From the NCBI GenBank assembly GCA_026625165.1, contig CP112999.1, forward strand, positions 992,001-1,056,000: 64,000 bases of DNA. The letters run 5' to 3'. The translations under genes were made by a program, and so were the position numbers. Positions within the stretch are counted from its first letter, which is position 1. Each line of letters opens with the position of its first letter. Shown in pieces: positions 1 through 64,000 of the stretch. The notes under the pieces were generated by a model. The model did not search any database and was not told the origin of the DNA. It worked only from the letters and a program-made list of their open reading frames with translations. The DNA is from Methanoregula sp. (GTDB lineage: Archaea; Halobacteriota; Methanomicrobia; Methanomicrobiales; Methanospirillaceae).

Positions 1-210
1 TCGTTCCGCGGGCATGAGTTCCATTATTCTGATGTCACGCTGGAACCATCCACCCGGTATGCCTACCGTCTCTCGCGGGGAATCGGAATTCGGGACAATC
101 TTGATGGTGCAATAACGCACCGTACGCTGGGGAGTTACACACATCTACACCCTCTGGCAAGCAGAGGGATGTTACAGCATTTTGTTAACAACTGCCGGGA
201 CAAGATCTAA
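1..210 (+). CDS. cfbB: Ni-sirohydrochlorin / cobyrinate a,c-diamide synthase, C-terminal end (partial)
   Basis: Only the last 69 codons are present, in frame from base 1 to a TAA at 208-210. The residues Gly-His-Glu-Phe-His-Tyr-Ser near the start are typical of the C-terminal glutamine amidotransferase (CobB/CbiA) domain, which uses glutamine to amidate the a and c side chains of a cobyrinate-type or nickel-sirohydrochlorin ring. In methanogens the same fold serves coenzyme F430 synthesis (CfbB) or cobamide synthesis (CbiA); a 69-residue tail cannot tell them apart, and CfbB is preferred only because the genome looks methanogenic. The N-terminal ATP-binding domain lies outside the window. Confidence 0.75.
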   Translation, partial: SFRGHEFHYSDVTLEPSTRYAYRLSRGIGIRDNLDGAITHRTLGSYTHLHPLASRGMLQHFVNNCRDKI

Positions 211-316
211 ATCCAGTGGGGAAAATCTTCGTCCTTAACAAAATTTTAGATCCATATCAAGCTTTTTAAAAATAAACCTGGGAAAGCCATGGGAATTTTT
301 TTTGTTTGGTAACCTG

Positions 317-886
317 TCAGGATTTTGTCGTGGTTCCATCTCTTTCAAAATCCACAATTTTATCAACAAACGCTGACATCTGGGATAGAATTACCGGATC
401 CAACCCTTTTTCTACACAGAGAAAGATCCCGGATACATCCGAGAGCTTTAGTTTGTTGACGACAAAATGGAGAAACTTGGACGCTGTGGCGGCAGGAATG
501 TGGATAAGGAGCATGCTCACCGAATCAAACATGATGCATTTTTTCACCGGGAATCTGTTTGAGCAACTCGGTGATTGCGATCCCGAGATCGGTGAGGTTT
601 GCAGGGTTATTGACAAATTTTACCCGGGAATTCGGTTCACATACCCCGCCTGAATACTGGGTTACGGCATCAATTACAAAAAATTTCTCCTGATCGATCC
701 CTTCCTTTGCATAGGTCTTTGCAAGGATTTGATACGGCTGGTTCATGGTGATGATGGGGGGGTACATCCCCGCTCAACAATATTTTTTATGACAGATATA
801 TTCATGGCATTGATCATTTCGGGTGGAGCGAGCATCAGGTAAAGGAAGCTGTCATCCTGTATATCGATTTTGACGGCACCTGCCAC
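317..886 (-). pseudogene. Frameshifted KaiC/RecA-like regulator remnant
   Basis: Two overlapping reading frames read as one protein only if a frameshift is corrected. The upstream piece (to about 545) reads Asn-Leu-Thr-Asp-Leu-Gly-Ile-Ala-Ile and the downstream piece Cys-Ile-Met-Phe-Asp-Ser-Val-Ser, as in archaeal KaiC/RecA-fold proteins without an obvious Walker A motif. The shift lies in a run of six A (minus strand, near 543). A second shift in a run of seven C near 763 separates this from an upstream segment reading Leu-Ala-Pro-Pro-Glu-Met. The true start is uncertain: GTG at 886 and ATG at 835 are both possible, or the segment may once have been fused to the upstream PAS gene. The family assignment is from memory of similar methanogen proteins and is tentative. 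Nearly every other gene in the window is intact, so decay is likelier than poor sequence. Confidence 0.55.
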
Positions 887-1556
887 AATTTCACTTCCCG
901 ATAAAAAAATTGTCTGAATTCATCAGGTATTTCTTCGCGTTCTTTTGAAACCTTTTCTGCAAGTTCCTCAAGGTTGACGACCATCTTCTCAATATTATAT
1001 GCCTGGATCTGGATCTGCATCCGGATATCCTCATCATCATATTCCCCGTCTTTTACGTGTGCTGCAATTATCTGGAGATTGTTTTTTGTAATTTCAAGGG
1101 GTTTGTTTATCCTCATGACAGATTCACTCATATAAGCAATAAGGGCAATTTTCCTGTCTTCTGCTTTTTTCTGGTCCCTGATATCAACAAAACTCTCAAT
1201 AAGGTAGTCCTTTCCTTTCATCGGAGCTCTTGCAACCGTTTTTAAAATCGGCACCGTCTCCCCTTTTGCATTGATGAGGATGCGCTTGGTGTTTTCGATG
1301 GTTTTGTGAAGATCAGTAATCGGGCACTGACCGCAGTGTGCCGGACAGACAAAATCATGGCATACATGATCTACCAGTTTTTCTTTAGGGATACCTATCA
1401 TAGCCTCTGCAATCGGGTTTGCATCCATGATTGTATGGGTTTCTGGATCCACAATCAGGATCCCGGTCTGAATTTTTTCAATACCATCCTGAAAACATCA
1501 TCAGAGGTTTTATCCTCTTTTCCCAATGAGCCTGATATCAAACCTTTCTTTTTCAT
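835..1556 (-). pseudogene. Frameshifted PAS-domain sensor protein
   Basis: The longest intact stretch (835-1452) encodes a PAS domain containing Cys-His-Asp-Phe-Val-Cys-Pro and Cys-Pro-Ile, a cysteine-rich PAS variant common in Methanomicrobiales sensors, followed by a helical region. Its apparent start is inside the PAS fold. The natural start is ATG 1556, preceded by GGTTGGTGGG, but that frame runs off after about 22 codons. Losing one base near 1490 joins it to Asp-Gly-Ile-Glu-Lys-Ile-Gln-Thr-Gly, which leads straight into the PAS domain. A further shift in a run of seven T near 905 replaces the natural C-terminus. With the next locus, four frameshifts fall within 1.24 kb. There is no kinase or other output domain, so the intact ancestor was probably a small signal-sensing partner. 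Confidence 0.6.
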
Positions 1557-1775
1557 GTCCCACCAACCTGATGATACCAGTATTATATAAACCGCACTAA
1601 ATATTTCCCGTTCTGTCGACTGATGGAGTCTAATTCTGCACCTCTATTAGGTGATTGAGAAAGTCCCTGTGCCAGAAAATTGCAAAAAAAAATAGTACAA
1701 AATTTTTTCCTTTCTCTCATTCAGATCAACCCGGATAAAGAAAACTACAAAACAACAGACACCCCACCTTAACCT

Positions 1776-2648
1776 ATGATAATATACATCGATGGGAAAT
1801 ACCTCCCCGATGATCAGGCAAAGATCTCGGTGTTTGACCATGGGTTCCTGTACGGTGACGGGGTGTTTGAGGGTATCAGAGCCTATAACGGCCGGGTGTT
1901 CCGGTTAAAGGAACATCTTGACCGGCTGTATGATTCGGCAAAGACAATCGACCTGCATCCCCCGCTCTCAAAGGATGAGATCGCGGAGGTCATCTGCGAG
2001 GTACTACGGAAGAATAAGCTGGAAAATGCCTATATACGCCCGATCATCAGCAGGGGTGTCGGCGATCTCGGGCTTGATCCCCGCAAATGCCCGAAACCAT
2101 CGGTCATCGTTATCGCGACCAGCTGGGGCGCAATGTACGGCGACCTCTATAATAAAGGATTAAAGGCAATCACGGTTTCAGTCCGGCGGAACCCGGCAGA
2201 AGCGCTTCCTCCGAATGTAAAAAGCCTCAATTACCTTAACAACATCCTCGCAAAGATCGAGGCGAATTACAAGGGTGGCGACGAAGCGATCTTCTTTGAT
2301 ACCAACGGGTATGTATCTGAAGGTTCCGGGGATAACCTGTACGTTGTGAAGAATGGGGAGATCTTCACCCCGTCTACGCTCAACAACCTGCGCGGGATAA
2401 CCCGGATAGTACTTCTGGAGATCGCAAAGTCAATGGGAATCACGGTTAAAGAGCAGAACCTCGGCTATTTCGATCTTTATTCCGCAGACGAGATGATCTG
2501 CACGGGTACGGCGGCTGAAGTCGCACCGATCACTTGGGTAGACGGGCGTATCATTGGCAATGGCACACCCGGGCCGGTCACCCGGCAGCTGATGGCGGCG
2601 TTTAAGACCGTCACAGAAAAAGAAGGCACCCCGATCCATAAAAAATAA
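1776..2648 (+). CDS. ilvE: Branched-chain amino acid aminotransferase
   Basis: A 290-residue fold-type IV PLP enzyme that transfers the amino group between glutamate and the 2-oxo acids of leucine, isoleucine and valine, the last step of branched-chain synthesis in the cytosol. The N-terminus has [16 protein letters not shown], typical of IlvE, and the PLP lysine is expected in Asn-Val-Lys-Ser-Leu-Asn-Tyr near residue 150. A second signature, Glu-Gly-Ser-Gly-Asp-Asn, follows near residue 190. Full length for the family. It is separate from the cimA-ilvB-ilvN operon about 11 kb away and has no good Shine-Dalgarno sequence, so it may be translated from a short or leaderless transcript. D-amino acid or aminodeoxychorismate enzymes share the fold, but the motifs favour IlvE. 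Confidence 0.92.
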
Positions 2649-2706
2649 AAACAACAGTATCTCCCAAATCTTTTTATTCGGTGCAATGCAACTAGTAAAA
2701 ACGTCT

Positions 2707-2781
2707 GCTGCTATAGTGTAGTCCGGCCAATCATGCGGGCCTTTCACGCCCGCGACTGGGGTTCGAATCCCCATAGCAGCA
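2707..2781 (+). tRNA. tRNA-Glu (anticodon UUC)
   Basis: A 75-base cloverleaf: acceptor GCTGCTA pairs with TAGCAGC, discriminator A at 2781, T-arm containing GGTTCGAATCC. The anticodon loop CTTTCAC gives TTC at 2743-2745, reading GAA/GAG. The CCA end is not encoded. No intron. Confidence 0.95.
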
Positions 2782-2939
2782 CTTTTCAGGTCGGTTGGAA
2801 TTTAATTATGGATTGTTCCTGCGTTTTTCAATTCTTTCCACCAGTAACTACTCTATTCTTTTATAAGGTGCACGATTTTCGCCGGTCAAATTGATGAACT
2901 CTATCCGCTCTCTAAAATAACAGGACAACTTAATTGAAT

Positions 2940-3596
2940 ATGCCGGATAATCTCTATCCGTCAGGACATCTGATGACCGATTTTAGGGCCGCATGGGATC
3001 AAGAGTATGGATCCCGCGGTCAGTTGTGGGGAGGAAACACATTGTCCCCACCGGATATTCCGGCTGGTTCCCGGGTACTTGAGATCGGGTGCGGGAGCGG
3101 AAAGACGGTCGGTGCACTCATGAATCGTTCTTGTGATATTACAGCAATCGATTTTTCAAAAAAAGCAGTCCGGATGAGTCACCGGATCGTAACCAGGCAT
3201 CACACCGGAGATGCTCTTGTTGCCGATGCACGTTTCCTTCCCTTTATTAATGATACGTTTGACATTATTGTTGCCATCCATGTCATCGGCCATATGCAGA
3301 TGGAAGATCGCCAGATAATCGCTATAGAATCTGCACGTGTCCTTAAACCTGGCGGAAACCTGTTTTTTTCAGAATTTTCTGTCAATGACATGCGCAAGGG
3401 GTCCGGGAAAGAGGTGGAAGAAGCCACGTATCTTCGGGGTGGCGGGATTATTACCCATTATTTTACAGAACCGGAAATTAAGGCTCTTTATTGTACACTC
3501 TCCCATCAATCCATCATTACCCGCTACTGGAAAATGCGGGTGAAAGGCAGGGACCTGTTGCGAGCTGAAATTGTTGCGATATTTTCTAAACCTTAA
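2940..3596 (+). CDS. SAM-dependent class I methyltransferase
   Basis: A 218-residue Rossmann-fold methyltransferase. Motif I Val-Leu-Glu-Ile-Gly-Cys-Gly-Ser-Gly-Lys binds SAM near residue 45. A post-I acidic residue follows (Thr-Ala-Ile-Asp-Phe-Ser), then Ala-Arg-Phe-Leu-Pro-Phe and a Leu-Lys-Pro-Gly-Gly turn, the pattern of the Methyltransf_11 group. The substrate cannot be told from sequence. An in-frame TTG at 2934 could add two residues; ATG 2940 is preferred. It stands alone between tRNA-Glu and a DedA gene. Confidence 0.85.
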   Translation: MPDNLYPSGHLMTDFRAAWDQEYGSRGQLWGGNTLSPPDIPAGSRVLEIGCGSGKTVGALMNRSCDITAIDFSKKAVRMSHRIVTRHHTGDALVADARFLPFINDTFDIIVAIHVIGHMQMEDRQIIAIESARVLKPGGNLFFSEFSVNDMRKGSGKEVEEATYLRGGGIITHYFTEPEIKALYCTLSHQSIITRYWKMRVKGRDLLRAEIVAIFSKP

Positions 3597-3742
3597 ATTT
3601 TTTTTGGATGCTGAAATTTCACTCCTTTATTGTCTGATAAATTATCAGATGGTATTTTTCCGGTATCGGAATACCTTTCGGATCAAAGAAAACCTGTTGT
3701 ACTCATGTTCATATAGAAATCATTCCAACCTTAAGGGCAGGC

Positions 3743-4399
3743 ATGCTGCTATCCATACTTGAATTTTTTATTCATATTGACCAGAACCTTTACTCTGTAA
3801 TCCAGCAATACGGGATGTGGACATATCTAATACTCTTTTTAATCATCTTCCTTGAAACGGGTTTTGTGATTACACCTTTTTTGCCCGGAGATTCCCTGCT
3901 CTTTGTGGCCGGTGCATGTGTTGCGAGCGGCCTTCTGGAGATTCAGTGGCTGCTTGCCGCTTTCATACTCGGAGCGGTTCTTGGGGATACCGTAAACTAC
4001 TGGATCGGCAACTTCATCGGTTTGAAGGTTCTCCAGTTAAGGTTCCCGAATATTATGAAAAAGGAGTATATCGACCGCACATATGGTTTTTACGAACGGT
4101 ATGGGGGCATGACAATCTTTGTCGCCCGTTTTGTGCCGCTCATACGCACATTCGCGCCATTCCTTGCCGGAGTCGGCTCGATGGATTACCGCAGGTTTCT
4201 CATCTATAATGTGATTGGCGGCGTAGTGTGGTCGGTGGGTGTGGTGCTTGCAGGGTATTTTTTCGGCACCCTGCCCATTGTCAAGCAAAACCTCAACCTC
4301 TTAATTTATCTCGTGATACTTGTGACGGCAGCGACCATTATTGTGATAATTGCCGGGCTTGTATCCGCGTACCGGAACCCGCCTACAAAACCTGGATAA
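3743..4399 (+). CDS. DedA family (SNARE-associated / VTT domain) membrane protein
   Basis: A 218-residue integral membrane protein of the DedA/TVP38 superfamily, implicated in other organisms in flipping polyprenyl-phosphate or phospholipid carriers and in proton-motive-force homeostasis. Family marks are Glu-Thr-Gly-Phe with Phe-Leu-Pro-Gly-Asp-Ser near residues 33-48, and Ala-Arg-Phe-Val-Pro-Leu-Ile-Arg-Thr-Phe-Ala-Pro near residue 125, the conserved re-entrant arginine region. Four to five hydrophobic segments are visible. Start ATG 3743 follows AAGGGCAGG. The specific lipid substrate is unknown. Confidence 0.88.
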   Translation: MLLSILEFFIHIDQNLYSVIQQYGMWTYLILFLIIFLETGFVITPFLPGDSLLFVAGACVASGLLEIQWLLAAFILGAVLGDTVNYWIGNFIGLKVLQLRFPNIMKKEYIDRTYGFYERYGGMTIFVARFVPLIRTFAPFLAGVGSMDYRRFLIYNVIGGVVWSVGVVLAGYFFGTLPIVKQNLNLLIYLVILVTAATIIVIIAGLVSAYRNPPTKPG

Positions 4400-4450
4400 A
4401 AATAAATCAACAGCATCAACACAAAAATTAAAAAAGCCTCAATAAAAAAA

Positions 4451-5536
4451 TCATTTTCCTTTTGTCCTGGTGATGGTAAGTCCCTTATTATCCACCCTGG
4501 TGCTGATTGCAACCGAAAGTCCCATGGGTTTTATCAGTTTCTCAAGAGCCTTTCGATCCTTTTTTGTAACCACTGCAATCGACGGGCCCACCGAGCTCAT
4601 ACCAACAAATTCGAGACCTGCTTCGCGCAACAGGCTCATGTAATGGTAAATCCCGTAACTATGGTGCTCCACCTCAGCCCGTTTGGATCCCCGAAACTCA
4701 ATCTCCCAGATGATATCGCCAATCTTTTGTAAGTCTCCCCGCTCGAGCGCCGGGATAAGATCCATGAGGAACAGATACGCTTTGAGCTCACGGTCCCGGT
4801 AATCAAGGGTCCGGGCTTTATTCATAAGCAGGTCAAACTCCTTGGTACCTGCAGATGAAATATCCGTAGGCGGGATAACGATATGCACGTGCCTGCCCTC
4901 TGCAAACGGATGGTGGTAGACAAGTGCCAGTTCATCGCCCATCACCGCCATGCCACCATGGGTGCTTACTGCGGGACCCACGCCGGTCTCAAACCCGAAC
5001 GCGATGGTTCCGTCAGCGGTCTCTTCCACATAGTTATGGCCGATCAGTGTGCGCAACTGGCTGTTGGTGAGCGGTGAGCCAACCGCTTCATTGAGCGCTG
5101 TGGCAACGGCGATCATCACTGTGCTCGTCGACCCGAGACCTACATGTTTGTGCTGGTGATCGGTCGCCCGTATACGGAACCCTCCCTTGTATCCTGTTGC
5201 TCTTTTAAAGACTTCCACAAAATTTCGGATGATTGGTCCACGGTCGTAATCAATCGTGAGACCGGTTTTGGTGCATTCTGCTACAGCCATGCAATAACAC
5301 TGGATAGCAAACCCGATCCCGCCACCTCCCGGATGGTCAGGAGCAAACCGGTTCATGTCTAGCACGGTCAGGTGGATGCGGGCTGGAGCAACGACGGTTA
5401 TAGTCCCTTTGGATGGCTTGAGAGCGTACTTCTTTTTCTCGTATCCAAGGGTTTTGATGATTGTTCCCGGTTGGAAAGTTTTAAACTCGTATTCCACAAG
5501 ATCAAGGTCTCCGCCGCGTATCTTCATGGTTGCCAT
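4451..5536 (-). CDS. GHMP-kinase-fold enzyme, beta-RFAP synthase family
   Basis: A 361-residue member of the GHMP superfamily. After an unusual 45-residue N-terminal extension it shows Ala-Pro-Ala-Arg-Ile-His-Leu-Thr, a glycine run Gly-Gly-Gly-Gly-Ile-Gly-Phe, and the phosphate-binding motif Gly-Leu-Gly-Ser-Thr-Ser-Thr. This arrangement matches beta-ribofuranosylaminobenzene 5'-phosphate synthase, which condenses p-hydroxybenzoate or p-aminobenzoate with PRPP at the first committed step of methanopterin synthesis. A related GHMP sugar or acid kinase cannot be excluded, because the family contains paralogues. Transcribed alone on the minus strand, convergent with the DedA gene. Confidence 0.7.
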   Translation of the reverse strand: MATMKIRGGDLDLVEYEFKTFQPGTIIKTLGYEKKKYALKPSKGTITVVAPARIHLTVLDMNRFAPDHPGGGGIGFAIQCYCMAVAECTKTGLTIDYDRGPIIRNFVEVFKRATGYKGGFRIRATDHQHKHVGLGSTSTVMIAVATALNEAVGSPLTNSQLRTLIGHNYVEETADGTIAFGFETGVGPAVSTHGGMAVMGDELALVYHHPFAEGRHVHIVIPPTDISSAGTKEFDLLMNKARTLDYRDRELKAYLFLMDLIPALERGDLQKIGDIIWEIEFRGSKRAEVEHHSYGIYHYMSLLREAGLEFVGMSSVGPSIAVVTKKDRKALEKLIKPMGLSVAISTRVDNKGLTITRTKGK

Positions 5537-5624
5537 AGGTACCTCATAGTATACAGACTGGTTAAAGATTTTCTGGTTTGTTACAATCTCTAAAATGTGT
5601 TTTTTTAAAAGTTGTTATCGGATT

Positions 5625-6068
5625 TCATGAGGACGTCCTGATAGCCACGCCGTCAAATTCCGCGACGGGGCTATCTCCTTCATAGACCATGACTCGGAAC
5701 GTGGAATATCTTCCATTCTCTGCAACCAGTTCCGCGATCGCTTCGAGATCCCCTCTTGCCGGTGCGATATACTGGATGTGAATTGAGACTGCGACACGAT
5801 GAACCGTCCCGGCATTTGCTGCCATCCCAAAAGCATGGTCAGCAAGAGAGAAAACTGCCCCGCCGTGAATAACTCCATTTGGATTGTTCTTTTTTACAGA
5901 AGGCATGAACACGCGGGCATACCCATCCCGTGCTTCAATTACTTCCAGCTCCAGCAGCCGGGCAAATTCACTCTCATCAAAGACGGCGATACGTTCCTGC
6001 ACTTTACCTGGTATGGATGTGTGGCTTGTGTGCAGGATTTCTTTTTTTGGATCTGAATACCTCACCAT
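5625..6068 (-). CDS. PaaI-type hotdog thioesterase
   Basis: A 147-residue single hotdog domain. The signature Asn-Pro-Asn-Gly-Val-Ile-His-Gly-Gly-Ala near residue 65 forms the active-site loop and hot-dog helix, followed by Ser-Leu-Ala-Asp-His-Ala. Proteins of this type hydrolyse acyl- or aryl-CoA thioesters, often as a housekeeping function that recovers coenzyme A. The first 30 residues are poorly conserved, so a later start is possible. The substrate is unknown; flanking genes do not suggest a pathway. Confidence 0.87.
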   Translation of the reverse strand: MVRYSDPKKEILHTSHTSIPGKVQERIAVFDESEFARLLELEVIEARDGYARVFMPSVKKNNPNGVIHGGAVFSLADHAFGMAANAGTVHRVAVSIHIQYIAPARGDLEAIAELVAENGRYSTFRVMVYEGDSPVAEFDGVAIRTSS

Positions 6069-6135
6069 ATAAAGAAAAGATTTTTTTATTTATCGACTCG
6101 GAACCGTGGTTTGAGAGATCCCAATAATGTGTTCA

Positions 6136-6834
6136 TCATTTGTAATCCTTTTGCGAGTAGCTATACTTCTTTACCTCGCCCCCATGGGCAACAATATAGA
6201 TCCACTCATAGAGGGATTTGAGTGAGCCGTACTGCTGGTACCGGCGCATGGAAAACCCGACTTTCATTGCGCCGTCAAATTTCAGTCTGCCCTGCTTCTT
6301 CATGCGGAGCGCTATTTCGAGATCATCGCCTGCATCAATGCACCGGTACATACCTGCACGGATAACCGCATCTTTTGAAAAAGCGGTATTGCACCCAAGG
6401 GTGTAATAGAAGATTTTCGTATAATATCCAATACGGGAAAAGGTGTTTGCAAATAAAAGCGAAAACGAATTTTTCATACTCTCTTCAATGGGGTACACCG
6501 GGCCGTAGAGCAGGACAACTGATTTATCTTCAAACCCTTTGTTGATCGTTTCTATCCATGTTGGTGGGATGATGCAGTCCGCATCGGTTGTAGCGACAAT
6601 ATCCCCTGTTGCTGCCATGATGCCGTCATTACGTGCTCCCCCTACTTTCCTGCTTGTCTGGACAAAGACCTTGTCCGCATATTTCCCTGCGATCTCGCGG
6701 GTCCTGTCTTTGGAACCCCCGTCAACAACAATGACCTCATACTCGCTTCTTGGCACGGTCTGGTGGCGGAGCGAGACCAGGCACTGGGCGATGTTCTCCT
6801 CCTCATTGAATGTTGGAATAACGACCGAGATCAT
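6136..6834 (-). CDS. Glycosyltransferase family 2
   Basis: A 232-residue GT-A glycosyltransferase. It starts with Val-Val-Ile-Pro-Thr-Phe-Asn-Glu-Glu-Glu-Asn, has the metal/nucleotide Asp-Ala-Asp near residue 90 (Thr-Thr-Asp-Ala-Asp-Cys) and Gly-Asp-Asp-Leu-Glu-Ile-Ala-Leu near residue 170 in the place of the catalytic base. No transmembrane segment is obvious at the C-terminus. It probably transfers a sugar from a nucleotide or polyprenyl donor during cell-surface glycan or S-layer glycosylation. The next gene upstream on the same strand is an FAD flavoenzyme of the UDP-galactopyranose-mutase/amine-oxidase type, 62 bases away, suggesting one transcript and a shared glycan role. Confidence 0.9.
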   Translation of the reverse strand: MISVVIPTFNEEENIAQCLVSLRHQTVPRSEYEVIVVDGGSKDRTREIAGKYADKVFVQTSRKVGGARNDGIMAATGDIVATTDADCIIPPTWIETINKGFEDKSVVLLYGPVYPIEESMKNSFSLLFANTFSRIGYYTKIFYYTLGCNTAFSKDAVIRAGMYRCIDAGDDLEIALRMKKQGRLKFDGAMKVGFSMRRYQQYGSLKSLYEWIYIVAHGGEVKKYSYSQKDYK

Positions 6835-6896
6835 ATTAAACTCCTGTATGGTTTTTGATGGTTGCGGATATTAAGGATAATGCCAGGGCAGATTTG

Positions 6897-8213
6897 TCAG
6901 GTGGCGGGGCTCTCCTTTATAAAATCTATCACCCTGCGTATGCACCCATCCATATTCAGGTACTCGAACTCTGCAAACCTTCCGACAAGCGGAATACCGG
7001 CTGACATACAGTAGTCTTTTACAATCCGGATATTTTTCTGGTAATCAAGGTCATATACAACATAAGCGAACGGCTGTCGCATCACATGCGACCGGATAAT
7101 GCGGTCTTTGGTGATTATCCCCATCTTTTCGAGTGTTTCCGTCACTTCCAAGATAAGATCCGCATCAGGGATATGCGAGACTTCATCGCCGGACTGGTGG
7201 GTGATCTCGGCAAGGATCGAGCTGCAGCCTTCCGGGGCAGCATGCGGGCTGTAAGTCGAGGGAAACGAGATCCTGTTTGTCCTGCCCAGCGTGATCTCAG
7301 GGACATAGAGCCACGAGATTGGGGGGACTTCCCCTTTTACTTCAAGCGCGATGCACACAAGCGAATTGTATACGAGATCGCTGCATGCCTGCCGGACATC
7401 CAGGGGGACATTTGACAGGCAGGGCAGGAGGTGCTGGACCGGAATTGTTGAGATGCAGCGATCTGCTTTTACTACGTTGCTGCCATCACTGATGGTAAAC
7501 CGGGAACCATTCTTCCGGATTGAGTTGACAAAAAAGCCAGTCCGGATACGGTTTTCAATCGGCCCGGCTATAGCATGGATAAGCGCTTCGATACCGCCAT
7601 CCAGCGGATAGGAGAAGACAGCCTGATGGGAATAACCCTCTGTCGGAATCCCTATCGCAGATTTGATCACATCTTCAACCGGTGGGCGGGGGATCCGCCC
7701 GTCAACCCAGTGCTGGGACATCCGGTCCGTCGGGTATTTCCAAATCTTCTCATTATACGGCACCATGTAGCACTCGGCAATGCCCCTGCCGAATGTGTAA
7801 TAAATCCACTCCTTAAAATTTGACGGGTGTGGCATGGATCCTGTTTCAAAGGCGATCTGTGCTTTTACAAATTCATTGATACAGAAGAACCGGTCCTCGG
7901 GAGGAAGGTCAGAAAGGCCATTCTCGAAAGGGTACTTCACATATCGTCCCTTGTAAAAAATTCTGGTATTCCGGTTGTTGCGCTCTTCATTGCCCGCAAT
8001 CATCCGGCGCATGAAGCCAAGCACTTCCTCATCCCGGGAGAAGATGATATGGGATCCGCCAGTATCAAACGTGAACCCATTTTCCTGTACCGAACGACAC
8101 AGCCCGCCAGATTTTTGCTCCGCTTCAAGCACGATAACATCGTCGCCACGTTCATGGAGGAGCCGGGCAAGCGTAAGTCCTGAAAGGCCTCCTCCCAGAA
8201 TTGCTGTCGTCAC
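6897..8213 (-). CDS. FAD-dependent oxidoreductase of the protoporphyrinogen oxidase / UDP-galactopyranose mutase type
   Basis: A 438-residue flavoprotein. The N-terminal Rossmann motif Gly-Gly-Gly-Leu-Ser-Gly-Leu is followed by an acidic residue (Leu-Glu-Ala-Glu) and Gly-Gly-Leu-Cys-Arg-Ser, the FAD-binding pattern of amine-oxidase-like enzymes. The region around residues 130-190, with Tyr-Asn-Glu-Lys-Ile-Trp-Lys-Tyr-Pro, is shared with enzymes acting on nucleotide sugars or polyprenoids, including UDP-galactopyranose mutase relatives. Its position just upstream of a family 2 glycosyltransferase supports a surface-polysaccharide role. A tetrapyrrole or carotenoid substrate remains possible. 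Confidence 0.8.
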   Translation of the reverse strand: MTTAILGGGLSGLTLARLLHERGDDVIVLEAEQKSGGLCRSVQENGFTFDTGGSHIIFSRDEEVLGFMRRMIAGNEERNNRNTRIFYKGRYVKYPFENGLSDLPPEDRFFCINEFVKAQIAFETGSMPHPSNFKEWIYYTFGRGIAECYMVPYNEKIWKYPTDRMSQHWVDGRIPRPPVEDVIKSAIGIPTEGYSHQAVFSYPLDGGIEALIHAIAGPIENRIRTGFFVNSIRKNGSRFTISDGSNVVKADRCISTIPVQHLLPCLSNVPLDVRQACSDLVYNSLVCIALEVKGEVPPISWLYVPEITLGRTNRISFPSTYSPHAAPEGCSSILAEITHQSGDEVSHIPDADLILEVTETLEKMGIITKDRIIRSHVMRQPFAYVVYDLDYQKNIRIVKDYCMSAGIPLVGRFAEFEYLNMDGCIRRVIDFIKESPAT

Positions 8214-8288
8214 TATAAAAATAAGTTGGAGGTGAAGGGTATTTAGTGTTCACTCTTGTATTGAACGACAGGTAACAGATTAAAAAAT

Positions 8289-9794
8289 TTATTTCTGGAT
8301 ATACCATCCGGTCATTGTCTCGTCAAGCACTTTCTCATCGGTCTTCTCTGTTACCATGCTGACAATAACCATCGCTGCTACCGATATGATAAAAGCAAAA
8401 AATGAGAAGTGCATTGGCAGAGGTGCAATCTTAAAGTAGGAGATGCCGCCAAAGACCAGCGATGCGACAAGGCCAAGCGCCATGGATGCGAGCGCTCCTT
8501 TCCGTGTTGCACCACGCCAGTAGAGCCCGGCAAGCAGCGGGACGGAAAACGTGGCAAACATGATGCCGATACCTGCCCAGATAAGCCAGACCAGCATGTC
8601 GGGCGGGTTGAGTGCAAGCAGCAGGGTGACAACACCGGCAAGGATGACGGATATCTGGCTGACGAGCAGCACCTGCTTATCCGGTGCATCAGGCCTGAGA
8701 ATTTTCTTGTAGATGTCCCATGAAAAATAAGTGCCAATCGTAAGCATGAGACGGTCAGTGGTGGACATGACTGCAGCTAGCACGATGACAGCAAAGATGC
8801 CCCATAAAAACATGCTCGGCAATGCGTACTGGACCCCGTGCACAAAGATGAAGTCAGATGCATTCGGGATTTTGGGGAGCGTAATCATACCCTCTTTGAC
8901 AAGGACGATACCTGCAAATCCTGCGAACTTTAATAAAAACATAATTGCCCCGTACACGACAAAAGCGATCAAGGGTGCCCATTTGAAGTATTTCACGTCT
9001 TTTGCACTGAGAATATTGTTGATGACATGGGGGGCACAGGCAAGCCCGACCGTGAGAAGGAGGAAAAAGGATACTATGTATGCCGGAGTAAATACCGCCC
9101 CGGCGCCCGTCACCCATGGATCCACATTTGTCGGGTTCACTACCGCCATCACTTCATTGATATGGGTGAACCCCCCTGCAGCCATGATGACGATGGGCGC
9201 CATGAGGACCACACCGATGATCAGCATCAGCCCCTGCACAAGGGTTGTCCACGCGACTGCATAGAGGCCCCCGATAACCGTGTAAATTGTCACAATCGCA
9301 GCCCCGATAAGCAGTGCCATCCAGTGAGGCAGTCCGAAAAGCCACATAAGTACGATGCTGATCGCAGTGTATTGTCCTGCGAGATAGATCAGTGATACGA
9401 CAATGCCTGAGATAGCAGACAAGCCGCGGAGCTCTTTCTGGCTCTCAAACCGGTGAGCAAGATAGTCCTGCACCGTAAGGTACCCGGAGCTCTTGGCGAC
9501 ATTGTGCATCTTCACTCCAAAAAAAATGATACAGAACCCAATCGAAAGGGGGACGGCAAGCTGCTCCCAGATCGTCGGCCATGCAAATTTAAACCCGAGT
9601 CCGGAGACTCCAAGGAGCGACATCCCGGAACAGACCGACCCCATCATGAGCATTAAAAAGACCCAGAATCCGAGTGATCGCCCGGCGACAACATAATCGG
9701 ACATGGAATGGATCTTCTTGGATGCCCATATGCCAATCCCAATCATTACGATGCAATAAAAAATCACAAGACTTACTGCAACGGGATCGATCAT
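8289..9794 (-). CDS. Sodium:solute symporter (SSS family)
   Basis: A 501-residue membrane carrier with about 13 hydrophobic segments. Early residues Val-Ala-Gly-Arg-Ser-Leu-Gly and the later Val-Met-Ser-Thr-Thr-Asp-Arg-Leu-Met are SSS family signatures; the second corresponds to the Na2 sodium-site helix. It takes up a small solute with sodium; pantothenate, a carboxylate or an amino acid are possible and sequence alone does not choose. Its ATG overlaps the TGA of a 35-codon membrane ORF by four bases (ATGA), so the two are translationally coupled, and the small protein is a likely partner subunit. Confidence 0.9.
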   Translation of the reverse strand: MIDPVAVSLVIFYCIVMIGIGIWASKKIHSMSDYVVAGRSLGFWVFLMLMMGSVCSGMSLLGVSGLGFKFAWPTIWEQLAVPLSIGFCIIFFGVKMHNVAKSSGYLTVQDYLAHRFESQKELRGLSAISGIVVSLIYLAGQYTAISIVLMWLFGLPHWMALLIGAAIVTIYTVIGGLYAVAWTTLVQGLMLIIGVVLMAPIVIMAAGGFTHINEVMAVVNPTNVDPWVTGAGAVFTPAYIVSFFLLLTVGLACAPHVINNILSAKDVKYFKWAPLIAFVVYGAIMFLLKFAGFAGIVLVKEGMITLPKIPNASDFIFVHGVQYALPSMFLWGIFAVIVLAAVMSTTDRLMLTIGTYFSWDIYKKILRPDAPDKQVLLVSQISVILAGVVTLLLALNPPDMLVWLIWAGIGIMFATFSVPLLAGLYWRGATRKGALASMALGLVASLVFGGISYFKIAPLPMHFSFFAFIISVAAMVIVSMVTEKTDEKVLDETMTGWYIQK

Positions 9795-9898
9795 GCCGGG
9801 GCCTCCTTAAAAGAAAGACCCCAAAGGATCAGGGCGATCACGATGATGAGGACAGCGCCTCCTACACTTACGACTGTCAACAAGGGCAGGCCGAACAT
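9791..9898 (-). CDS. Small membrane protein coupled to the symporter (35 aa)
   Basis: A 35-residue protein: after Met-Phe-Gly-Leu-Pro come about 25 consecutive hydrophobic residues (Leu, Val, Ile, Gly, Ala), then a Trp and a short charged tail with Lys-Glu. It is a single transmembrane helix with almost nothing else. The TGA stop shares four bases with the ATG of the symporter gene. Small accessory proteins encoded immediately before SSS carriers are known in methanogens and bacteria and probably stabilise the carrier or affect its sorting; here the role is inferred from position. Too short for most gene finders. Confidence 0.7.
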   Translation of the reverse strand: MFGLPLLTVVSVGGAVLIIVIALILWGLSFKEAPA

Positions 9899-10081
9899 AA
9901 TATCGGTAATAGTGTGCAGTGTGCTGACATATAACGCATTTGAAATTTACCGAGGGAGTTAAAAAATTATTACCTGAAAAAATGATAAATTTATACAATA
10001 ATTCTATCAAAGACATCGGTCATACAGGCATTATAGTATATCTCCTGTTCAAGAGGGGATTATCAGTAATTATCAATAAAA

Positions 10082-11680
10082 TTATATGTCCGTCATTGTC
10101 TGCCACTGGCGGACTTTTGCGATAAGTTCATCAGGACGTTTTGTGTTGATCCTGACACGACCGCGGTATACCGAGCCCGTATTTCCATCAATGGATATAA
10201 TGTCACCTTCGCGCAGGGTTACAGATCCGATAGTGCAACGGTGACGCACCGGATCTATGGACAGCGTGATGCAGTTGACGATACAGACCTTGCCCAGTTG
10301 TCGTGCAACCACTGCAGCATGGGATGTCCTCGCCCCGCGGGCAGTGAGAATCCCGGCCGATTTGTCAATACCGGCAATATCATCAGGCGAAGCAGTCTCC
10401 CGTACAAGAATGACCGGCCCGGCATCGGCATCTTTTTCTGCACGGACACTGGACAACGCAATAGTTCCCTGAGCAACTCCTCCGGATGCAGAAATGCCTT
10501 TACCAACCGGGGGCTCTTCGGCCTGGACTGTCTGTATTCCTATAGATGTGAGATCGATGGATATGAGACGATCGAGCGCTTCAGAAGGGGAGATGAGCCC
10601 CTCTTCACAGAGATCCACGGCAATCTGCAGGGCAGCAAGCGGTGCACGCTTCCCGGTCCGGCTCTGCAACAGGTACAGCTTCCTTTCCTGCACCGTGAAC
10701 TCAAGGTCCTGCAGGTCACGGAAATGAGTCTCGAGCCGGTTTCCGGTCTGGAGGAGCTCCTGGAATACATCCGGCATCACCTGAATGATATCCATCTGGG
10801 TCATCGCTTCCCGGTCTCCGGATACCACATCCTCACCCTGTGCACCAAACCGGAAGTCCACGAGCATCTCCCTGTTCCCGGTCCACGGATTTCTTGTAAA
10901 AGCAACCCCGGCCCCGGATGAGGCACCCATGTTGCCAAAGACCATCGCCTGGACGGTGACCGCAGTGCCTGTTCCGTCGTGCACTCTCATCGAGCTGCGG
11001 AACGCTTTGGCCTTCGGGCTTGCCCATGAACGGATAACACTCATGGTACACTGGACCAGTTGACGGTTGACGTCCCAGAGGCATTCCTGCTGGTCAGGCA
11101 CAGTATAAACCTGTTCGTAAATCGTGCAGAGCGTCTTTAAGCTCTGGTAGTCAAGTTCACGTTCATCGGCCACCCCCTCTTTTTTGATCATTTCTTTTAA
11201 GGGTGTCGAGTAGCGCGTTGGAGGATGTGCAAAGATGCTTGTACCGTAATTCTCCAGAAAACGGCGGTAAGAATCGTAAACAAATCTCGGGTTGCCTGTA
11301 TATGCGAGCAATCCGCGGACTGTGACCGGTGTGAGACCGACATTGAGGATCGTGTCCATGATCCCCGGCATCGAGACCGGGGCCCCGGAGCGCACTGAAA
11401 CAAGGAGCGGGCGGCGTGCACCGCCAAACGTGGTGCCGGTCGCCCGTTCTATATGTGCCATTCCCTGCTGGAGAAGTTGGGGGACTTCTTCGCCAAGGAC
11501 TTCTGCATTTTTAAAATATGACTGGCAGATATCGACCGGGAGCGCAAAGCCTGCGGGTACCGGGATGCCTAGGGCCGCCATGTCAGCAAGTCCCGCGGCT
11601 TTATTACCGTATTCTGCTGCAGGAACAACATTCTGCTGCCCGGGCCCGAACAGCGCGAGTCGTGCAAGTGAATCTGACAT
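10082..11680 (-). CDS. Pyruvate, phosphate dikinase homologue lacking the PEP/pyruvate-binding barrel
   Basis: A 532-residue protein that matches the first two parts of PPDK. The ATP-grasp part has Ser-Val-Arg-Ser-Gly-Ala ... Met-Pro-Gly-Ile-Met-Asp-Thr, then Gly-Val-Ala-Phe-Thr-Arg-Asn-Pro and Gln-Gly-Glu-Asp-Val-Val, all typical of PPDK rather than PEP synthase. The swivelling phosphohistidine domain has Ala-Arg-Thr-Ser-His-Ala-Ala-Val-Val with the acceptor at His454. The protein then ends; the roughly 350-residue TIM barrel that binds PEP/pyruvate in the usual 880-residue enzyme is absent. No barrel fragment follows, so this is a clean domain loss rather than a frameshift. It starts 8 bases after a PhoU-like gene and is likely co-transcribed and functionally paired with it. 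The phosphate acceptor is unknown. Confidence 0.85.
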   Translation of the reverse strand: MSDSLARLALFGPGQQNVVPAAEYGNKAAGLADMAALGIPVPAGFALPVDICQSYFKNAEVLGEEVPQLLQQGMAHIERATGTTFGGARRPLLVSVRSGAPVSMPGIMDTILNVGLTPVTVRGLLAYTGNPRFVYDSYRRFLENYGTSIFAHPPTRYSTPLKEMIKKEGVADERELDYQSLKTLCTIYEQVYTVPDQQECLWDVNRQLVQCTMSVIRSWASPKAKAFRSSMRVHDGTGTAVTVQAMVFGNMGASSGAGVAFTRNPWTGNREMLVDFRFGAQGEDVVSGDREAMTQMDIIQVMPDVFQELLQTGNRLETHFRDLQDLEFTVQERKLYLLQSRTGKRAPLAALQIAVDLCEEGLISPSEALDRLISIDLTSIGIQTVQAEEPPVGKGISASGGVAQGTIALSSVRAEKDADAGPVILVRETASPDDIAGIDKSAGILTARGARTSHAAVVARQLGKVCIVNCITLSIDPVRHRCTIGSVTLREGDIISIDGNTGSVYRGRVRINTKRPDELIAKVRQWQTMTDI

Positions 11681-11688
11681 ACTACGCG

Positions 11689-13641
11689 TTACCGATTCAT
11701 TCCTTCGAGTATTGTGTCATGCATGATATAGACGGATTTCATCAGGGAATTGGTCGACTCCTCGATAATACGGGCGATCTCAAAATATACACGCAGCTCC
11801 TTGTAATCGGTGCTCTCAAAGATGATCGCCTTTTCGGTGAGGCGGAGCGCTTCATCGCATTCATGCTCAAGAGAGATAACGCGGTTTACTGCTGTCAGGA
11901 ATTCCTGCATTTCCTCACGGCTGTAATCCTTGCGGATTCCTTGTGCCGCGATAAGCACCTTCAGGTACTCCTGCCCAGCCTTGACTGCCAGTTCAGCCAT
12001 CGAAGCAAGTTTCCGGTTCACCGATTTTGAACTTGTGATTGACGGGAGCAGGGTTGTAAAGAAACATGCTTCTTCCAGTTCATCAAGCGCATCATCAGCA
12101 GCATCGATGAGCAGGAGGAAAAACTCGGCCTCCTCGATCCTTCTGGACAGGGCACGCACCTGCATGACGAGCTGGTCAGCCCGGCTCTCCCACTCTTTTG
12201 CCCGCTTTGCACTGCGTACAACAAAATCCGGATCGCCGGACCGCTGGATATGGAGGAGGGAATCGCGGACTGCTGTCCCGACTTCGATTAAAAGTGATGC
12301 ATGGTCTATGCAGATCTCCACAAGCCCTTCGTGTGCTGAACGGAAATAGCGGAGCAGCTCTGCTTTGATCTCATCCTGTATGAGCAGGCGTGGGTTGTTT
12401 GCGAGGAAGCCGGTGGTTGCGGTCTTTAGCACCCACTTGAGATACTCAATACTGCGGTCCCGCCCGAGAAGCTGGTGGAGGGGCTCTCCATACCGGAGCG
12501 GGACTCTGGCTGCCAGTTCCAGTGCACCGTAAATGAGCTTGTCCCCGCCAAGCCTTAGAAATCCCATGTGCCCAACTTCCTTATCGGCAGCCCAACGCAG
12601 TACCGAGATACAGTCCTTGTTGAGCAGGAAATTGCGCAGCTGTTTGCGTGCACGGTTCCAGTCGATCAGAAAGACTATGCGGGAGCCGAGATGGGAGAGA
12701 AAACCGGCAAGGTCGGCATCGTTTGCAGCAGTATAGGTCCCGACCGAGAGATGGTACACCTTCTTCTCAAACTGCCCGGTGCCCCGGCGGGAAAGGGTGT
12801 CCTGCCAGCGCACCTGCCAGCCTTCAAAGAGGCTCTGGAAGAACTCAAGGCGCTGCATATGGATATCGGTATATACAACCGAGACCGTTTTTTCCTCCAC
12901 GTTCACGACAAGCACATGCGCATCGGTTACCCCGATATCGTTCTGGATCAGGAGTTTGTTCCCCGTGCGGGTTGCTGTTGTACCAAGGCCCGGGTGATCG
13001 AACCGGAGCGGTGAAGTCCGGTTGACACCTGCCATGAATGCACGGACAAGCACATCGTCACCGGCACCGAGCATGTAAGTCATAGCACCATCGATGGTTT
13101 CTTTTGATAGTTCGGTCTGCAGCTGGTTGAGGGCGCGGTGGAGGTCCATGACAAGAAGGTGGAGACTGTCTTGCGATCCCGCATCCCCCGATGTAATCGT
13201 GGTGATTAGGGTTGATGAGATGGTGCCCTCAGGTTCTTCATGGAGCGTTGCAAGCAGGGAATCCTTTCTTTTAATAAAACTCTGCGCTTCGTCGCGCCCG
13301 TGCGCAGTAAAGGGGGCGATCATCTCCTCCATGCAGTCCCATATAGCCGAGAGGATATCAGTCAAAAAGGGGACAGAATACAATTCCCCATCGATTCGTT
13401 GCGCACCCAGTACCACGGTGTCATACTGCTCGGATTCTATACCCGCAGTTTCGCGCTCTGTCCGCATCGTGGGCAAGGCACGTTCAGGATGGTCTGCCCT
13501 TTCCTGTGCTGTCTGGAGGAGAGTGAAGAAATATTTGATCCGGTCATTTGCCAAAAGCGCCCGGTTCACGAGCACCGGCAGGAGAAGCCCGTCTTCACCA
13601 AGTTCCTGAATGATAATCCGTTTCTCGGTCATCTGTCCCAA
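11689..13641 (-). CDS. Large protein with C-terminal PhoU/DUF47-like helical domain
   Basis: A 650-residue protein. Residues about 430-650 are almost entirely amphipathic helix, with repeats of the Ala/Glu/Asp-Asp-Ala-Leu-Asp-Glu-Leu-Glu-Glu and His-Glu-Cys-Asp-Glu-Ala pattern seen in PhoU and DUF47 proteins, which bind metals and regulate phosphate uptake. The first 430 residues are not recognised; they include a beta-rich stretch (His-Val-Leu-Val-Val-Asn-Val-Glu-Glu-Lys-Thr-Val) and no transmembrane segment or signal peptide. It is the first gene of a unit with the barrel-less PPDK (8 bases apart), so it may accept, sense or regulate phosphoryl groups from it. Two inverted repeats lie 74-160 bases upstream. 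The PhoU relation is by pattern and should be checked by profile search. Confidence 0.65.
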   Translation of the reverse strand: MGQMTEKRIIIQELGEDGLLLPVLVNRALLANDRIKYFFTLLQTAQERADHPERALPTMRTERETAGIESEQYDTVVLGAQRIDGELYSVPFLTDILSAIWDCMEEMIAPFTAHGRDEAQSFIKRKDSLLATLHEEPEGTISSTLITTITSGDAGSQDSLHLLVMDLHRALNQLQTELSKETIDGAMTYMLGAGDDVLVRAFMAGVNRTSPLRFDHPGLGTTATRTGNKLLIQNDIGVTDAHVLVVNVEEKTVSVVYTDIHMQRLEFFQSLFEGWQVRWQDTLSRRGTGQFEKKVYHLSVGTYTAANDADLAGFLSHLGSRIVFLIDWNRARKQLRNFLLNKDCISVLRWAADKEVGHMGFLRLGGDKLIYGALELAARVPLRYGEPLHQLLGRDRSIEYLKWVLKTATTGFLANNPRLLIQDEIKAELLRYFRSAHEGLVEICIDHASLLIEVGTAVRDSLLHIQRSGDPDFVVRSAKRAKEWESRADQLVMQVRALSRRIEEAEFFLLLIDAADDALDELEEACFFTTLLPSITSSKSVNRKLASMAELAVKAGQEYLKVLIAAQGIRKDYSREEMQEFLTAVNRVISLEHECDEALRLTEKAIIFESTDYKELRVYFEIARIIEESTNSLMKSVYIMHDTILEGMNR

Positions 13642-13714
13642 TCCTGTATTGCACTTTTTTTCGGATGGTTTTAAATTACCTGCATGGTGTTGATAAACAT
13701 TGGGAGTAAGGGGA

Positions 13715-13735
13715 CCTACAAAATAGTTTTGTAGG
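13715..13735. promoter_or_regulatory. Perfect 9-bp inverted repeat upstream of the PhoU-like/PPDK-like unit
   Basis: CCTACAAAA and TTTTGTAGG are exact complements separated by TAG. The site lies 74-94 bases upstream of the start at 13641 and about 140 bases past the end of ilvN. Neither strand has a T-run after the stem, so an operator is likelier than an intrinsic terminator. The regulator is unknown. Confidence 0.5.
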
Positions 13736-13778
13736 AATTTTACGCACAGGATGAATCTGGCAATGATTTAGGCATAAT

Positions 13779-13800
13779 TAATACATTTATTGGTGTATTA
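13779..13800. promoter_or_regulatory. 7-bp inverted repeat in the ilvN / PhoU-like intergenic region
   Basis: TAATACA and TGTATTA are exact complements separated by eight bases. It is the second dyad in the same 230-base region. It could be an operator for the downstream unit or part of the 3' end of the ilv transcript. An A+T-rich dyad of this size can also arise by chance. Confidence 0.3.
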
Positions 13801-13871
13801 CCAGTCTTTTTGGTTTGACTTGAGTACCATAAAAAAGATCAATTCGGTATTTATTTAAAAAATCTTTGGGA

Positions 13872-14375
13872 TTATTTTGTACTTGCTATGGTCTTTGATC
13901 CCCGCAAAATTCCAATCCGTCCTGTCCTGACAAGCTCCTTTACCCCGAATTGACGGAGCAGCTTTTCAAGCGCATCGATCTTACCGGTATCTCCAGTAAC
14001 CTGCAGGATTAGCGATTTTGCGCCGACATCGACGATCTGGGCGCGGAAGATCTGGGCGATCTGCATGATCTCAGCCCTGCCTGCGCCCGGCTCTGCATTC
14101 ACCTTGATGAGTGCGAGTTCGCGTTCCACCCGCTCGTTTTCCGTCAGGTCAGTAACCTTGATTACATCGATCAGCTTGTTGAGCTGTTTCATCACCTGCT
14201 CGACCTTTTCATCGTCACCGATAACGACAATGGTGATCCGGCTCGTACCCGGTTCCTCGCAGGTGCCCACTGCCAAGCTCTCGATATTGAACCCGCGGCG
14301 GGAGAATAGACCGGTAACCCGGGAGAGAACGCCCGCTTTGTTCTCAACAAATACTGCCAGTGTATGCGGCTTCAT
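13872..14375 (-). CDS. ilvN: Acetolactate synthase, small (regulatory) subunit
   Basis: A 167-residue ACT-domain protein, the regulatory subunit of acetohydroxyacid synthase. It begins with Leu-Ala-Val-Phe-Val-Glu-Asn-Lys-Ala-Gly-Val-Leu-Ser-Arg-Val, then Arg-Gly-Phe-Asn-Ile-Glu-Ser-Leu-Ala-Val, the classic IlvH/IlvN N-terminal ACT motif that binds valine for feedback inhibition. The length is standard for the family. Its ATG overlaps the stop of ilvB by four bases (ATGA), so the subunits are made in a coupled way. No ilvC follows within the window, which differs from many ilvBNC clusters. Confidence 0.95.
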   Translation of the reverse strand: MKPHTLAVFVENKAGVLSRVTGLFSRRGFNIESLAVGTCEEPGTSRITIVVIGDDEKVEQVMKQLNKLIDVIKVTDLTENERVERELALIKVNAEPGAGRAEIMQIAQIFRAQIVDVGAKSLILQVTGDTGKIDALEKLLRQFGVKELVRTGRIGILRGSKTIASTK

Positions 14376-16048
14376 GTCGGTTCATGCCCCCCAATCATCT
14401 CATTGATCGCAGCACCTGCCGGGACCATGGGGAAGACGTTCTCCTCCCTCTCGATTCGAAAGTCCATCACAAACGGGCCGTTGCAGTCAAGAGCCGCCCT
14501 GAGCGCCGGGAGCACATCATCGCAGGACTCTACCTTGATCCCTTCAATGCCATACGCGTTTGCAATCTTCACAAACTCGACCGGCGGAAGTTCTGTGAAC
14601 GAATACCTGCGGTCATAGAAGAGCTCCTGCCACTGCCGGACCATCCCAAGGTACATGTTGTTGAGGATGGCGATCTTGACCGGTATGTTGTTGGCTGCAA
14701 CCGTCCCCATCTCCTGGATGTTCATCTGGATGCTCCCATCACCTGCAACATCGAATACGGGCAGGTCCGGTCTTGCAAAATGCGCCCCGATTGCTGCGGG
14801 GAACCCATAGCCCATAGTACCAAGACCGCCGCTCGTGATCCAGGTCCGTGGATTTTTGAAATTATACCATTGGGCAGTCCACATCTGGTTCTGGCCCACT
14901 TCGCTGACGATAATGGCATCGCCTTTAAGAAGTTCGCTCATCTGCTGGATGATAAACTGGGGGCGGAGCCTGCCATCTTTTTTGTATTTGAGCGGGTGGT
15001 GCTGCTTCCAGTGCTTTATCCGTTTTATCCACGAATCTTTTGCGCCGGTCTTCTTAATCGACGCAAGCATATCTTTTATCACAGATTTTGTATCTCCGAC
15101 TATCGGGACATCAACGCGCTTGTTCTTGCCGATCTCGGCCGGGTCAATATCGATGTGGATGATCTTTGCGTTCGGTGCAAACTTTTCGGCTTTCCCGGTG
15201 ACCCGGTCGTCAAACCGGACGCCGATTGCCAGCAGCAAGTCAGACTCGGTGATGGCGAAATTTGCGTACTCCGTACCGTGCATGCCCAGCATCCCGAGGT
15301 TAAGCGGGTGATCTCCCGGGATACACCCGATACCCATCAGGGTTGTTGTTACCGGAATGGTAAGGACATTGGCAAGTCCGAGTAGTTCTGCAGATGCGTT
15401 TGAGCTTATGACGCCACCGCCGGCATAGATGACCGGACGTTCAGCGGCAGCGATCATCTCGATTGCTTTGTCGATCTGGCGTTTGTGCCCCTTATAGGTC
15501 GGGTTGTATCCCCGCAGGTTTACGGTTTCGGGATACTCCACTTTTTCAACAATACCGGTGCTGACATCTTTTGGAATGTCGATCAGCACAGGCCCCGGGC
15601 GTCCAGTGCCGGCTATAAAGAATGCTTCCTTCACGACCCGTGCAACGTCCCTGCAGTCCTTGAGAAGGTAGTTGTGCTTGGTGACCGGCATGGTAATGCC
15701 GGTGATGTCGGATTCCTGGAATGCATCGTTTCCCAGCAGACTTGTCGGGACCTGCCCGGTAATTGCAACGACCGGCACTGAGTCCATATATGCTGTAGCA
15801 ATGCCGGTGACAAGGTTGCACGCCCCGGGCCCGGAGGTCGCAAGGCATACCCCGACCTTCCCGCTCGCCCGGGCGTACCCGTCAGCAGCATGCGCTGCCG
15901 CTTGCTCGTGCCGCATAAGCAGGTGTTTGAGCGTTGAGTTGTATAGCTCATCATAGATTGGCAGAACCACGCCGCCGGGGTAGCCGAATAAGATATCGAC
16001 ACCCTCGCGTTGCAGTGATTCAACGAGGATTTTCGCCCCGGTTTTCAT
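14372..16048 (-). CDS. ilvB: Acetolactate synthase, large (catalytic) subunit
   Basis: A 558-residue thiamine-diphosphate enzyme that condenses two pyruvates to acetolactate, or pyruvate with 2-oxobutyrate, the first common step of valine, leucine and isoleucine synthesis. The N-terminal Tyr-Pro-Gly-Gly-Val and Arg-His-Glu-Gln-Ala-Ala-Ala-His (ThDP-activating Glu) and the C-terminal Gly-Asp-Gly-Ser-Ile-Gln-Met-Asn ... Asn-Asn ThDP/Mg motif are present. Domains run in the usual order: pyrimidine-binding, central FAD/regulatory, pyrophosphate-binding. It is the middle gene of cimA/leuA-ilvB-ilvN, with four-base overlaps on both sides. Confidence 0.95.
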   Translation of the reverse strand: MKTGAKILVESLQREGVDILFGYPGGVVLPIYDELYNSTLKHLLMRHEQAAAHAADGYARASGKVGVCLATSGPGACNLVTGIATAYMDSVPVVAITGQVPTSLLGNDAFQESDITGITMPVTKHNYLLKDCRDVARVVKEAFFIAGTGRPGPVLIDIPKDVSTGIVEKVEYPETVNLRGYNPTYKGHKRQIDKAIEMIAAAERPVIYAGGGVISSNASAELLGLANVLTIPVTTTLMGIGCIPGDHPLNLGMLGMHGTEYANFAITESDLLLAIGVRFDDRVTGKAEKFAPNAKIIHIDIDPAEIGKNKRVDVPIVGDTKSVIKDMLASIKKTGAKDSWIKRIKHWKQHHPLKYKKDGRLRPQFIIQQMSELLKGDAIIVSEVGQNQMWTAQWYNFKNPRTWITSGGLGTMGYGFPAAIGAHFARPDLPVFDVAGDGSIQMNIQEMGTVAANNIPVKIAILNNMYLGMVRQWQELFYDRRYSFTELPPVEFVKIANAYGIEGIKVESCDDVLPALRAALDCNGPFVMDFRIEREENVFPMVPAGAAINEMIGGHEPT

Positions 16049-17535
16049 GTTCTTCCCTCAAGTAGTCTGTTCATTCCGGCGATCATCGCTTCGACACTTG
16101 CCATGATGATGTCGGTGCGTGCGCCTCTTGAAGTAATTATCTTCCCGTCTTTACTTAATCTTACTGTCACTTCAACCAGTGCATCGGTCCCGCCGCTGAT
16201 TGCATCGACATGATATTCTTCGAGCCGGATATCTGCAACATCCCCGATAGATTTTCGGAGCACCTGCATTGCCGCATCTACCGGGCCATCGCCGGTGGCT
16301 GCACCGGTCATCTCTTTCCCATTGACTTCCAGCGTGACCGACGCAGTCGGGATCATGTTGCTCCCCGATACAGCGGTAAATTGCCGCATCCTGATCACCG
16401 GTTTGCATTCGATGGCAAGGACAGCATCGGCTATTGCCATCAGGTCTGAATCCGAGACCCGTTTGCCCCGGTCCCCAAGGTCCTTGATCCGTTTAACGAT
16501 CTCCCTGAGCTGGCTGGCATCGGTAGAATAATTCATTTCGTTGAGCGCCGCCTCCACGGATGCAGATCCCGAGTGTTTGCCCAGCACAATCCGGCGCTTC
16601 CTTCCGATCATCTCCGGCTTGATGGACTCATAGGTCGAAGGCTCCCGTATCACACCATGTGCATGGATTCCACTCTCGTGGGTAAATGCCATTTCACCGA
16701 CGATTGCCTTGTTTACCGGAAGCGGGACACCGGTCAAACGGGAAACCAACAGGGCAAGGTGGTAGAGCTCCTCTTTTTTAATGCGGGTTTTATACTCGTA
16801 GAGGATCTCCAGTGACATGACCAGCTCCTCAAACGGTGTGTTGCCCGCACGTTCCCCCAGACCGTTGACGGTAGTGTGAGCACAACTGGCACCATTTTTT
16901 AAGCCGGCAATCGTATTTGTCATCGCAAACCCGAGGTCATCATGGCAGTGGATCGAAAGAGGAGCAATCTTTGCAAGTGGAGGGATGAACGCTGCAACTT
17001 TTTCCGGGGTAAGGAGACCCACCGTATCGCAGAAGCAGAGCCGGTCAGCACCCCGTTCAACCCCTTGCGCAAACAGTGTACGCAGGAACATCTGGTCAGC
17101 CCGCGACGCATCTTCACCCGAGAGTTCGACAATGAGCCCCCGTTCTTTTGCGTACTCGACTGCGCTGTATGCCATTGAAACGACCTGCTCGCGGGTCTTT
17201 CGCATCTTTTTTGCGATGTGCAGGTCGCTGACCGGGACAACGAGATGGACAGAATCCGCCCCAAAGTCCGCAGCATGGTCAATGTCCTCGTTTAACGCAC
17301 GGACATAGGTACAGATCTCGGCACTCAGCCCGGCATCGGCAATCAAACGGATTGCTGCCCGTTCACCTTCAGACGCAGCTGCAGAACCGACCTCGATGAC
17401 ATCGACACCAATATCGGCAAGCTTTGATGCGATCTCAAGTTTCTGTTCAGGGTTTAACGAAACGCCGGGAGTCTGCTCCCCGTCACGTAACGTGGTATCT
17501 AAAAAGCGGATATTATCGACGAATAAAACACTCAC
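16045..17535 (-). CDS. cimA: (R)-citramalate synthase / 2-isopropylmalate synthase
   Basis: A 496-residue DRE-TIM metallolyase with a C-terminal LeuA dimer/allosteric domain. The barrel begins [11 protein letters not shown], has metal ligands in Ser-Ile-His-Cys-His-Asp-Asp, and ends with His-Glu-Ser-Gly-Ile-His. The C-terminal Gly-Gly-Thr-Asp-Ala-Leu-Val is the regulatory domain. The segment Asp-Ser-Val-His-Leu-Val-Val-Pro, with Lys-Met-Arg-Lys-Thr, resembles my recollection of the Methanocaldococcus citramalate synthase more than its LeuA, so pyruvate plus acetyl-CoA to citramalate (the isoleucine route) is favoured; LeuA is possible. The start is GTG 17535, since the codon before it is a stop. 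The stop overlaps the ilvB start. Confidence 0.85.
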
Positions 17536-17572
17536 TCATGGTTGGCACCATGAAATCATATAGGGAGTCACA

Positions 17573-17583
17573 GAATATAAATA
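17573..17583 (-). promoter_or_regulatory. Archaeal box A promoter of the cimA-ilvB-ilvN operon
   Basis: On the minus strand TATTTATATTC fits the TFB/TBP box A. Initiation about 25 bases downstream would fall near 17552, leaving a short leader before GTG 17535. Confidence 0.5.
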
Positions 17584-17591
17584 CGGCAGGT

Positions 17592-17628
17592 AAAGCCCGA
17601 AATGATATCTGGAGTAAATGCGGGCTTT
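17592..17628. promoter_or_regulatory. Inverted repeat upstream of the cimA operon promoter
   Basis: AAAGCCCG (17592-17599) and CGGGCTTT (17621-17628) are exact complements around a 21-base spacer. They sit just upstream of box A. This position suits an activator or operator site for amino-acid control of the operon, but the factor is unknown. A leader-RNA attenuator is unlikely because the site is upstream of the predicted start of transcription. Confidence 0.35.
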
Positions 17629-17818
17629 TAAAGTGCGGGAATGCAGGAAGAGCTTGGTGTGGTAATCGCTATAAATATCAATCCTTCATCATGACGTAAT
17701 CAACCGATCTGGTTCTTAAACAATAACAACTGAGAAAGAGAAAGGACAAGATCACGAATCAACCGGGTTTTTTGTCAATTATTCCCTGAGTGATAATCAA
17801 AAAGGAGAGAGTGTATCG

Positions 17819-19129
17819 ATGGATTACGAGAAAGTCCTGATCCCTACGGACTGGTCGGATTATGCGGATGAAGCGGTCCGGCGTGCAGCCGAAATACCGG
17901 GAATCTCCGAAGTGACTCTCCTCCATGTTGCACCCATCCGGGAACAGGAGAGAACTGGCAATAATAATCATGGTGCCCCTGATGCCGGTACTGCAGCGGA
18001 TCTTTTAAAAAGGGACCGGGCATTTCTTGAGGCCAAGGGAATCAGGACAAAGGTCACCATCGAGCCGTCACATCATCATCAGATTGCGCGGACGATCCTT
18101 GAAGTCGCACAGGCTCAGGGCATCATGCTTATTGCAATGGGTGCACGCGGTACAAACCGGATCCGCGAAGCACTTCTTGGAAGCGTTTCCCATGAAGTGA
18201 TCAGGAATGCCCGGACTCATATCCTCCTCATGCACCCGGCTCCACCGCTGATATTTGGTCACCCCCCTCCGTCACCTTCATTACCTCTCTGCGAAAAAGT
18301 AATCTGCCCGGTCGATCTCTCCAAACCATCAGATGAGACCGTGCGCAGTCTTGTCCGGTGTGTCCACCGCCCCAAAGTCATCCTGCTCCACGTGATCCGG
18401 TCCGTGGAATCTGCCCGGCACCGGGACAGTCTTCACCAGCGGGCGATGATACGGCTCACTGAATTCCAGCAGGAGCTCGGGCTGCAGGGTATCACGAGTG
18501 AATTGATGGTACGGACCGGTGATCCGGTTCTCATTACCTGCATGACTGCGGAACGTGAGAATGCCACGGTTATCCTGCTCTCCCGGTACGGGCGGTTTGA
18601 CTATACAAAAAACATCCCGATCGGTTCCACTGCCGAAGCGATCGCGATGCGGGCGACACGGCCCGTCCTGATCCGGTACCCGCAGATCAGACTTGACATT
18701 TTTGTGCGAGAACTTGCCGGCGAAGAGTTTTACCTTGCAGAAAAAGTCTGGGTGCACTACCACCAGCAGAAAGGTGACGTTTCAACCGACCGGATCTTTG
18801 CGGTCTTTGTTGAAGGGACGATTGCCGGTGTTGCCCGGTGCCGGCGTCACCCGGATGGCAACGAAGTTGACGGTGTGTTTATCCTGCACGAATTCCGGGA
18901 CAGGGGATATGCCCGCAAACTGATGCAGGATTTAATCCTGCATTGCGGCAGTGAAGTCCTGTACATGCATTCCACACTCGAACTTGTCTCTTTTTACCGG
19001 ACATTCGGTTTTGTCCCAATACCGGAGCAGGAACTTCCGCCAACGATACGGGAGCGGTTTAATTTTGCGCTCGGGAACATGCAGGGTTCGGATGTCTGCC
19101 CGATGAAGCGGGTGCCCGAAAGCCTGTAA
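17819..19129 (+). CDS. UspA-UspA-GNAT acetyltransferase fusion
   Basis: A 436-residue protein of three parts. Residues 1-142 are a universal stress protein domain (Val-Leu-Ile-Pro-Thr-Asp-Trp-Ser; ATP-loop Gly-Ala-Arg-Gly-Thr-Asn ... Gly-Ser-Val-Ser). Residues about 155-290 are a second, more divergent UspA (Val-Ile-Cys-Pro-Val-Asp-Leu-Ser ... Ile-Gly-Ser-Thr-Ala). Residues about 290-430 are a GNAT N-acetyltransferase, with Glu-Phe-Arg-Asp-Arg-Gly-Tyr-Ala-Arg-Lys as the acetyl-CoA pyrophosphate loop and Phe-Tyr-Arg-Thr-Phe-Gly-Phe near the end. A strong AAGGAGAG lies before ATG 17819. It may acetylate a target when the Usp domains bind ATP; the target is unknown. It is 79 bases upstream of ppk, which has its own box A. 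Confidence 0.85.
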   Translation: MDYEKVLIPTDWSDYADEAVRRAAEIPGISEVTLLHVAPIREQERTGNNNHGAPDAGTAADLLKRDRAFLEAKGIRTKVTIEPSHHHQIARTILEVAQAQGIMLIAMGARGTNRIREALLGSVSHEVIRNARTHILLMHPAPPLIFGHPPPSPSLPLCEKVICPVDLSKPSDETVRSLVRCVHRPKVILLHVIRSVESARHRDSLHQRAMIRLTEFQQELGLQGITSELMVRTGDPVLITCMTAERENATVILLSRYGRFDYTKNIPIGSTAEAIAMRATRPVLIRYPQIRLDIFVRELAGEEFYLAEKVWVHYHQQKGDVSTDRIFAVFVEGTIAGVARCRRHPDGNEVDGVFILHEFRDRGYARKLMQDLILHCGSEVLYMHSTLELVSFYRTFGFVPIPEQELPPTIRERFNFALGNMQGSDVCPMKRVPESL

Positions 19130-19168
19130 AAGAAGACCGGAACGCGAACGCGGGATGATGATACATGG

Positions 19169-19178
19169 ATATATAAAA
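19169..19178 (+). promoter_or_regulatory. Box A promoter of the polyphosphate operon
   Basis: ATATATAAAA-type box A 30-40 bases before the first possible start of ppk. Initiation near 19200 would give a very short leader for the TTG start at 19209, or about 45 bases for ATG 19245. Confidence 0.5.
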
Positions 19179-19208
19179 GGAGCAATCTACTTTTAACGAA
19201 AAATTCTT

Positions 19209-21350
19209 TTGACCAATCAAATCCCATCTGTTACGAGCGAACTTATGACTGCCGGACCCCCAAATGCTGATTTTTCTGACCCGACCCAATTCATCAACCG
19301 CGAACTGGGCTGGCTCGCGTTCAACCGGCAAGTGCTTAGCGAAGCGCAGGACCAGTCCCACCCCCTGCTCGAACGGGTAAAATTCCATGCAATTTTTGCA
19401 AACAACCTTGACGAATTTTTCATGATCCGTATCGCAGGACTCAAGCGTCAGCTTGAAAATGGTGTGCTTGAAGCGCCCCCGGATGGCATGACACCTGCCC
19501 AGCAGCTTGCTGCAATCCGTGCCGCACTCACCCCCACGCTCGAAGAACAGGCGGCATGCTGGAGAGAAGAGCTCATCCCTCAACTGGCAGCGTCCGGTAT
19601 CCATATTCATACATATGGAACGCTCAACCCTGAACAGCAGGCTTTGGTGCGCCAGCATTTCATTGACAATATCTTTCCTGTTCTCACCCCGCTTGCCTTT
19701 GACGTGTCGCACCCGTTCCCGTTCATCTCCAACCTCTCCCTCAACCTCGCCATCATAATCAAGGATCAGAACCGGGAGTATTTCGCCCGTATCAAGGTCC
19801 CGACACGACTTTTTCCCCGGCTCCTGCGAATCCCCGTGACAGATGATCCCGGCCGCGATGACGATTCAAATGTGCATTTTATCCTGCTCGAAGAGGTAAT
19901 CGCTGCAAACCTTGACCTGCTCTTCCCCGGCCTTGAAGTGGTCGCTGCATACCCGTTCCGGATTACCCGGGATGCAGACCTTGAGATTGAGGAGGATGAG
20001 GCGTCCGACCTGCTGACTGCGGTCGAGGAGGTGATGGAGCAGCGCCGGACCGGCAGGCCGGTTCGGATCGAAGTCCACCGGTCCATGCCTGACCGGATTT
20101 GCATGATGCTCGAGAACAAACTGGGCATCTCGTCACCCATGCTCTACCGCCTGGACCACCCTGTCGGAATGGCTGATATGATGCAGATGCTCTCCCTTGA
20201 CCGGCAGGACCTCAAGGACACCCCCTTTGTCCCGTCTGTCCCGCCAGAAATTGCCGAGGGCAGGGATATTTTTACTGCAATTCAACACAACGACGTCCTG
20301 CTATTCTGTCCCTACGACAGTTTCTCTCCGGTCATAAACTTCATCCGGCAGGCAGCGCACGACCCCGATGTGCTCGCAATCAAGATTACCCTGTACCGGG
20401 TCGGCGCAAACTCCCCAGTTGTTGCTGCCCTCATGGAAGCCCGGGAGAACGGAAAGGCGGTTGCCGCCCTCATTGAACTCAAGGCGCGGTTTGACGAGGA
20501 GAATAATATCGTCTGGGCACGCCAGCTGGAGCGTGCAGGTGTCCATGTCGTGTACGGGATTGTCGGGCTTAAGGTACATGCAAAACTCTGCATGGTTGTA
20601 CGGCGTGAAAAAGAGGGTATCCGCCGTTACCTGCACCTTGGGACGGGCAACTACAATGCCACATCCAGCAGGATTTACACGGATTTTGGGATTTTTACCT
20701 GCGACCGTGAGATCGGAGCGGATATCGCAGACCTCTTCAATTTCCTGACTGGATATGCCCGCATCGAGCAGTATCGCAGGCTCCTTGTTGCACCGGTCTC
20801 TATGCGAATGTCGATCCTGGAGCGCATCGAACGGGAGGTTGTCCGGCACAAAACTGGTGGTGACGGCAGGATTATCTTCAAGATGAACGCACTGGTTGAC
20901 CGGGAATGCATCACTGCCCTGTACCGGGCATCACAGGCCGGTGTCAGGGTTGAACTACAGGTAAGGGGGATTTGCTGCCTGCGCCCGGGGCTTAAAGGAA
21001 TCTCGGAGAATATCCGGGTGACCACGATTGTCGGCAGGTTCCTTGAACATGCCCGGCTGTATTATTTTCATAATGGGGGAGAGCGCGAGGTGCTGCTTGG
21101 GAGTGCTGACCTGATGCCAAGAAACCTTGACCGGCGAGTGGAGATCCTTTTCCCGGTAAAAGACCCTGCGATTAAGTCTGCACTGCTTGATACCATTCTT
21201 GACCGCCAGCTCCATGATACAGAGAAACTCCGGGTGATGGAAAGCGATGGCACCTATATCCGGGATTTTAGGAATTTTGATGGTGGACCGTTCAATGCAC
21301 AGAGCTGGTTTATAATCCACAGGGGGGAATGGCACCGTGGCAGCACATGA
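19209..21350 (+). CDS. ppk: Polyphosphate kinase (PPK1)
   Basis: A 713-residue kinase that reversibly moves the terminal phosphate of ATP onto polyphosphate. The N-terminal region reads Phe-Ile-Asn-Arg-Glu-Leu-Gly-Trp-Leu-Ala-Phe-Asn-Arg, typical of PPK1. Two catalytic phospholipase-D-like modules follow, with the autophosphorylated histidine in Val-His-Ala-Lys and a second in Leu-His-Leu-Gly-Thr-Gly-Asn-Tyr-Asn. The C-terminus has Asp-Leu-Met-Pro-Arg-Asn-Leu-Asp-Arg-Arg. The family is usually about 690 residues, so the protein is whole. The long frame begins at TTG 19209; ATG 19245 is equally plausible. The next gene, a CHAD/HD protein, overlaps its end by 14 bases, and ppx follows. Confidence 0.94.
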   Translation: MTNQIPSVTSELMTAGPPNADFSDPTQFINRELGWLAFNRQVLSEAQDQSHPLLERVKFHAIFANNLDEFFMIRIAGLKRQLENGVLEAPPDGMTPAQQLAAIRAALTPTLEEQAACWREELIPQLAASGIHIHTYGTLNPEQQALVRQHFIDNIFPVLTPLAFDVSHPFPFISNLSLNLAIIIKDQNREYFARIKVPTRLFPRLLRIPVTDDPGRDDDSNVHFILLEEVIAANLDLLFPGLEVVAAYPFRITRDADLEIEEDEASDLLTAVEEVMEQRRTGRPVRIEVHRSMPDRICMMLENKLGISSPMLYRLDHPVGMADMMQMLSLDRQDLKDTPFVPSVPPEIAEGRDIFTAIQHNDVLLFCPYDSFSPVINFIRQAAHDPDVLAIKITLYRVGANSPVVAALMEARENGKAVAALIELKARFDEENNIVWARQLERAGVHVVYGIVGLKVHAKLCMVVRREKEGIRRYLHLGTGNYNATSSRIYTDFGIFTCDREIGADIADLFNFLTGYARIEQYRRLLVAPVSMRMSILERIEREVVRHKTGGDGRIIFKMNALVDRECITALYRASQAGVRVELQVRGICCLRPGLKGISENIRVTTIVGRFLEHARLYYFHNGGEREVLLGSADLMPRNLDRRVEILFPVKDPAIKSALLDTILDRQLHDTEKLRVMESDGTYIRDFRNFDGGPFNAQSWFIIHRGEWHRGST

Positions 21351-22941
21351 ACGCTTCCTCTGCAGGTTCGCAGCAAAACGCCTTGTTCCCCGCGTGAGGG
21401 CATTTGTCCGGGAAATTGACGGGGTCAGGGAGGGCACCAATCCCGACCATGTGCACGGGATGCGTGTCGCGTCACGGCGGCTGCGGAGTGCCCTGCCCCT
21501 TTTCTCATCCTGTTTTATAGAAAAAAAGTACCGGCGCTGGATGAAAGGGATAAAAGCGATAACCAGCGCGCTGGGCAGTGTGCGGGACACCGATGTCCAG
21601 ATCCTGTTCCTTGAATCATATGCAAAGGAACATCCTCCGTTATTCAGGGACGGTTCCGGTATTACCTCACTTATCAAACTTCTCCGCCAGCAACGGGCAC
21701 GCCAACAGGAAGATGTACTTGCGGCACTCGACATGCTGGTCACGGACAACACAGCCGGGGAGATCACAAATGCACTCCGCGAACTATCACTTCGTAAAAA
21801 ACCGGAAAAGAAGGTTATGGAGATTCCATCCGATTTGTACCAGGCGGCAGCGGGACATATCGGATCGGTTCTGGACGCGATGCTTTCCTATGATGCGGAG
21901 CTGCAAAATCCTGATGATGCAAAAGGACATCACAAGGCACGGATTGCGGCCAAGAAGCTCCGGTATACCCTGGAAATCTACCGCCCTATTTATCCGAACC
22001 GGCTGAAATCATCTATACAGCACATCAAAAAGCTGCAGGAATCTTTAGGAATGCTCCATGACTGCGATATCTGGGCGCAGTTCCTCACCCTTGTTGTTGC
22101 AGACCGGCACCGGGCCTTGTCCGGACATGAGAATTTTGGGACGCATCCTTCCGCCACATTTGTTTTTGTTGCTGGCAGTTCTCCTGTCGAACCCGATGTC
22201 GTCCGACTGCTCCTTGACCGGAAACAACAGCGCGATATAATCTACCGGGAACTTGTTTCTACATGGGAGGACTGCAAAGCCCGGAATATCTGGGGCCGCC
22301 TGCGCACTGAGATAAACTCCGCAGCAGAGACAACCCCTGCACCGGAACTTCTACTGCAAGAAAATACAAAAGAATATTCTCTTGAATCTGTGCATGCCCT
22401 TGCAGGATCATTTCCACAAGGATATGAGCATGCAAAACAGGTCACCCGTCTTGCCCTGATGCTCTTTGATGAGCTGGCCCCGCTTCATAGTTATTCCGGT
22501 AATGAGCGTTTCCTCCTTGAATGCGGAGGGCTTCTCCATGATATCGGATGGGTATTCGGGCAACAGGGCCATCATACCCGGAGTTTTTCCATGATAGTGG
22601 ATGATCACACCCTCCCGCTCTCTGACAGGGAACGCACAATTGTTGCTTTAATCGCCCGGTACCACCGCAAATCAGTCCCCGGTGCAAAGGATGAAGTGTT
22701 TATGTCTTTAAAACCCAAAGACAAAAGAATAGTCCGCACTTGTACTGCCCTGCTCCGTGTAGCCGATGGCCTTGATTATACCCATACCGACCGGATCTCC
22801 TCGCTTGCATGCACGATCTCTTCCGATGCGGTGACCTGCAGGTTAGTGCACGAAGGGGATGTCGTTGTAGAAACGGCAAGGGCGATCCAGAAAAGCAACC
22901 TCTTTATCAAGGTCTTCTCACGCAGGCTTGTGTTTGAATGA
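21337..22941 (+). CDS. CHAD domain fused to a Ppx-type HD domain
   Basis: A 534-residue fusion. Residues about 5-300 are a CHAD domain, helical, with basic clusters such as His-Gly-Met-Arg-Val-Ala-Ser-Arg-Arg-Leu-Arg-Ser and Ala-Lys-Lys-Leu-Arg-Tyr; CHAD proteins bind polyphosphate. Residues about 355-534 form an HD domain (Leu-Leu-His401-Asp402, then His-His and Arg-Tyr-His-Arg-Lys) that closely parallels the C-terminal half of the adjacent exopolyphosphatase. The catalytic ASKHA half of Ppx is missing, so this is a polyphosphate-binding HD protein that may hydrolyse a phosphate ester or nucleotide, or scaffold PPK and PPX. GTG start at 21337 overlaps ppk by 14 bases; its stop overlaps the ppx ATG. 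Confidence 0.85.
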   Translation: MAAHERFLCRFAAKRLVPRVRAFVREIDGVREGTNPDHVHGMRVASRRLRSALPLFSSCFIEKKYRRWMKGIKAITSALGSVRDTDVQILFLESYAKEHPPLFRDGSGITSLIKLLRQQRARQQEDVLAALDMLVTDNTAGEITNALRELSLRKKPEKKVMEIPSDLYQAAAGHIGSVLDAMLSYDAELQNPDDAKGHHKARIAAKKLRYTLEIYRPIYPNRLKSSIQHIKKLQESLGMLHDCDIWAQFLTLVVADRHRALSGHENFGTHPSATFVFVAGSSPVEPDVVRLLLDRKQQRDIIYRELVSTWEDCKARNIWGRLRTEINSAAETTPAPELLLQENTKEYSLESVHALAGSFPQGYEHAKQVTRLALMLFDELAPLHSYSGNERFLLECGGLLHDIGWVFGQQGHHTRSFSMIVDDHTLPLSDRERTIVALIARYHRKSVPGAKDEVFMSLKPKDKRIVRTCTALLRVADGLDYTHTDRISSLACTISSDAVTCRLVHEGDVVVETARAIQKSNLFIKVFSRRLVFE

Positions 22942-24446
22942 AGGCAGCCGTTAAGGGCACGGAAGGCCATGTTGTAGGTTTTGTCGATATCGGCACCAAC
23001 TCAGTCCGGCTTCTTGTCGTCAGGTTCAACCCGAACCATTCCTTTTCGATACTCACCAAAAAGAAACAGCAGGTGCAGCTTGGAGAGGGCGAGTTTGAGA
23101 ATGAGGAACTCAGGCCAGAAGCGATTGACCGGGCGGTTGTTGTCTGCAAAACATTTGTTGAACTTGCCCGGACATTTGCCTGCGAGGAATTTGTCGCAGT
23201 GGCAACGTCAGCGACCCGTGAGGCGGCAAACCAGAACGAGCTGTTGAGCCGTCTCCGCAGGGAAGCACACCTTGATGTCCGCGTTATCTCCGGGCGCGAG
23301 GAAGCACGATTGACCTATCTGGGTGTTGCGACCGGGGTCAACCTCGGCGAAAGACTGGCGCTCTTTATCGATATCGGTGGAGGGAGCACCGAACTGATCC
23401 TGGGAAACAAGCAGGACTATACCTACCTTGAGAGCTTAAAACTCGGCTCCATACGGCTGACCAACCAATACATCTCCCCATCAGATACAGGGCCGGTATC
23501 CCAGGGACAATATAAAAAACTTCAGCATCATGTAAAAAACCAGATCATTCATATCGTGAAGAAGGTCAAGTCAGAGAAACCCGATATTGCATTCGGGAGT
23601 TCCGGCACGATTATGAACCTCGCCGAGATCGCACACCGGGCCCTGCACAAGAATTCCGAAAATTCCAATGGCATCCTTACCCACCGGGACTTAAAGAAGG
23701 TGATCGAAATGCTCTGCGCACTCCCGGTAAGCCAGCGGCAGCATGTCCCCGGAATGAACCCGGGGCGGGCGGATATCATTATTGCCGGGGCAGCAATCAT
23801 CGATACCCTGATGAAGGAACTTGGCCTTCTTAGCATTAAGACAACGACACGGGGGTTGCAGGATGGTCTCCTTGCGGATTACCTGTCCCGGATGCATGAG
23901 TTTCCTCTGTTCGGTGAACTCTCGCCGCGCCAGCACAGCGTCCTGCAGCTGGGCCGGTCCTGCGGGATTAATGAAGCTCATGCCCGGACGGTGACGATGC
24001 TTGCGCTGGGGCTCTTTGACTCCGCAAAAAAACAGAAACTGCATAATTATAGCGAGGCCGAACGTGAACTTCTTGAATATGCAACATTTCTGCATGATGT
24101 CGGGTCGTTCATCTCCTACACGAATCACCATACCCACTCATACTATATCATCCGGAATGCAGATCTGCTGGGTTTTAATGAGCGGGAGGTCCTGATCATT
24201 GCAAACATCGCACGATTCCACCGGAAGAAAGTGCCAGGGAAGAATACACCGGAGTTGCTTGAAATCGAACCGGCAGAACGCGAAGTGGTGCGGGTCCTCT
24301 CAATGTTCCTGCGCCTCGCAGAAAGCCTTGACCTCAGCCATGCGGCTCTCGTGCAGGGGGTAAGGTTTGTCAAAGTGGAACAAGACACCGCATACCTTGA
24401 AATCGTTGTGCGGGGCGACTGCCAGCTCGAAATCTGGGGGGGTTGA
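22938..24446 (+). CDS. ppx: Exopolyphosphatase / pppGpp phosphohydrolase (Ppx/GppA)
   Basis: A 502-residue two-part enzyme. Residues 1-310 are the ASKHA phosphatase: Gly-Phe-Val-Asp-Ile-Gly-Thr-Asn-Ser-Val-Arg, Ala-Thr-Ser-Ala-Thr-Arg, and Asp-Ile-Gly-Gly-Gly-Ser-Thr-Glu. Residues about 320-502 are the HD-like domain with Phe-Leu-His-Asp-Val-Gly and Arg-Phe-His-Arg-Lys-Lys. It releases terminal phosphate from polyphosphate. Together with ppk and the CHAD/HD gene it forms a synthesis/binding/breakdown operon. ATG 22938 overlaps the upstream TGA by four bases, so translation is coupled. Confidence 0.94.
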   Translation: MKAAVKGTEGHVVGFVDIGTNSVRLLVVRFNPNHSFSILTKKKQQVQLGEGEFENEELRPEAIDRAVVVCKTFVELARTFACEEFVAVATSATREAANQNELLSRLRREAHLDVRVISGREEARLTYLGVATGVNLGERLALFIDIGGGSTELILGNKQDYTYLESLKLGSIRLTNQYISPSDTGPVSQGQYKKLQHHVKNQIIHIVKKVKSEKPDIAFGSSGTIMNLAEIAHRALHKNSENSNGILTHRDLKKVIEMLCALPVSQRQHVPGMNPGRADIIIAGAAIIDTLMKELGLLSIKTTTRGLQDGLLADYLSRMHEFPLFGELSPRQHSVLQLGRSCGINEAHARTVTMLALGLFDSAKKQKLHNYSEAERELLEYATFLHDVGSFISYTNHHTHSYYIIRNADLLGFNEREVLIIANIARFHRKKVPGKNTPELLEIEPAEREVVRVLSMFLRLAESLDLSHAALVQGVRFVKVEQDTAYLEIVVRGDCQLEIWGG

Positions 24447-24632
24447 GGGCGGCCAGGCAGCATTTTTCAAGATTTCCTTAAAACACCTTGTGCTGGAACT
24501 GCGCAGGAAAGAACCAGAGGCGAATGGCTCATCACTATCTTCGTCATGGTAATTAACGAAACATATGGCATAAAAATTGGACAACATAAGAATTCTCGAT
24601 AAAACAATTTTAAATTGAATTTTTTTAGATCT

Positions 24633-25424
24633 TCAATCCCCGACAAGTATCTGCGTATTTACTGTCACCCCGTTGCCTGCCATCTCCACATTATACCGGC
24701 CTTTCTCCCGGACCATGAACTCGTTTTTGGTTTGCTGGTCATACTCCTTGTTGAACCCCTTCGCTGCGACAACAGTTCCGGAAACAGCGTCCAGAATCCG
24801 TACCTCAAACCAGGAATTCGGGTCCGGGTAGACCGCATACACGATATGTTCAGTTGAAAGGCCAATGTCGACAAGTTTGGATCTGTTTACCATAACCGGA
24901 ATAATAGTAAACTTGATAAAGAGGGGCGGGCGGGTGAGATCAACAGGGAATAACTCTTTCTGGCCGAAGTTGTATGTAAGGTTGCGGTTATACAATTCCT
25001 CATATGTCTCTTCAAACCGTTCATCTGTAACAATTTTTTGGGTTTGGATGGTCGTTACCGGCAGGGGGGTCATTGTCGGCGGGGGCGTCGGCAGTGTAGT
25101 CGGAGACAGGGTATGAGCCGGCTGTTGTATCAGGGGAGAAAATCCTGCTTTTATAACCTGCATCCCGAAAAAACAGAAAACTGCAACTACGGCGATTATG
25201 ACAATGACTCCAAAAATAATTCCGGCATTTTTAGGCAGGGGTTTTTTGCCTGCTGACGGAGGCAATGGTGGTTGAACAACCGGAATTTCGGGTGGAGGCG
25301 GAGGGGGTGGCTGGTCCCCGGGCAATTTTGCCCCGATCTCATAAATATCCTGCGCTGCTCCGCAATATTCACAGAATTTCTGGATTTCCGAGATCTCTTT
25401 TCCGCACGTGGGACAAAACGGCAT
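24633..25424 (-). CDS. Zinc-ribbon, proline-rich, single-pass membrane protein of unknown function
   Basis: A 263-residue protein. It opens with a zinc ribbon (Cys-Pro-Thr-Cys-Gly ... Cys-Glu-Tyr-Cys-Gly), followed by a proline-rich linker with seven prolines in a row, one transmembrane helix of Ile/Val/Ala/Phe near residues 68-92, a Thr/Pro-rich linker and an external domain of about 120 residues ending in beta-rich sequence. The architecture (cytoplasmic ribbon, membrane, outer domain) recurs in Methanomicrobiales; the outer domain is not recognised. It stands alone on the minus strand, convergent with ppx. Confidence 0.75.
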   Translation of the reverse strand: MPFCPTCGKEISEIQKFCEYCGAAQDIYEIGAKLPGDQPPPPPPPEIPVVQPPLPPSAGKKPLPKNAGIIFGVIVIIAVVAVFCFFGMQVIKAGFSPLIQQPAHTLSPTTLPTPPPTMTPLPVTTIQTQKIVTDERFEETYEELYNRNLTYNFGQKELFPVDLTRPPLFIKFTIIPVMVNRSKLVDIGLSTEHIVYAVYPDPNSWFEVRILDAVSGTVVAAKGFNKEYDQQTKNEFMVREKGRYNVEMAGNGVTVNTQILVGD

Positions 25425-25707
25425 AAAATACCATCAACGGGATGATTTATAAGAATTGGGAATCTCAAAAAAACGGGATTAAAATCTGGTTTAAACAATG
25501 CCTTTTTCCTGGAGCATCCAATCGATTGCGTCTGCCGCATTTTTTGCGTCCCTTGCAAGGATAACGGTGCCGACCCGGTACCAATGCCAACCCCGCCCGA
25601 CCGCTCCCTGCCCTGGCCGGCGGGATCGTCTCTGTCGTATGTTTTGATACCCTAAAAGCGTGGCCGCTGAAGGGCCGATAGGCCAACAAAAGCGGGCTGC
25701 CGGATCG

Positions 25708-27102
25708 CTATGAGACTAATAACTTCTTGAGTGCCTGCACGAGTTTCCCGACAGTCTCCTGCGCATCGCCGTAGAGCATCCGCGTGTTATCCCGGTAGAA
25801 CAGGTCGTTCTCGATCCCGGCAAAGCCCTTTCCCTGACCGCGCTTAAGGACGATGACGTTCTTCGCCTGTTCGACGTCAAGGATAGGCATGCCGAAGAGC
25901 GGGCTGCCCTGCCGGTGCGCAGCCGGGTTGACAACGTCATTGGCCCCGATAACAAGGACTACGTCTGTGCCCGGAAACTCCGGGTTCACTTCGTCCCGGT
26001 CGAAAAGGTAATCGTAAGCGACCCCGGCTTCGGCAAGCAGGACGTTCATGTGCCCGGGCATTCGCCCTGCGACCGGATGGATAGCGAACTTCACCTGGAT
26101 GTTCCTGCTTTCTAGCAGGTCGGCCAGCTCCTTGACCTTCTGCTGGGCCTGGGCGACCGCCATACCATAGCCGGGAGCGATGATTACCTTGTTCGCGTAA
26201 GCGAGCATGACAGCGACGTCGTCTGCCTCGACCGGGTTCATGCTGCCCTGGACCTGCGTTTCTCTTTCTTCTGTAGCGCCAAACGCACCGAAAAAGACAT
26301 TTGAGAGCGACCGGTTCATCGCCCTCGCCATCTGGAGCGTGAGCAGCGAACCCGCAGCGCCGACAATGACACCTGCGACGATCATTGCATAGTTGGGGGA
26401 TGCAAATGAGAAACCGTCAAGGGCAACAGCAAGCCCTGTGAAGGCATTGTACATCGAGATCACAACGGGCATGTCAGCCCCGCCAATCGGGAGTGTCATC
26501 AGCAGCCCAAACCCAAGCGAGAGTATAAAGAACAGCGGAAGATACATCGCAACGGTGAGCGGGATCCAGGATTGGGGGCAGAGGATGAGTATACCGGACA
26601 CGATAGCGAGGGCCAGGGCTGTCAAGTTGACCGCCTGCTGACCCACGAACGTGATTGGCCGCGACGGCATCCAGCCCTGGAGCTTCAGGAAGGCGACGAG
26701 GCTCCCCGAAAACGAAACGGCTCCGATGAGTCCGCCAACGACCGCGAGGGAACCGGTGGTGGTTGTAAAGGTGCCAAGGAGCACGACAGCCGAGATCCCG
26801 GCCGCCGCGCCGCCACCCATGCCATTGTAAAACGCGACCATCTGGGGCATGTCGGTCATCGAGACTCGCTTTGCTGCTACGTAACCAAAGCCACCACCAA
26901 TGACAATTGCGATTATCATCAGGGCGAAGTTGGTGAGGTCCGGGGTTAAGAACGTGACGAAGGTTGCGATCAGCATCGCGACACCTGCCCAGACAATCCC
27001 GCTCCGTGCAGTAAGAGGGTGACTCATCCGTTGCAGGCCGATGATGAAGAAGAAGATTGTCGCAATGTAGACCGGCTCGATTGCAAAAGAGAGGTCGACC
27101 AT
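25708..27102 (-). CDS. pntB: NAD(P) transhydrogenase, beta subunit
   Basis: A 464-residue membrane and NADP(H)-binding subunit of proton-translocating transhydrogenase, which uses the ion gradient to pass hydride from NADH to NADP+. About eight membrane segments come first, then domain III with Gly-Tyr-Gly-Met-Ala-Val-Ala-Gln-Ala-Gln and Val-Ile-Gly-Ala-Asn-Asp-Val-Val-Asn-Pro-Ala, the NADP loop. The open frame extends further upstream, but those residues are the wrong-frame overlap with pntAB; ATG 27102, one base after the pntAB stop, gives the natural N-terminus. Last gene of pntAA-pntAB-pntB. Unusual for an F420-based methanogen and likely acquired. Confidence 0.92.
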   Translation of the reverse strand: MVDLSFAIEPVYIATIFFFIIGLQRMSHPLTARSGIVWAGVAMLIATFVTFLTPDLTNFALMIIAIVIGGGFGYVAAKRVSMTDMPQMVAFYNGMGGGAAAGISAVVLLGTFTTTTGSLAVVGGLIGAVSFSGSLVAFLKLQGWMPSRPITFVGQQAVNLTALALAIVSGILILCPQSWIPLTVAMYLPLFFILSLGFGLLMTLPIGGADMPVVISMYNAFTGLAVALDGFSFASPNYAMIVAGVIVGAAGSLLTLQMARAMNRSLSNVFFGAFGATEERETQVQGSMNPVEADDVAVMLAYANKVIIAPGYGMAVAQAQQKVKELADLLESRNIQVKFAIHPVAGRMPGHMNVLLAEAGVAYDYLFDRDEVNPEFPGTDVVLVIGANDVVNPAAHRQGSPLFGMPILDVEQAKNVIVLKRGQGKGFAGIENDLFYRDNTRMLYGDAQETVGKLVQALKKLLVS

Positions 27103-27103
27103 C

Positions 27104-27415
27104 TCACGCCCCCTTGCCGGGCTTCTTCCCGCTCTTGTCGAACATCTGAAGGATCCGCTCTGTGACAACATAGCCACCGGTAACGTTCGCCGCCCCGAGG
27201 ATGACCGCGATAAACCCGATGATCTGCTCCAGAGGCGTCGTGGCAAGACCGAGCGCGACCATCGCGCCGACAAGCACGATCCCATGGATGAAATTCGAGC
27301 CGCTCATCAGTGGCGTGTGCAGGATGACCGGGACCCGGCTGATGACGACATAGCCGGTGAACCCGGCAAGCATCGCGATGTAGATCGCAATCCAGAACGC
27401 ATTCAAATCGCTCAT
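27104..27415 (-). CDS. pntAB: NAD(P) transhydrogenase, alpha subunit part 2
   Basis: A 103-residue membrane subunit corresponding to the C-terminal part of E. coli PntA (domain II). Three hydrophobic helices include Gly-Ser-Asn-Phe-Ile-His-Gly-Ile-Val and the loop before Val-Thr-Gly-Gly-Tyr-Val-Val-Thr-Glu-Arg. Alpha is split into two genes, as in Rhodospirillum and Thermus, instead of one as in E. coli. ATG 27415 overlaps the pntAA stop by four bases; the gene ends one base before the pntB start. Confidence 0.92.
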   Translation of the reverse strand: MSDLNAFWIAIYIAMLAGFTGYVVISRVPVILHTPLMSGSNFIHGIVLVGAMVALGLATTPLEQIIGFIAVILGAANVTGGYVVTERILQMFDKSGKKPGKGA

Positions 27416-28554
27416 TGTCCCCCTCCGCTCAGGAGCTCACGTGTCGGCCCGTGGCGCACCTCGCCTGCATGGACCAGAAGGGTCGCGGTCAGGATCTCGT
27501 CAGTGTATTCCCTGACGAGCGCCCCATCCATGTCGACAAGGAGCGTAAGGAACGACTGGAGGTTCTTCGCATACATCTGGCTTGAGTGGAACGGAACCTG
27601 GGCCGGGAGGTTCTGAGGCCCCATGATTGTGACGCCATGTTCATGGACTGTCCTGCCGGGCCGGGTTAGTTCACAGTTGCCGCCCGATTCGGCAGCCAGA
27701 TCGACAATGACTGCGCCTGGCCGCATTGCAGCGACGGTCTCACTGGTAATAAGGAGTGGGGCTTTCCGGCCGGGAATATTGGCCGTCGTGATGACAATAT
27801 CAGCACGCGCCACGGCAGCGGAGACCATCTGTTGTTCTTTTGCTTTCTCCTCAGGCGTGAGCTCGCGGGCATAGCCCCCCTGCCCCTCGGCATTGATCTC
27901 GAGCTCGAGAAACCTGGCACCGAGGCTTCGGACCTGTTCGCCAGCGGCATGTCGGACGTCATAGGCTTCAACAACAGCACCAAGCCGCTTTGCCGTGGCG
28001 ATCGCCATGAGGCCTGCGACGCCAGCGCCAAGGATGAGCACCGTAGCCGGTCGTATCGTACCTGCGGCTGTCGTCAACATCGGGAGGAACTTCGGGCAGT
28101 TCCCGGCGCCCAGGATAGCCGCCATGTATCCGCCGGCCGTTGCCTGTGAACTGAGCACATCCATGCTCTGGGCTCTTGTAATCCGTGGAACAAGTTCGAG
28201 GGCAAAGGCTGTGATTTTCCGGTCGCGCATATGGGCGACGGCCTCAAGATTGCGCGAGGCGTTCATAATTCCGATTATTATCGTCCCCTCAGAAAGCTGA
28301 TCGATGTCGGCGACTGTAGGGGGCTGGATGCACAGGACGATCCGGGCGCCATCCAGCAGGCCGGTCCGGCTGGATGCAACCTTTGCACCGGCAGCCGTGA
28401 ACAGATCGTCCGGGTAGTACGCGTTCATCCCCGCATCATGCTCGATCCAAACCTCGTAACCTGACTTCGTGAGTTTCTGGACGACCTCTGGTACAACCGC
28501 GACGCGCTGTTCCCCAGGTACATGCTCCTTTGGAACGGCGACCACTATCGGCAT
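27412..28554 (-). CDS. pntAA: NAD(P) transhydrogenase, alpha subunit part 1
   Basis: A 380-residue soluble NAD(H)-binding subunit (domain I), related to alanine dehydrogenase. It begins Val-Ala-Val-Pro-Lys-Glu, has the conserved Ser-Ser-Gln-Ala-Thr-Ala-Gly-Gly-Tyr, and a Rossmann motif Leu-Gly-Ala-Gly-Val-Ala-Gly-Leu followed by Ala-Tyr-Asp-Val-Arg. The Arg-Ala-Gln-Ser-Met-Asp near residue 130 is the hydride-transfer-site motif of PntA. First gene of the three-gene unit. Alanine dehydrogenase is excluded by the partner subunits. Confidence 0.92.
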   Translation of the reverse strand: MPIVVAVPKEHVPGEQRVAVVPEVVQKLTKSGYEVWIEHDAGMNAYYPDDLFTAAGAKVASSRTGLLDGARIVLCIQPPTVADIDQLSEGTIIIGIMNASRNLEAVAHMRDRKITAFALELVPRITRAQSMDVLSSQATAGGYMAAILGAGNCPKFLPMLTTAAGTIRPATVLILGAGVAGLMAIATAKRLGAVVEAYDVRHAAGEQVRSLGARFLELEINAEGQGGYARELTPEEKAKEQQMVSAAVARADIVITTANIPGRKAPLLITSETVAAMRPGAVIVDLAAESGGNCELTRPGRTVHEHGVTIMGPQNLPAQVPFHSSQMYAKNLQSFLTLLVDMDGALVREYTDEILTATLLVHAGEVRHGPTRELLSGGGQ

Positions 28555-28794
28555 TGCTACCGGGGGTTTTAAACCGGTCGGGATTAATCCCTTTTCCGCC
28601 TTTGCGATGACGGGGGTAATGGTAATTCACACCACCCCGCTCTCATCTTTCATGAACATGGCGAATTGTCCGGTCTTGCCGGGTTGGCCGACATGAGATA
28701 TCCTGACAAATATCTGGCAGACCGTATCTGCTGGTTTTTGAGTCTTCTCAATAAAAAACAACCCCGTCACTCCTCGGATGTGGTACGCGATGTA

Positions 28795-30447
28795 TCATAC
28801 AGATTGAATCTGAAGCTTTTTTACCTTACGCACCCTGACTGCAACACCCCGGTGTGACCGGCGCATCTCGTCACCGGACATCGCCGCTTTTCCCGTTGCC
28901 CATGCACGGGGGCCGGTGACCAGAACCTCGTCGCCTTCGCGGATGGCAGGGTCCGCAGATACAACACCCGGTACCAGCACATCTCCTTCAGGGATAAAGT
29001 CGTCAATTATGACCCGGCAGCCTGAAGGGATAAGGTTCCAGCCCTCAAATGTCGGGCGGAGCAAGCCCGTCGCAATATCAACCGAGAAGCACTGCACATT
29101 GTTTTTCATGAAAAATATCTCCGGAAACCGGCCACGCACGGAAAAACCGCGGGTGTCAAGGTCAATGCCGAACTGGTACGAGCACATGCCGTGCAGACGG
29201 TCATCTTTTATACGCCGCTCCCCGGAAAGAGCCTGATGGAGTCTTTCAAGGGCAGCGTCATCAGCCGGGCGGTCTCTGCACGAATATTCCATCTCGATAG
29301 CGCACGCTTCTGCAGCCATCTCTGCAACTATGAGTGCCCCGCCATCAAGATGCGCAATGATGCGGCGGTACCGGTTACGTTCAAAATAACGCCCGATGAC
29401 ACCGGCAATGACTGCGCATTCCTCAGCGTCCCAGTACCCTGTGACAGGGACATCGTAATGTCCCGCCGGGTATACGGTCTCCAGTTCGCGGGGGACAAGC
29501 CCCAGTGGGGAGGTGACGATCAGTTCGTGCGCCCGGTGTGCGACTGCTGCCTGGAACCTATGGTGGCTCCGCGACAGGGAATAGGGTTTTTTTGCCGAAC
29601 ATGGGAGCAGGACGCAAACATCGGATTTTGGCGGGAGGTACCGGGTTGTAACGCGTTCTGCAAACCTGCGGATCTCAGGACGGTTCATCGATTCCCCGGA
29701 GTTCACCAGCATCACGCTGCCACGGCCAATTGGTGCATATGGTTCCATAAAGCCATACCGGGCATCGAGATGCCTCAGGATCGAGACGTGGGGGGCATGC
29801 ATCCGGCATCTTGATTCCACGAGTTCGCGCAGCTGACCCTGTTCAATAAAACGGGTAACGAGCGCGATCTCGCGTAAAAGCGCCTGTCGGTTATGCAGTT
29901 TTAAGGAGCCGGTTCTGCACCCCTCGCATGAGCAGATTCCAGAATTCATTATGGTTTTGGTAAACTCACCTTCCAGGGTGCAAAAAATTCCCTGCGCTGC
30001 CTTGAGGTCGACTGCCCGGAAGTCAAAGAGGTCAAAGCCTGAGTATGTGAGGATGTGAACGTTTGACGGAAGCGCGGTCCCGGGTGCGTACCATGTCGTA
30101 TCCGGGGGAGTCTTACTTTTAAGCGCCTCAAGCCAGTCCACATAGTTGCGGGGGTTTGAGAACGCTGTGTGCCAGTTTGCGACCATGACGCATTCCTCGC
30201 TTTTTGCCGGATTATCAATGAGCGGATGAATCGTGACCGGCTGGTCCCCGGACTGCACGGAATATTCACGCACAAAACCTTCGGGACTAAAAAGAGGGAC
30301 GTTGGTGTGCTTCATCGATAAAAGCGACGGGAAAAATTCTGTTGTGTCAAGGACTGCCGGTGTTTTTACGGGTGTACCATCAATGGTTGCAATGCCAATG
30401 CGTGCAAGACCATCCCGTTTCCTGATCTCAGTACGCACTGTTGTCAT
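28795..30447 (-). CDS. arcS: Archaeosine synthase
   Basis: A 550-residue protein that converts preQ0 at position 15 of tRNA to archaeosine, acting after TgtA. The core motif [14 protein letters not shown] fits the ArcS signature Pro-Cys-x3-Lys-Pro-Tyr-x2-Ser-x2-His. The N-terminal half is a degenerate TGT-like fold with Cys-Ser-Cys-Glu-Gly-Cys, and the last 80 residues are a PUA RNA-binding domain (Val-Val-Ser-Ala-Asp-Pro ... Gly-Asp-Glu-Val-Leu-Val). It overlaps the upstream tgtA by four bases, so the two enzymes of one tRNA modification are made together. Confidence 0.93.
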
Positions 30448-31889
30448 TCGCGCACCTCAATATCGGAGAGTTCCTGCCGGACAATTGCATGCCACTGTTT
30501 ATTGCATGAAACTACGAAACGGGTGCCGGGATGGCTGTTTGCAAGGGCGCGAATCCCTTTGCATCCCTGCCTGACCATTGATTCATCCCAGTCCGGTATC
30601 TCGCTCTGCCCTATCGGGAATGTCTCTTTGAGCTCTTTTGGGTACGGGCCGAAGGGGGGCTTGAAGAGGAGAAGATCGGAAAATCCGTCCCGCATGTTAC
30701 CGTCAAACGCAATGAGGACATCCCTCCCGAGCCTTAGCCTTGAAAGGCTATTCTGGTACCGGACAACTTCTGTGCGCCCGCAGCTCTCGGCTCCCCGGTA
30801 AAAGAACCTTCGCTTGGTTGCGCGGTCAAAAGTCTCCAGTATCCCGTTGTATCTGAGGAGTTCGCGGTATCCCGACAGGAGCTGGGGGTGCCCCCGACCG
30901 TGCTCGTCCACGAGTTCCCAGAGCGTGCCATCGGCAATCGCCTGCCGGATACGGGCGATCTCGGCAAGCGTGACGTGCAGGTTATGGATCGCGAGCAGGC
31001 GCTCCCTGTCCCCTGATTTGCGGAGTTCTTCTGCAGAATTGCTCCTGCAGACATTGCACGCACACGGGAGTTCAACAAGTTCGTCAACCTTGTAGCTGCC
31101 GTGGGAAGTAAGGTATCTCCCTTCTTTTGCATAGAGCGCGTACGCAGCAGAGTCAAACAGGTCGCAGCCCATTGCTACCGCAAGCGCAAACATTGCAGGG
31201 TGCCCTGCGCCAAAGAGATGGACGCAGGCATTGCGCGGGAGCGACTGTTTTGCCGCCATCACGACTTGTACAAGCTCGCGGTACCGGTACCCCTCCATGA
31301 GCGGCACTACGGCACCGATCGGGCAGAAAGAAAAGCCCAGACCGCCAACGTCCCGCCCGGCCTGTTCGCGGAGATCCGGATAAATGCCGCCCTGCACCGG
31401 CCCTGCGATGGGAGCGTCATTGCCAAAGGTCGCCTTTGCTTCCCGCAACCGCTCCATGGTGATCGCCAGCTCAAGTTCTGCTGTTGCACGGTTGGCAGAC
31501 GGGGGCGTAGGAATATCGAGCGGCACCCAGATGTCACTCTGTATATCGCGCTGGAACTCAAGCGTTTCAAGGTTTGATACTGACACTTCTCCATACACCG
31601 AGAGCTGGAACGAGCCGGAATCGGTCATGATAACACCGTCAAAATCAAGAACCCGGTGCAGTCCATCTGCGAGCGCCTGCTCCCGGTACTGCATGCTCTG
31701 GCTGAAGATGTAGGCGTTGGTGATGATCGCTTCGACTCCCATCCTTTTCATCTCAGCCGGGGTAACAAGCGGGAGGTGTGGGTTGATAACGGGCAGAAGT
31801 GCGGGGGTCTTTATGATTTTTTTTCCGACAGCAAGCTTTCCACATCTCCCCGCGATATCGCTGTCAAGGCTCTCGAATTGTATTGTCAT
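30444..31889 (-). CDS. tgtA: Archaeosine tRNA-guanine transglycosylase
   Basis: A 481-residue enzyme that exchanges guanine-15 of archaeal tRNA for preQ0. The nucleophilic region Met-Thr-Asp-Ser-Gly-Ser-Phe-Gln is near residue 90, the active-site Gly-Pro-Val-Gln-Gly-Gly later, and the zinc site Cys-Ala-Cys-Asn-Val-Cys near residue 280. The start was placed at ATG 31889 because GGGGAGGGAAGG lies just before it and the N-terminus then aligns with the family; the frame stays open 84 bases further upstream without conserved sequence. It lacks the PUA tail of longer TgtA proteins; the PUA domain is in the coupled ArcS. Confidence 0.93.
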
Positions 31890-32005
31890 GTTCCTTCCCT
31901 CCCCATAATTCCCTTGATCTATGTATGATCGGGTTAAACAGTTGCCGTACCCAACGGTCACCTGATTTCCCACCTTTTTTACAAATGACTCATTTCATTC
32001 CGGAT

Positions 32006-32575
32006 TTACTGCACATGTTCCAGGTGGAAGACCTGCCCTTCGAACGTCAGGACTTCGACCGAGTTCTTCTTCCAGCATGTGGATGGCAGGCCTGCCTTCC
32101 GGCACGTTTGGTCAAGGAACGTTGTGCTGTCCCAGCTCCAGTCTGTAGCCACCTGAGGGAGCAGGAGCCCGCTTGTGCCCATACCCTTCACAATCAACCC
32201 GTGTTTTCCAACGATGACTGCGGCCGGACGGTCAGCCGGTGCGCAGGTCAGCGGTTCCGGAACGGTGAGAACTGTAACCTCCAGTTCCATGTCGGAGAGC
32301 TCGGGTGCGGACACCTGCAGGAACCGGGGATCCTCGAGTGCTGCTGCAACTGCGGCCTGCTGTATCGCGTCACTGAGAGTCAGGTACGGATAGGGAAAGC
32401 CGATGCAACCCCTCAGTTCGCCGTGTTTTGTCAATGTCACAAAGACCCCCCGTTTCTTGGAAAAGACCGGTGTCAGCTCAAATGAAGATTCTTTTCTCCC
32501 TGCTACAGCATGCACGAGCGCCCCTCGGGCAATCCGTGTCGCGAGCCTTCCCTCCTCTTCAGTCAGAAGTTCCAT
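32006..32575 (-). CDS. AMMECR1 family protein
   Basis: A 189-residue single AMMECR1 domain with the invariant Leu-Arg-Gly-Cys-Ile-Gly near residue 55 and Glu-Leu-Glu-Val-Thr-Val-Leu. The family occurs in all domains and its molecular function is undefined; a role as a redox or RNA-modification partner has been suggested because of the cysteine. Here it lies between tgtA and rnpB, which agrees with, but does not prove, an RNA-related role. Confidence 0.92.
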   Translation of the reverse strand: MELLTEEEGRLATRIARGALVHAVAGRKESSFELTPVFSKKRGVFVTLTKHGELRGCIGFPYPYLTLSDAIQQAAVAAALEDPRFLQVSAPELSDMELEVTVLTVPEPLTCAPADRPAAVIVGKHGLIVKGMGTSGLLLPQVATDWSWDSTTFLDQTCRKAGLPSTCWKKNSVEVLTFEGQVFHLEHVQ

Positions 32576-32694
32576 CAGTTGATCCCCGCTCTTTAAAAAG
32601 ACTGTGTCTGTTCAGACAATTAAAGTGCCGGATAATCCACAACAATCCGCTCAAACCAGCGCTGCCCTTATCTTATCAAGCCGCGAATAATATG

Positions 32695-33045
32695 AACGAG
32701 AGGGAGAGCGCAGCCAACGGTGGCGTTCACTCGCTACTGAGGAAAGTCCCCCCACCCGCCGAGCACGCAGCCGTACCCAAGTACGGGTGGCGAGAGTCAC
32801 GGCAATGGCACAGAAACGATACGGCCTGCCCTGAGCAATGATGCGGCCGAGCCTTAAAATCAGGCGAAGGAGCGCATTCATGCGCAAGTAATCCGCTGAG
32901 CGCTGAAGGGCAGGATACGGTGAAACGGCGAACCCCTGCGGGTGCAAGTCAGAACAGGGCAGACGGATTGCTCGGCGTCCGCCCGGGTATGACGCATAGC
33001 TGAATGCTGCGATGAACAGAAGGAGGCTTACTCCTCCCACTCACT
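32695..33045 (+). ncRNA. rnpB: RNase P RNA
   Basis: The P4 strand GAGGAAAGTCC is at 32739-32749, preceded by a GC-rich P2/P3 region. The conserved loop ACAGAAA follows about 70 bases later. The distal P4 partner ACAGAAGGAGGC is at 33016-33027. The length between, about 280 bases, suits an archaeal ribozyme. No protein frame on the plus strand fits the region, and the long opposite-strand frame is a by-product of base composition. The 5' and 3' ends are approximate because helix P1 was not resolved. It cleaves tRNA 5' leaders together with several archaeal proteins. Confidence 0.93.
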
Positions 33046-33137
33046 TCTTATATACAATAGTCTGCCGCATTCTGTTTTTAGTATAAATTTTTAGCACAAT
33101 ATTGATATTTCAACAACGCTTCCCTGAGAATTGTACC

Positions 33138-33806
33138 ATGTGCGGCCGTTACTCGCTCATTGCTATCGATGATCTTGGTACCCGTTTTCGCATTACCGAC
33201 CCGTCATTTGGCTTCCGCTCGCACTTCAATATTACTCCGGGCAGCATGGTGCCGGTGATTGCCCGGCGCGAACGCACCGAAGCGGTGTTGATGGAATGGG
33301 GGCTTATCCCGCACTGGGTTAAGGAACGAAACAAGGCAAAACCGCTTATCAATGCACGGGCAGAAACGCTAAATGAAAAACCGTCTTTTAAAAACCTGCT
33401 CTCACAGAACCGGTGCCTCGTCCCGGCGTCCGGTTTTTATGAATGGAAAAAAGACGGGGCAAGAAAAACACCGTTTTACATCCGTCTGCGGGACAGCACG
33501 CTCTTTGCATTCGCCGGTCTGTATGATATGTGGGTCACCCCGGCCGGTGAAGGGTTTGCAAGCTATACAATCATTACTACAGAGCCAAACGGTCTGATAG
33601 CGCCAGTCCATAACCGGATGCCGGTAATTCTCAATCGTGAGAATGAGTCCCGATGGCTCTCAAACGGACCCTTAAGTGCATCAGACCTTGCAACAATCCT
33701 CACACCGTACCCGCCCGGTGAGATGGAGATGTATCCTGTCGCACCTTTCGTAAACAATCCTAAGGCTGATGATGAGCGGTTGATCGAGCGGGTGAGAGGA
33801 TTGTAA
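33138..33806 (+). CDS. SRAP domain protein (YedK/HMCES)
   Basis: A 222-residue SOS-response-associated peptidase that forms a thiazolidine crosslink with abasic sites in single-stranded DNA and protects them. The active Cys must be residue 2, so the start is ATG 33138 (Met-Cys-Gly-Arg-Tyr), not the longer open frame from 33102. The other catalytic residues are in Asn-Ala-Arg-Ala-Glu-Thr, Ser-Gly-Phe-Tyr-Glu-Trp and His-Asn-Arg-Met-Pro. The family length is 220-230, so the protein is whole. It stands alone downstream of rnpB. Confidence 0.95.
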   Translation: MCGRYSLIAIDDLGTRFRITDPSFGFRSHFNITPGSMVPVIARRERTEAVLMEWGLIPHWVKERNKAKPLINARAETLNEKPSFKNLLSQNRCLVPASGFYEWKKDGARKTPFYIRLRDSTLFAFAGLYDMWVTPAGEGFASYTIITTEPNGLIAPVHNRMPVILNRENESRWLSNGPLSASDLATILTPYPPGEMEMYPVAPFVNNPKADDERLIERVRGL

Positions 33807-34267
33807 AGGATTTTTTTAGTACCACGAGTATACAGGAAACAATCCCTGCCTCAGTTTTTTTTATTTTCCTGCTTATAACCCCTCCTGACGGGATGTCAGA
33901 TGGTCCTTCTCTTTTTAAAAGGGATTTGAACCTACAGGAAGCCATGCCATTTCACGTTTGAATCTGTTTTTGATATCCGCAAGCGATGGAGAAGGTTGTA
34001 TCTGTTCCCCGTTGTCCAGATACATTTCAACAAGGCCTTTTTGTTTCGGCCTCACGTGAGTCTGATGATCTGCATCCTGCTATGGAGATTTCTTTCTGAC
34101 TCTTGCCGGTTATTGAAAATTGGTTGGGGCGGCAGGATGATTCCTCTGTTTTTTGGATATGCAGACAATCCACTGGAAATCGTAACGGAACCTTAAAAAA
34201 AAGGAGCGGAAACTGAAAAAAATAGAGATCAGTAAGATATATTACTTTTCAGAAAGGTCTATTCACT
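33807..34267. other. 461-base intergenic region holding a possible 3' gene remnant
   Basis: No complete gene is visible. On the minus strand, 33915-34079 (stop at 33915) is open for about 54 codons ending in Ile-Lys-Asn-Arg-Phe-Lys-Arg-Glu-Met-Ala-Trp-Leu-Pro; this resembles the C-terminal helix of nicotinate phosphoribosyltransferases, but only weakly. A TAG immediately upstream (80-82) closes the frame and no start is in reach. The remainder (34080-34234) shows no convincing coding sequence. The promoter of the next gene lies at the 3' end. Confidence 0.35.
34235..34244 (+). promoter_or_regulatory. Box A-like element before the AbrB-like gene
   Basis: AGATATATTA lies 24-33 bases upstream of ATG 34268, the expected position for a leaderless or short-leader archaeal transcript. 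The downstream AGAAAGGTC could serve as a ribosome site. Confidence 0.4.
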
Positions 34268-34774
34268 ATGTCTGAAATCAGGTTATCCATCAGGAAGCGT
34301 GCGTTTCCAAGCCGGGGCCGGGTGCGTCTCAATGTCGCACACCTGCCTGTCCTGGGAATACTTGAAGGGGATCACGTTGATCTCATCAATGAAGACAACA
34401 ATAAAACCATTACAACCACCGTTATCGCCGATACGATGGTACAGGAAGGGCAGATCCGTGTGAGTGATGAGGATCTTAAGGCGCTTGGTCTCAAAGAAGG
34501 CGGAGGAGTACTTGTAAGAAAGACCCAACCCCTTGAAGAAAAGATCAAAAAGGCAGCAGCAGATGCCGGCAAATCGTTCTCAAAGGGTGTGAGTAAACTT
34601 GATAACACGGTCAAAAAAACCGCAGGTGAGGTAAAGACCGGGGCGGCAAAAGCTGCCGACACTGTTAAAAAGGAGACCAGAAAAGCGTCCGATAAAGTCG
34701 GAAGTGTTGCAGTAAAAGCCGTAAAAGGTGTGAAAAAAACCGTCAATAAGGCAACAGGATCCGATGACCTGTAA
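34268..34774 (+). CDS. AbrB/Cdc48-N-like domain with H1/LEA-like Lys-Ala-rich tail
   Basis: A 168-residue protein of two parts. Residues 1-90 suggest a double-psi barrel of the AbrB/Cdc48-N class: two strand-loop units ending in Gly-Asp-His-Val-Asp-Leu-Ile and Gly-Gly-Val-Leu-Val-Arg-Lys, with Val-Ile-Ala-Asp ... Gly-Gln-Ile-Arg-Val between. Residues 91-168 are low-complexity, rich in Lys, Ala, Thr and Val (Lys-Lys-Thr-Ala-Gly-Glu-Val-Lys-Thr pattern), like histone H1 or LEA proteins; basic and probably disordered or helical on contact. It may bind DNA or a membrane. It heads a run of small coiled-coil genes. The domain calls are by pattern, not search. Confidence 0.6.
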   Translation: MSEIRLSIRKRAFPSRGRVRLNVAHLPVLGILEGDHVDLINEDNNKTITTTVIADTMVQEGQIRVSDEDLKALGLKEGGGVLVRKTQPLEEKIKKAAADAGKSFSKGVSKLDNTVKKTAGEVKTGAAKAADTVKKETRKASDKVGSVAVKAVKGVKKTVNKATGSDDL

Positions 34775-34831
34775 CAAAGCAGGTTTTTGCACAAAAAAAG
34801 GGATGAAAAATTCAGTGATGTGGAGAAAACA

Positions 34832-35215
34832 ATGGCACAGGAAGCAGTAATCACCGACACAGTCCTCATGGGAATCCTCGTCATTCTCGGTATGGTGATT
34901 TTATATCTCATTATCCGCGAGATACGGATCATGAAGACATCCAACCGCAAAATTGAACTGGAACTGGAGAAAGACAAACTCAAACTCCTCCAGCAGCATG
35001 AAGCATCAAAGGGTTTCTCGTTTACCCGGTTCTCCGCAGACCAGACAGCGGCAATCAGACAGGTGGAAGACGAGAACGCTAACCTTGATACGAATATCTC
35101 TGCAAAGGAAAAACTCCTTGAAACCCGGTTAACACGGCTTGAAAATCTTGTAAAAGACAGAAAACTGGATAACCTCCTCAATAATGTAGGGGAACAGGAA
35201 AAGAAGGTGAAGTAA
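34832..35215 (+). CDS. Single-pass membrane coiled-coil protein
   Basis: A 127-residue protein with one transmembrane helix near residues 10-32 (Leu-Met-Gly-Ile-Leu-Val-Ile-Leu-Gly) and a long charged coiled coil (Ile-Glu-Leu-Glu-Leu-Glu-Lys-Asp-Lys-Leu-Lys-Leu-Leu) to the end. ATG 34832 is preceded by GGAG; the open frame could extend 45 bases upstream without conserved residues. No family recognised. It lies three bases upstream of the next gene and is probably co-transcribed. Confidence 0.65.
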   Translation: MAQEAVITDTVLMGILVILGMVILYLIIREIRIMKTSNRKIELELEKDKLKLLQQHEASKGFSFTRFSADQTAAIRQVEDENANLDTNISAKEKLLETRLTRLENLVKDRKLDNLLNNVGEQEKKVK

Positions 35216-35218
35216 ACG

Positions 35219-35536
35219 ATGTACCCGGTTATCAACCAGAACCAGTACCAGAAAATTACAGGGGATGCGTTCTGGGATCAGTACTCACACATTTCCGGGA
35301 TTATCGAATCCCGAATCCCGACGTTCGATAAATCGCTTGACGCATATTTCGACCAGAACTTTGCCGCCATAATCGAGGAATGGGATCTTGTGACCGATAG
35401 CGATCTCCTCCGGCTTGAAAACCGGCTTGCACGCGTGAGCAGCGAGATCAGCAGCCTCTCTGCAGGAAGAATAACTGTCGAAGCGCGGGCAAAAAAGCTT
35501 AATGACCTGATCTCAACACTGGAGAAATCGCAATGA
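35219..35536 (+). CDS. Small coiled-coil protein with Tyr-x-Asp / Glu-Trp motif (1 of 3)
   Basis: A 105-residue soluble protein. Around residues 42-58 it has Ala-Tyr-Phe-Asp-Gln-Asn-Phe ... Ile-Glu-Glu-Trp-Asp-Leu-Val, a motif also found in the next two genes, followed by a heptad-pattern helix (Leu-Glu-Asn-Arg-Leu-Ala-Arg-Val). No signal peptide and no known domain. It starts three bases after the membrane coiled-coil gene and overlaps the next by four. Function unknown; the repeated motif suggests self-association or assembly with its neighbours. Confidence 0.65.
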   Translation: MYPVINQNQYQKITGDAFWDQYSHISGIIESRIPTFDKSLDAYFDQNFAAIIEEWDLVTDSDLLRLENRLARVSSEISSLSAGRITVEARAKKLNDLISTLEKSQ

Positions 35537-35754
35537 TTGGCGTGAACACGTACCTCAATGCCTATGTGGATCGCCGGATGAAATATATCGTTGATGAATG
35601 GGACCTCTCCACACGGGGTGACCTCTCTGATTTCACGAACCGGCTCGATGCAATGGAACAGGAGATTCCCCGGCTGAAAGCCTTTGAGCATGCAGCATCG
35701 GACAAACTGACTGAGCTTGAGACCCGTGCCAGAAAACTCAAAATGGTGATCTGA
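35533..35754 (+). CDS. Small coiled-coil protein with Tyr-x-Asp / Glu-Trp motif (2 of 3)
   Basis: A 73-residue protein, the shortest of three neighbours sharing a motif: Ala-Tyr-Val-Asp-Arg-Arg-Met ... Val-Asp-Glu-Trp-Asp-Leu, then a heptad helix with Asn-Arg-Leu-Asp-Ala-Met-Glu-Gln-Glu-Ile. It lacks the N-terminal extension of the first copy and the membrane anchor of the third. ATG overlaps the upstream stop by four bases; the following gene begins one base after its stop. Function unknown. Confidence 0.65.
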   Translation: MIGVNTYLNAYVDRRMKYIVDEWDLSTRGDLSDFTNRLDAMEQEIPRLKAFEHAASDKLTELETRARKLKMVI

Positions 35755-35755
35755 T

Positions 35756-36112
35756 ATGGACCTGCTGGAATTTTTCATTCTCATCGCCATCCTTTGTATC
35801 GCTATATTTCTGGTGTATTATTATTTCAGGGGTGCAAAAGGTGATATCTCGCTTGCCCGTCCGGTTGAGAGCCGGATTGATGAATATCTTGATCGCAGGT
35901 TCCAGAGCATGGTCGAAGAATGGCAGCTGGTCTCCCACCCAAAACTACAGAAGTTCAAGGAACAGCGGTACAAGGAGATTGAACTGGATGAAGCGCGTCT
36001 TGCGGAATTAAAGAACTACGAGTCCGGGATGCAGACCACGCTGGCATCGCTGGAGGCACGACTTGACACTGTGGAAAAAGAACTGGCCCGGAAAGGAAAT
36101 ATTAAAAAATAA
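35756..36112 (+). CDS. Membrane-anchored coiled-coil protein with Tyr-x-Asp / Glu-Trp motif (3 of 3)
   Basis: A 118-residue protein with an N-terminal transmembrane helix (residues 5-25, Ile-Leu-Ile-Ala ... Val-Tyr-Tyr-Tyr-Phe), the shared motif Glu-Tyr-Leu-Asp-Arg-Arg-Phe ... Val-Glu-Glu-Trp-Gln-Leu-Val near residues 44-60, and a C-terminal coiled coil (Leu-Glu-Ala-Arg-Leu-Asp-Thr-Val-Glu-Lys). Most likely a paralogue of the two preceding proteins fused to a membrane anchor. It overlaps the zinc-finger gene by about 50 bases. Function unknown. Confidence 0.65.
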   Translation: MDLLEFFILIAILCIAIFLVYYYFRGAKGDISLARPVESRIDEYLDRRFQSMVEEWQLVSHPKLQKFKEQRYKEIELDEARLAELKNYESGMQTTLASLEARLDTVEKELARKGNIKK

Positions 36113-36371
36113 GGATTCCCCGGATCGCTTCCGTGAGCTGAGAAAAGAGATAACTGTTTTGCGCAAGCAGGGGGAACCGCCTGTTAAGGATCCCCACAGC
36201 TTCGCGCAGTACATGTGCGATCTCTGCACTACCCCGCACCCGGTCTCCGGGCTCCGCCAGTGCGTCCTCTGCGGGCGCTGGGCATGCGATAAATGCTGGA
36301 AGGATGAGTATTACACCTGCAAGTCCTGTTCCGGGCTCCTGAAAATCCACACGATGAAGGATAGTGACTGA
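36063..36371 (+). CDS. Small zinc-finger protein
   Basis: A 102-residue protein with a Cys-rich C-terminal half: Cys-Asp-Leu-Cys, Cys-Val-Leu-Cys-Gly-Arg-Trp-Ala-Cys-Asp-Lys-Cys, Cys-Lys-Ser-Cys, a ring/FYVE-like arrangement of four Cys-x2-Cys pairs able to bind two zinc ions. The Arg/Lys-rich N-terminus is probably a helix. The start is uncertain: TTG 36063 overlaps the previous gene by 50 bases, and no good ATG exists before the fingers, so an unusual start or a programmed shift joining it to the preceding gene is possible. Last gene of the cluster. Confidence 0.6.
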   Translation: MTLWKKNWPGKEILKNKDSPDRFRELRKEITVLRKQGEPPVKDPHSFAQYMCDLCTTPHPVSGLRQCVLCGRWACDKCWKDEYYTCKSCSGLLKIHTMKDSD

Positions 36372-36647
36372 CAAATCCTCACCTGTTTTTTCCCTATAGT
36401 CCCTGGTGAACCAGCGTTATATCTTTTTTGAAACAATTCCAAATTTTTTCTGCTGTGCTCAATACAGGATCAACGCGGAAACCTGAAAAAATGCCAATAT
36501 AGATGAGGCCGGGGTTATATGAAACGGGCATAATTCCTGATCCAACAATGTTAGATTTGAATAAACGCGAATGATTTTACACTACGATAAAAAATACTAT
36601 CGTTTATTGCTCCATATACCAAGAATATTAAATCTTATATCTGTCTG

Positions 36648-37778
36648 GTGAAACCGTTGACTACCGGCACAATGAAAACAAAAATCCCCGGTGACAGTCC
36701 CTTCACGCAGGTTCTCAGGGATGAATTATCGGCTGTGCAAAAGAACCGAGCTGACCTGATGGCCCCGCAAGGTCACCTTGGAATACACCTTTTCACCCTT
36801 CTTGTATGTGTTCTTGTAAACGTAATCTTTTTTCTGGTACGAACCGATTATTTCGGGCTTTTTATTGCGGCCAGCTTCTACCTCAACATGTACTATTTTA
36901 TCACCCTGATAATTCCGACAAACTTCAGGAAGACCACCCTCCCGGCAGCAGACCTCTCACGTTTCCATGCATGGCTTAAAGAGATCGGCATAAAATCAGG
37001 TACATCGCAGTTTACCCGGTTATTCATAAACTCTCTTTTCATCAACAGCCGGGCTTTGTCGCTCGGGATCGGGCTGATCTTTTCCATCGATATCGCGTTT
37101 ACTCTGATTCATTATTTTCAGGGATTACCGCTGCGTACAACGCTCATTGTCATCACCCAGTGTGCCATCATCGTCATCTTCTACCTGCTGGTCTGGAAGA
37201 TGGAACCTTTCTCTGTTACGTATGTGAAAAAAGTAGAGAGTGTGAGAAGCAGTCTTCACAGGCAGAAACTGCCGCCCCGGCTGGTTACTGCCATGTTCAT
37301 GTTCGGCTTCCTGATCGCTATATTCCTGTTTCTGACTACCATGATCTTTCTTCCGGGGGTAACCCTGAACGCTTTTTTGAACCAGTCACAGCTCAGTGAA
37401 CTCGGGCACCTCTTCAGCCTTCTTGCAGTCCTTGCGATCAGCCAGTATTTCATCATCAGGTACATCCACGGCATCACAAGCAGGGCAATGGCAGAAAGGC
37501 TCTTTGACTTCAAGGAAAATTCCTTAAAAGAACTTTTTCAGGTAGAGAATGCATCCCGGTCCGGGAGTCTGGAACCTGATGATAATCCCGTCGACACAAG
37601 TACACTCCTGCTGGAATCAAAGATCTTCATTGTCAAGCGGAATTCTCTTGGAGGAGCATTCCCGGTCTTTATCGTTGACCTTGACTTCTCGGTAATGATG
37701 GATAGTACAACCCTGACCGCTATCAGGGGATATATCGTTGAGGGAAAACACGAACCGGATGGAAAACCCAATGAGTAA
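36648..37778 (+). CDS. Polytopic membrane protein of unknown function
   Basis: A 376-residue protein with about six hydrophobic helices: two at residues 47-90, a pair near 140-190, then two at 220-290, and a cytoplasmic C-terminal domain of about 90 residues ending in Val-Asp-Leu-Asp-Phe. No known transporter or enzyme motif was seen. The frame opens at GTG 36648; ATG 36672 is an alternative. It lies between the coiled-coil cluster and the kinase cluster, without close spacing to either. Confidence 0.65.
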   Translation: MKPLTTGTMKTKIPGDSPFTQVLRDELSAVQKNRADLMAPQGHLGIHLFTLLVCVLVNVIFFLVRTDYFGLFIAASFYLNMYYFITLIIPTNFRKTTLPAADLSRFHAWLKEIGIKSGTSQFTRLFINSLFINSRALSLGIGLIFSIDIAFTLIHYFQGLPLRTTLIVITQCAIIVIFYLLVWKMEPFSVTYVKKVESVRSSLHRQKLPPRLVTAMFMFGFLIAIFLFLTTMIFLPGVTLNAFLNQSQLSELGHLFSLLAVLAISQYFIIRYIHGITSRAMAERLFDFKENSLKELFQVENASRSGSLEPDDNPVDTSTLLLESKIFIVKRNSLGGAFPVFIVDLDFSVMMDSTTLTAIRGYIVEGKHEPDGKPNE

Positions 37779-38123
37779 GCTTTTTTAATAACACACTGTT
37801 GACTGTGTGTAAAAATTAAAAAATCCACATTGAATCCAGTGTTTGGATAATTATGCATAAAAATTCCCGCTAAAAAATTTTAATCCATCAGATTCTTTTT
37901 AAATTTGTTTTGCTCTAAAATACGTCGCGGCAAACCGCATCTTCGTAATACCATTCCCAAATCCTGAGCAAAAATAAAGTATCCTGACAGCGTTTCATGT
38001 CTTATACGTAAGATTGTTTCCGAAAATGACGTGGATAAGTAGTCATTAGTGTGACCCGGATCGAAGAGAAAAGAATCATGATAAACACACCGTTTTTCGG
38101 GTAACAGGTAAGATGGAGAAACA
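37779..38123. other. 345-base intergenic region
   Basis: A+T-rich sequence between the membrane protein gene and the MEDS kinase. No convincing coding frame, RNA gene or strong inverted repeat was seen. GGAG seven bases before ATG 38124 is the ribosome site of the kinase. Confidence 0.5.
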
Positions 38124-40628
38124 ATGGCAACCACCCATACCCCGATAAAAAGAATTTCCGATATTAAACCCGGCGATCATCTCTGTTGTATCTATTCAAC
38201 CGAGGAAGAGCACCGGGCCGTTATTACGCAATTCCTTCGTGCGGGACTGGAACAGAACGAAAAGGTCTTTTATATTGTGGATGTTCGAACCAGAGATGTG
38301 GTAATCAACTATTTAAAAATTGACGGTGTCGATGTCGATTATTACCTGAACAAAGGACAATTCACCATCCTTACGATTGCTGATGCTTACATGAAGGACG
38401 GGGTTTTCGATCCCGACAGGATGATCGCGCTTCTCGCATCTGAAACCCGGAAAGCACTTGATCAAGGGTTTAGTGCTCTCAGGGTCACCGGTGAGATGTC
38501 GTGGGCACTCCGGAGCTTACCCGGCTCCGAACGGTTGATTGAGTACGAGAACAAACTCAACACATTTATCCCGGGCAGCAGGTGCCTTGCCATCTGCCAG
38601 TATGACAGGCGCCGGTTCGATGCCGGGATCCTGCTGGATATTTTCCTGACGCACCCGTTTGCGTTTATCGGTGCAGATCTCTATGATAATTTTTACTATA
38701 CTCCTCCTGAGGATATCCTGAAACCTGACCGGCAGAAGACGACCCTGAACCGCTGGATCAAAAATATCAAGGATCATAATGCAACAGAGGAGGCGTTGCG
38801 TGACAGTGAGGAGAAATTCCGAACCCTCTTTGAAAATATGCTGGAGGGGTTTGCCTACTGTCGTATGCTCTATGATAAAGAAGGCCGCCCGGCAGATTTT
38901 GTCTATCTCAACGTTAATCCTGCTTTTGGACGGATTTCCGGGACAAAAATGGTCACAGGCAAACCTGTCACCGAAGTATTCCCCGGGATCAAAGAAGCAT
39001 ACCCGTCCCTGTTTGAGATCTATGGCAGGGTTGCATTGACAGGTAAACCCGAAACATTTGATCTTGATTTCAAACCTTCTGGCAAATGGTTGCATATCTC
39101 AGTATATTCCCCGGCAAAAGAGTATTTTGTTGCAGTTTTTGAAGATATTACCAAACGAAAACAGGCAGAAATGGAGCTGGAATCTGCACAGCAGAAACTG
39201 AAAGAGGCGCATCGCCTTGCACACATCGGGATATGGGACTGGCTTATAGAAAATGATACAGTGACCTGGTCCGAAGAATTGTATAATATTGCCGGAAGGG
39301 ACCTCTCATTACCTGCGCCAACTTATGCAGAGCACCCGCATGTCTACACTCCCACCAGCTGGGATCGTCTCAGCAGTGCGGTCACGAGAGCACTCACTTC
39401 CGGTGAACCGTACAACCTTGAACTGGAACTCATTCGCCCGGATGGCAGCAAACGATGGGTGAATGCCTTCGGTGGCGTGACACGCAATCCTGATGGAAAA
39501 ATCATCGGGCTTCATGGCACTGTTCAGGACATTACCGAACGAAAATACGTAGAGGAATCACTCAAAGAGAGTGAATTAAAGTTCCGTATGATCGTGGACT
39601 GGACTTATGACTGGGAGTACTGGGTCGACCCGGACCGGAAATTTGTCTACATATCACCATCGGTTGAGCGTATCACCGGTTATCGCGCAGAAGAGTTCAT
39701 GGCAGACCCGGATCTCATCGACCGGATTGTGCATCCGGATGACCGCAAGTCATGGGATGCACATGTCCGGATCTATTTTGCGACTATCAATTCTGGTCCG
39801 GCTGAGATCGAGTTCCGGATAATCCACAAGGACGGTTCGGAGCGCTGGATCAGCCATCGCTGCCGTTCTATCTGTTTTGATGACGGCAACTGCATTGGCA
39901 GGAGAGTATCCAACCGTGATTTCACTGATTATAAGTTGATGGAGGCAGAGATCCGCTCCCTCAATGCAGCCCTCGAACAAAGGGTTGAACAACGTACTGC
40001 CCAGTTGAATGCATCCCTTGAAGACAAGATCGTGCTGCTCCGGGAAGTCCACCACCGGGTCAAGAACAACCTTCAGATCATCATCTCGCTCTTAAATCTC
40101 CAGTCACGGTATATTGAGGACGAGAAGACACTGCAAGTAATAAAGGAAAGCCAGAACCGTGTCCGGGCGATGGCCCTTGTCCATGAAAAACTGTACCAGT
40201 CCACGGATATTGCAGAGATTGACCTTGACAATTATATCCGGTTTCTGGGAGACAGCCTGTTCAGGTTCTATGGTATGACCGGAACCGGGATCAATTTCAT
40301 CACCCGGATTCAGGACATCAATGTCGGCATCAACACCGCGATCCCTCTCGGCCTAATTGTCAATGAACTGGTGTCAAACTCCTTAAAACACGCTTTTCCC
40401 GACAAGAGGAGAGGGGAGATCTCTATAACTATCCGGCGGGAGAATGACCTGCTTCACCTTGTGTACAAGGACAATGGAGTTGGCATCCCACCGGATTTTG
40501 ATTGGCGCACTGCCAAATCCCTGGGCTTGCGGCTTATTATCTCGCTTGTTGAACAGCTGCAGGGCACAATTGAACTTGACCGGACTGAAGGGACAAAATT
40601 TACAATTATCGTGAAGGAGAAGGAGTAG
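38124..40628 (+). CDS. MEDS-PAS-PAS-PAS sensor histidine kinase (HisKA_2 type)
   Basis: An 834-residue soluble kinase. Residues 1-195 are a MEDS domain (Gly-Asp-His-Leu-Cys-Cys-Ile-Tyr; Phe-Leu-Arg-Ala-Gly-Leu), first seen in methanogen and methylotroph C1 regulators. Three PAS modules follow at about 225-345, 355-480 and 485-615. The phosphorylation motif Glu-Val-His643-His644-Arg-Val-Lys-Asn-Asn is of the HisKA_2 class, and the HATPase has Asn-Glu-Leu-Val-Ser-Asn-Ser and Asp-Asn-Gly-Val-Gly-Ile. No transmembrane segment, so it senses a cytoplasmic signal. The next kinase gene starts 10 bases later. Its last 230 residues are nearly the same as those of the hybrid kinase at 44.4-47.0 kb. Confidence 0.92.
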   Translation: MATTHTPIKRISDIKPGDHLCCIYSTEEEHRAVITQFLRAGLEQNEKVFYIVDVRTRDVVINYLKIDGVDVDYYLNKGQFTILTIADAYMKDGVFDPDRMIALLASETRKALDQGFSALRVTGEMSWALRSLPGSERLIEYENKLNTFIPGSRCLAICQYDRRRFDAGILLDIFLTHPFAFIGADLYDNFYYTPPEDILKPDRQKTTLNRWIKNIKDHNATEEALRDSEEKFRTLFENMLEGFAYCRMLYDKEGRPADFVYLNVNPAFGRISGTKMVTGKPVTEVFPGIKEAYPSLFEIYGRVALTGKPETFDLDFKPSGKWLHISVYSPAKEYFVAVFEDITKRKQAEMELESAQQKLKEAHRLAHIGIWDWLIENDTVTWSEELYNIAGRDLSLPAPTYAEHPHVYTPTSWDRLSSAVTRALTSGEPYNLELELIRPDGSKRWVNAFGGVTRNPDGKIIGLHGTVQDITERKYVEESLKESELKFRMIVDWTYDWEYWVDPDRKFVYISPSVERITGYRAEEFMADPDLIDRIVHPDDRKSWDAHVRIYFATINSGPAEIEFRIIHKDGSERWISHRCRSICFDDGNCIGRRVSNRDFTDYKLMEAEIRSLNAALEQRVEQRTAQLNASLEDKIVLLREVHHRVKNNLQIIISLLNLQSRYIEDEKTLQVIKESQNRVRAMALVHEKLYQSTDIAEIDLDNYIRFLGDSLFRFYGMTGTGINFITRIQDINVGINTAIPLGLIVNELVSNSLKHAFPDKRRGEISITIRRENDLLHLVYKDNGVGIPPDFDWRTAKSLGLRLIISLVEQLQGTIELDRTEGTKFTIIVKEKE

Positions 40629-40638
40629 TCGGTAACCG

Positions 40639-43600
40639 ATGGTTGTTGTATCTGATGAGAAGGATCCCGCACAAACCAATCCGGTGAGAGGTATAGTTCC
40701 AAGGAGACCTCTCTTTACCTCACTGACCATGATCTTTGGCAGCGGTGCTGCCCTTATTGGTATGCTTGGGATTTTCGGTTTGATTTCAGGAATCTCCCTG
40801 TTATCCAGTTTTTTCCCGGGTTACAAATCTATTGCCTTCTCCGCCTGTATTATCTGGATCATCTTTGGATTTGTGCTGGCAATCCACGCGGAGATACATT
40901 TGCGGGGCAGCGTGCGGACATGTGTGGCGGCCATTATTGCCCTTATAGCAATCCTTTCAGCACTTGAATTCCCCCTCAATATTTTAGGAAAACATTTCAT
41001 AGTCGAGATATGGGCTGTCCGGATCGCAGATGCAATTTCTGCCCAGTCAACGTCATATATCTCCCCGGTTGCTGTAGCACTTCTAATTCCCGCCGCAATT
41101 GCGTTGTTCTTTTTGCTGTACGCATATGGTCCGTCAAAAGAGGAGAAACGGGCCCGTGATATTGTAGGAATCCTGGGGCTAACCATCTCTCTTGTGAGCT
41201 TTATTTATGTCCTGAGTTATCTTTACCATGTCCCGTTCCTGTATGATACCCCCCTCATCCCAATTTCTTTCCCATCTACAATCGCCACGCTGTGCATCGG
41301 GGCAGGGCTCGTTACCGGTGCCGGTCCACGGGCAATCCCTCTTAAGCATTTCACCGGACCGACAACACGCGCCCGGCTCCTCCGCTTCTTTCTCCCGCTT
41401 ACTCTGGTCATTGTTCTTGTCCAGACATTCCTGATGGTTACAGTTACCTCATATTTCGATATCAATAACGCAATCCTGCTCTCCGCGAGTGTGGTTGTTT
41501 TCTCTATTGTTACAATGTTTGTGGTCGCGAGAGTATCAGGAGGTGTAAGTTATGCAATTGACCGTGCGGAGCGGGAATTGCAAGACTCAAATGTATTTCT
41601 CAGCAGCCTTATCGACCAGAGCCCGACACCCACATGGATCTCCGATGAAAAGGGAACTCTTATCCGTATTAACAAGGCATGTTGCGAGTTACTGAATATC
41701 ACCGAGGATGATGTGGTCGGGAAATATAACATACTCAGCGACAATATCGTAAAGGAACAAGGTTTCTTGCCGCTTGTACTGGAGATCTTTGACAAAGGAC
41801 AGATCGCCCGGTTCCGGATCTCATATGATACCCGGATGCTCAAAACGCTTCAACTGGACAATCGGGCATCAGTAATCCTCGATGTAACGATATTTCCTAT
41901 AAAAGATACACGGGGGAAGATCACTAATGCAGTTATCCAACATCTGAACGTCACCGATCGCGTGCGAGCTGAAAAAGCGCTGCGGGAGAGCGAAGATCTG
42001 TTCCGCCTCAGTTTTGAACTTGCAAGCATCGGAAAGTCATTGACCTCACCTGACGGGATGTTAAAAAAAGTCAATCGAGCATTTTGCGACATGCTGGGTT
42101 ATTCGGAGAGTGAACTGCAGGCCAAGGGATTTGCCGAAATTACCTACCCGGATGACCTTGATGAGAGTATCGAGTGTGTCCGCAGCCTCCTTGCCGACGA
42201 GCGCCAGACCTACCGGATGGATAAGCGATACATACGGAAAGATGGCACCCTTATCTGGACTGATGTCAGCACGATGCTGCTGAAGGATAGTTTGGGTAAA
42301 CCACTTAATTTTGTGACGGATATTGTAAATATCACCGAACGCAAACGGGCAGAAGAAGCACTCCGCGAGACCAACGCATACCTCCGGAACCTGCTGGATT
42401 ATGCCAATGCCCCTATCATTGTATGGGATCCGCAGTTCCGGATAACCCGGTTCAACCATGCTTTCGAACGTCTGACCGGCAGGACCGAATCGGAAGTTAT
42501 CGGCCAGCACCTCCAAATTCTCTTCCCTGATGTCAGCAGAAACACCTCACTTGACCAGATAAAAAAGACCCTTGCAGGCGAGCGGTGGGAAGTCGTTGAA
42601 ATACCGATCCTCCATGTTTCCAGTGAGACCCGGACCGTGCTCTGGAACTCGGCAAACATTATCGATCTTGATGGAAAAATTATTTCGACCATCGCTCAGG
42701 GAACCGATATCACCGAGCGCAAGCGGGCAGAAGATGCCCTGCGGGAGAGTGAGACCTCCTACCGGGTGCTTGCCGGGAATTTACCGGGTATCGTGTACCG
42801 CATCCTCCTGCGGGAAGATAACCGGATGATATTTTTCAATGATCAGCTCCTAGAATTATCAGGATATTTTCCTGAGGAGCTGACAAAGGGGAATATCTGT
42901 TCCATCGAACCCTACATTCATCCGGATGATCTCCCCCGGGTTCTTGCAGCGATCAATAAGGCTTTGGATGAAACTGCTGTTTTTATTGTCGAATACCGGT
43001 TCCGGCACCGTGACGGGGGTTGGCGGTACTTCGTCGAACGGGGACGGGTAGTTACCGATCAGGATGCGGTCCCGCTGTATATTGATGGGGTGATCCATGA
43101 TATCAGCGAGAGCAAAGAAGCCCAAGCCCAGCGCGAACTTCTCATCAAAGAGCTCGAGCAGAAGAACGCCGAACTGGAACGCTTCACCTATACCGTTTCG
43201 CATGACCTCAAAAGCCCGCTTATCACAATCAAAGGGTTTGCAGGGCTTATTGAGAATGATGCCCTGAAAGGTGACCCGCTCCAGTTAAAAAAAGATATCC
43301 ATCGTATCAACGCTGCTGCTGACACCATGCAGGAACTCCTTTCCGACATCCTCGAACTTGCACGGGTTGGAAGAGTCATAGCACCACCGGAAAAAATCCC
43401 GTTTGGCACCATCGTTCATGAAGCGGTGGACCTCCTTGCCGGGCCGCTTGCCGAACGGGGTGTTTCAGTTGAAATCGCCCCCGATCTTCCTGTTGTGAAT
43501 GTCGACCATGCCCGCATAAGAGAGGTCATGGTCAACCTCATTGAAAACGCTGTCAAGTTCTCCGGTGACCGGCCTGACCCGGTCATCAGGATTGGTGTTG

Positions 43601-43839
43601 ACACAACAGGGGATACTCCAGTCTTTTTTGTCAGGGACAACGGTATCGGGATCGATCCCCGGTTTCTTGAACGGATCTTCAATTTGTTTGAGAGGCTTGA
43701 TCCCTCTATGAAGGGTACGGGGATCGGCCTGACCATCGTACGCCGGATCATCGAAGTGAATGGGGGAAAGATCTGGGCGGAATCGGAAGGATTGGGTAAG
43801 GGAACCACCATCCGGTTCACGCTACCGGTGGTCGTATAA
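40639..43839 (+). CDS. Membrane-bound PAS sensor histidine kinase (HisKA type)
   Basis: A 1,066-residue kinase. The first 300 residues contain about eight membrane helices, a possible membrane sensor module. Four PAS domains lie at about 318-440, 445-570, 575-700 and 702-830, the last with a PAC tail. The kinase core is HisKA (Tyr-Thr-Val-Ser-His855-Asp-Leu-Lys-Ser-Pro-Leu) with an HATPase carrying Asn-Leu-Ile-Glu-Asn-Ala-Val-Lys and Asp-Asn-Gly-Ile-Gly-Ile and Gly-Thr-Gly-Ile-Gly-Leu. This HisKA class differs from the two HisKA_2 neighbours. It is followed 56 bases later by a single-domain response regulator that may be its partner. Confidence 0.92.
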   Translation: MVVVSDEKDPAQTNPVRGIVPRRPLFTSLTMIFGSGAALIGMLGIFGLISGISLLSSFFPGYKSIAFSACIIWIIFGFVLAIHAEIHLRGSVRTCVAAIIALIAILSALEFPLNILGKHFIVEIWAVRIADAISAQSTSYISPVAVALLIPAAIALFFLLYAYGPSKEEKRARDIVGILGLTISLVSFIYVLSYLYHVPFLYDTPLIPISFPSTIATLCIGAGLVTGAGPRAIPLKHFTGPTTRARLLRFFLPLTLVIVLVQTFLMVTVTSYFDINNAILLSASVVVFSIVTMFVVARVSGGVSYAIDRAERELQDSNVFLSSLIDQSPTPTWISDEKGTLIRINKACCELLNITEDDVVGKYNILSDNIVKEQGFLPLVLEIFDKGQIARFRISYDTRMLKTLQLDNRASVILDVTIFPIKDTRGKITNAVIQHLNVTDRVRAEKALRESEDLFRLSFELASIGKSLTSPDGMLKKVNRAFCDMLGYSESELQAKGFAEITYPDDLDESIECVRSLLADERQTYRMDKRYIRKDGTLIWTDVSTMLLKDSLGKPLNFVTDIVNITERKRAEEALRETNAYLRNLLDYANAPIIVWDPQFRITRFNHAFERLTGRTESEVIGQHLQILFPDVSRNTSLDQIKKTLAGERWEVVEIPILHVSSETRTVLWNSANIIDLDGKIISTIAQGTDITERKRAEDALRESETSYRVLAGNLPGIVYRILLREDNRMIFFNDQLLELSGYFPEELTKGNICSIEPYIHPDDLPRVLAAINKALDETAVFIVEYRFRHRDGGWRYFVERGRVVTDQDAVPLYIDGVIHDISESKEAQAQRELLIKELEQKNAELERFTYTVSHDLKSPLITIKGFAGLIENDALKGDPLQLKKDIHRINAAADTMQELLSDILELARVGRVIAPPEKIPFGTIVHEAVDLLAGPLAERGVSVEIAPDLPVVNVDHARIREVMVNLIENAVKFSGDRPDPVIRIGVDTTGDTPVFFVRDNGIGIDPRFLERIFNLFERLDPSMKGTGIGLTIVRRIIEVNGGKIWAESEGLGKGTTIRFTLPVVV

Positions 43840-43895
43840 GGAATTACAGTAATACATAAACATTAAGACAGAAGAGAATTATCAGTGATATTCAT

Positions 43896-44351
43896 ATGGT
43901 GACACTGAAAGGAGAGCCTCTCGTCATCCTGCTTGTTGAAGACAATGAAGCCCACGCCGAACTGGTCATGCGGAGCATGCGGGATCAGCGGGTGGCAAAC
44001 ATCATATATCATGTCCTTGATGGGCAGCAGGCGCTCGACTTCCTCCTCCACAAAGGAGATTATGCAAACACCGAAAAGAAGAGCCCTCGCCCGAACCTTG
44101 TCCTCCTTGACCTCCGCCTTCCCAAGGTTGACGGGCTTGAAGTCTTAAAAACAATCAAGGAATCACCTGATTTAAAACGGATCCCGGTCGTTGTTCTCAC
44201 AAGCTCGGATGCCGAAACTGATATCGCCCGCTCGTATGATTACCATGCAAACAGTTACGTTGTCAAACCGCTCGAATTCAAGACGTTCACCAAACTTATG
44301 GAAGATCTCGGGTTTTACTGGCTGGGCTGGAACGCCCCGCCAATCAGCTAA
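43896..44351 (+). CDS. Single-domain response regulator
   Basis: A 151-residue receiver. Acidic pair Glu-Asp near residues 15-16, phospho-acceptor Asp72 in Leu-Leu-Asp-Leu-Arg-Leu-Pro, switch Thr in Val-Leu-Thr-Ser-Ser and the conserved Lys in Val-Val-Lys-Pro-Leu. It matches the Rcp1-like receivers found next to PAS and phytochrome-type kinases, and has no output domain. It follows the membrane kinase and precedes the hybrid kinase by two bases; either could phosphorylate it. Confidence 0.95.
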   Translation: MVTLKGEPLVILLVEDNEAHAELVMRSMRDQRVANIIYHVLDGQQALDFLLHKGDYANTEKKSPRPNLVLLDLRLPKVDGLEVLKTIKESPDLKRIPVVVLTSSDAETDIARSYDYHANSYVVKPLEFKTFTKLMEDLGFYWLGWNAPPIS

Positions 44352-44353
44352 AA

Positions 44354-47002
44354 ATGTATGGCAGGCACTATAAAAAAAAGGATCGGGACAGCCCTGATAT
44401 ATCCAATAAAAAATCCCCTTACCGTGTGCTGCTAATCGAGGATGAGGATGCACATGCAGAACTCATCTGCCACAGTTTTTCACAATACCCGGAAAAATTC
44501 CATCTTTTTCATGCAGCTACCCTGCAGGATGCAAAGCGGCAGGTTGCGCAGGAACCCTTTGACCTGATCATCGCCGACTGGCTCCTCCCCAACGGGAAAG
44601 GGATCGATATCCAGCCTGCTGACAAAGATGCGATCACTATCCCGGTCATCATCATGACCAGCCATGGCAACGAGGAACTTGCCGCACAGATGTTCAAAGC
44701 AGGCGCAGTGGATTACATCGTAAAATCCGAACCTGCATTCAAGGACCTTCCCCGTATTACCGAGCGGGCGATTAGGGAATGGGAGAACATCAAAGAACGA
44801 AAAACTGCAGAAAAAAACCTCAGGGAGAGCGAGGAGCACTACCGGGGAGTGTTTGAAAATACCGGTACTGCAACCGTCATTATTGAAGAGGACACTACAA
44901 TCAGTCTCGCCAACGATGAATTCTGTCGGCTTTGTGGCTGGAGAAAGGAAGAGATCGAAGGAAAAAGAAAGTGGACCGAATTTGTGGTGCCCGAAGATCT
45001 CGATCGGATGCTCACCCAGCACCGGCTCCGTCGCGAACTTGGGCAAAAGGCCCTAAAACACTATGAATTCCGTTTTGTTACAAAGTCCCGCAAGATCCGG
45101 GATATTTATCTCACTGTTGGTTTGATCCGCGGCACAAAACGAAGCGTCGCGTCTCTGATGGACATCACCGAACGGAAACAGGCGATTGACGAAATATTTC
45201 ACATGGCACAAGAGTGGAAGCGTACCTTCGATGCCACGAACGACGCCATATGGATTCTCGACAGAGACCAGACGGTGATGCGCTCCAACAAAACGGCAGA
45301 ACGGTTCTTTGGGCGACCATCCGGTGAGATTATCGGCAGCTATTGTTTTGAGATTGTGCATGGAACAAAACAACCGATATCTGAGTGTCCTTTCCTGAGA
45401 GTAAAAAAGAGCCTGCATCGTGAAACAATGGACCTGCAGGTTGGCAGGAAATGGTTTGAGATCAGTGTAGATCCTATCCTTGATGAAGCTGGTGAATTTT
45501 CTGGAGCCGTTCATATCGTCAGCGACATTACAGAACGCAAAAAAGTGCAGGAAGCTTTGCGGGAGAGCGAGGCACGGTATCGGAACGTTGTTGATGCACA
45601 GACGGAATTCATCTGTCGTTTCCGTCCTGATGGTTCCCATGTGTTTGCCAATAAAGCTTATTGCAGATATTTTGGTTTAAACTGCGAAGAAATCATCGGG
45701 AAAAAATTTTCTGCCAGTATTCATCCTGATGATAAGGAAAGATTCAGGAAACTTTTTGTCTCGTTAACTGCAGCAAATCCGGTCGCAGAAATAGAACATC
45801 GCATCATCCTTCCGGATGGCAGCATCTGCTGGATGTACTGGATCGACCGGGCGATCTTTGATGAAAAAGGACATATAATGGAATACCAGTCAGTTGGACG
45901 GGACATCACCGAACGCAAGCGGGCGGAGGAAGCGCTCACGGAGAGCGAGAAGCGGTTACAACTTACTCTTGATGCGACCAATGATGGTCTCTGGGACTGG
46001 GACATCCCCTCAGGGAATGCAATATTCAGCCCGCGATGGTACACGATGCTGGGATATGAAAACGGCGAGATGCCGGCGAATTACTCCACTTTTAAATCAC
46101 TTGTCCACCCGGATGACCTGGTCCTGACAGAAGCAAAGATCCAGGAACATATACAAAAAAGAGACGACGGCTACTCAATTGAACTCCGCATGCGCACAAA
46201 AACCGGGGACTGGAAATGGATCCTGACACGGGGACAGGTCGTTTCACGGGATGCTGACGGGAATGCACTCCGGATGGTAGGCACCCACACCGATATCACC
46301 GACCGTAAAATGATGGAGGAGGAGATCCGCTCCCTCAATGCAGCCCTCGAACAACGGATAGAGCAACGTACGGCACAGCTCACCTCATCAATTGAAGATA
46401 AGGAAGTCCTCCTCAGGGAAGTCCACCACCGGGTGAAGAACAACCTCCAGATCATCATCTCCCTCCTAAACCTCCAGTCGAGGTACTTAACCGATGAGAA
46501 GACGCTTGCCGCGATCAAGGAGAGCCAGAACCGTGTCAGGGCAATGGCGCTCGTCCATGAAAAACTGTACCAGTCTGCAGACATCTCGAAGATAAACCTT
46601 GATGAATATGTCCGGTTCCTCGGAAACAGCCTGTTCCAGTTCTATGGCATGAAAGGAAAAGGTATCACGTTTACGACAGCCATCCCGGAGATTACGCTCG
46701 ATATCAACACAGCAATACCAATCGGGCTGATCACAAACGAACTGGTCTCAAATTCCTTAAAGTATGCATTCCCTGACAGAAGGAAAGGGGAGATCTCCAT
46801 CACAATTCATCGCAAAGATCGCCAGCTCACCATCCTGTTTAAAGATAACGGGGTCGGACTCCCTGAGGACTTTGACTGGCGCACCGCCAAATCGCTGGGG
46901 TTACGACTCGTAATCTCACTCGTTGAGCAGCTGCAGGGCACAATTGAACTTGACCGTACAACAGGAATGAAATTTACGATTGTGGTCAAGGAGAAGGAGT
47001 AG
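44354..47002 (+). CDS. Hybrid receiver-PAS4-HisKA_2 histidine kinase
   Basis: An 882-residue protein with an N-terminal receiver (acidic Glu-Asp-Glu-Asp near 29-32; Asp75 in Ile-Ile-Ala-Asp-Trp), then four PAS/PAC modules at about 155-285, 290-410, 415-530 and 535-665, and a HisKA_2/HATPase core (Val-His691-His692-Arg-Val-Lys-Asn-Asn; Asp-Asn-Gly-Val-Gly-Leu). The receiver at the start suggests regulation by upstream phosphotransfer, perhaps from the membrane kinase. The kinase core shares long identical DNA stretches with the MEDS kinase, marking a recent duplication or gene conversion. No membrane segment. Confidence 0.92.
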   Translation: MYGRHYKKKDRDSPDISNKKSPYRVLLIEDEDAHAELICHSFSQYPEKFHLFHAATLQDAKRQVAQEPFDLIIADWLLPNGKGIDIQPADKDAITIPVIIMTSHGNEELAAQMFKAGAVDYIVKSEPAFKDLPRITERAIREWENIKERKTAEKNLRESEEHYRGVFENTGTATVIIEEDTTISLANDEFCRLCGWRKEEIEGKRKWTEFVVPEDLDRMLTQHRLRRELGQKALKHYEFRFVTKSRKIRDIYLTVGLIRGTKRSVASLMDITERKQAIDEIFHMAQEWKRTFDATNDAIWILDRDQTVMRSNKTAERFFGRPSGEIIGSYCFEIVHGTKQPISECPFLRVKKSLHRETMDLQVGRKWFEISVDPILDEAGEFSGAVHIVSDITERKKVQEALRESEARYRNVVDAQTEFICRFRPDGSHVFANKAYCRYFGLNCEEIIGKKFSASIHPDDKERFRKLFVSLTAANPVAEIEHRIILPDGSICWMYWIDRAIFDEKGHIMEYQSVGRDITERKRAEEALTESEKRLQLTLDATNDGLWDWDIPSGNAIFSPRWYTMLGYENGEMPANYSTFKSLVHPDDLVLTEAKIQEHIQKRDDGYSIELRMRTKTGDWKWILTRGQVVSRDADGNALRMVGTHTDITDRKMMEEEIRSLNAALEQRIEQRTAQLTSSIEDKEVLLREVHHRVKNNLQIIISLLNLQSRYLTDEKTLAAIKESQNRVRAMALVHEKLYQSADISKINLDEYVRFLGNSLFQFYGMKGKGITFTTAIPEITLDINTAIPIGLITNELVSNSLKYAFPDRRKGEISITIHRKDRQLTILFKDNGVGLPEDFDWRTAKSLGLRLVISLVEQLQGTIELDRTTGMKFTIVVKEKE

Positions 47003-47086
47003 GATAAAAACCAAAAATCTGCATTGTAAATTCAGTTACCTGCTCCTTTGATATGATAAAAAAAATAATACCCTGATCAGATCACC

Positions 47087-48124
47087 ATGACTTCTCTCAT
47101 CCATTCTCCGGCACGGTATTGTGTCTTCATATTTCTCGTTATATTGGTTATTATCGGACCGGTCACCGCACTTACACTCAACGCGGGCGAAGCCCGTTCT
47201 TCAACCCCTTCTATCGCCAAAGGTGACCCGGTTTATGTCCGTGGAATCGCCACCGGACGCCCGCAGCAGGGGCTCCAGATATGGCTCATCGGCAATAATT
47301 ATGCACAGGTCACGACAACTTCTGTTGCTTCGGACAGTTCGTTTGAATACGAACTCACATCCTCCGATACCCGGAACCTTGATCCCGGGCAGTACTTTGT
47401 CCTCATCCAGCACCCTATGATGAACGGGCAGTTCGATATTATCTATAATGCTGCTACCGGGCAGGTGATCAACCGGCAGCAGGGTAATGGCATGGCGATC
47501 TTCACCCTCACCGGTGCGGGAAGTCTCCAGTCATCGGATGCTGCTTCCGCACTTATCAGCGCTGTTAACAGCCAGAATGTCGATGACATGTTTTCAACGG
47601 TCACATTTTTTATCAGTGAACCCGGTGCGTTCATCGATTTCGTCGGTGAACACGCCGTTGGAGAAAAGTTCACCATTACCGGAACAACTAATCTTGCCGT
47701 TGGTGACGAACTCATGGTAGAGGTATATTCTTCATCGTTTGCCCCTACCGGAAAAGGTCAGCCGAATGAATTCTCAGGCAAATCAGGGATCGTAAAAGTG
47801 CAGACCGGCTCAGGTAGTAGCAACCGCTGGTCATTCGATATCGATGCGTCCGCATTCCGTCCTGACGAATATATCGTAAATGTCCGGGCAATAAACCAGC
47901 AGGCAACCGGCACCACAACATTTACGATCGTCCCATACCGGATAAAGACAACAGTACTCACCACAATTCCTATGGCACCCACAACGCTTCCAGGTACGGT
48001 TACCACATTGGCTTCGATACCCTCCTCCACAACGAAAGCAACTCCCCTCCCGGTCTGGATCACCGGTGCCGCGCTTACAGCGGCGCTCCTTATTGCACAA
48101 ATCCCCGGCCGCAACAAAGTATAA
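47087..48124 (+). CDS. Secreted/surface-anchored protein, DUF3821-like
   Basis: A 345-residue protein with a signal peptide (hydrophobic residues 13-28, cleavage likely after Val-Thr-Ala), an all-beta outer domain with repeated Gly-Asp-x-Val-Tyr-Val-Arg-Gly and Gly-Asp-Glu-Leu-Met-Val-Glu-Val patterns, a Thr/Pro-rich stretch near residues 285-320 likely to be glycosylated, and a C-terminal hydrophobic helix with Arg/Lys after it, as in surface-anchored archaeal proteins. The family is common and expanded in Methanomicrobiales with no known function; DUF3821 is suggested from recollection. The thioredoxin-like gene follows 37 bases later. Confidence 0.8.
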   Translation: MTSLIHSPARYCVFIFLVILVIIGPVTALTLNAGEARSSTPSIAKGDPVYVRGIATGRPQQGLQIWLIGNNYAQVTTTSVASDSSFEYELTSSDTRNLDPGQYFVLIQHPMMNGQFDIIYNAATGQVINRQQGNGMAIFTLTGAGSLQSSDAASALISAVNSQNVDDMFSTVTFFISEPGAFIDFVGEHAVGEKFTITGTTNLAVGDELMVEVYSSSFAPTGKGQPNEFSGKSGIVKVQTGSGSSNRWSFDIDASAFRPDEYIVNVRAINQQATGTTTFTIVPYRIKTTVLTTIPMAPTTLPGTVTTLASIPSSTTKATPLPVWITGAALTAALLIAQIPGRNKV

Positions 48125-48161
48125 GAACCGCATCCGCTCCACTGTCAAGCAGGGTATTTTC

Positions 48162-48554
48162 ATGGAACCCGAGACCGTGCCGGAGGTAAATGACCTTCTC
48201 TGGGAGACAATCGTGGAGAACGCGGCAATACCGGTCGTCGTGATGTTTTTTTCCCCGACCTGCGTATTCTGTCACCAGATGGAACCATACTTCAGGAACT
48301 ATGCAGAGGAATACAAGGATATGGTGCTCTTTGTCCGGCTCAACATCACAACAAACCCATGGACAGCAGAACGCTATGGTGTCAAGAGTACCCCGACATT
48401 CAAGTTTTTCTGTGATAAAAAACCAGTTCAGGAGATGGTTGGCTCGGTCTATCCCGCGCTATTAAAACGGGCGGTCGATGAAGTGCTTGTGCATGGTAAG
48501 GAATGTGCAAAGAACTCCACAACAATTGATTACGAAATCACCGGGTATGGATAA
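48162..48554 (+). CDS. Thioredoxin-fold protein
   Basis: A 130-residue thioredoxin-like protein with a Cys34-Val-Phe-Cys37 active site (Phe-Phe-Ser-Pro-Thr-Cys) and the cis-proline in Ser-Thr-Pro-Thr. It begins at ATG 48162; the longer open frame upstream overlaps the surface-protein gene and encodes nothing conserved. The Cys-Val-Phe-Cys pair is unusual beside the common Cys-Gly-Pro-Cys, so its redox potential may differ. No signal peptide, so cytoplasmic. A role in thiol-disulfide exchange is expected; the partner is unknown. Confidence 0.9.
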   Translation: MEPETVPEVNDLLWETIVENAAIPVVVMFFSPTCVFCHQMEPYFRNYAEEYKDMVLFVRLNITTNPWTAERYGVKSTPTFKFFCDKKPVQEMVGSVYPALLKRAVDEVLVHGKECAKNSTTIDYEITGYG

Positions 48555-48569
48555 GGAATAAAATCTGTT

Positions 48570-49781
48570 TTAAAGCCTCCGGCTGCACCCGCACTGTACA
48601 GCAGCTTCCCTGACTGCGAGCGCGACCCTTTTGGTGACTTCCTTGTCAAGGATATTGGGCATTATCCTGTCCCGGCGAGGTTTTGTGACATACCCCGCAA
48701 TGGCATGTGCCGCGGCGACCTTCATCTCATCGGTGATTCGGGTTGCACATGCGTCCAGCGCCCCACGGAAGATGCCGGGAAATGCAAGTACGTTGTTGAT
48801 CTGGTTTGGAAAATCGCTCCTGCCAGTCCCCACTACTGCTGCACCCGCGTGCCGTGCTTTATCCGGCATAATCTCCGGCACCGGGTTTGCCATTGCAAAG
48901 ATGATTGGGTCCGGGTTCATCTTTTTGATCATCTCTTCGGAAAGGATATCCGGACCTGAAACCCCGATGAAGACATCCGCGCCCTTCATTGCATCCGCAA
49001 GAGACCCTTCCCTTCCCGCATGGTTGGTCTCATCTGCGAGGATGAACTTATACTTGTTGCTGTAGAGTCCTTCGCGTCCCCGGTGGATGATGCCTTTTGT
49101 GTCGCAGACGACAATGTCATGCACCATCGTGCACACATTAGGATCGTACCCGATGCATTTCAAAAGCCGTGTGATCGCATATCCTGCTGCTCCCGCACCG
49201 CAGACAACGATATTAAGGTCCTCGTATTTCCTCCCGGTAACCCGGCAGGCATTGATCAGGGCTGCAAGCACGACGACAGCAGTCCCGTGCTGGTCATCGT
49301 GCATGACCGGAATCCCGATGTCCTGCAGCGCATCCTCGACCTCAAAGCATTTCGGGGCGGCAATGTCTTCAAGGTTGATGCCGCCAAAGACCGGCGCGAT
49401 ATTCTTTACCTGATCGACAAAATCGGTCTCATAGCTCTCAAAGCAGATGGGGAATGCATCGACCCCCGCAAATTCCTTGAACAGGATCGCTTTTCCTTCC
49501 ATGACGGGGATTGCCGCATACCCGCCGATATTGCCAAGGCCAAGCACTGCCGAACCATCTGTCACAATCGCGATGGTGTTTGCCTTGAGCGTATACTTAT
49601 ACGCTAGATTTCTGTCTTGTGCAATTTCCCGGCAGACAGCGGCAACACCCGGAGTGTATGCTAAGGACAGGTCATGCCGGGTCTTGAGGGGAACCTTTGA
49701 CCGGATCTCAAGTTTGCCATGGTGTTGTGCATGAAGTGTCAGTGCGTCCCGGTTAATCTCACCGCTTGGTTGTACCAGCAT
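48570..49781 (-). CDS. Malic enzyme (malate dehydrogenase, oxaloacetate-decarboxylating)
   Basis: A 403-residue enzyme that oxidatively decarboxylates malate to pyruvate with NAD(P)+. The N-terminal Leu-Ala-Tyr-Thr-Pro-Gly-Val-Ala and the metal/malate site in Phe-Glu-Val-Glu-Asp ... His-Asp-Asp-Gln-His-Gly-Thr-Ala are typical; a Rossmann motif Gly-Ala-Gly-Ala-Ala-Gly-Tyr and Ala-Met-Ala-Asn-Pro-Val-Pro-Glu-Ile follow. It is the short bacterial-type form with no phosphotransacetylase domain. Transcribed alone. Confidence 0.95.
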
Positions 49782-49966
49782 GCCCTGTGCCTCTTCTTAT
49801 ATCGTGTGAAGGAGATGGGAGGCAATGAAGTTTATTGTTAGAACAGGAATGAAAGGTTAAAAAGTTATGAAAGAACCGTGACCGCCCTCACGTTGTCGAG
49901 TGTGATGATAATTCCCCCCCATATGAGAGTCGCCGCGAAGCAAAATGGCAGAAGGGTTGGAAAGAT

Positions 49967-51061
49967 TTGTATCTTTGCATGATCAGATACCGTTCCATGG
50001 TATTTTTTCAAAAAGGAGCGGCATTTATTCAACCCCTGCTCATCATCGCACTTCTCTTCATCATTGTTATGGGCATCAAAACAACCGGGTTTATCATCAA
50101 CCTGCTGCTTGTCTCAATCATCCTGACCCTGCTCGGACTTCCCGCAATTGAATGGCTTAAAAAGAAAGGCTTCCCCAATATTGTATCAGTGACAATTGTC
50201 ACCGGCATAGCAGGAATTTTTATCCTCTTCCTGATCGTGGTTGCCGCTTTTTCCTTTCATGTGCTGGTGGCTGACCTTCCGATATACCAGGCAGAGCTCA
50301 ATGAGAGAATTGCCGGGATATCGTCATTTTTAGGCAATGTCGGCATCCAGAAAAATATGGTTATTCCATCATCAATTAACCTGGGAGCAATTGCATCGGT
50401 AATCATGTCGTCAGTTCTGAATATTGGCGATACCATCATGACCCTCTTTATTATTGCGGTAACGACTTTTTTTATGCTCCTTGAAGCGCCGCACCTCAAA
50501 ACCCGGATGGAAAAAATTTTTACAAACGAGAAAGAAAAACTCGCGCAACTGTCCAACATGAGCAAATACATCATTGACTTTGTTGTTGTGCGGACAGAGA
50601 CCAACATCGTCCACGGCGTACTCTTTGGCGGCTTCCTTTCCATTATGGGGGTCCATGCCGCTTTATTATGGGGTATCCTGACATTTGTCCTCTGTTTTAT
50701 CCCGTATATCGGGCTTATTATTGCTGCGATTCCGGCCATTTTCTTTGCATGGCTCCAGTTCGGCACATGGGGGGCGGCAGCTGTTATCGCTGCAGTCTGC
50801 GTGCTCAACCTTATCGTCGAAAACCCGGTCTTTTCCTACTTTGCCTCCCGTAAATTCGAGATGCCCGCGGTCATCGTGCTTTTATCGGTCATATTCTGGG
50901 GGTGGCTGCTGGGTATTACCGGCATGCTTTTTGCAATTCCGATCACGCTGATGCTCCTGATCGTGTTTGAGTGCAGCGATGACTTTCGCTGGGTAAACGA
51001 GTTGCTCGGGGTCAGCCACCTCTTTGAAGACCCGGGGCAGCACGAGAATAAAAAGGAATAA
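49967..51061 (+). CDS. AI-2E/PerM (DUF20) family permease
   Basis: A roughly 355-364-residue polytopic membrane protein of the AI-2E transporter/PerM family, with about eight helices: a pair at the start, then a loop with amphipathic helices (residues 95-150), and a C-terminal bundle with Phe-Ile-Pro-Tyr-Ile-Gly and Glu-Asn-Pro-Val. Members export autoinducer-2, act as Na+/H+ antiporters or have unknown substrates, so the name does not define the role. The start is open: TTG 49967, ATG 49979 or ATG 49997 are in frame, and none has a clear ribosome site. Confidence 0.88.
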   Translation: MYLCMIRYRSMVFFQKGAAFIQPLLIIALLFIIVMGIKTTGFIINLLLVSIILTLLGLPAIEWLKKKGFPNIVSVTIVTGIAGIFILFLIVVAAFSFHVLVADLPIYQAELNERIAGISSFLGNVGIQKNMVIPSSINLGAIASVIMSSVLNIGDTIMTLFIIAVTTFFMLLEAPHLKTRMEKIFTNEKEKLAQLSNMSKYIIDFVVVRTETNIVHGVLFGGFLSIMGVHAALLWGILTFVLCFIPYIGLIIAAIPAIFFAWLQFGTWGAAAVIAAVCVLNLIVENPVFSYFASRKFEMPAVIVLLSVIFWGWLLGITGMLFAIPITLMLLIVFECSDDFRWVNELLGVSHLFEDPGQHENKKE

Positions 51062-51113
51062 TTTTCTTTTCTTACATGGATTTTTTATGTAGAATTCCAG
51101 CGAAAAAAATCAA

Positions 51114-51185
51114 CGCCTCGGCCGGGATTTGAACCCGGGTCAAAAGCTCCGGAGGCTTCTAGGATGTCCACTACCCTACCGAGGC
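51114..51185 (-). tRNA. tRNA-Arg (anticodon CCG)
   Basis: A 72-base cloverleaf on the minus strand: acceptor GCCTCGG pairs with CCGAGGC, discriminator G. The anticodon stem GAAGC/GCTTT encloses loop CTCCGGA with anticodon CCG, reading CGG arginine. The T-arm has GGTTCAAATCC. No intron and no encoded CCA. Confidence 0.93.
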
Positions 51186-51470
51186 AGATATCCCGCATGC
51201 CAGCATGAAGTCAGAACATTTAGGGAACAAATTTTTAAGACTTGGGCATCGCGTCTTTCTCTTATTATACTGTTTAAACTGCGATCCGGTTCCATGCTCA
51301 TGTGCTAACGAACGGTTCCATATCATTAACACCACACAGGGTAATAAAGCTCTCGGACGGTGAATCCCATAATCTGTGCAGTTCAATTGAGAAAGGTTCA
51401 GGTCACTAATAAAATATCTGTGCTGTACGGATGAATAATCCCGGATAAAACAGGTAGGACCGGTGCCAGA

Positions 51471-52598
51471 TTACACCTGCTCCCGCAATACAAACACGCG
51501 GCTTATAATCCTGTTGTCTTTGATGACCGGGGAACTTTTTAATGATGTCCGGATCTTCAAGCCATGTTTGTTTTTAATAATCAGGTTTCCTGTCCAGACA
51601 CCCTTTGAATCCATGATAAATGTTTCTTTTTCCAGCATAAATTTCGATTCAGGTGCCTTGAACTGGCTGATATGCTGGCCTTGTGCATTGGCGAGCGAAG
51701 ATCCCAGCATTTTTTCACCGGCACGGTTCAGGTAACTTATGGTTCCGGTATGGTCAGTGATGATGACGCTGTCGTCCATTCCATCCACGGCTGCCGTAAA
51801 TTTGAGCAGCTCTTCTTTCTCCTGGAGAATCTGTGCATTCACCTGCGCAAGATCGCGCTCCGCATCCTTCATCGCGGTAATATCATGGCAATAGATCGCT
51901 ACCTTTGCCACGGATCCTTTTGCATCGAATACCGGGTGCAGGTTGTTTTCAAACCACCTGCCCTTAAGTTCTTCAACGAAATGCGCCGGTGTCCCGGCCC
52001 GTACGCGGCGCTCCTCTTCAGCCAGCCGAAGAGAGATTGATCCATTTGATAGGAGGTCATTGAAAGGCGTATTGACCAGATCCAAAGCCTTCCGGTTGAG
52101 GCGTTGCGCCATCGGCTCGTTTGCGGCAAGGATGTTCCCGTCATTATCCAGAAGCAGCATCGCATCATGTGTGGTGTTGATAAGGGCATCAATGGTGCTG
52201 TCGCGCTCCCTGATCTTCTCATTGATGGAATGTTTATACAGCGCCATTTCGATAACCGAGTGTACCTCCCTGTCGTTGAAGGGTTTTAATACATACCCGT
52301 AGGGTTCGGTGACCTTCGCCCGTTCGATGAGTTCGTTATCAGCATACGCGGTCAGGTAGATGACAGGTATGTCAAAGAGGGTACGGATCTGGCCGGCAGC
52401 TTCAATGCCGTCCATATCACCGGCTAGATGGATATCCATGAGCACAAGGTCAGGCAGGGTCTCGCGGATGTTTTCCAGGGCCGCCTCACCGGACACTGCA
52501 ATGCCGGATATAAGGTACCCGAGTTTTTTTAATGTCTCCCCTATATCTTCTGCTACAATCCGCTCGTCTTCAACAATGAATATGGCTGGTTTTTTCAT
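51471..52598 (-). CDS. Response regulator with two PAS domains
   Basis: A 375-residue protein. Residues 3-120 are a receiver (Val-Glu-Asp-Glu-Arg; phospho-acceptor Asp55 in Leu-Met-Asp-Ile-His; Lys in Lys-Pro-Phe). PAS domains follow at about 140-260 and 265-370. No kinase, GGDEF or DNA-binding output is present; receiver-PAS proteins of this type pass signals to partner kinases in methanogens. The start is ATG 52598, preceded by GGGTGCC; the frame remains open upstream without conserved residues. Its signalling partners may be the kinases at 38-47 kb. Confidence 0.88.
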   Translation of the reverse strand: MKKPAIFIVEDERIVAEDIGETLKKLGYLISGIAVSGEAALENIRETLPDLVLMDIHLAGDMDGIEAAGQIRTLFDIPVIYLTAYADNELIERAKVTEPYGYVLKPFNDREVHSVIEMALYKHSINEKIRERDSTIDALINTTHDAMLLLDNDGNILAANEPMAQRLNRKALDLVNTPFNDLLSNGSISLRLAEEERRVRAGTPAHFVEELKGRWFENNLHPVFDAKGSVAKVAIYCHDITAMKDAERDLAQVNAQILQEKEELLKFTAAVDGMDDSVIITDHTGTISYLNRAGEKMLGSSLANAQGQHISQFKAPESKFMLEKETFIMDSKGVWTGNLIIKNKHGLKIRTSLKSSPVIKDNRIISRVFVLREQV

Positions 52599-52903
52599 TT
52601 GGCACCCATTGATTACGGTTTTTTGGATTTTTTGATATATTTTCTCATTCTGCAGATTGGAGCCCTGCATTCCTGGCATGCTGTTAATTTTGGCCGATAA
52701 CCAGTCTTAACCCCGGAGAACTTGAAGTTTTCCAGTCAAAGCATCAGGAGGTAAATTCAATCACCATTACCGTCACTGTAATTGGAATTAATTTCTCCTA
52801 CTTGAGAAATAACTCTTAATCATTTTGGACATAAAAATCCTTTTTTAAAAAACCTGCTGCATATGATTTTAAGACCAGTGACACCGGAACTGATTACCGG
52901 GAT

Positions 52904-53779
52904 ATGGATATGGAGCTGGTTTTTTCCCGTGAGATTTCAACCCATTCGGGCAGCTATACAATCATTATCGAAAAAGAGGACTTCTCTGTTGTGTACCCGG
53001 GGATGATACGGTATACGCTCTCACTTCTTGACGGAAAAAAAATCTTCGCGGTATTCCGCACAAACACGTACGAGTACTCACCGACGGTCATCTACCGGGC
53101 AGAGAAAGTAATCTTTGAACGGGCGCAGGAATGGGAGCAGGATCTTGTATCAGACCCGGAACGTTTTCTAAAAATTCATGCCACTGTGCCGCCCATTACA
53201 CCATTATGTCAAACTACTGATGTTGTGGTGCTCCAGGGCAGCCCGCGTGCCGATGGGAACTGCAGTATTATAGTTGGCTTTGTGGTTGCAGCAGCAAAGG
53301 AGATCCACAAAACAGTTCAGGTTATTTACCCCCATGATATGAATATCCATTCCTGTATCGGGTGCTACCAGTGTTATAACACCGGTACCTGCACCTTTGA
53401 CGATGATATGGGAGATATTATCAACGCTTTCCAGCACGCGTCCCTGATTATTGTCTGTTCCCCGGTATACACCAACTCGGTGCCAGGCGCACTCAAGCTC
53501 CTCATTGACAGGTGCCAGGCATACCATGCACAACTTACCATTTCTAAGCACGTACAGGCAAAAAAGAAGGGATTGATCTTTTCTGTTGCCGGAAGAAAAG
53601 GCAGATCGCATTTTGCTTGCGTGATTAATGTAGTAGCACCCTTTTTTAGAAATATCGGCATTCAGCCCTCTGGAGAACTCCTGATTGATGGGGTTGACGA
53701 GCTCCAGGATATACGAAAAAACAGGGGTTTGGAACACGATGTCAGGCGCATGGTTCATACATGCCTGATGGAGATGTAA
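52904..53779 (+). CDS. Iron-sulfur flavoprotein with an N-terminal extension
   Basis: A 291-residue protein. Residues about 105-290 are a flavodoxin-like NADPH-dependent FMN reductase (Leu-Gln-Gly-Ser-Pro-Arg-Ala-Asp-Gly-Asn) with the cluster motif Cys151-x2-Cys154-x2-Cys157-x5-Cys163, as in the archaeal iron-sulfur flavoprotein Isf, which carries a 4Fe-4S cluster and FMN and reduces O2 or H2O2. The first 100 residues are an unrecognised alpha/beta domain. The same fold without the extension is usually about 190 residues. ATG 52910 is an alternative start. Confidence 0.85.
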   Translation: MDMELVFSREISTHSGSYTIIIEKEDFSVVYPGMIRYTLSLLDGKKIFAVFRTNTYEYSPTVIYRAEKVIFERAQEWEQDLVSDPERFLKIHATVPPITPLCQTTDVVVLQGSPRADGNCSIIVGFVVAAAKEIHKTVQVIYPHDMNIHSCIGCYQCYNTGTCTFDDDMGDIINAFQHASLIIVCSPVYTNSVPGALKLLIDRCQAYHAQLTISKHVQAKKKGLIFSVAGRKGRSHFACVINVVAPFFRNIGIQPSGELLIDGVDELQDIRKNRGLEHDVRRMVHTCLMEM

Positions 53780-53819
53780 TCATCCGGCACAATTAAGTAA
53801 AAAGCGGGTGAGTGGTATT

Positions 53820-54845
53820 TCATCCATGTTTCTTATGATAGAGATGCCAGATCTTGCAGGCGCCTTCATGACTCACCATGCACGGGCCGACCGGAGTCCG
53901 TGGCGTGCAGGCTGTTCCAAACATCTTACAGTCTGATGGTTGGGCAATACCACGGAGCACTTTGTCACAGATGCAAGAGGGATGTTTTCCGACATGCTTA
54001 AACACAATCCCAAACTTCTTTTTCGCATCATATTGCCCGAACTCCTTTTTAACCTGTAGCCCTGATCCCGGGATTACCGGAAACCCGCGCCACTCCACAT
54101 CAGATGGTTCAAAGACTTTATACATCACGCTTTTTGCCTTGGTATTGCCTTCCCGGGTGACAGCGCGGGGATATGCGTTATCCACCCGGCTTGTCCCTTC
54201 CTGTACCTGGCGGACAAGCATGAGAAGCCCTAGCAGGATATCTTCCGGTTCAAAACCGGCAACAACCTGCGGCACCGGGAACTTCTCATAGTCTGCATAT
54301 CCAGTGACCGTACAGACATGCCCGGGCAGCATGAACCCATTCAGCTTTGCCTCGCCCTGTTCCAGCAACCACTTCATCGCTGGTGGGACGATCCGGTGAC
54401 AGGAAAGGATCGAAAAATTTTTTGGCGGCTTTGTAAGGATAGTTGCCGCTACTGTGGGAGCAGTTGTCTCAAATCCCACTGATATAAATACGACCTCCTT
54501 GTCAGTCTTCTGTGCAATCTCGACTGCCTTATGAACGCCCTGCACCACCCGCACATCGCCACCGCACGATTCAAGCGAGCCTTTTGTCCCCGGTACCCGG
54601 AGCAGGTCCCCGTACGTCGTGACAATGCACCCTTTTTCCACCAATTCCAGTGCAGCATCGATCTCACCCTGTGGCGTGATACAGACCGGGCACCCCGGCC
54701 CCATGACGATCTTTAGCTGTTTAGGGAGCACGGACCGGAGCCCTGCTCGTGCAATTGCCGCCTCATGAGTCCCGCAGATATGCATGAAACATAGGTCGCG
54801 GTCAGTGATATCATCAAGCGTCTGTAAAATCGTTCTCTCCGCCAT
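53820..54845 (-). CDS. hypD: Hydrogenase maturation protein HypD
   Basis: A 341-residue Fe-S protein that, with HypC, assembles the Fe(CN)2CO group of [NiFe]-hydrogenases. Key segments are Phe-Met-His-Ile-Cys-Gly-Thr-His-Glu at the start, Gly-Pro-Gly-Cys-Pro-Val-Cys-Ile-Thr-Pro near residue 50, and the C-terminal 4Fe-4S cysteines (Ser-Cys-Ile-Cys, Phe-Gly-Thr-Ala-Cys-Thr-Pro). Methanogens need it for their F420-reducing and membrane hydrogenases. No other hyp gene is next to it. It is divergent from the MscS gene with only 46 bases between starts. Confidence 0.96.
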   Translation of the reverse strand: MAERTILQTLDDITDRDLCFMHICGTHEAAIARAGLRSVLPKQLKIVMGPGCPVCITPQGEIDAALELVEKGCIVTTYGDLLRVPGTKGSLESCGGDVRVVQGVHKAVEIAQKTDKEVVFISVGFETTAPTVAATILTKPPKNFSILSCHRIVPPAMKWLLEQGEAKLNGFMLPGHVCTVTGYADYEKFPVPQVVAGFEPEDILLGLLMLVRQVQEGTSRVDNAYPRAVTREGNTKAKSVMYKVFEPSDVEWRGFPVIPGSGLQVKKEFGQYDAKKKFGIVFKHVGKHPSCICDKVLRGIAQPSDCKMFGTACTPRTPVGPCMVSHEGACKIWHLYHKKHG

Positions 54846-54891
54846 GAAATCCTATAGATATATAGAACCCGGCCACATAAGCTGTACGCAT

Positions 54892-55923
54892 ATGGACATG
54901 GGATATTTTTATGCAGCAGTCACCGTACTTTTTGGTGTCCTGCTCGCAATTATTGCACGCCTGATCGTCAGCTGGCTTAAAACCAAAGCGGACACGACCA
55001 ATACCCGTTGGGATGATATCATAATTGCCGCGATCGGAAAACCCCTGCAGGTCACAATCATAGCGGTCGCGGTCTACATTGCCCTCAAGAATTTTGGTAT
55101 CGTGCCTGACCAGTACCAGTGGCTGCTTGATGACCGGTTCATTAATACGTTTTATATTATCATTGGAGCATGGGTGCTCTCATCATTTCTTCATGATATT
55201 ATCATTATATATGGCCATGCATTTGCTGAAAAATCGGAAAGTGACTGGGATGACCGGCTCATCGAACTGCTTGAGCTTGTTGCAAAATATGTAATCTGGT
55301 TTGCTGCGATCATCCTCATACTCGCAACCTTTAAAGTGGACATCACCCCGTTTCTCGCAGGTGCCGGTATCGCTGGTCTCGCCATTGCGCTCGCCGCACA
55401 GGACGTCATCTCAAACTTTTTTGGCGGGGCAATCATCGCCGTTGATAAACCGTTCAAGGTAAACGACCGGATAAAGATCGACGCGTATATAGGAGACGTT
55501 GTCAGCATTGGTCCTCGCAGCACCCGCATCAGGACACTAGACTACCAGATCGTTACGATTCCCAACAACAAGATCACCACCAACATCATCGTGAACTATG
55601 CGATGCCGGACCAGAAACTGCGCATAACCATCCCGGTGAGCGTTGCATACGGCAGCGATATTAAGAAGGTGAAAGCGGTCCTTCTCGAAATTGCACACGA
55701 TGTGATCGGGAAAACCCAATACCTGCTCTCAGATCCTGCCCCCAACGTCTTCTTCCTTGAATTCGGGGATTCGGGTTTGAAGTTTGTCCTCTATGTCTGG
55801 GCAAAGGCTTTCAATCTCCCGGATCAGATAAAGGACGCCGTCAATTCCCAGATCGCCGAACGGTTCGCTGCAGACGGTATCGAGATCCCGTTCCCGCAGG
55901 TTGAAGTGAAATTAAAAGGGTAA
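54892..55923 (+). CDS. MscS-family mechanosensitive channel
   Basis: A 343-residue channel. Transmembrane helices are at residues about 3-25, 45-65, 85-105, 125-145 and 145-175; the pore-lining TM3 reads Ala-Gly-Ile-Ala-Gly-Leu-Ala-Ile-Ala-Leu-Ala-Ala, followed by Asp-Val-Ile-Ser-Asn-Phe-Phe-Gly-Gly, the MscS hallmark. The beta domain has Val-Ile-Val-Asn-Tyr. It releases ions during osmotic downshift. ATG 54892 (ATG 54898 also possible) has no Shine-Dalgarno, and an A+T box TATAGATATATAG lies 27-40 bases upstream, so the mRNA may be leaderless. The long open frame from 54784 would run into hypD and is not used. Confidence 0.93.
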   Translation: MDMGYFYAAVTVLFGVLLAIIARLIVSWLKTKADTTNTRWDDIIIAAIGKPLQVTIIAVAVYIALKNFGIVPDQYQWLLDDRFINTFYIIIGAWVLSSFLHDIIIIYGHAFAEKSESDWDDRLIELLELVAKYVIWFAAIILILATFKVDITPFLAGAGIAGLAIALAAQDVISNFFGGAIIAVDKPFKVNDRIKIDAYIGDVVSIGPRSTRIRTLDYQIVTIPNNKITTNIIVNYAMPDQKLRITIPVSVAYGSDIKKVKAVLLEIAHDVIGKTQYLLSDPAPNVFFLEFGDSGLKFVLYVWAKAFNLPDQIKDAVNSQIAERFAADGIEIPFPQVEVKLKG

Positions 55924-55944
55924 TTTTTTTAAAAAAAAAAAGAT

Positions 55945-55970
55945 ATCCGGAATATAAATTCCGGATTTTT
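55945..55970 (+). terminator. Stem-loop terminator after the MscS gene
   Basis: ATCCGGAAT and ATTCCGGAT form a perfect 9-bp stem around loop ATAA, followed by TTTT, 22 bases after the stop codon. Intrinsic-type terminators of this form occur in archaea, although T-runs alone usually suffice. Confidence 0.6.
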
Positions 55971-56146
55971 AATCCATAAATTCCCGGACGGTTTGCACCA
56001 ATATTTCCTAATTACGGTCAAAAAAGCATCTTTTTTTATCATAAAATTGCCAGGAAAGAGATTTATTTTTTCATTCCGGGATTGCTTATATTTGATTCAT
56101 TTTCAACCCAACGGCTATAATTACCCCGGACTACACCATCTTTTAT

Positions 56147-56857
56147 ATGTTCGGCGTTTCAACCTTCTGCCTCCATGACCGGTCACTTGAATCAGCACTT
56201 GACCAGATCAGTGCAATTTCAGATTTTATAGAGGTAATGGACGAAGGGTTCCATTATCTGAAGAGTGCCGAACCCCTGCAGAGTTATTCTGTAAAATTTT
56301 CCGTTCACTCCCCCTGCCGTGGGACAAATATTGCAAGCCTTCTCGAACAGATCCGCAGGGCGAGTGTTGAGGTAATGGGGGAATGTTTTACCATCGCAGC
56401 GGAAGTAAATGCCGGCGTAGTCGTCCATCCCGGATATTTTGCATGGGTGGAGGAACGGGAAAAAGCGGAGAACCAGTGTAAAAAGTCAATATCTGAACTC
56501 ACACACCTTTCTGCTGAACACGGAGTCCCGTTTTATATCGAGAACATGGGGGATTGGGAATATTTCCTGCTCAAGACACCCGGTGAACTGCCACTCATCG
56601 GAAATGCCCGGTTTGCACTGGACGTGGGGCACGCCCACCAGAACCATTGCCTTGAAGAGTTCCTCTCAGTTACTGCCCAGCACTTCCACCTTCATGATAA
56701 TGACGGGAAAAGCGATACTCATGCAACAGTCGGTGACGGCACTATCGATTTTGGTCCGGTGATGAAAATAGTAAAAAAGTCTGGGATCCGTCCCGTAATT
56801 GAGGTTGCAACGTATGATGGCGTGCTCAAAAGCATCGAACGGTTAAAAGCATTTTAA
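56147..56857 (+). CDS. Sugar-phosphate isomerase/epimerase (xylose isomerase-like TIM barrel)
   Basis: A 236-residue AP-endonuclease-2/TIM-barrel protein. Metal-ligand regions are Val-Val-His-Pro-Gly-Tyr, Glu-Asn-Met-Gly, Asp-Val-Gly-His-Ala-His and Leu-His-Asp-Asn-Asp-Gly-Lys, as in endonuclease IV-type isomerases and epimerases. It isomerises or epimerises an unknown sugar or sugar phosphate. Standing alone, it gives no pathway clue. A TTTATATG sequence at the start suggests that the real promoter is further upstream. Confidence 0.85.
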   Translation: MFGVSTFCLHDRSLESALDQISAISDFIEVMDEGFHYLKSAEPLQSYSVKFSVHSPCRGTNIASLLEQIRRASVEVMGECFTIAAEVNAGVVVHPGYFAWVEEREKAENQCKKSISELTHLSAEHGVPFYIENMGDWEYFLLKTPGELPLIGNARFALDVGHAHQNHCLEEFLSVTAQHFHLHDNDGKSDTHATVGDGTIDFGPVMKIVKKSGIRPVIEVATYDGVLKSIERLKAF

Positions 56858-56936
56858 ATGGGATACTGTTATCATCATTTATTTTGGTCTAACCCGGTTA
56901 AGTGAAAACAACATGGGCCTTTGAGGTTCCGCAACG

Positions 56937-56944
56937 TTTTATAA
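56937..56944 (+). promoter_or_regulatory. Box A promoter of tRNA-Thr
   Basis: TTTTATAA about 30 bases upstream of the tRNA 5' end, the normal spacing for an archaeal stable-RNA promoter. Confidence 0.6.
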
Positions 56945-56973
56945 CGAATACCCCCAACGTATCTAGGCAATCT

Positions 56974-57047
56974 GCCTATGTGACACAGCCCGGCAGTGTG
57001 CCTCCTTGGTAAGGAGGAAGTCCCGAGTTCAAATCTCGGCATAGGCT
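56974..57047 (+). tRNA. tRNA-Thr (anticodon GGU)
   Basis: A 74-base cloverleaf: acceptor GCCTATG with CATAGGC, discriminator T. The anticodon stem CCTCC/GGAGG holds loop TTGGTAA with anticodon GGT, reading ACC/ACU. The T-arm has AGTTCAAATCT. It is followed by a T-rich tail. Confidence 0.94.
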
Positions 57048-57208
57048 TGCATTGTTTTTTTTAAAAATTTTTAACATGCCTTTAATTTTTTTATTTCTTT
57101 CTATATTTTCAGAATTGGGGCTTATTTTGAATATATTTGTAAAATGATTTTTAAAAATGCACATGAATATTATATATGTGCGAATGAATAGTAATAGATT
57201 GTTTATTT

Positions 57209-57373
57209 ATGCTGAACATAGAATCGGGGCGTGATGTGTTCATCATCTGGCTCTCATTATGCGCCGGGGCAATTGTCCAGTACTTCACCAACAGTCTTAC
57301 TATCCTCATCATTCTCATATCCATCGTGTGCGCACTCACTGGATTATTCATCTACCGGAAGGTAGGAAAATAA
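57209..57373 (+). CDS. Small membrane protein (54 aa)
   Basis: A 54-residue protein with two hydrophobic helices: residues about 10-24 (Phe-Ile-Ile-Trp-Leu-Ser-Leu-Cys-Ala-Gly) and 29-49 (Leu-Thr-Ile-Leu-Ile-Ile-Leu-Ile), and basic ends (Arg-Lys ... Gly-Lys). The even hydrophobic pattern and basic termini support a real protein although there is no family match. It lies between tRNA-Thr and the TPR gene, outside any obvious operon. Confidence 0.5.
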   Translation: MLNIESGRDVFIIWLSLCAGAIVQYFTNSLTILIILISIVCALTGLFIYRKVGK

Positions 57374-57714
57374 AAGAAAATTCCTCACATAAAATTTTTA
57401 TCGCCCTGATTACTGAACTAAAATTCCCAGCATGACTTATCTGCTTTCATACAGGTCGGACTCAAAAAGCCCTTTGTGTAATTCTTATAAAAATGGACAT
57501 AAAAATATTTCGAGGATGATCCGATAAAATAACCGGTATTCCCGCAGGGAGTTCCAGGTAATGTCCGTATAATAATATTATTCTTCATTCCAGTAGAGTT
57601 GTACAATACCAGAAAGGGTATAACCGTTTTTGTAAAAACGTATATAAACACAAAAACCGGGCGAAAAGACCAGACTACCATGCCAGCGATACACAGGAAA
57701 AGGGAGACCGTTTC
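57374..57714. other. 341-base intergenic region before the TPR gene
   Basis: No coding frame is convincing (one minus-strand frame at 57418-57681 has no conserved sequence). Near its end are a 7-bp dyad and a box A, described separately, and the ribosome site AGGGAG before ATG 57715. Confidence 0.5.
57625..57649 (+). promoter_or_regulatory. Palindrome abutting the box A of the TPR gene
   Basis: CGTTTTT (57625-57631) and AAAAACG (57634-57640) are complements around GT, directly followed by box A GTATATAAA (57640-57648). Initiation near 57670 would leave a 45-base leader. A regulator bound here would overlap the TFB recognition element and repress transcription. Confidence 0.5.
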
Positions 57715-60700
57715 ATGAGCAGGACTGATGCAGAACGCCTTTTACGACAGGGCATCGAGCTCTACGATCTCGGGCGGTTTGCGGAGGCGATCATCACCTT
57801 TGACCGGGCACTCGAACTGTTCCCAAAACTTGCAAAAGCGAATTATTTCAAGGGGATCGCTCTTTATGATCTCGGCCATTTTGAAGAAGCGATTGCCGCA
57901 TACGAGCAGGCAATCCGTATCGAGCCTTCTGAAGCCAGTGCATGGTACAACAAAGCGGCAACACTCGCGCAACTCGGGAGAACCGAGGAAGCGCTTGAAG
58001 CCTGCGAACGGCTCCTTTCGATCAAATTCGATAATGCCGAAGCATGGATCCTCAAGGGAATCTCGCTGTACGAACTTGGCAGGTTCAAGGATGCGATCTC
58101 CGCCTATGACCATGCGCTCGCCATCGATCCGCACCATGCCAAGGTGCACTACAATAAAGGGATCGCACTTGCTGACCTTAGCCGGCACCATGAGGCAATC
58201 ATTGCCTATGACAAAGCGATCGAGAACATACCGACCTATGCCAAGGCATTCTATAACAAAGGCACATCCCTGTATGAGATTGGAAAATATGATGATGCCC
58301 TCGCTGCTTTTGAACGGGTGCTCGCGCTCGATCCCTCTGATATCTGGGTCTGGTATTTCAAATGCTACATCTTTGCCAAACAGGAACGGTATGAAGAAGC
58401 AGTTGACGCCGCGGAGCGGTTCATAAAAACGGAACCGGAGCACGCGGATATCTGGGTCATACTTGGTATTTCCTTATACAAACTCGGGCGTCCTCAGGAC
58501 GCGATACCGGCATTTGACCGTGCACTGGAAAAAAACCCGCAAATCACCGATGCATGGTTGTATAAAGGCCTTGCAGCCAATGAACTTCACCACGAGCAAG
58601 ACGCTATTGCCTCCTTAAACAAGGCTCTCGCGATCAGCCCGGCAAATGCGCAGGCATATTACCAACGAGGACTCGCCCACCAGAACTTGCGCGAGTTCCG
58701 GGAGGCGGCCGATGATTTCGACCGCTCCCTTTCCTTTGAGTCAGAAAACCCTGACACGCTCCTCAATAAAGGAGTTGTGTGTATCCACCTTCACCGGTAC
58801 GAAGACGCGCTGGACGCGCTGAACCGGTCGATTGCTAAACAACCGGCGGTTGCACGCGCAATGTACCTTAAGGGAGTGACCCTCACCAAACTCGGGAGGC
58901 ACCGCGAAGCGGTCGATGCATTTGAAAGCACGATTAAACAGGATCCCGCATGTGCGAATGCGATGTACAGGCAGGGTGTCTGTTACGCAAGCTTCGGCCG
59001 GTTTTCCGATGCAATCGCAGCCTTTGACCGGGCTGTTGCGATCAATCCTTCCTTTGCCCTTGCAGTATACCACAAGGGGTTTGCCCTTGCCCGGCTCGGA
59101 AAATACGATGATGCAATCGGGGAATATGAGCGTACAATTGCCTTGGACCCCGGGTATGCACCTGCCTACCACCAGAAAGGGACCATCCTTATAAAACTGA
59201 ACCGGTACCAGGAAGCAATTGCTGCGTTTGACAAGAGCATCGGGATAAAACCGGGTTTTGCACAGGCATATTTTGACAAGGGTATGGCGCTGATGAAACT
59301 CGAACGGTACGGGGATGCAATTCTTGCATTCGATTCGGCGCTGGAGATAAACAACAATTATGTTGCAGCTCATTTCAACCGCGGCCGTGCATTACTTGAA
59401 CTCAACGAATATGAAGATGCTGTCCATGCGTTTGACAGCACATTGGGAATTGACCCGTCATTTTCTCCTGCGATCGCAAACAAAGGCAGGGCATTCATGC
59501 AGATGGAGCGGTATTCCGATGCGGTGGAAGTGTACGATGCATTGCTTGCCATAACACCCCAGAACCCGGCAGCTCTTTATGAAAAAGGGATCGCACTTGC
59601 CAGACTCGGCAGGTCAGAAGAAGCAGTAACTGTACTTGACGCCGCTCTTGAACAGAACCCGGCCCTTACTGATGGATGGGTATACAAGGGTATCGCTCTT
59701 TCAAAAATGGGGTTGCTGGAAGAGGCGATCGCTGCTTTTGATACCTCAATCCGGATCAATCCCTCCCTCTTCGATCCCGCCATCCGCAGGAGTATCGCAT
59801 TGTATGAGCTTGGCCGGTTTGAAGAAGCCATAGAGGGGTTCAACCACGCGCTCGAAACCAACCCTAATAACGCGCGGGCCTGGTGCTTCAAAGGTATTTC
59901 CCAGCTTGGGCTGGACCGGTTTGAGGATGCTATACGGTCATTTGACCGGGCTATTGAAAATGACCGGCGGTGTGCCCGTGCGTATTACGAGAAGGGCAAT
60001 GCTCTGTCCCAGCTCAACCGGCAGCTCGAAGCTGTCATCGCATATGAGAAGGCGCTGGAGATTAAACCGTCGCATGCATCTGCCCATTACCGTAAAGGGG
60101 TCGCCCTCGCCCAGAAAGACCGGTATGACGAGGCAATACATGCATTTGAAAGTGCTCTTGCGATCGACCCGAAGAACGCGGATGGTTATTACTACCTCGG
60201 CATCGCGCTTGCAGGGCGCGACCGTTATGACGACGCAATACTGGCTTTTGAAAATTGTCTCGCCCTGTCCCCGGGCAATGTATCTGCATATTACTACAAA
60301 GGGATTGCCCATATCCAGTGTAACCAGTACGAACAGGCGGTTGATAATTTTGAAAAGACCATCGAGTCCGAACCAGATAACCCGCTCGCAAATTATTACC
60401 TTGGTGTTGCTCTCCTTCAGAGTGAAAAATTCAAAGATTCCATCGCAGCCTTCACGAGGGCCATCGATCTTGATCCCTCCCTCTCCGATGCATGGATGTA
60501 CCGTGGCATCGCATTCTTCTCAATTGAGCAGTACGAGGACGCAATCTCCTCGCTTGACAAAAGCCTTGCCGTCCACCCCTCTTCAGTTGAAGCATTGATG
60601 TGCAGGGGCAATTCGCTTTTCAGAATTTCCCGGTTTTTGGAAGCATCCGAGACATTTGAAAAGGTGCTCACCATCAGCCCGACGCTGGTTGATGCATGGA

Positions 60701-63700
60701 TGCAGAGAGGCAATGCCCTGTACAAACTCGGACGCAAACAGGATGCCCTGATCGCGTTCACAAAAGCGCTGGAAGTTAATCCTGACCGTGCAGACGGTTG
60801 GACAAACAAGGGACATGCACTCTATGATATCGGAAAGCTGCAGGATGCGCTGGGGGCGTACAACAAAGCGCTTGACCTCAATCCATCGCTCGGTGATGTA
60901 TGGATGCGCAGGGGCGATGCACTCAACGAACTCGGGAAAACAAAAGAAGCCATTTCCTCGTTCCAGAAATCCTTAAACATTGAACCAAACCAGACTGACG
61001 GTTGGATCAAGAAGGGAAAATCCCTGTTTGAACTCGGGCGTTACCAGGATGCCATTGATGCGCTTGACAATGCGATCGCCCTTGACCAGCGCAGTATCGA
61101 AGCATTCTACCAGAAAGGGCTGGCACTTGAAAAGATCAACCGCAACGATGAAGCGATTATGGTCTTTGACCTCCTTCTGGAGATCAATCCGGGATTCAAC
61201 GATGCCCAGTTCCATAAGGGAGTCGTGCTCTCAAAACTGGGTCGCCACAAGGATGCCATCCTGTCATTTGACCGGATCATACAGCTGACTCCGGCCTTTG
61301 CACCGGCATGGTACCTCCGGGGGAGGTCACTTGTCGAGACAGGCCGGTTCCAGGATGCACTGGACTCGTTTGACAAGACACTCGCGATCGAACCGGCTTA
61401 TAACGAAGTCCATTATTACCGGGGGTTCGCGCTCATTAAACTCGGAAGGTATGCTGAAGCAATCGAAGCTCTTGACACAAACCTCGCAAAAGACACGAGT
61501 AATGCATCAGGATATTATTACAAGGGCATTGCACTTGCTAAAGTCCACAGGTATGACGAAGCACTTGCAGCATTTGACCGGACATTACTCAATGACCCGT
61601 ACAACCCTCTTGCCCATTATCACCGGGGCAGGGCGCTCGCCGAACTCGGGCGGCACACTGATGCAATCGAAGCTTTTGGGGAAACTCTTGCACTCAAGCC
61701 AAAATACACCGACGCCCGTATGCGTATGGGCATCTCCCTGTATTATCTGGGAAAATTCAGGGAAGCAATCAGCGAATTTGATACAGTCCTTTCTGAAAAT
61801 CCTAACAATTTCCACGCCCATTACTACAAAGGACGGTCACTATCCGACCTCGGAAAATTTGCAGATGCACTTGATGCCTATGAACATGCAATTGAGATCG
61901 ATTCCCGCTTCACCGATGCATTATATCATAAAGGGCTGGCACTGATATCACTCGTCCAGTTCGATGAAGCAGTCGTGGCATTTGACCAGGCAATTGAACT
62001 TGACCCGCATTACGCCCTGGCCCAGTTCAATCGGGGTATTGCGCTTGTCCGCAAGGGAAACCATCAGCCCGCACTCGACTCGTTTATGAAGGCAACGGCA
62101 CTGATGCCAAAATACGCCCCGGCATTTTACGAAAGGGGCCTCGCACAAGCTCTTCTCGGCCTTAACAATGATGCTGCGGAATCGTTTGACCGCGCTCTCG
62201 AAATCGATGCCAGCCTCACCGACGCAGCTCTTCATAAAGGACTTGCACTTTTTGAACTGGGGCGGTATGAAGATTCACTTATCGCATTTGAACAGGCAAT
62301 CTCGGTCAACAAGAATTTTGCGCTCGCATGGTACTACAAGGGGCGCGCACTTGCAGCACTGGGGCGGGACGATGATGCAGTCCGGGCATTCGATACCTCG
62401 CTTGAACATGATAACACAAATGCGCAGGCTTTTTACGACCGGGGAATTGCCCAGATTACCCTTGGTAAATTCACAGATTCAATCGAATCGTTTGACAGAG
62501 TCCTGGAATTTATTCCCAATTACTCGCCTGCATTCTTCCACAAAGGACTTGCTCTCACAAAAAGCGGAATGCACGAGGAAGCCGTACTTGCTTTCTCGAT
62601 CGCGATAGAGATCAACCCCAAAGACAGTACAGCCCATTTCCAGAAGGGTATGGCACTCGCACAGACCGGTGACCATACGGGAGCTCTGGAATCCTTTGAT
62701 GCGGCTCTTGCAATCAGCCCGGATAAAGGCGATGTACTGTACGAAAAAGGACTGTCATTTGCCGAGCTGGGGCGGCACACTGATGCAGTCAGTGCTTTTG
62801 ATTCAGTCCTGCAGATCGAACCCGGCAATATTAACGCCCTATACCACCGCGGGTTATCGCTTGCGGAACTGGGATCCTATGCTGACGCGGTCGATGCCCT
62901 CTCCCGGACTTTAGACAGTAATCCGAAACTGGCAAACGGGTGGGTGATAAAAGGGATCTGCCTCTTCTCCTTAGAGAGGCACCAGGACGCCCTGCTTGCC
63001 TATGCCGCTGCAATCGAACTGGAACCGTCAAACCCGCACACATGGTATTATCGCGGGAGAGCGCTCCTTGCGCTCGGCAACAGCTCGGAAGCGATCGATG
63101 CATTTGACCACGCGATCTCCCTGCAGCCGGATTTCGGTGAAGCCCATTACCAAAAGGGGCTTGCCCTGTTTAAGCTGGAGAAATTCGATGATGCAAAAGA
63201 AGCGTTTGAAGCGACCCTGGCCCTCATCCCGGACTATCCTGATGCACTTATCCAGATGGGAAGATCGTGCGCAAAAAAAGGAAGTTATGCCGAATCAGTA
63301 CAGGTCTTTGACCGGGTCCTTTTGTCAGACCCGGTAAACATCATTGCTTTATATGGAAAGGCGCGGGCGCTTGACCATCTCGGTGAGTACGACAAGGCTG
63401 TGGCCGCTTATACACGGGTTGTAAAAGCCCGGCCTGAATGCGACCGTGCCCTGTATTACAAGGGATGTGCACTTGCACGGATGGGAAAACATCCGCCTGC
63501 AATCGATACTTTCCGTCGGGCCCTTGATATTAACCCATCATACCGGGAATCGTGGTTTGAACAGGGCAGATCCCTTTTTACCCTTCAACGGTATGACGAG
63601 GCAGCCTCATCCTTTGATCAGGCGCTGGCAATCAATCCTGACGATACAGAATCATCAGTACAGAAAGGGCGCTCCCTTTTCCGTCTTGAACGATTTGAAG

Positions 63701-64000
63701 AAGCGATTGCTGCTTTTGATCAGGTGCTTACTGTGCGGCATTCGGATGAAGCCTCACTATACGGGAAAGGCAGGGCGCTTGCACAGGTTGGCAGGTACAA
63801 AGAAGCGATTGCTGTTTTTGATCAGCTGATTGCAGTTGATCCTGATTGCACACCTGCATATTTCCATAAGGGATCGGTCATGGTGGAAATCGGTGAATAC
63901 CGGTCTTCCCTTGAGGTTTTGGAGCAGGCAATTTTACGAAAACCACAAGACTCCTATGCACTCTATGCAAAGGGTTTGGCACTTGCCCATCTCAACCAGT
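57715..64000 (+). CDS. Giant tetratricopeptide-repeat protein (partial, no stop in the window)
   Basis: A single open frame from ATG 57715 to the window edge, more than 2,095 codons. Sampled stretches throughout translate as TPRs of about 34 residues with the usual Trp/Leu-Gly-x2-Tyr/Phe-x-Glu/Asp-Ala-Ile-x2-Phe/Tyr-Asp-x-Ala-Leu-x-Ile-x-Pro pattern; the phase is kept, so about 60 repeats follow one another with no other domain. Ribosome site AGGGAG precedes the start. No signal peptide or membrane helix is seen in the part shown. A superhelical scaffold for protein assembly is the usual role of TPRs. Many shorter overlapping frames in other phases are by-products of the repeats. Confidence 0.93.
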   Translation, partial: MSRTDAERLLRQGIELYDLGRFAEAIITFDRALELFPKLAKANYFKGIALYDLGHFEEAIAAYEQAIRIEPSEASAWYNKAATLAQLGRTEEALEACERLLSIKFDNAEAWILKGISLYELGRFKDAISAYDHALAIDPHHAKVHYNKGIALADLSRHHEAIIAYDKAIENIPTYAKAFYNKGTSLYEIGKYDDALAAFERVLALDPSDIWVWYFKCYIFAKQERYEEAVDAAERFIKTEPEHADIWVILGISLYKLGRPQDAIPAFDRALEKNPQITDAWLYKGLAANELHHEQDAIASLNKALAISPANAQAYYQRGLAHQNLREFREAADDFDRSLSFESENPDTLLNKGVVCIHLHRYEDALDALNRSIAKQPAVARAMYLKGVTLTKLGRHREAVDAFESTIKQDPACANAMYRQGVCYASFGRFSDAIAAFDRAVAINPSFALAVYHKGFALARLGKYDDAIGEYERTIALDPGYAPAYHQKGTILIKLNRYQEAIAAFDKSIGIKPGFAQAYFDKGMALMKLERYGDAILAFDSALEINNNYVAAHFNRGRALLELNEYEDAVHAFDSTLGIDPSFSPAIANKGRAFMQMERYSDAVEVYDALLAITPQNPAALYEKGIALARLGRSEEAVTVLDAALEQNPALTDGWVYKGIALSKMGLLEEAIAAFDTSIRINPSLFDPAIRRSIALYELGRFEEAIEGFNHALETNPNNARAWCFKGISQLGLDRFEDAIRSFDRAIENDRRCARAYYEKGNALSQLNRQLEAVIAYEKALEIKPSHASAHYRKGVALAQKDRYDEAIHAFESALAIDPKNADGYYYLGIALAGRDRYDDAILAFENCLALSPGNVSAYYYKGIAHIQCNQYEQAVDNFEKTIESEPDNPLANYYLGVALLQSEKFKDSIAAFTRAIDLDPSLSDAWMYRGIAFFSIEQYEDAISSLDKSLAVHPSSVEALMCRGNSLFRISRFLEASETFEKVLTISPTLVDAWMQRGNALYKLGRKQDALIAFTKALEVNPDRADGWTNKGHALYDIGKLQDALGAYNKALDLNPSLGDVWMRRGDALNELGKTKEAISSFQKSLNIEPNQTDGWIKKGKSLFELGRYQDAIDALDNAIALDQRSIEAFYQKGLALEKINRNDEAIMVFDLLLEINPGFNDAQFHKGVVLSKLGRHKDAILSFDRIIQLTPAFAPAWYLRGRSLVETGRFQDALDSFDKTLAIEPAYNEVHYYRGFALIKLGRYAEAIEALDTNLAKDTSNASGYYYKGIALAKVHRYDEALAAFDRTLLNDPYNPLAHYHRGRALAELGRHTDAIEAFGETLALKPKYTDARMRMGISLYYLGKFREAISEFDTVLSENPNNFHAHYYKGRSLSDLGKFADALDAYEHAIEIDSRFTDALYHKGLALISLVQFDEAVVAFDQAIELDPHYALAQFNRGIALVRKGNHQPALDSFMKATALMPKYAPAFYERGLAQALLGLNNDAAESFDRALEIDASLTDAALHKGLALFELGRYEDSLIAFEQAISVNKNFALAWYYKGRALAALGRDDDAVRAFDTSLEHDNTNAQAFYDRGIAQITLGKFTDSIESFDRVLEFIPNYSPAFFHKGLALTKSGMHEEAVLAFSIAIEINPKDSTAHFQKGMALAQTGDHTGALESFDAALAISPDKGDVLYEKGLSFAELGRHTDAVSAFDSVLQIEPGNINALYHRGLSLAELGSYADAVDALSRTLDSNPKLANGWVIKGICLFSLERHQDALLAYAAAIELEPSNPHTWYYRGRALLALGNSSEAIDAFDHAISLQPDFGEAHYQKGLALFKLEKFDDAKEAFEATLALIPDYPDALIQMGRSCAKKGSYAESVQVFDRVLLSDPVNIIALYGKARALDHLGEYDKAVAAYTRVVKARPECDRALYYKGCALARMGKHPPAIDTFRRALDINPSYRESWFEQGRSLFTLQRYDEAASSFDQALAINPDDTESSVQKGRSLFRLERFEEAIAAFDQVLTVRHSDEASLYGKGRALAQVGRYKEAIAVFDQLIAVDPDCTPAYFHKGSVMVEIGEYRSSLEVLEQAILRKPQDSYALYAKGLALAHLNQ

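Follow-up and report, generated by a model that had tools for sequence, protein, structure and literature searches.

A barrel-less PPDK paired with a PhoU-like protein in methanogens and a few bacteria: a candidate phosphohistidine module of phosphate homeostasis

The window analyzed here, a stretch of 64,000 nucleotides of the Methanoregula sp. contig CP112999.1, contains a gene for a PPDK that ends where the pyruvate/PEP barrel should begin, directly downstream of a gene for a PhoU-like protein. What such a truncated enzyme could do, and why it should be joined to this partner, is the question raised by the locus. An earlier note, made from the sequence by itself, had proposed a phosphorelay between the two proteins.

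The two proteins and their domains

The features of the pair are as follows.

10082 to 11680, minus strand: P0001, barrel-less PPDK (532 aa) with an ATP-grasp domain and a phosphohistidine swivel domain
10319 to 10321, minus strand: codon of the predicted phosphorylated His454, motif TSHAAVVAR, placed by alignment with PPDK His455
11681 to 11688, minus strand: 8-nt gap between the partner and PPDK genes, consistent with translational coupling
11689 to 13632, minus strand: partner P0002, 647 aa from ATG, from a conserved open frame and homologue alignments
11692 to 12342, minus strand: PhoU/DUF47-like helical domain of the partner, about residues 421-647, from profile matches in homologues, predicted fold and motif columns
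12343 to 13632, minus strand: N-terminal region of the partner, residues 1 to about 425-430, with no recognised family, from conservation

P0001 matched the Pfam profiles PPDK_N (E 3.2e-39) and PEP-utilizers (E 6.7e-21), and the same search gave no match past residue ~502. Since P0001 aligned only to chain residues 13-528 of the ~874 of solved PPDKs, the entire C-terminal barrel is absent, confirming the reading of the earlier note. P0001 scored 522 bits against TIGR01828, the model of full-length PPDK (cut-off 843), and 411 bits against NCBIfam NF004531 (cut-off 456). When the genome was searched for a free-standing PEP/pyruvate barrel, the sole PEP-utilizers_C (PF02896) match was found inside a 773-aa PEP synthase.

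The swivel domain carries the catalytic histidine: His454 falls in the alignment column of His455 of Clostridium symbiosum PPDK, and all 21 of the paired homologues compared have His at this position. P0001 retains each of the 11 PPDK residues that were checked (K27, R97, R140, E283, D284, D325, E327, Q339, R341, T452 and H454), and the PPDK-type nucleotide residues are present in the ATP-grasp domain. The kept active-site residues and the missing barrel support the expectation that His454 would take up phosphate with no site for PEP or pyruvate.

The start of the partner was placed at the ATG at 13632 rather than at the TTG at 13641, because homologues align from residue 4. Its C-terminal part was assigned to the PhoU/DUF47 type from homologue profiles and from the predicted fold. 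The PhoU_div profile matched 11 of 30 partner homologues (best E 2.9e-6), and the Methylocella copy exceeded the curated PhoU cut-off; the window copy alone stayed below significance for PhoU/DUF47. In structure models built from a 6-row alignment, the predicted fold of the partner matched DUF47/PhoU structures with Z 21-25; its C-terminal part gave Z 24.9 with 3l39 (rmsd 2.6 over 205 residues) and Z 22.4 with PhoU 1t72/4q25. The acidic E/DxxxD motif columns typical of the six-helix PhoU fold are conserved in this domain as well.

Residues 1-425 gave no match in Pfam, NCBIfam, PHROG, PADLOC and PDB sequence searches, so that the claim of an N-terminal domain of ~430 residues outside recognised families was upheld; a phage or defence origin was rejected, the searches for one giving no match. 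Fold searches with the whole partner and with the N-terminal part alone returned no reliable match for this region, and Foldseek with the N-terminal part returned nothing with E below 0.001. Structural comparison of residues 187-322 gave MotA at Z 8.4 over 104 residues and YbjN at Z 4.5; these MotA/YbjN-like matches (Z 4-8) and low-probability influenza PA matches are probably noise. Six histidines (158, 165, 213, 239, 258 and 355) are invariant in the region, together with D, N, R and K residues.

Linkage, distribution and descent of the pair

The earlier note had suggested a survey of gene neighbourhoods, and the pairing proved constant. The partner gene was found in 37 genomes of the class, and in 36 of them a barrel-less PPDK gene follows directly downstream on the same strand; in the 37th a contig end cuts off the downstream sequence. 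No homologue of the pair turned up with its two genes apart. The earlier note had named such unlinked homologues and a separate barrel gene as the findings that would refute it, and neither was encountered. Where the start was clear, the PPDK gene of homologous pairs began between about -17 and +25 nt relative to the partner stop, a spacing consistent with translational coupling. Outside the class, the pair also occurs in two other orders of the phylum and among alpha- and betaproteobacteria; its carriers include G388, G213, Methylocella and Aquabacterium. Because the arrangement is conserved over tens of species, chance pairing is excluded; the pairing of the PPDK and its partner is real and obligate. 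No constant third gene lay next to the pair across genera, and no description of a PPDK-PhoU-like pair was found in the literature. A pattern match, L112, was a chance hit.

The paired PPDKs formed a single clade with support 100/100. Full-length PPDKs and actinobacterial barrel-less PPDKs fell outside it, the latter grouping on the full-length side; the tree took in actinobacterial plasmid relatives of the mycobacterial kinase VadK and left out VadK (Rv1127c) itself. A single origin of the paired PPDKs is thus shown, as judged from the tree of their sequences.

Phosphate and polyphosphate genes near the pair

About 6 kb from the pair in the window lies a polyphosphate gene cluster, and leucine/isoleucine genes stand upstream of the pair.

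13872 to 17535, minus strand: leuA-ilvB-ilvH, upstream of the pair on the same strand
19209 to 21350, plus strand: polyphosphate kinase PPK1
21337 to 22941, plus strand: CHAD-HD protein (polyphosphate-associated domain), overlapping ppk
22938 to 24446, plus strand: Ppx/GppA exopolyphosphatase, overlapping the CHAD gene

Genes for polyphosphate kinase, exopolyphosphatase, CHAD, pst/phoU or the phosphohistidine phosphatase SixA occur near the pair far above chance in several independent lineages. With genera treated as independent and random placement as the only comparison, the chance probability was about 5e-6 for PPK within 10 kb of the pair (4 of 13 genera), about 1e-4 for PPK, PPX or PstC within 15 kb (9 of 31 genomes, 5 of 13 genera) and about 3e-7 for SixA within 1 kb (three genera: g2, g3 and g4). 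CHAD and phoU genes were also found near the pair, and pstS-pstC-pstA adjoins it on one bacterial contig. PEP synthase, taken as a like-for-like control, was near the pair in none of the 27 genomes searched. In about two thirds of the pair genomes, many with short contigs, no phosphate gene was visible within 15 kb, and the Methylocella and Aquabacterium plasmids had no pst, ppk or ppx near the pair. That the pair is associated with genes for phosphate, polyphosphate and phosphohistidine phosphatase is a new result of this analysis.

The leuA-ilvB-ilvH genes stand beside the pair in the same order in one genome of another order (G388). An operon of the pair with these genes was rejected, as the arrangement was seen in only two lineages, G388 and the genus of the window; this adjacency is uninformative on phosphate.

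Possible functions and known systems

The earlier statement that neither half of the pair fits a described system was not borne out. A barrel-less PPDK is known from Mycobacterium tuberculosis: VadK (Rv1127c) autophosphorylates on the homologous His, and its operonic partner Rv1126c aids its solubility (PMC13400623). The two-component dikinases HpeHI, phenylphosphate synthase PpsAB and CreHI have been described as well (PMC12167813). With VadK as precedent for the kinase half and two-component dikinases known, the pair is no new category. VadK and its actinobacterial relatives (NF004531) share with P0001 the ATP-grasp and phosphohistidine domains, the truncation after the swivel, the lack of a barrel gene elsewhere and an operonic partner. 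However, the plasmid relatives that stood for VadK in the tree lie outside the paired clade, no PhoU domain has been reported for Rv1126c, and VadK is tied to the methylcitrate cycle and not to phosphate. Full-length PPDK (TIGR01828) aligns end to end over its first ~527 residues with identical catalytic residues, whereas P0001 lacks the C-terminal PEP/pyruvate barrel and belongs to a separate clade. HpeHI, CreHI, PpsAB and the fused rifampin phosphotransferase RPH share the ATP-grasp and swivel domains, and in place of the barrel they have a different substrate part, carried on a protein or domain of its own (PMC12167813). In the HpeHI/PpsAB type the swivel joins the substrate domain, whereas in P0001 it stays with the ATP-grasp domain, and profile searches found no swivel in P0002. 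These enzymes are of PEP synthase/RPH-like and not PPDK lineage, and no PhoU domain has been reported for them, unlike P0002. The partner's C-terminal ~220 residues have, in the predicted structure, the fold and acidic E/DxxxD motifs of PhoU/DUF47 (PhoU_div) regulators such as BT4638 (3l39) and A. aeolicus PhoU (1t72), but the partner adds the ~425-residue N-terminal domain and is co-inherited with a PPDK-type kinase.

The two genes form a fixed pair in many methanogens and in a small number of bacteria. They often stand next to genes that serve to take up phosphate or to store polyphosphate, and this points to a histidine-phosphate switch, so far undescribed, in phosphate control. Our leading interpretation, to which we give a probability of about 0.45, is that the two genes form one phosphohistidine signalling or phosphotransfer module of phosphate and polyphosphate homeostasis. 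P0001 would bind Mg-ATP, phosphorylate its own His454 and release AMP, a step suggested by its PPDK residues for ATP and, putatively, Pi, which are all conserved, and shown for the barrel-less relative VadK; PPi would also be released if the Pi-dependent PPDK reaction is retained. How far P0001 is phosphorylated would then reflect ATP x Pi against AMP x PPi. With no pyruvate/PEP barrel to dock on, the swivel domain may use the partner's N-terminal domain instead, and may hand the phosphoryl group to an invariant partner His or alter the conformation of the partner; this domain, which has no recognised relative, is a candidate phosphoryl acceptor by virtue of its conservation. The PhoU-like domain could convert the signal into control of Pst/Pit uptake or PPK/PPX polyphosphate turnover, and SixA, a candidate phosphatase of the module given its adjacency in three genera, would remove the phosphohistidine. 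The phosphorelay or sensor idea of the earlier note fits the phosphate and polyphosphate gene neighbourhood. Its fullest form is possible but doubtful: a phosphohistidine relay controlling phosphate and polyphosphate in archaea and some bacteria, in which a repurposed PPDK would weigh ATP/Pi against AMP/PPi and relay its phosphoryl group to a new, His-rich acceptor domain fused to PhoU, with SixA as phosphatase and with neither sensor kinase nor response regulator.

A two-component dikinase is a rather unlikely alternative. P0001 would be its ATP-grasp/swivel half, and the partner N-terminal domain would provide the site at which a small molecule or polyphosphate itself accepts the phosphate (ATP + Pi + X -> AMP + PPi + X-P), leaving the PhoU-like domain only a regulatory or structural part. 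Within the same superfamily, the two-component enzymes HpeHI, CreHI and PpsAB phosphorylate small molecules, and RPH has a rifampin-binding domain in place of the barrel (PMC12167813). The many invariant polar residues of the partner N-terminal domain resemble an active site, and polyphosphate as acceptor would match the gene neighbourhood. However, the pair has no catabolic or biosynthetic gene as a constant neighbour from genus to genus, the known two-component dikinases are split between the ATP-grasp and swivel domains and not after the swivel, and the adjacent SixA suggests that phosphohistidine is removed, a step not normally required for an enzyme intermediate. A module that runs towards ATP, with the partner donating phosphoryl (e.g. 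from polyphosphate) to His454 and P0001 forming ATP + Pi from AMP + PPi, is very improbable. PPDK is reversible, in many anaerobes working in the ATP direction, and polyphosphate genes are close by, but fold searches of the partner gave no known polyphosphate-using fold and no phosphoryl-donor role is known for PhoU domains.

It is improbable that P0001 acts as VadK may do, on proteins of central metabolism (e.g. the acetolactate or isopropylmalate synthase beside the pair), with the PhoU-like partner as chaperone or adaptor. VadK, an autophosphorylating barrel-less PPDK with the operonic partner Rv1126c, binds methylcitrate-cycle enzymes (PMC13400623), and leuA-ilvB-ilvH adjoin the pair in the genus of the window and in G388. 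Against this, that linkage occurs in two lineages and the phosphate/polyphosphate linkage in five, the actinobacterial barrel-less PPDKs group with the full-length enzymes, and the partner far exceeds in size and conservation what a solubility factor needs. That P0001 is a functionless, decaying PPDK beside a PhoU-like gene by chance is hardly credible. PEP synthesis is impossible for a PPDK without its barrel, and G141 holds a partner-gene remnant and G065 and G113 broken copies, but the catalytic residues are all kept in 21 divergent copies, with constant length and co-inheritance across several families and two domains of life.

Phosphate sensing by PhoU proteins is still poorly resolved, and the bacterial PhoR-PhoB route is not known to operate in many archaea, among them methanogens. 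Because the PPDK nucleotide module consumes ATP together with Pi, with AMP and PPi as products, the degree to which it is phosphorylated would be a direct chemical measure of the phosphate and energy state. The fixed association of such a module with a PhoU-type protein, with ppk, ppx, pst and sixA close by, offers a concrete two-protein system for phosphate sensing in vitro. If the phosphohistidine module is real, it would be a second, separate use of a barrel-less PPDK alongside VadK.

Domain structure of the two proteins

The genome of the window is a single contig of 2.17 Mb whose nearest named relatives are Methanoregula MAGs. The pair consists of the following genes:

10082-11680, minus strand: P0001, barrel-less PPDK, 532 aa
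11689-13632, minus strand: P0002, the PhoU-like partner, 647 aa

A domain search found PPDK_N and the mobile PEP-utilizers domain in P0001 but no barrel, and alignment of the protein with solved PPDKs (about 874 chain residues) covered chain residues 13-528 only, bearing out the earlier note's claim of a PPDK without a pyruvate/PEP barrel. The profile scores were 522 bits for PPDK vs 96 bits for PEP synthase. All 11 positions checked by alignment with the C. symbiosum enzyme (K22, R92, R135, E279, D280, D321, E323, Q335, R337, T453 and H455, C. symbiosum numbering), which we take to be the ATP and Pi binding residues of PPDK, were retained. Across 21 paired homologues the same positions were invariant or nearly so; several rows exchange E and D at 284, and a single row has G at 283.

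When a free-standing barrel was sought with PF02896 in 27 genomes carrying the pair, the matches fell in open frames as long as a PEP synthase or a PPDK, with two shorter exceptions: a 744-aa open frame in G112, whose match begins 3 bases from the end of its contig, and a 507-aa open frame in G213. The separate barrel gene that the earlier note had set against its own reading was not found in the window's genome, since the sole PF02896 match there lies in a 773-aa PEP synthase 0.84 Mb distant.

The partner start was placed at the ATG at 13632; the TTG at 13641, the boundary in the earlier note, was rejected because it is unsupported by homologues. The C-terminal part of the partner is a DUF47/PhoU domain. 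PhoU_div was matched by 11 of 30 homologues in a profile search, the Methylocella copy scoring over the curated cut-off, and the AlphaFold model (mean pLDDT 81.5) matched the DUF47/PhoU structure 3l39 (Z 24.9, rmsd 2.6 over 205 residues) as well as 1t72 and 4q25 (both Z 22.4). The acidic motifs E482xxxD486, D513xxxD517, E589xxxD593 and E624xxxN/D628 were retained in all 25 aligned copies.

Residues 1 to ~425 matched no known family; six histidines there stay invariant down to 35% identity, as do a number of D, N, R and K positions. The fold predicted for residues ~187-324 is alpha-beta-beta-beta-beta-alpha-beta-beta-alpha, with weak resemblance to MotA (Z 8.4) and YbjN (Z 4.5). A stand-alone degenerate copy of this N-terminal domain, 334 aa long and matching its profile with E 7.7e-13, occurs at L098:1294-2298 (G079:C33, about 3.7-4.7 kb), lacking the PhoU domain and the HPGLGTT and NDIG motifs. 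It adjoins an MFS transporter, and G079 encodes a full-length PPDK.

Distribution and phylogeny of the pair

The partner gene was present in 37 of 199 genomes of the window's class, with fragments only in two further genomes. A barrel-less PPDK lay directly downstream on the same strand in 36 of the 37; in the remaining one, G108, the contig stops 55 bases past the partner match. The PPDK alone was visible in G185, at a contig edge. Broken partner genes in two genomes (G065:C234:4176-6102 and G113:C12:125611-127556), split over two or three frames, still adjoin a PPDK that reads through; they may be pseudogenes or sequencing errors. Among homologues with a clear start, the PPDK begins at about -17 to +25 nt relative to the partner's stop. 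The pair was also found in G388 and G213, both outside the window's order, on plasmids of Methylocella tundrae (where the genes overlap) and Aquabacterium olei, and on one IMG/VR contig. Full-length PPDK occurred in 23 class genomes, and both forms in G132 only. G141, of the window's genus, probably once had the pair and lost it, because a partner remnant of 28 residues (75% identity) persists at G141:C42:193140-193223, ~6 kb from ppk.

In a maximum-likelihood tree all 23 paired PPDKs formed one clade (support 100/100), and four actinobacterial barrel-less PPDKs sat among full-length enzymes. Barrel loss in the paired clade thus looks like an event distinct from the actinobacterial loss, as far as a tree with a midpoint root only can indicate. 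A Rhodococcus oxybenzonivorans plasmid (L132:1825-9135) carries a 579-aa barrel-less PPDK directly after a 203-aa hypothetical gene; the cluster around them includes AMP-binding, biotin carboxylase and carboxyltransferase genes. Here the module has another use, with a different small partner.

Phosphate-related gene neighbourhood

An overlapping run of genes lies 6-11 kb from the pair in the window:

19209-21350: ppk
21337-22941: CHAD-HD gene
22938-24446: ppx

The gene at 17819-19129, between leuA and ppk, encodes a universal stress protein with a fused GNAT acetyltransferase domain. In G388, of another order, leuA-ilvB-ilvH-pair follows the window's order (L124:7465-17464), with two additional genes separating ilvH from the pair.

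Related arrangements occur in other genera. A single stretch of G011 carries sixA / pair / ppx / ppk / ABC ATPase (PstB-like) / phoU; the order is sixA / pair / ppx / ppk in G044, pair / ppx / CHAD / ppk in G132 and pair / sixA / phoU / pstC in G070. In G032 and G087, pstC, ppx and ppk all lie within 11 kb of the pair. On the IMG/VR contig a divergent pstS-pstC-pstA adjoins the pair. Phage-tail-like genes lie alongside these on that contig (L113:1-14741, contig of L108, 15.9 kb), which may reflect a prophage edge, cargo or an assembly join.

PPK lay within 10 kb of the pair in 4 of 13 genera (P about 5e-6 under random placement), and any of PPK, PPX or PstC within 15 kb in 5 of 13 (P about 1e-4). 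In three genera SixA was no more than 1 kb away (P about 3e-7). As a rough control, a PEP synthase or PPDK barrel gene was near the pair in 0 of 27 genomes. PPK was encoded in 36 of 38 genomes with the pair vs 87 of 161 without, a figure inflated by shared ancestry. The linkage does not hold everywhere: in most pair genomes no such phosphate-related gene was seen within 15 kb, often because their contigs are short.

Possible function of the pair

Each half of the pair has known relatives; our literature search found no paper describing the pair itself. VadK (Rv1127c of Mycobacterium tuberculosis), a barrel-less PPDK, autophosphorylates with Mg-ATP on the histidine homologous to His454 (PMC13400623), so P0001 likely does the same as a first step. 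Within the pair, the one conserved domain that is a candidate for docking or as acceptor belongs to the partner, which may dock the swivel domain or take part in a relay.

In the related two-component dikinases the substrate part is borne on a separate protein (PMC12167813), a precedent for reading the pair as such a dikinase, which would produce a phosphorylated compound or lengthen polyphosphate. In the pair, however, P0001 has both the ATP-grasp and the swivel domain, and we regard this reading as rather unlikely, though the main competitor. The known targets of SixA are phosphohistidine proteins (PMC6282199; PMC7948535). Taking the PhoU domain, the polyphosphate and Pst neighbours and the adjacency of SixA together, with VadK and the dikinases as precedents, the best single reading, to which we give a probability of roughly 0.45, is that the pair is a phosphohistidine switch whose output would go to phosphate/polyphosphate homeostasis.

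Follow-up and report, generated by a model that had tools for sequence, protein, structure and literature searches.

A six-gene cassette of Methanomicrobiales that may encode a membrane-associated coiled-coil scaffold

Several known folds and families resemble parts of the six-gene cassette described here, A to F. FYVE, CDC48_N and TrkA_C are known folds, and the family of the last product, F, was already catalogued; apart from this zinc finger, no part of the cassette was confidently catalogued. F is an unambiguous member of Prok-RING_2. Although this name implies a RING, the model of F, its cysteine spacing and its FYVE/FYVE_2 matches point to the FYVE type. With the FYVE and FYVE_2 fingers of endofin, Vps27, Hrs, melanophilin, RIM and rabphilin, F shares a C2-x11-C2-x4-C2-x7-C2 cross-brace, the fold and flanking helices; however, it is archaeal and lacks WxxD or RR/KHHCR, and the likeness is known from sequence and model, not from a Rab partner. 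The first product, A, resembles the N-terminal barrel of CDC48 and VAT by a profile match over residues 15–87, but is devoid of the Nc subdomain and AAA+ modules, having an amphipathic helix fused instead. This tail is similar to the 11/3 helices of apolipoproteins, perilipin, alpha-synuclein and LEA proteins in its period, its lysine-rich polar face and its Ala/Val nonpolar face, a likeness of periodicity and composition for which we do not claim homology. Finally, C and D have in common with the phasins (PF05597) a helix, a break, [ST]xxDL and a coil.

A survey of prokaryotic binuclear treble clefs was reportedly made by Burroughs, Iyer and Aravind in 2011. We found no described system that combines the parts of the cassette in the literature covered, which did not include Burroughs et al. 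2011, and found nothing on PF14445 or on Methanoregula with a RING finger. The tight link of Prok-RING_2 to five other genes is added here, unless Burroughs et al. 2011 noted it.

Organization and distribution of the cassette

The window, which is the whole stretch of 64,000 nucleotides analysed, belongs to a closed genome of 2.17 Mb and carries the cassette on one strand (Table 1). A first-pass annotation had described a cluster of six small same-strand genes, and all six open reading frames are indeed present. The spacing of 1–4 bases that it gave holds for B, C, D and E, but A and B are 57 bases apart, and 50 bases are shared by E and F. C and D overlap by 4 bases in the window, as in 62 of 90 loci, and 4-base overlaps of D and E also recur across loci. 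The TTG start of F lies inside E, with GGAGG 6 bases upstream; among 91 loci, the E/F overlap is 32 bases in 41 and 50 bases in 25. A similar TATA-like GATATTTACC was seen upstream of related Methanoregula loci in a by-eye alignment, and the TATA-like AGATATATTAC is probably the promoter of A, with a leader that would be short or absent.

The six genes are complete and in identical order in 86 of the 86 intact loci, intact meaning that the contig is long enough; in the six exceptions, F sits no more than 550 bases from the start of the available sequence. The genes are therefore not scattered without linkage among relatives, and the earlier proposal of one operon is supported.

Table 1. Features of the cassette and of related loci (positions are those of the window unless a locus is given).
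Feature	Position or loci	Strand	Length	Description
Candidate promoter of A	34225..34267	+		TATA-like AGATATATTAC about 35 bases 5' of the ATG
Gene A	34268..34774	+	168 aa	barrel and amphipathic tail
Gene B	34832..35215	+	127 aa	start at ATG 34832; N-terminal TM segment, charged helical region
Gene C	35219..35536	+	105 aa	soluble; motif helix, then probable coiled coil
Gene D	35533..35754	+	73 aa	minimal motif helix and probable coiled coil
Gene E	35756..36112	+	118 aa	N-terminal TM segment, linker, motif helix, long helix
Gene F	36063..36371	+	102 aa	binuclear treble-clef finger; Prok-RING_2
Gene downstream of F	36648..37778	+	376 aa	multi-pass membrane protein, no Pfam match
Flanking genes, SRAP (SOS response-associated peptidase) and AMMECR1	33102..33806 and 32006..32575	+ and -		
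Long A with TrkA_C	L037, L043, L045, L047, L051, L128, L131, L145, L149, L153, L162, L163, L168, L169			
DUF308/HdeD-like gene downstream, 137–430 bases	L039, L045, L137, L143, L151, L162, L163, L168	same as cassette		
DUF308/HdeD-like gene upstream, 252–2430 bases	L116, L119, L032	same as cassette		
Archaeal phasin-like protein	L189:4804-5127			over Pfam cut-off, 1.5e-9
Archaeal phasin-like protein	L190:4532-4873	-		
Archaeal phasin-like protein	L191:4295-4741			
Lone finger protein	L192:4633-4842	-	64–70 aa	Prok-RING_2-like
Lone finger protein	L193:4618-4812	-	64–70 aa	Prok-RING_2-like

The cassette was found in Methanomicrobiales only. A search of 84,980 species gave 71 relatives of F, named as Methanomicrobiales; their labels are Methanoregula, Methanolinea, Methanospirillum, Methanogenium and unnamed Methanomicrobiales or Methanoregulaceae bins, a few bins being labelled Euryarchaeota only. 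By these names, the organism that carries the window is almost certainly a methanogen resembling Methanoregula. Carriage is patchy, as judged by the PF14445 match, with 2 of 8 genomes in the genus itself and 93 of 232 in the class. When each was sought in 61 relatives, 25 genomes proved to have E and 27 to have F, and in the two genomes that have F without E, F lies within about 400 bases of the contig coordinate start. The viral_contigs collection contains no relative and so gives no sign of a module carried by viruses, and searches of PHROGs and PADLOC gave no informative match. Since the cassette is kept whole in every one of the 86 intact loci across one methanogen order, it must encode something useful.

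Some metagenome bins contain two complete or partial cassettes, representing duplication or mixed bins: G022 has two A matches and six strong matches to C, D and E, with fragments of a second cassette, and two cassettes or parts occur in isolate OWC_0046 (L124 and L129) and in AS22ysBPME_16 (L152 and L170).

Three paralogues and two membrane anchors

The proteins of 105, 73 and 118 residues, which had been noticed to share a motif, are homologous. C, D and E find one another by tblastn within the window (E-values of 8e-8 to 6e-4) and in profile-profile alignments by hhalign (1.4e-14 for E against D, 2.1e-16 for C against D), and at the sequence level they are true paralogues. In C, the motif is an LDxYFD...EEWxL helix ahead of the probable coiled coil. 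The motif pattern, which was derived from the same sequences on which it was scored, matches 79 of 88 orthologues of C, 87 of 88 of D and 87 of 91 of E, and none of 5440 shuffled proteins. A profile of their common core, searched across 393 genomes of the phylum as the first-pass annotation had suggested, found the family only in cassettes, with three strong matches in each and no full-length relative elsewhere. This is what is expected for subunits of one hetero-oligomer. Both checks that could have gone against the first description, a motif occurring elsewhere and genes without linkage, thus came out in its favour. The next-best matches have E-values of 4e-5 or worse and lie mostly in the coil. 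Distant relatives beyond the order were considered and rejected: the best weak matches there span only the coil (profile positions 23–69), and the longer ones are archaeal phasins. The one such phasin-like protein that was scanned, L189, exceeds the Pfam cut-off (Table 1).

The phasins bring up a different reading of the cassette, as the coat of a granule or inclusion, on which C, D and E would be phasin-like coils and A an amphipathic protein of the granule surface. Weak Phasin matches occur in 26 of 41 orthologues of C (best 1.9e-5), true archaeal phasins are among the weak matches of the C/D/E profile, and the tail of A is similar to apolipoproteins and further proteins of lipid surfaces. 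However, the Phasin matches sit in the helix-coil region, which also matches many unrelated coiled coils, and C of the window scores 13.8 bits against a cut-off of 28.8. In addition, two members of the cassette are transmembrane, and the class III PHA synthase (TIGR01836) is present in no carrier, its sole match among 61 genomes being in the non-carrier G038. We regard a granule coat as quite improbable.

An N-terminal TM-like segment is found in 85 of 86 orthologues of B and in all 91 of E. By sequence, both proteins are N-terminally membrane-anchored, which supports the membrane-linked assembly proposed at first; one motif protein had been called membrane-anchored, and E is, but two proteins are anchored overall. 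In contrast to B and E, TM segments are absent as a class from the orthologues of C (1 of 90 has a TM-like segment) and D, and these two are predicted to be soluble partners. The region following the TM segment of B is charged and helical, and is probably a coiled coil. The AF2 model of E alone, of low global confidence (mean pLDDT 72.5, pTM 0.28), has a TM segment at residues 3–26, a flexible linker, the motif helix at 38–57 and a long helix at 61–117. Heptad periodicity, calculated on the single sequences of the window, is weak in D and not significant in B, C and E. Positive residues follow the TM segments of both B and E and, by the positive-inside rule, suggest an N-out/C-in topology.

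The barrel protein and the zinc finger

Residues 1–87 or so of A form a CDC48_N-like double-psi beta-barrel, according to profile matches. At a threshold of E ≤ 0.01, CDC48_N (PF02359) is matched by 33 of 36 orthologues of A, the best at 3.5e-9, and the protein of the window, at 24.4 bits, is under the Pfam cut-off of 35.1 and is therefore a diverged member of the fold. Against the PDB, the A profile matches designed double-psi barrels (2.6e-4) and Cdc48 (0.005). The orthologues also match FeoA and MazE less often, MazE in 5 of 36. The first-pass annotation had named this protein AbrB-like, but A of the window matches the AbrB profile at E = 0.098, with 12.4 bits against a cut-off of 28.3. We rejected an AbrB or MazE regulator on these grounds, and the head is better named a CDC48_N-type double-psi barrel. 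Identity with the CDC48 ATPase is likewise excluded, as A has 168 residues and no AAA match in Pfam.

Archaea possess CDC48-family ATPases, and A could recruit CDC48 or the proteasome independently of ubiquitin, its barrel mimicking or binding CDC48 ligands and bringing unfolding to the scaffold. The CDC48_N similarity and the fixed site that a scaffold offers agree with such a recruiter. Nevertheless, the flanks contain no linked AAA+ ATPase gene, and the double-psi barrel is a generic scaffold, as the FeoA and MazE matches illustrate; this function seems unlikely.

The tail of A (residues ~90–165) is a Lys/Ala/Val-rich amphipathic helix with a hydrophobic period of 98.5 degrees per residue, a periodicity whose strength was equalled by 0 of 300 shuffles. 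The period is 96–101 degrees in 77 of 77 testable orthologous tails. Alanine and valine line the nonpolar face and lysine the polar one, and the net charge is +12 in the protein of the window. A helix period of 11 residues per 3 turns is typical of apolipoproteins, synuclein and LEA proteins. Because the 11/3 period of this lysine-rich helix is found in every testable tail, we suggest that it binds anionic membrane rather than DNA; of the H1/LEA-like tail first described, the H1 part is thus not retained.

A tether of the chromosome to the membrane, in which the basic tail and the AbrB-like head of A would bind DNA while B and E provide the anchors, could draw on the charge of the tail and the weak MazE/AbrB matches in a few orthologues. 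The barrel nonetheless fits CDC48_N far better, so strict an amphipathic period is unexpected for an H1 tail, and no linker-histone family is among the Pfam matches of the window proteins to E = 1. Furthermore, F is not of a DNA-binding finger type, and its closest matches as modelled, the FYVE-type fingers, together with the barrel and the 11/3 helix, speak against the earlier idea that the assembly may touch DNA. We judge the tether very improbable.

Some A proteins are longer (>230 residues in 16 of 86). A C-terminal TrkA_C domain (PF02080, also RCK_C) occurs on A in Methanospirillum and some Methanoregulaceae; it was found in 9 of 9 long orthologues at E ≤ 0.01, with member 1 over the cut-off (30 vs 27 bits), and is absent from A of the window.

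F matches Prok-RING_2 (PF14445) at 7.5e-36, with 122.5 bits against a cut-off of 22.4, as do 42 of 42 orthologues in their turn; the family had been called unrecognised, which stands for B to E but not for F. The AF2 model comprises a helix (residues 19–29), a binuclear treble-clef finger (43–97) and a C-terminal helix (87–101), with block-wise mean pLDDT of 92–97 over residues 31–90. When the model was aligned with solved structures by VIA-align, ranks 1–19 were all FYVE domains or FYVE-like fingers, the latter from melanophilin, RIM, rabphilin and Rubicon. FYVE-type fingers scored Z 3.8–6.2, PHD 3.3 and RING-containing chains at most 2.8. As Z values of this size (4.1–6.2 for the FYVE/FYVE_2 fingers) can reflect a common arrangement, and all Foldseek E-values are above 0.1, the fold support for the FYVE type is moderate. 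The eight ligands are all Cys, with 11/4/7 spacing, in 88 of 91 sequences; the cross-braced set of four CxxC pairs, with CGxxxC, is that of the FYVE type, and weak Pfam matches among the 42 orthologues include FYVE_2 in 25 and FYVE in 14. The PI3P signature (WxxD, RR/KHHCR, RVC) was not found in the alignments, where F has (E/G)LRQC ahead of ligand 3 and YxC ahead of ligand 7. F is accordingly modelled as a finger closest to FYVE/FYVE_2.

In RING fingers, 2–3 residues separate ligands 4 and 5, usually with a His, whereas F has four residues there and Cys at all eight ligands. This difference bears on the proposal that the cassette serves ubiquitin-like tagging, with F as a RING E3, A as a CDC48-type substrate receptor and the coils holding substrates at an ERAD-like membrane station. 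The Pfam name of F and the CDC48 N domain likeness of A would supply ubiquitin-system counterparts for both. On the other hand, the spacing in F is FYVE/PHD-like, and the structural comparison, though not decisive by itself, places RING chains below FYVE-type fingers. UQ_con (E2) has no match in 61 genomes, including 25 carriers, with the control genomes silent as well, and no E1, E2 or JAB-like gene was noticed beside the cassette when the flanks were viewed without a family-by-family scan. Ubiquitin-like tagging is, in our estimation, distinctly unlikely, and our results suggest that Prok-RING_2 should not be taken as evidence of ubiquitin ligases in methanogens.

A Rab-effector role for F was also rejected: Ras-type GTPases are present in carriers and non-carriers alike and were not detected in the carriers G009, G018, G022, G029, G031 and G036, and hence are no obligate partner of the cassette. 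Outlying PF14445 matches in G341 and G510 are lone zinc proteins lacking the cassette. The lone finger genes, from another family of the phylum, sit between an ilvD-like gene and a gene for a ribbon-helix-helix-like protein.

A predicted assembly and its genomic neighbourhood

The sequences show which domains and anchors the products have, the kinship of C, D and E, the obligate linkage of the genes and the helix periodicity of A; complex formation, lipid binding and a role for the cassette are what we infer. The favoured reading, to which we give an even chance, is that A to F encode a hetero-oligomeric coiled-coil scaffold fixed to the cytoplasmic side of the membrane, in which A and F serve as surface adaptors, with a possible role in the envelope. 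The obligate linkage of the genes, their overlapping reading frames and the joint conservation of three paralogues argue for subunits of one complex, and the two anchors and the predicted lipid-surface helix for its location at the membrane, facing the cytoplasm. B and E would be the N-terminal anchors, and the three diverged copies of the motif-helix and coil unit (C, D and E) would assemble through their helices into a scaffold, perhaps joined by B. A would dock reversibly on an anionic lipid surface by its amphipathic helix, presenting the barrel as a protein-binding head, and F, with its flanking helices, would act as a second adaptor. In some genera, TrkA_C on A may add small-ligand control.

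Such a complex would probably organise or guard a patch of membrane, in envelope homeostasis or stress. This role, the weakest step of the model, is possible in view of the TrkA_C ligand domain and of DUF308/HdeD-like membrane protein genes, which are found close by and in the same orientation as the cassette at 11 loci from several lineages (Table 1). Most loci have no DUF308 flank, and the genomes carry DUF308 genes in multiple copies, if only a few each; tabulated matches count internal repeats separately.

If the scaffold is real, these archaea own a dedicated membrane coat that combines a helix for lipid surfaces with a finger of the FYVE type, which is known chiefly from the endosomes of eukaryotes. 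More tentatively, and with well under an even chance, the cassette may represent an undescribed archaeal membrane-organising coat, in which a coil hetero-oligomer is combined with a synuclein-like, lipid-binding CDC48-N protein and a FYVE-type finger. Such parts are otherwise familiar from the membrane traffic of eukaryotes, and would here have evolved independently or be of archaeal origin.

Apart from the DUF308/HdeD-like genes, no conserved flanking partner was found across lineages, and the genes beside the cassette differ between lineages and are unrelated. The most widespread flanking family, large and sensor-kinase-like, occurs on both strands and both sides; it looks like an artefact of a big family and was set aside. 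In the window, the SRAP and AMMECR1 genes of the flank are not recurrent neighbours across lineages, and the multi-pass membrane protein gene downstream of F recurs at this position in nine related loci.
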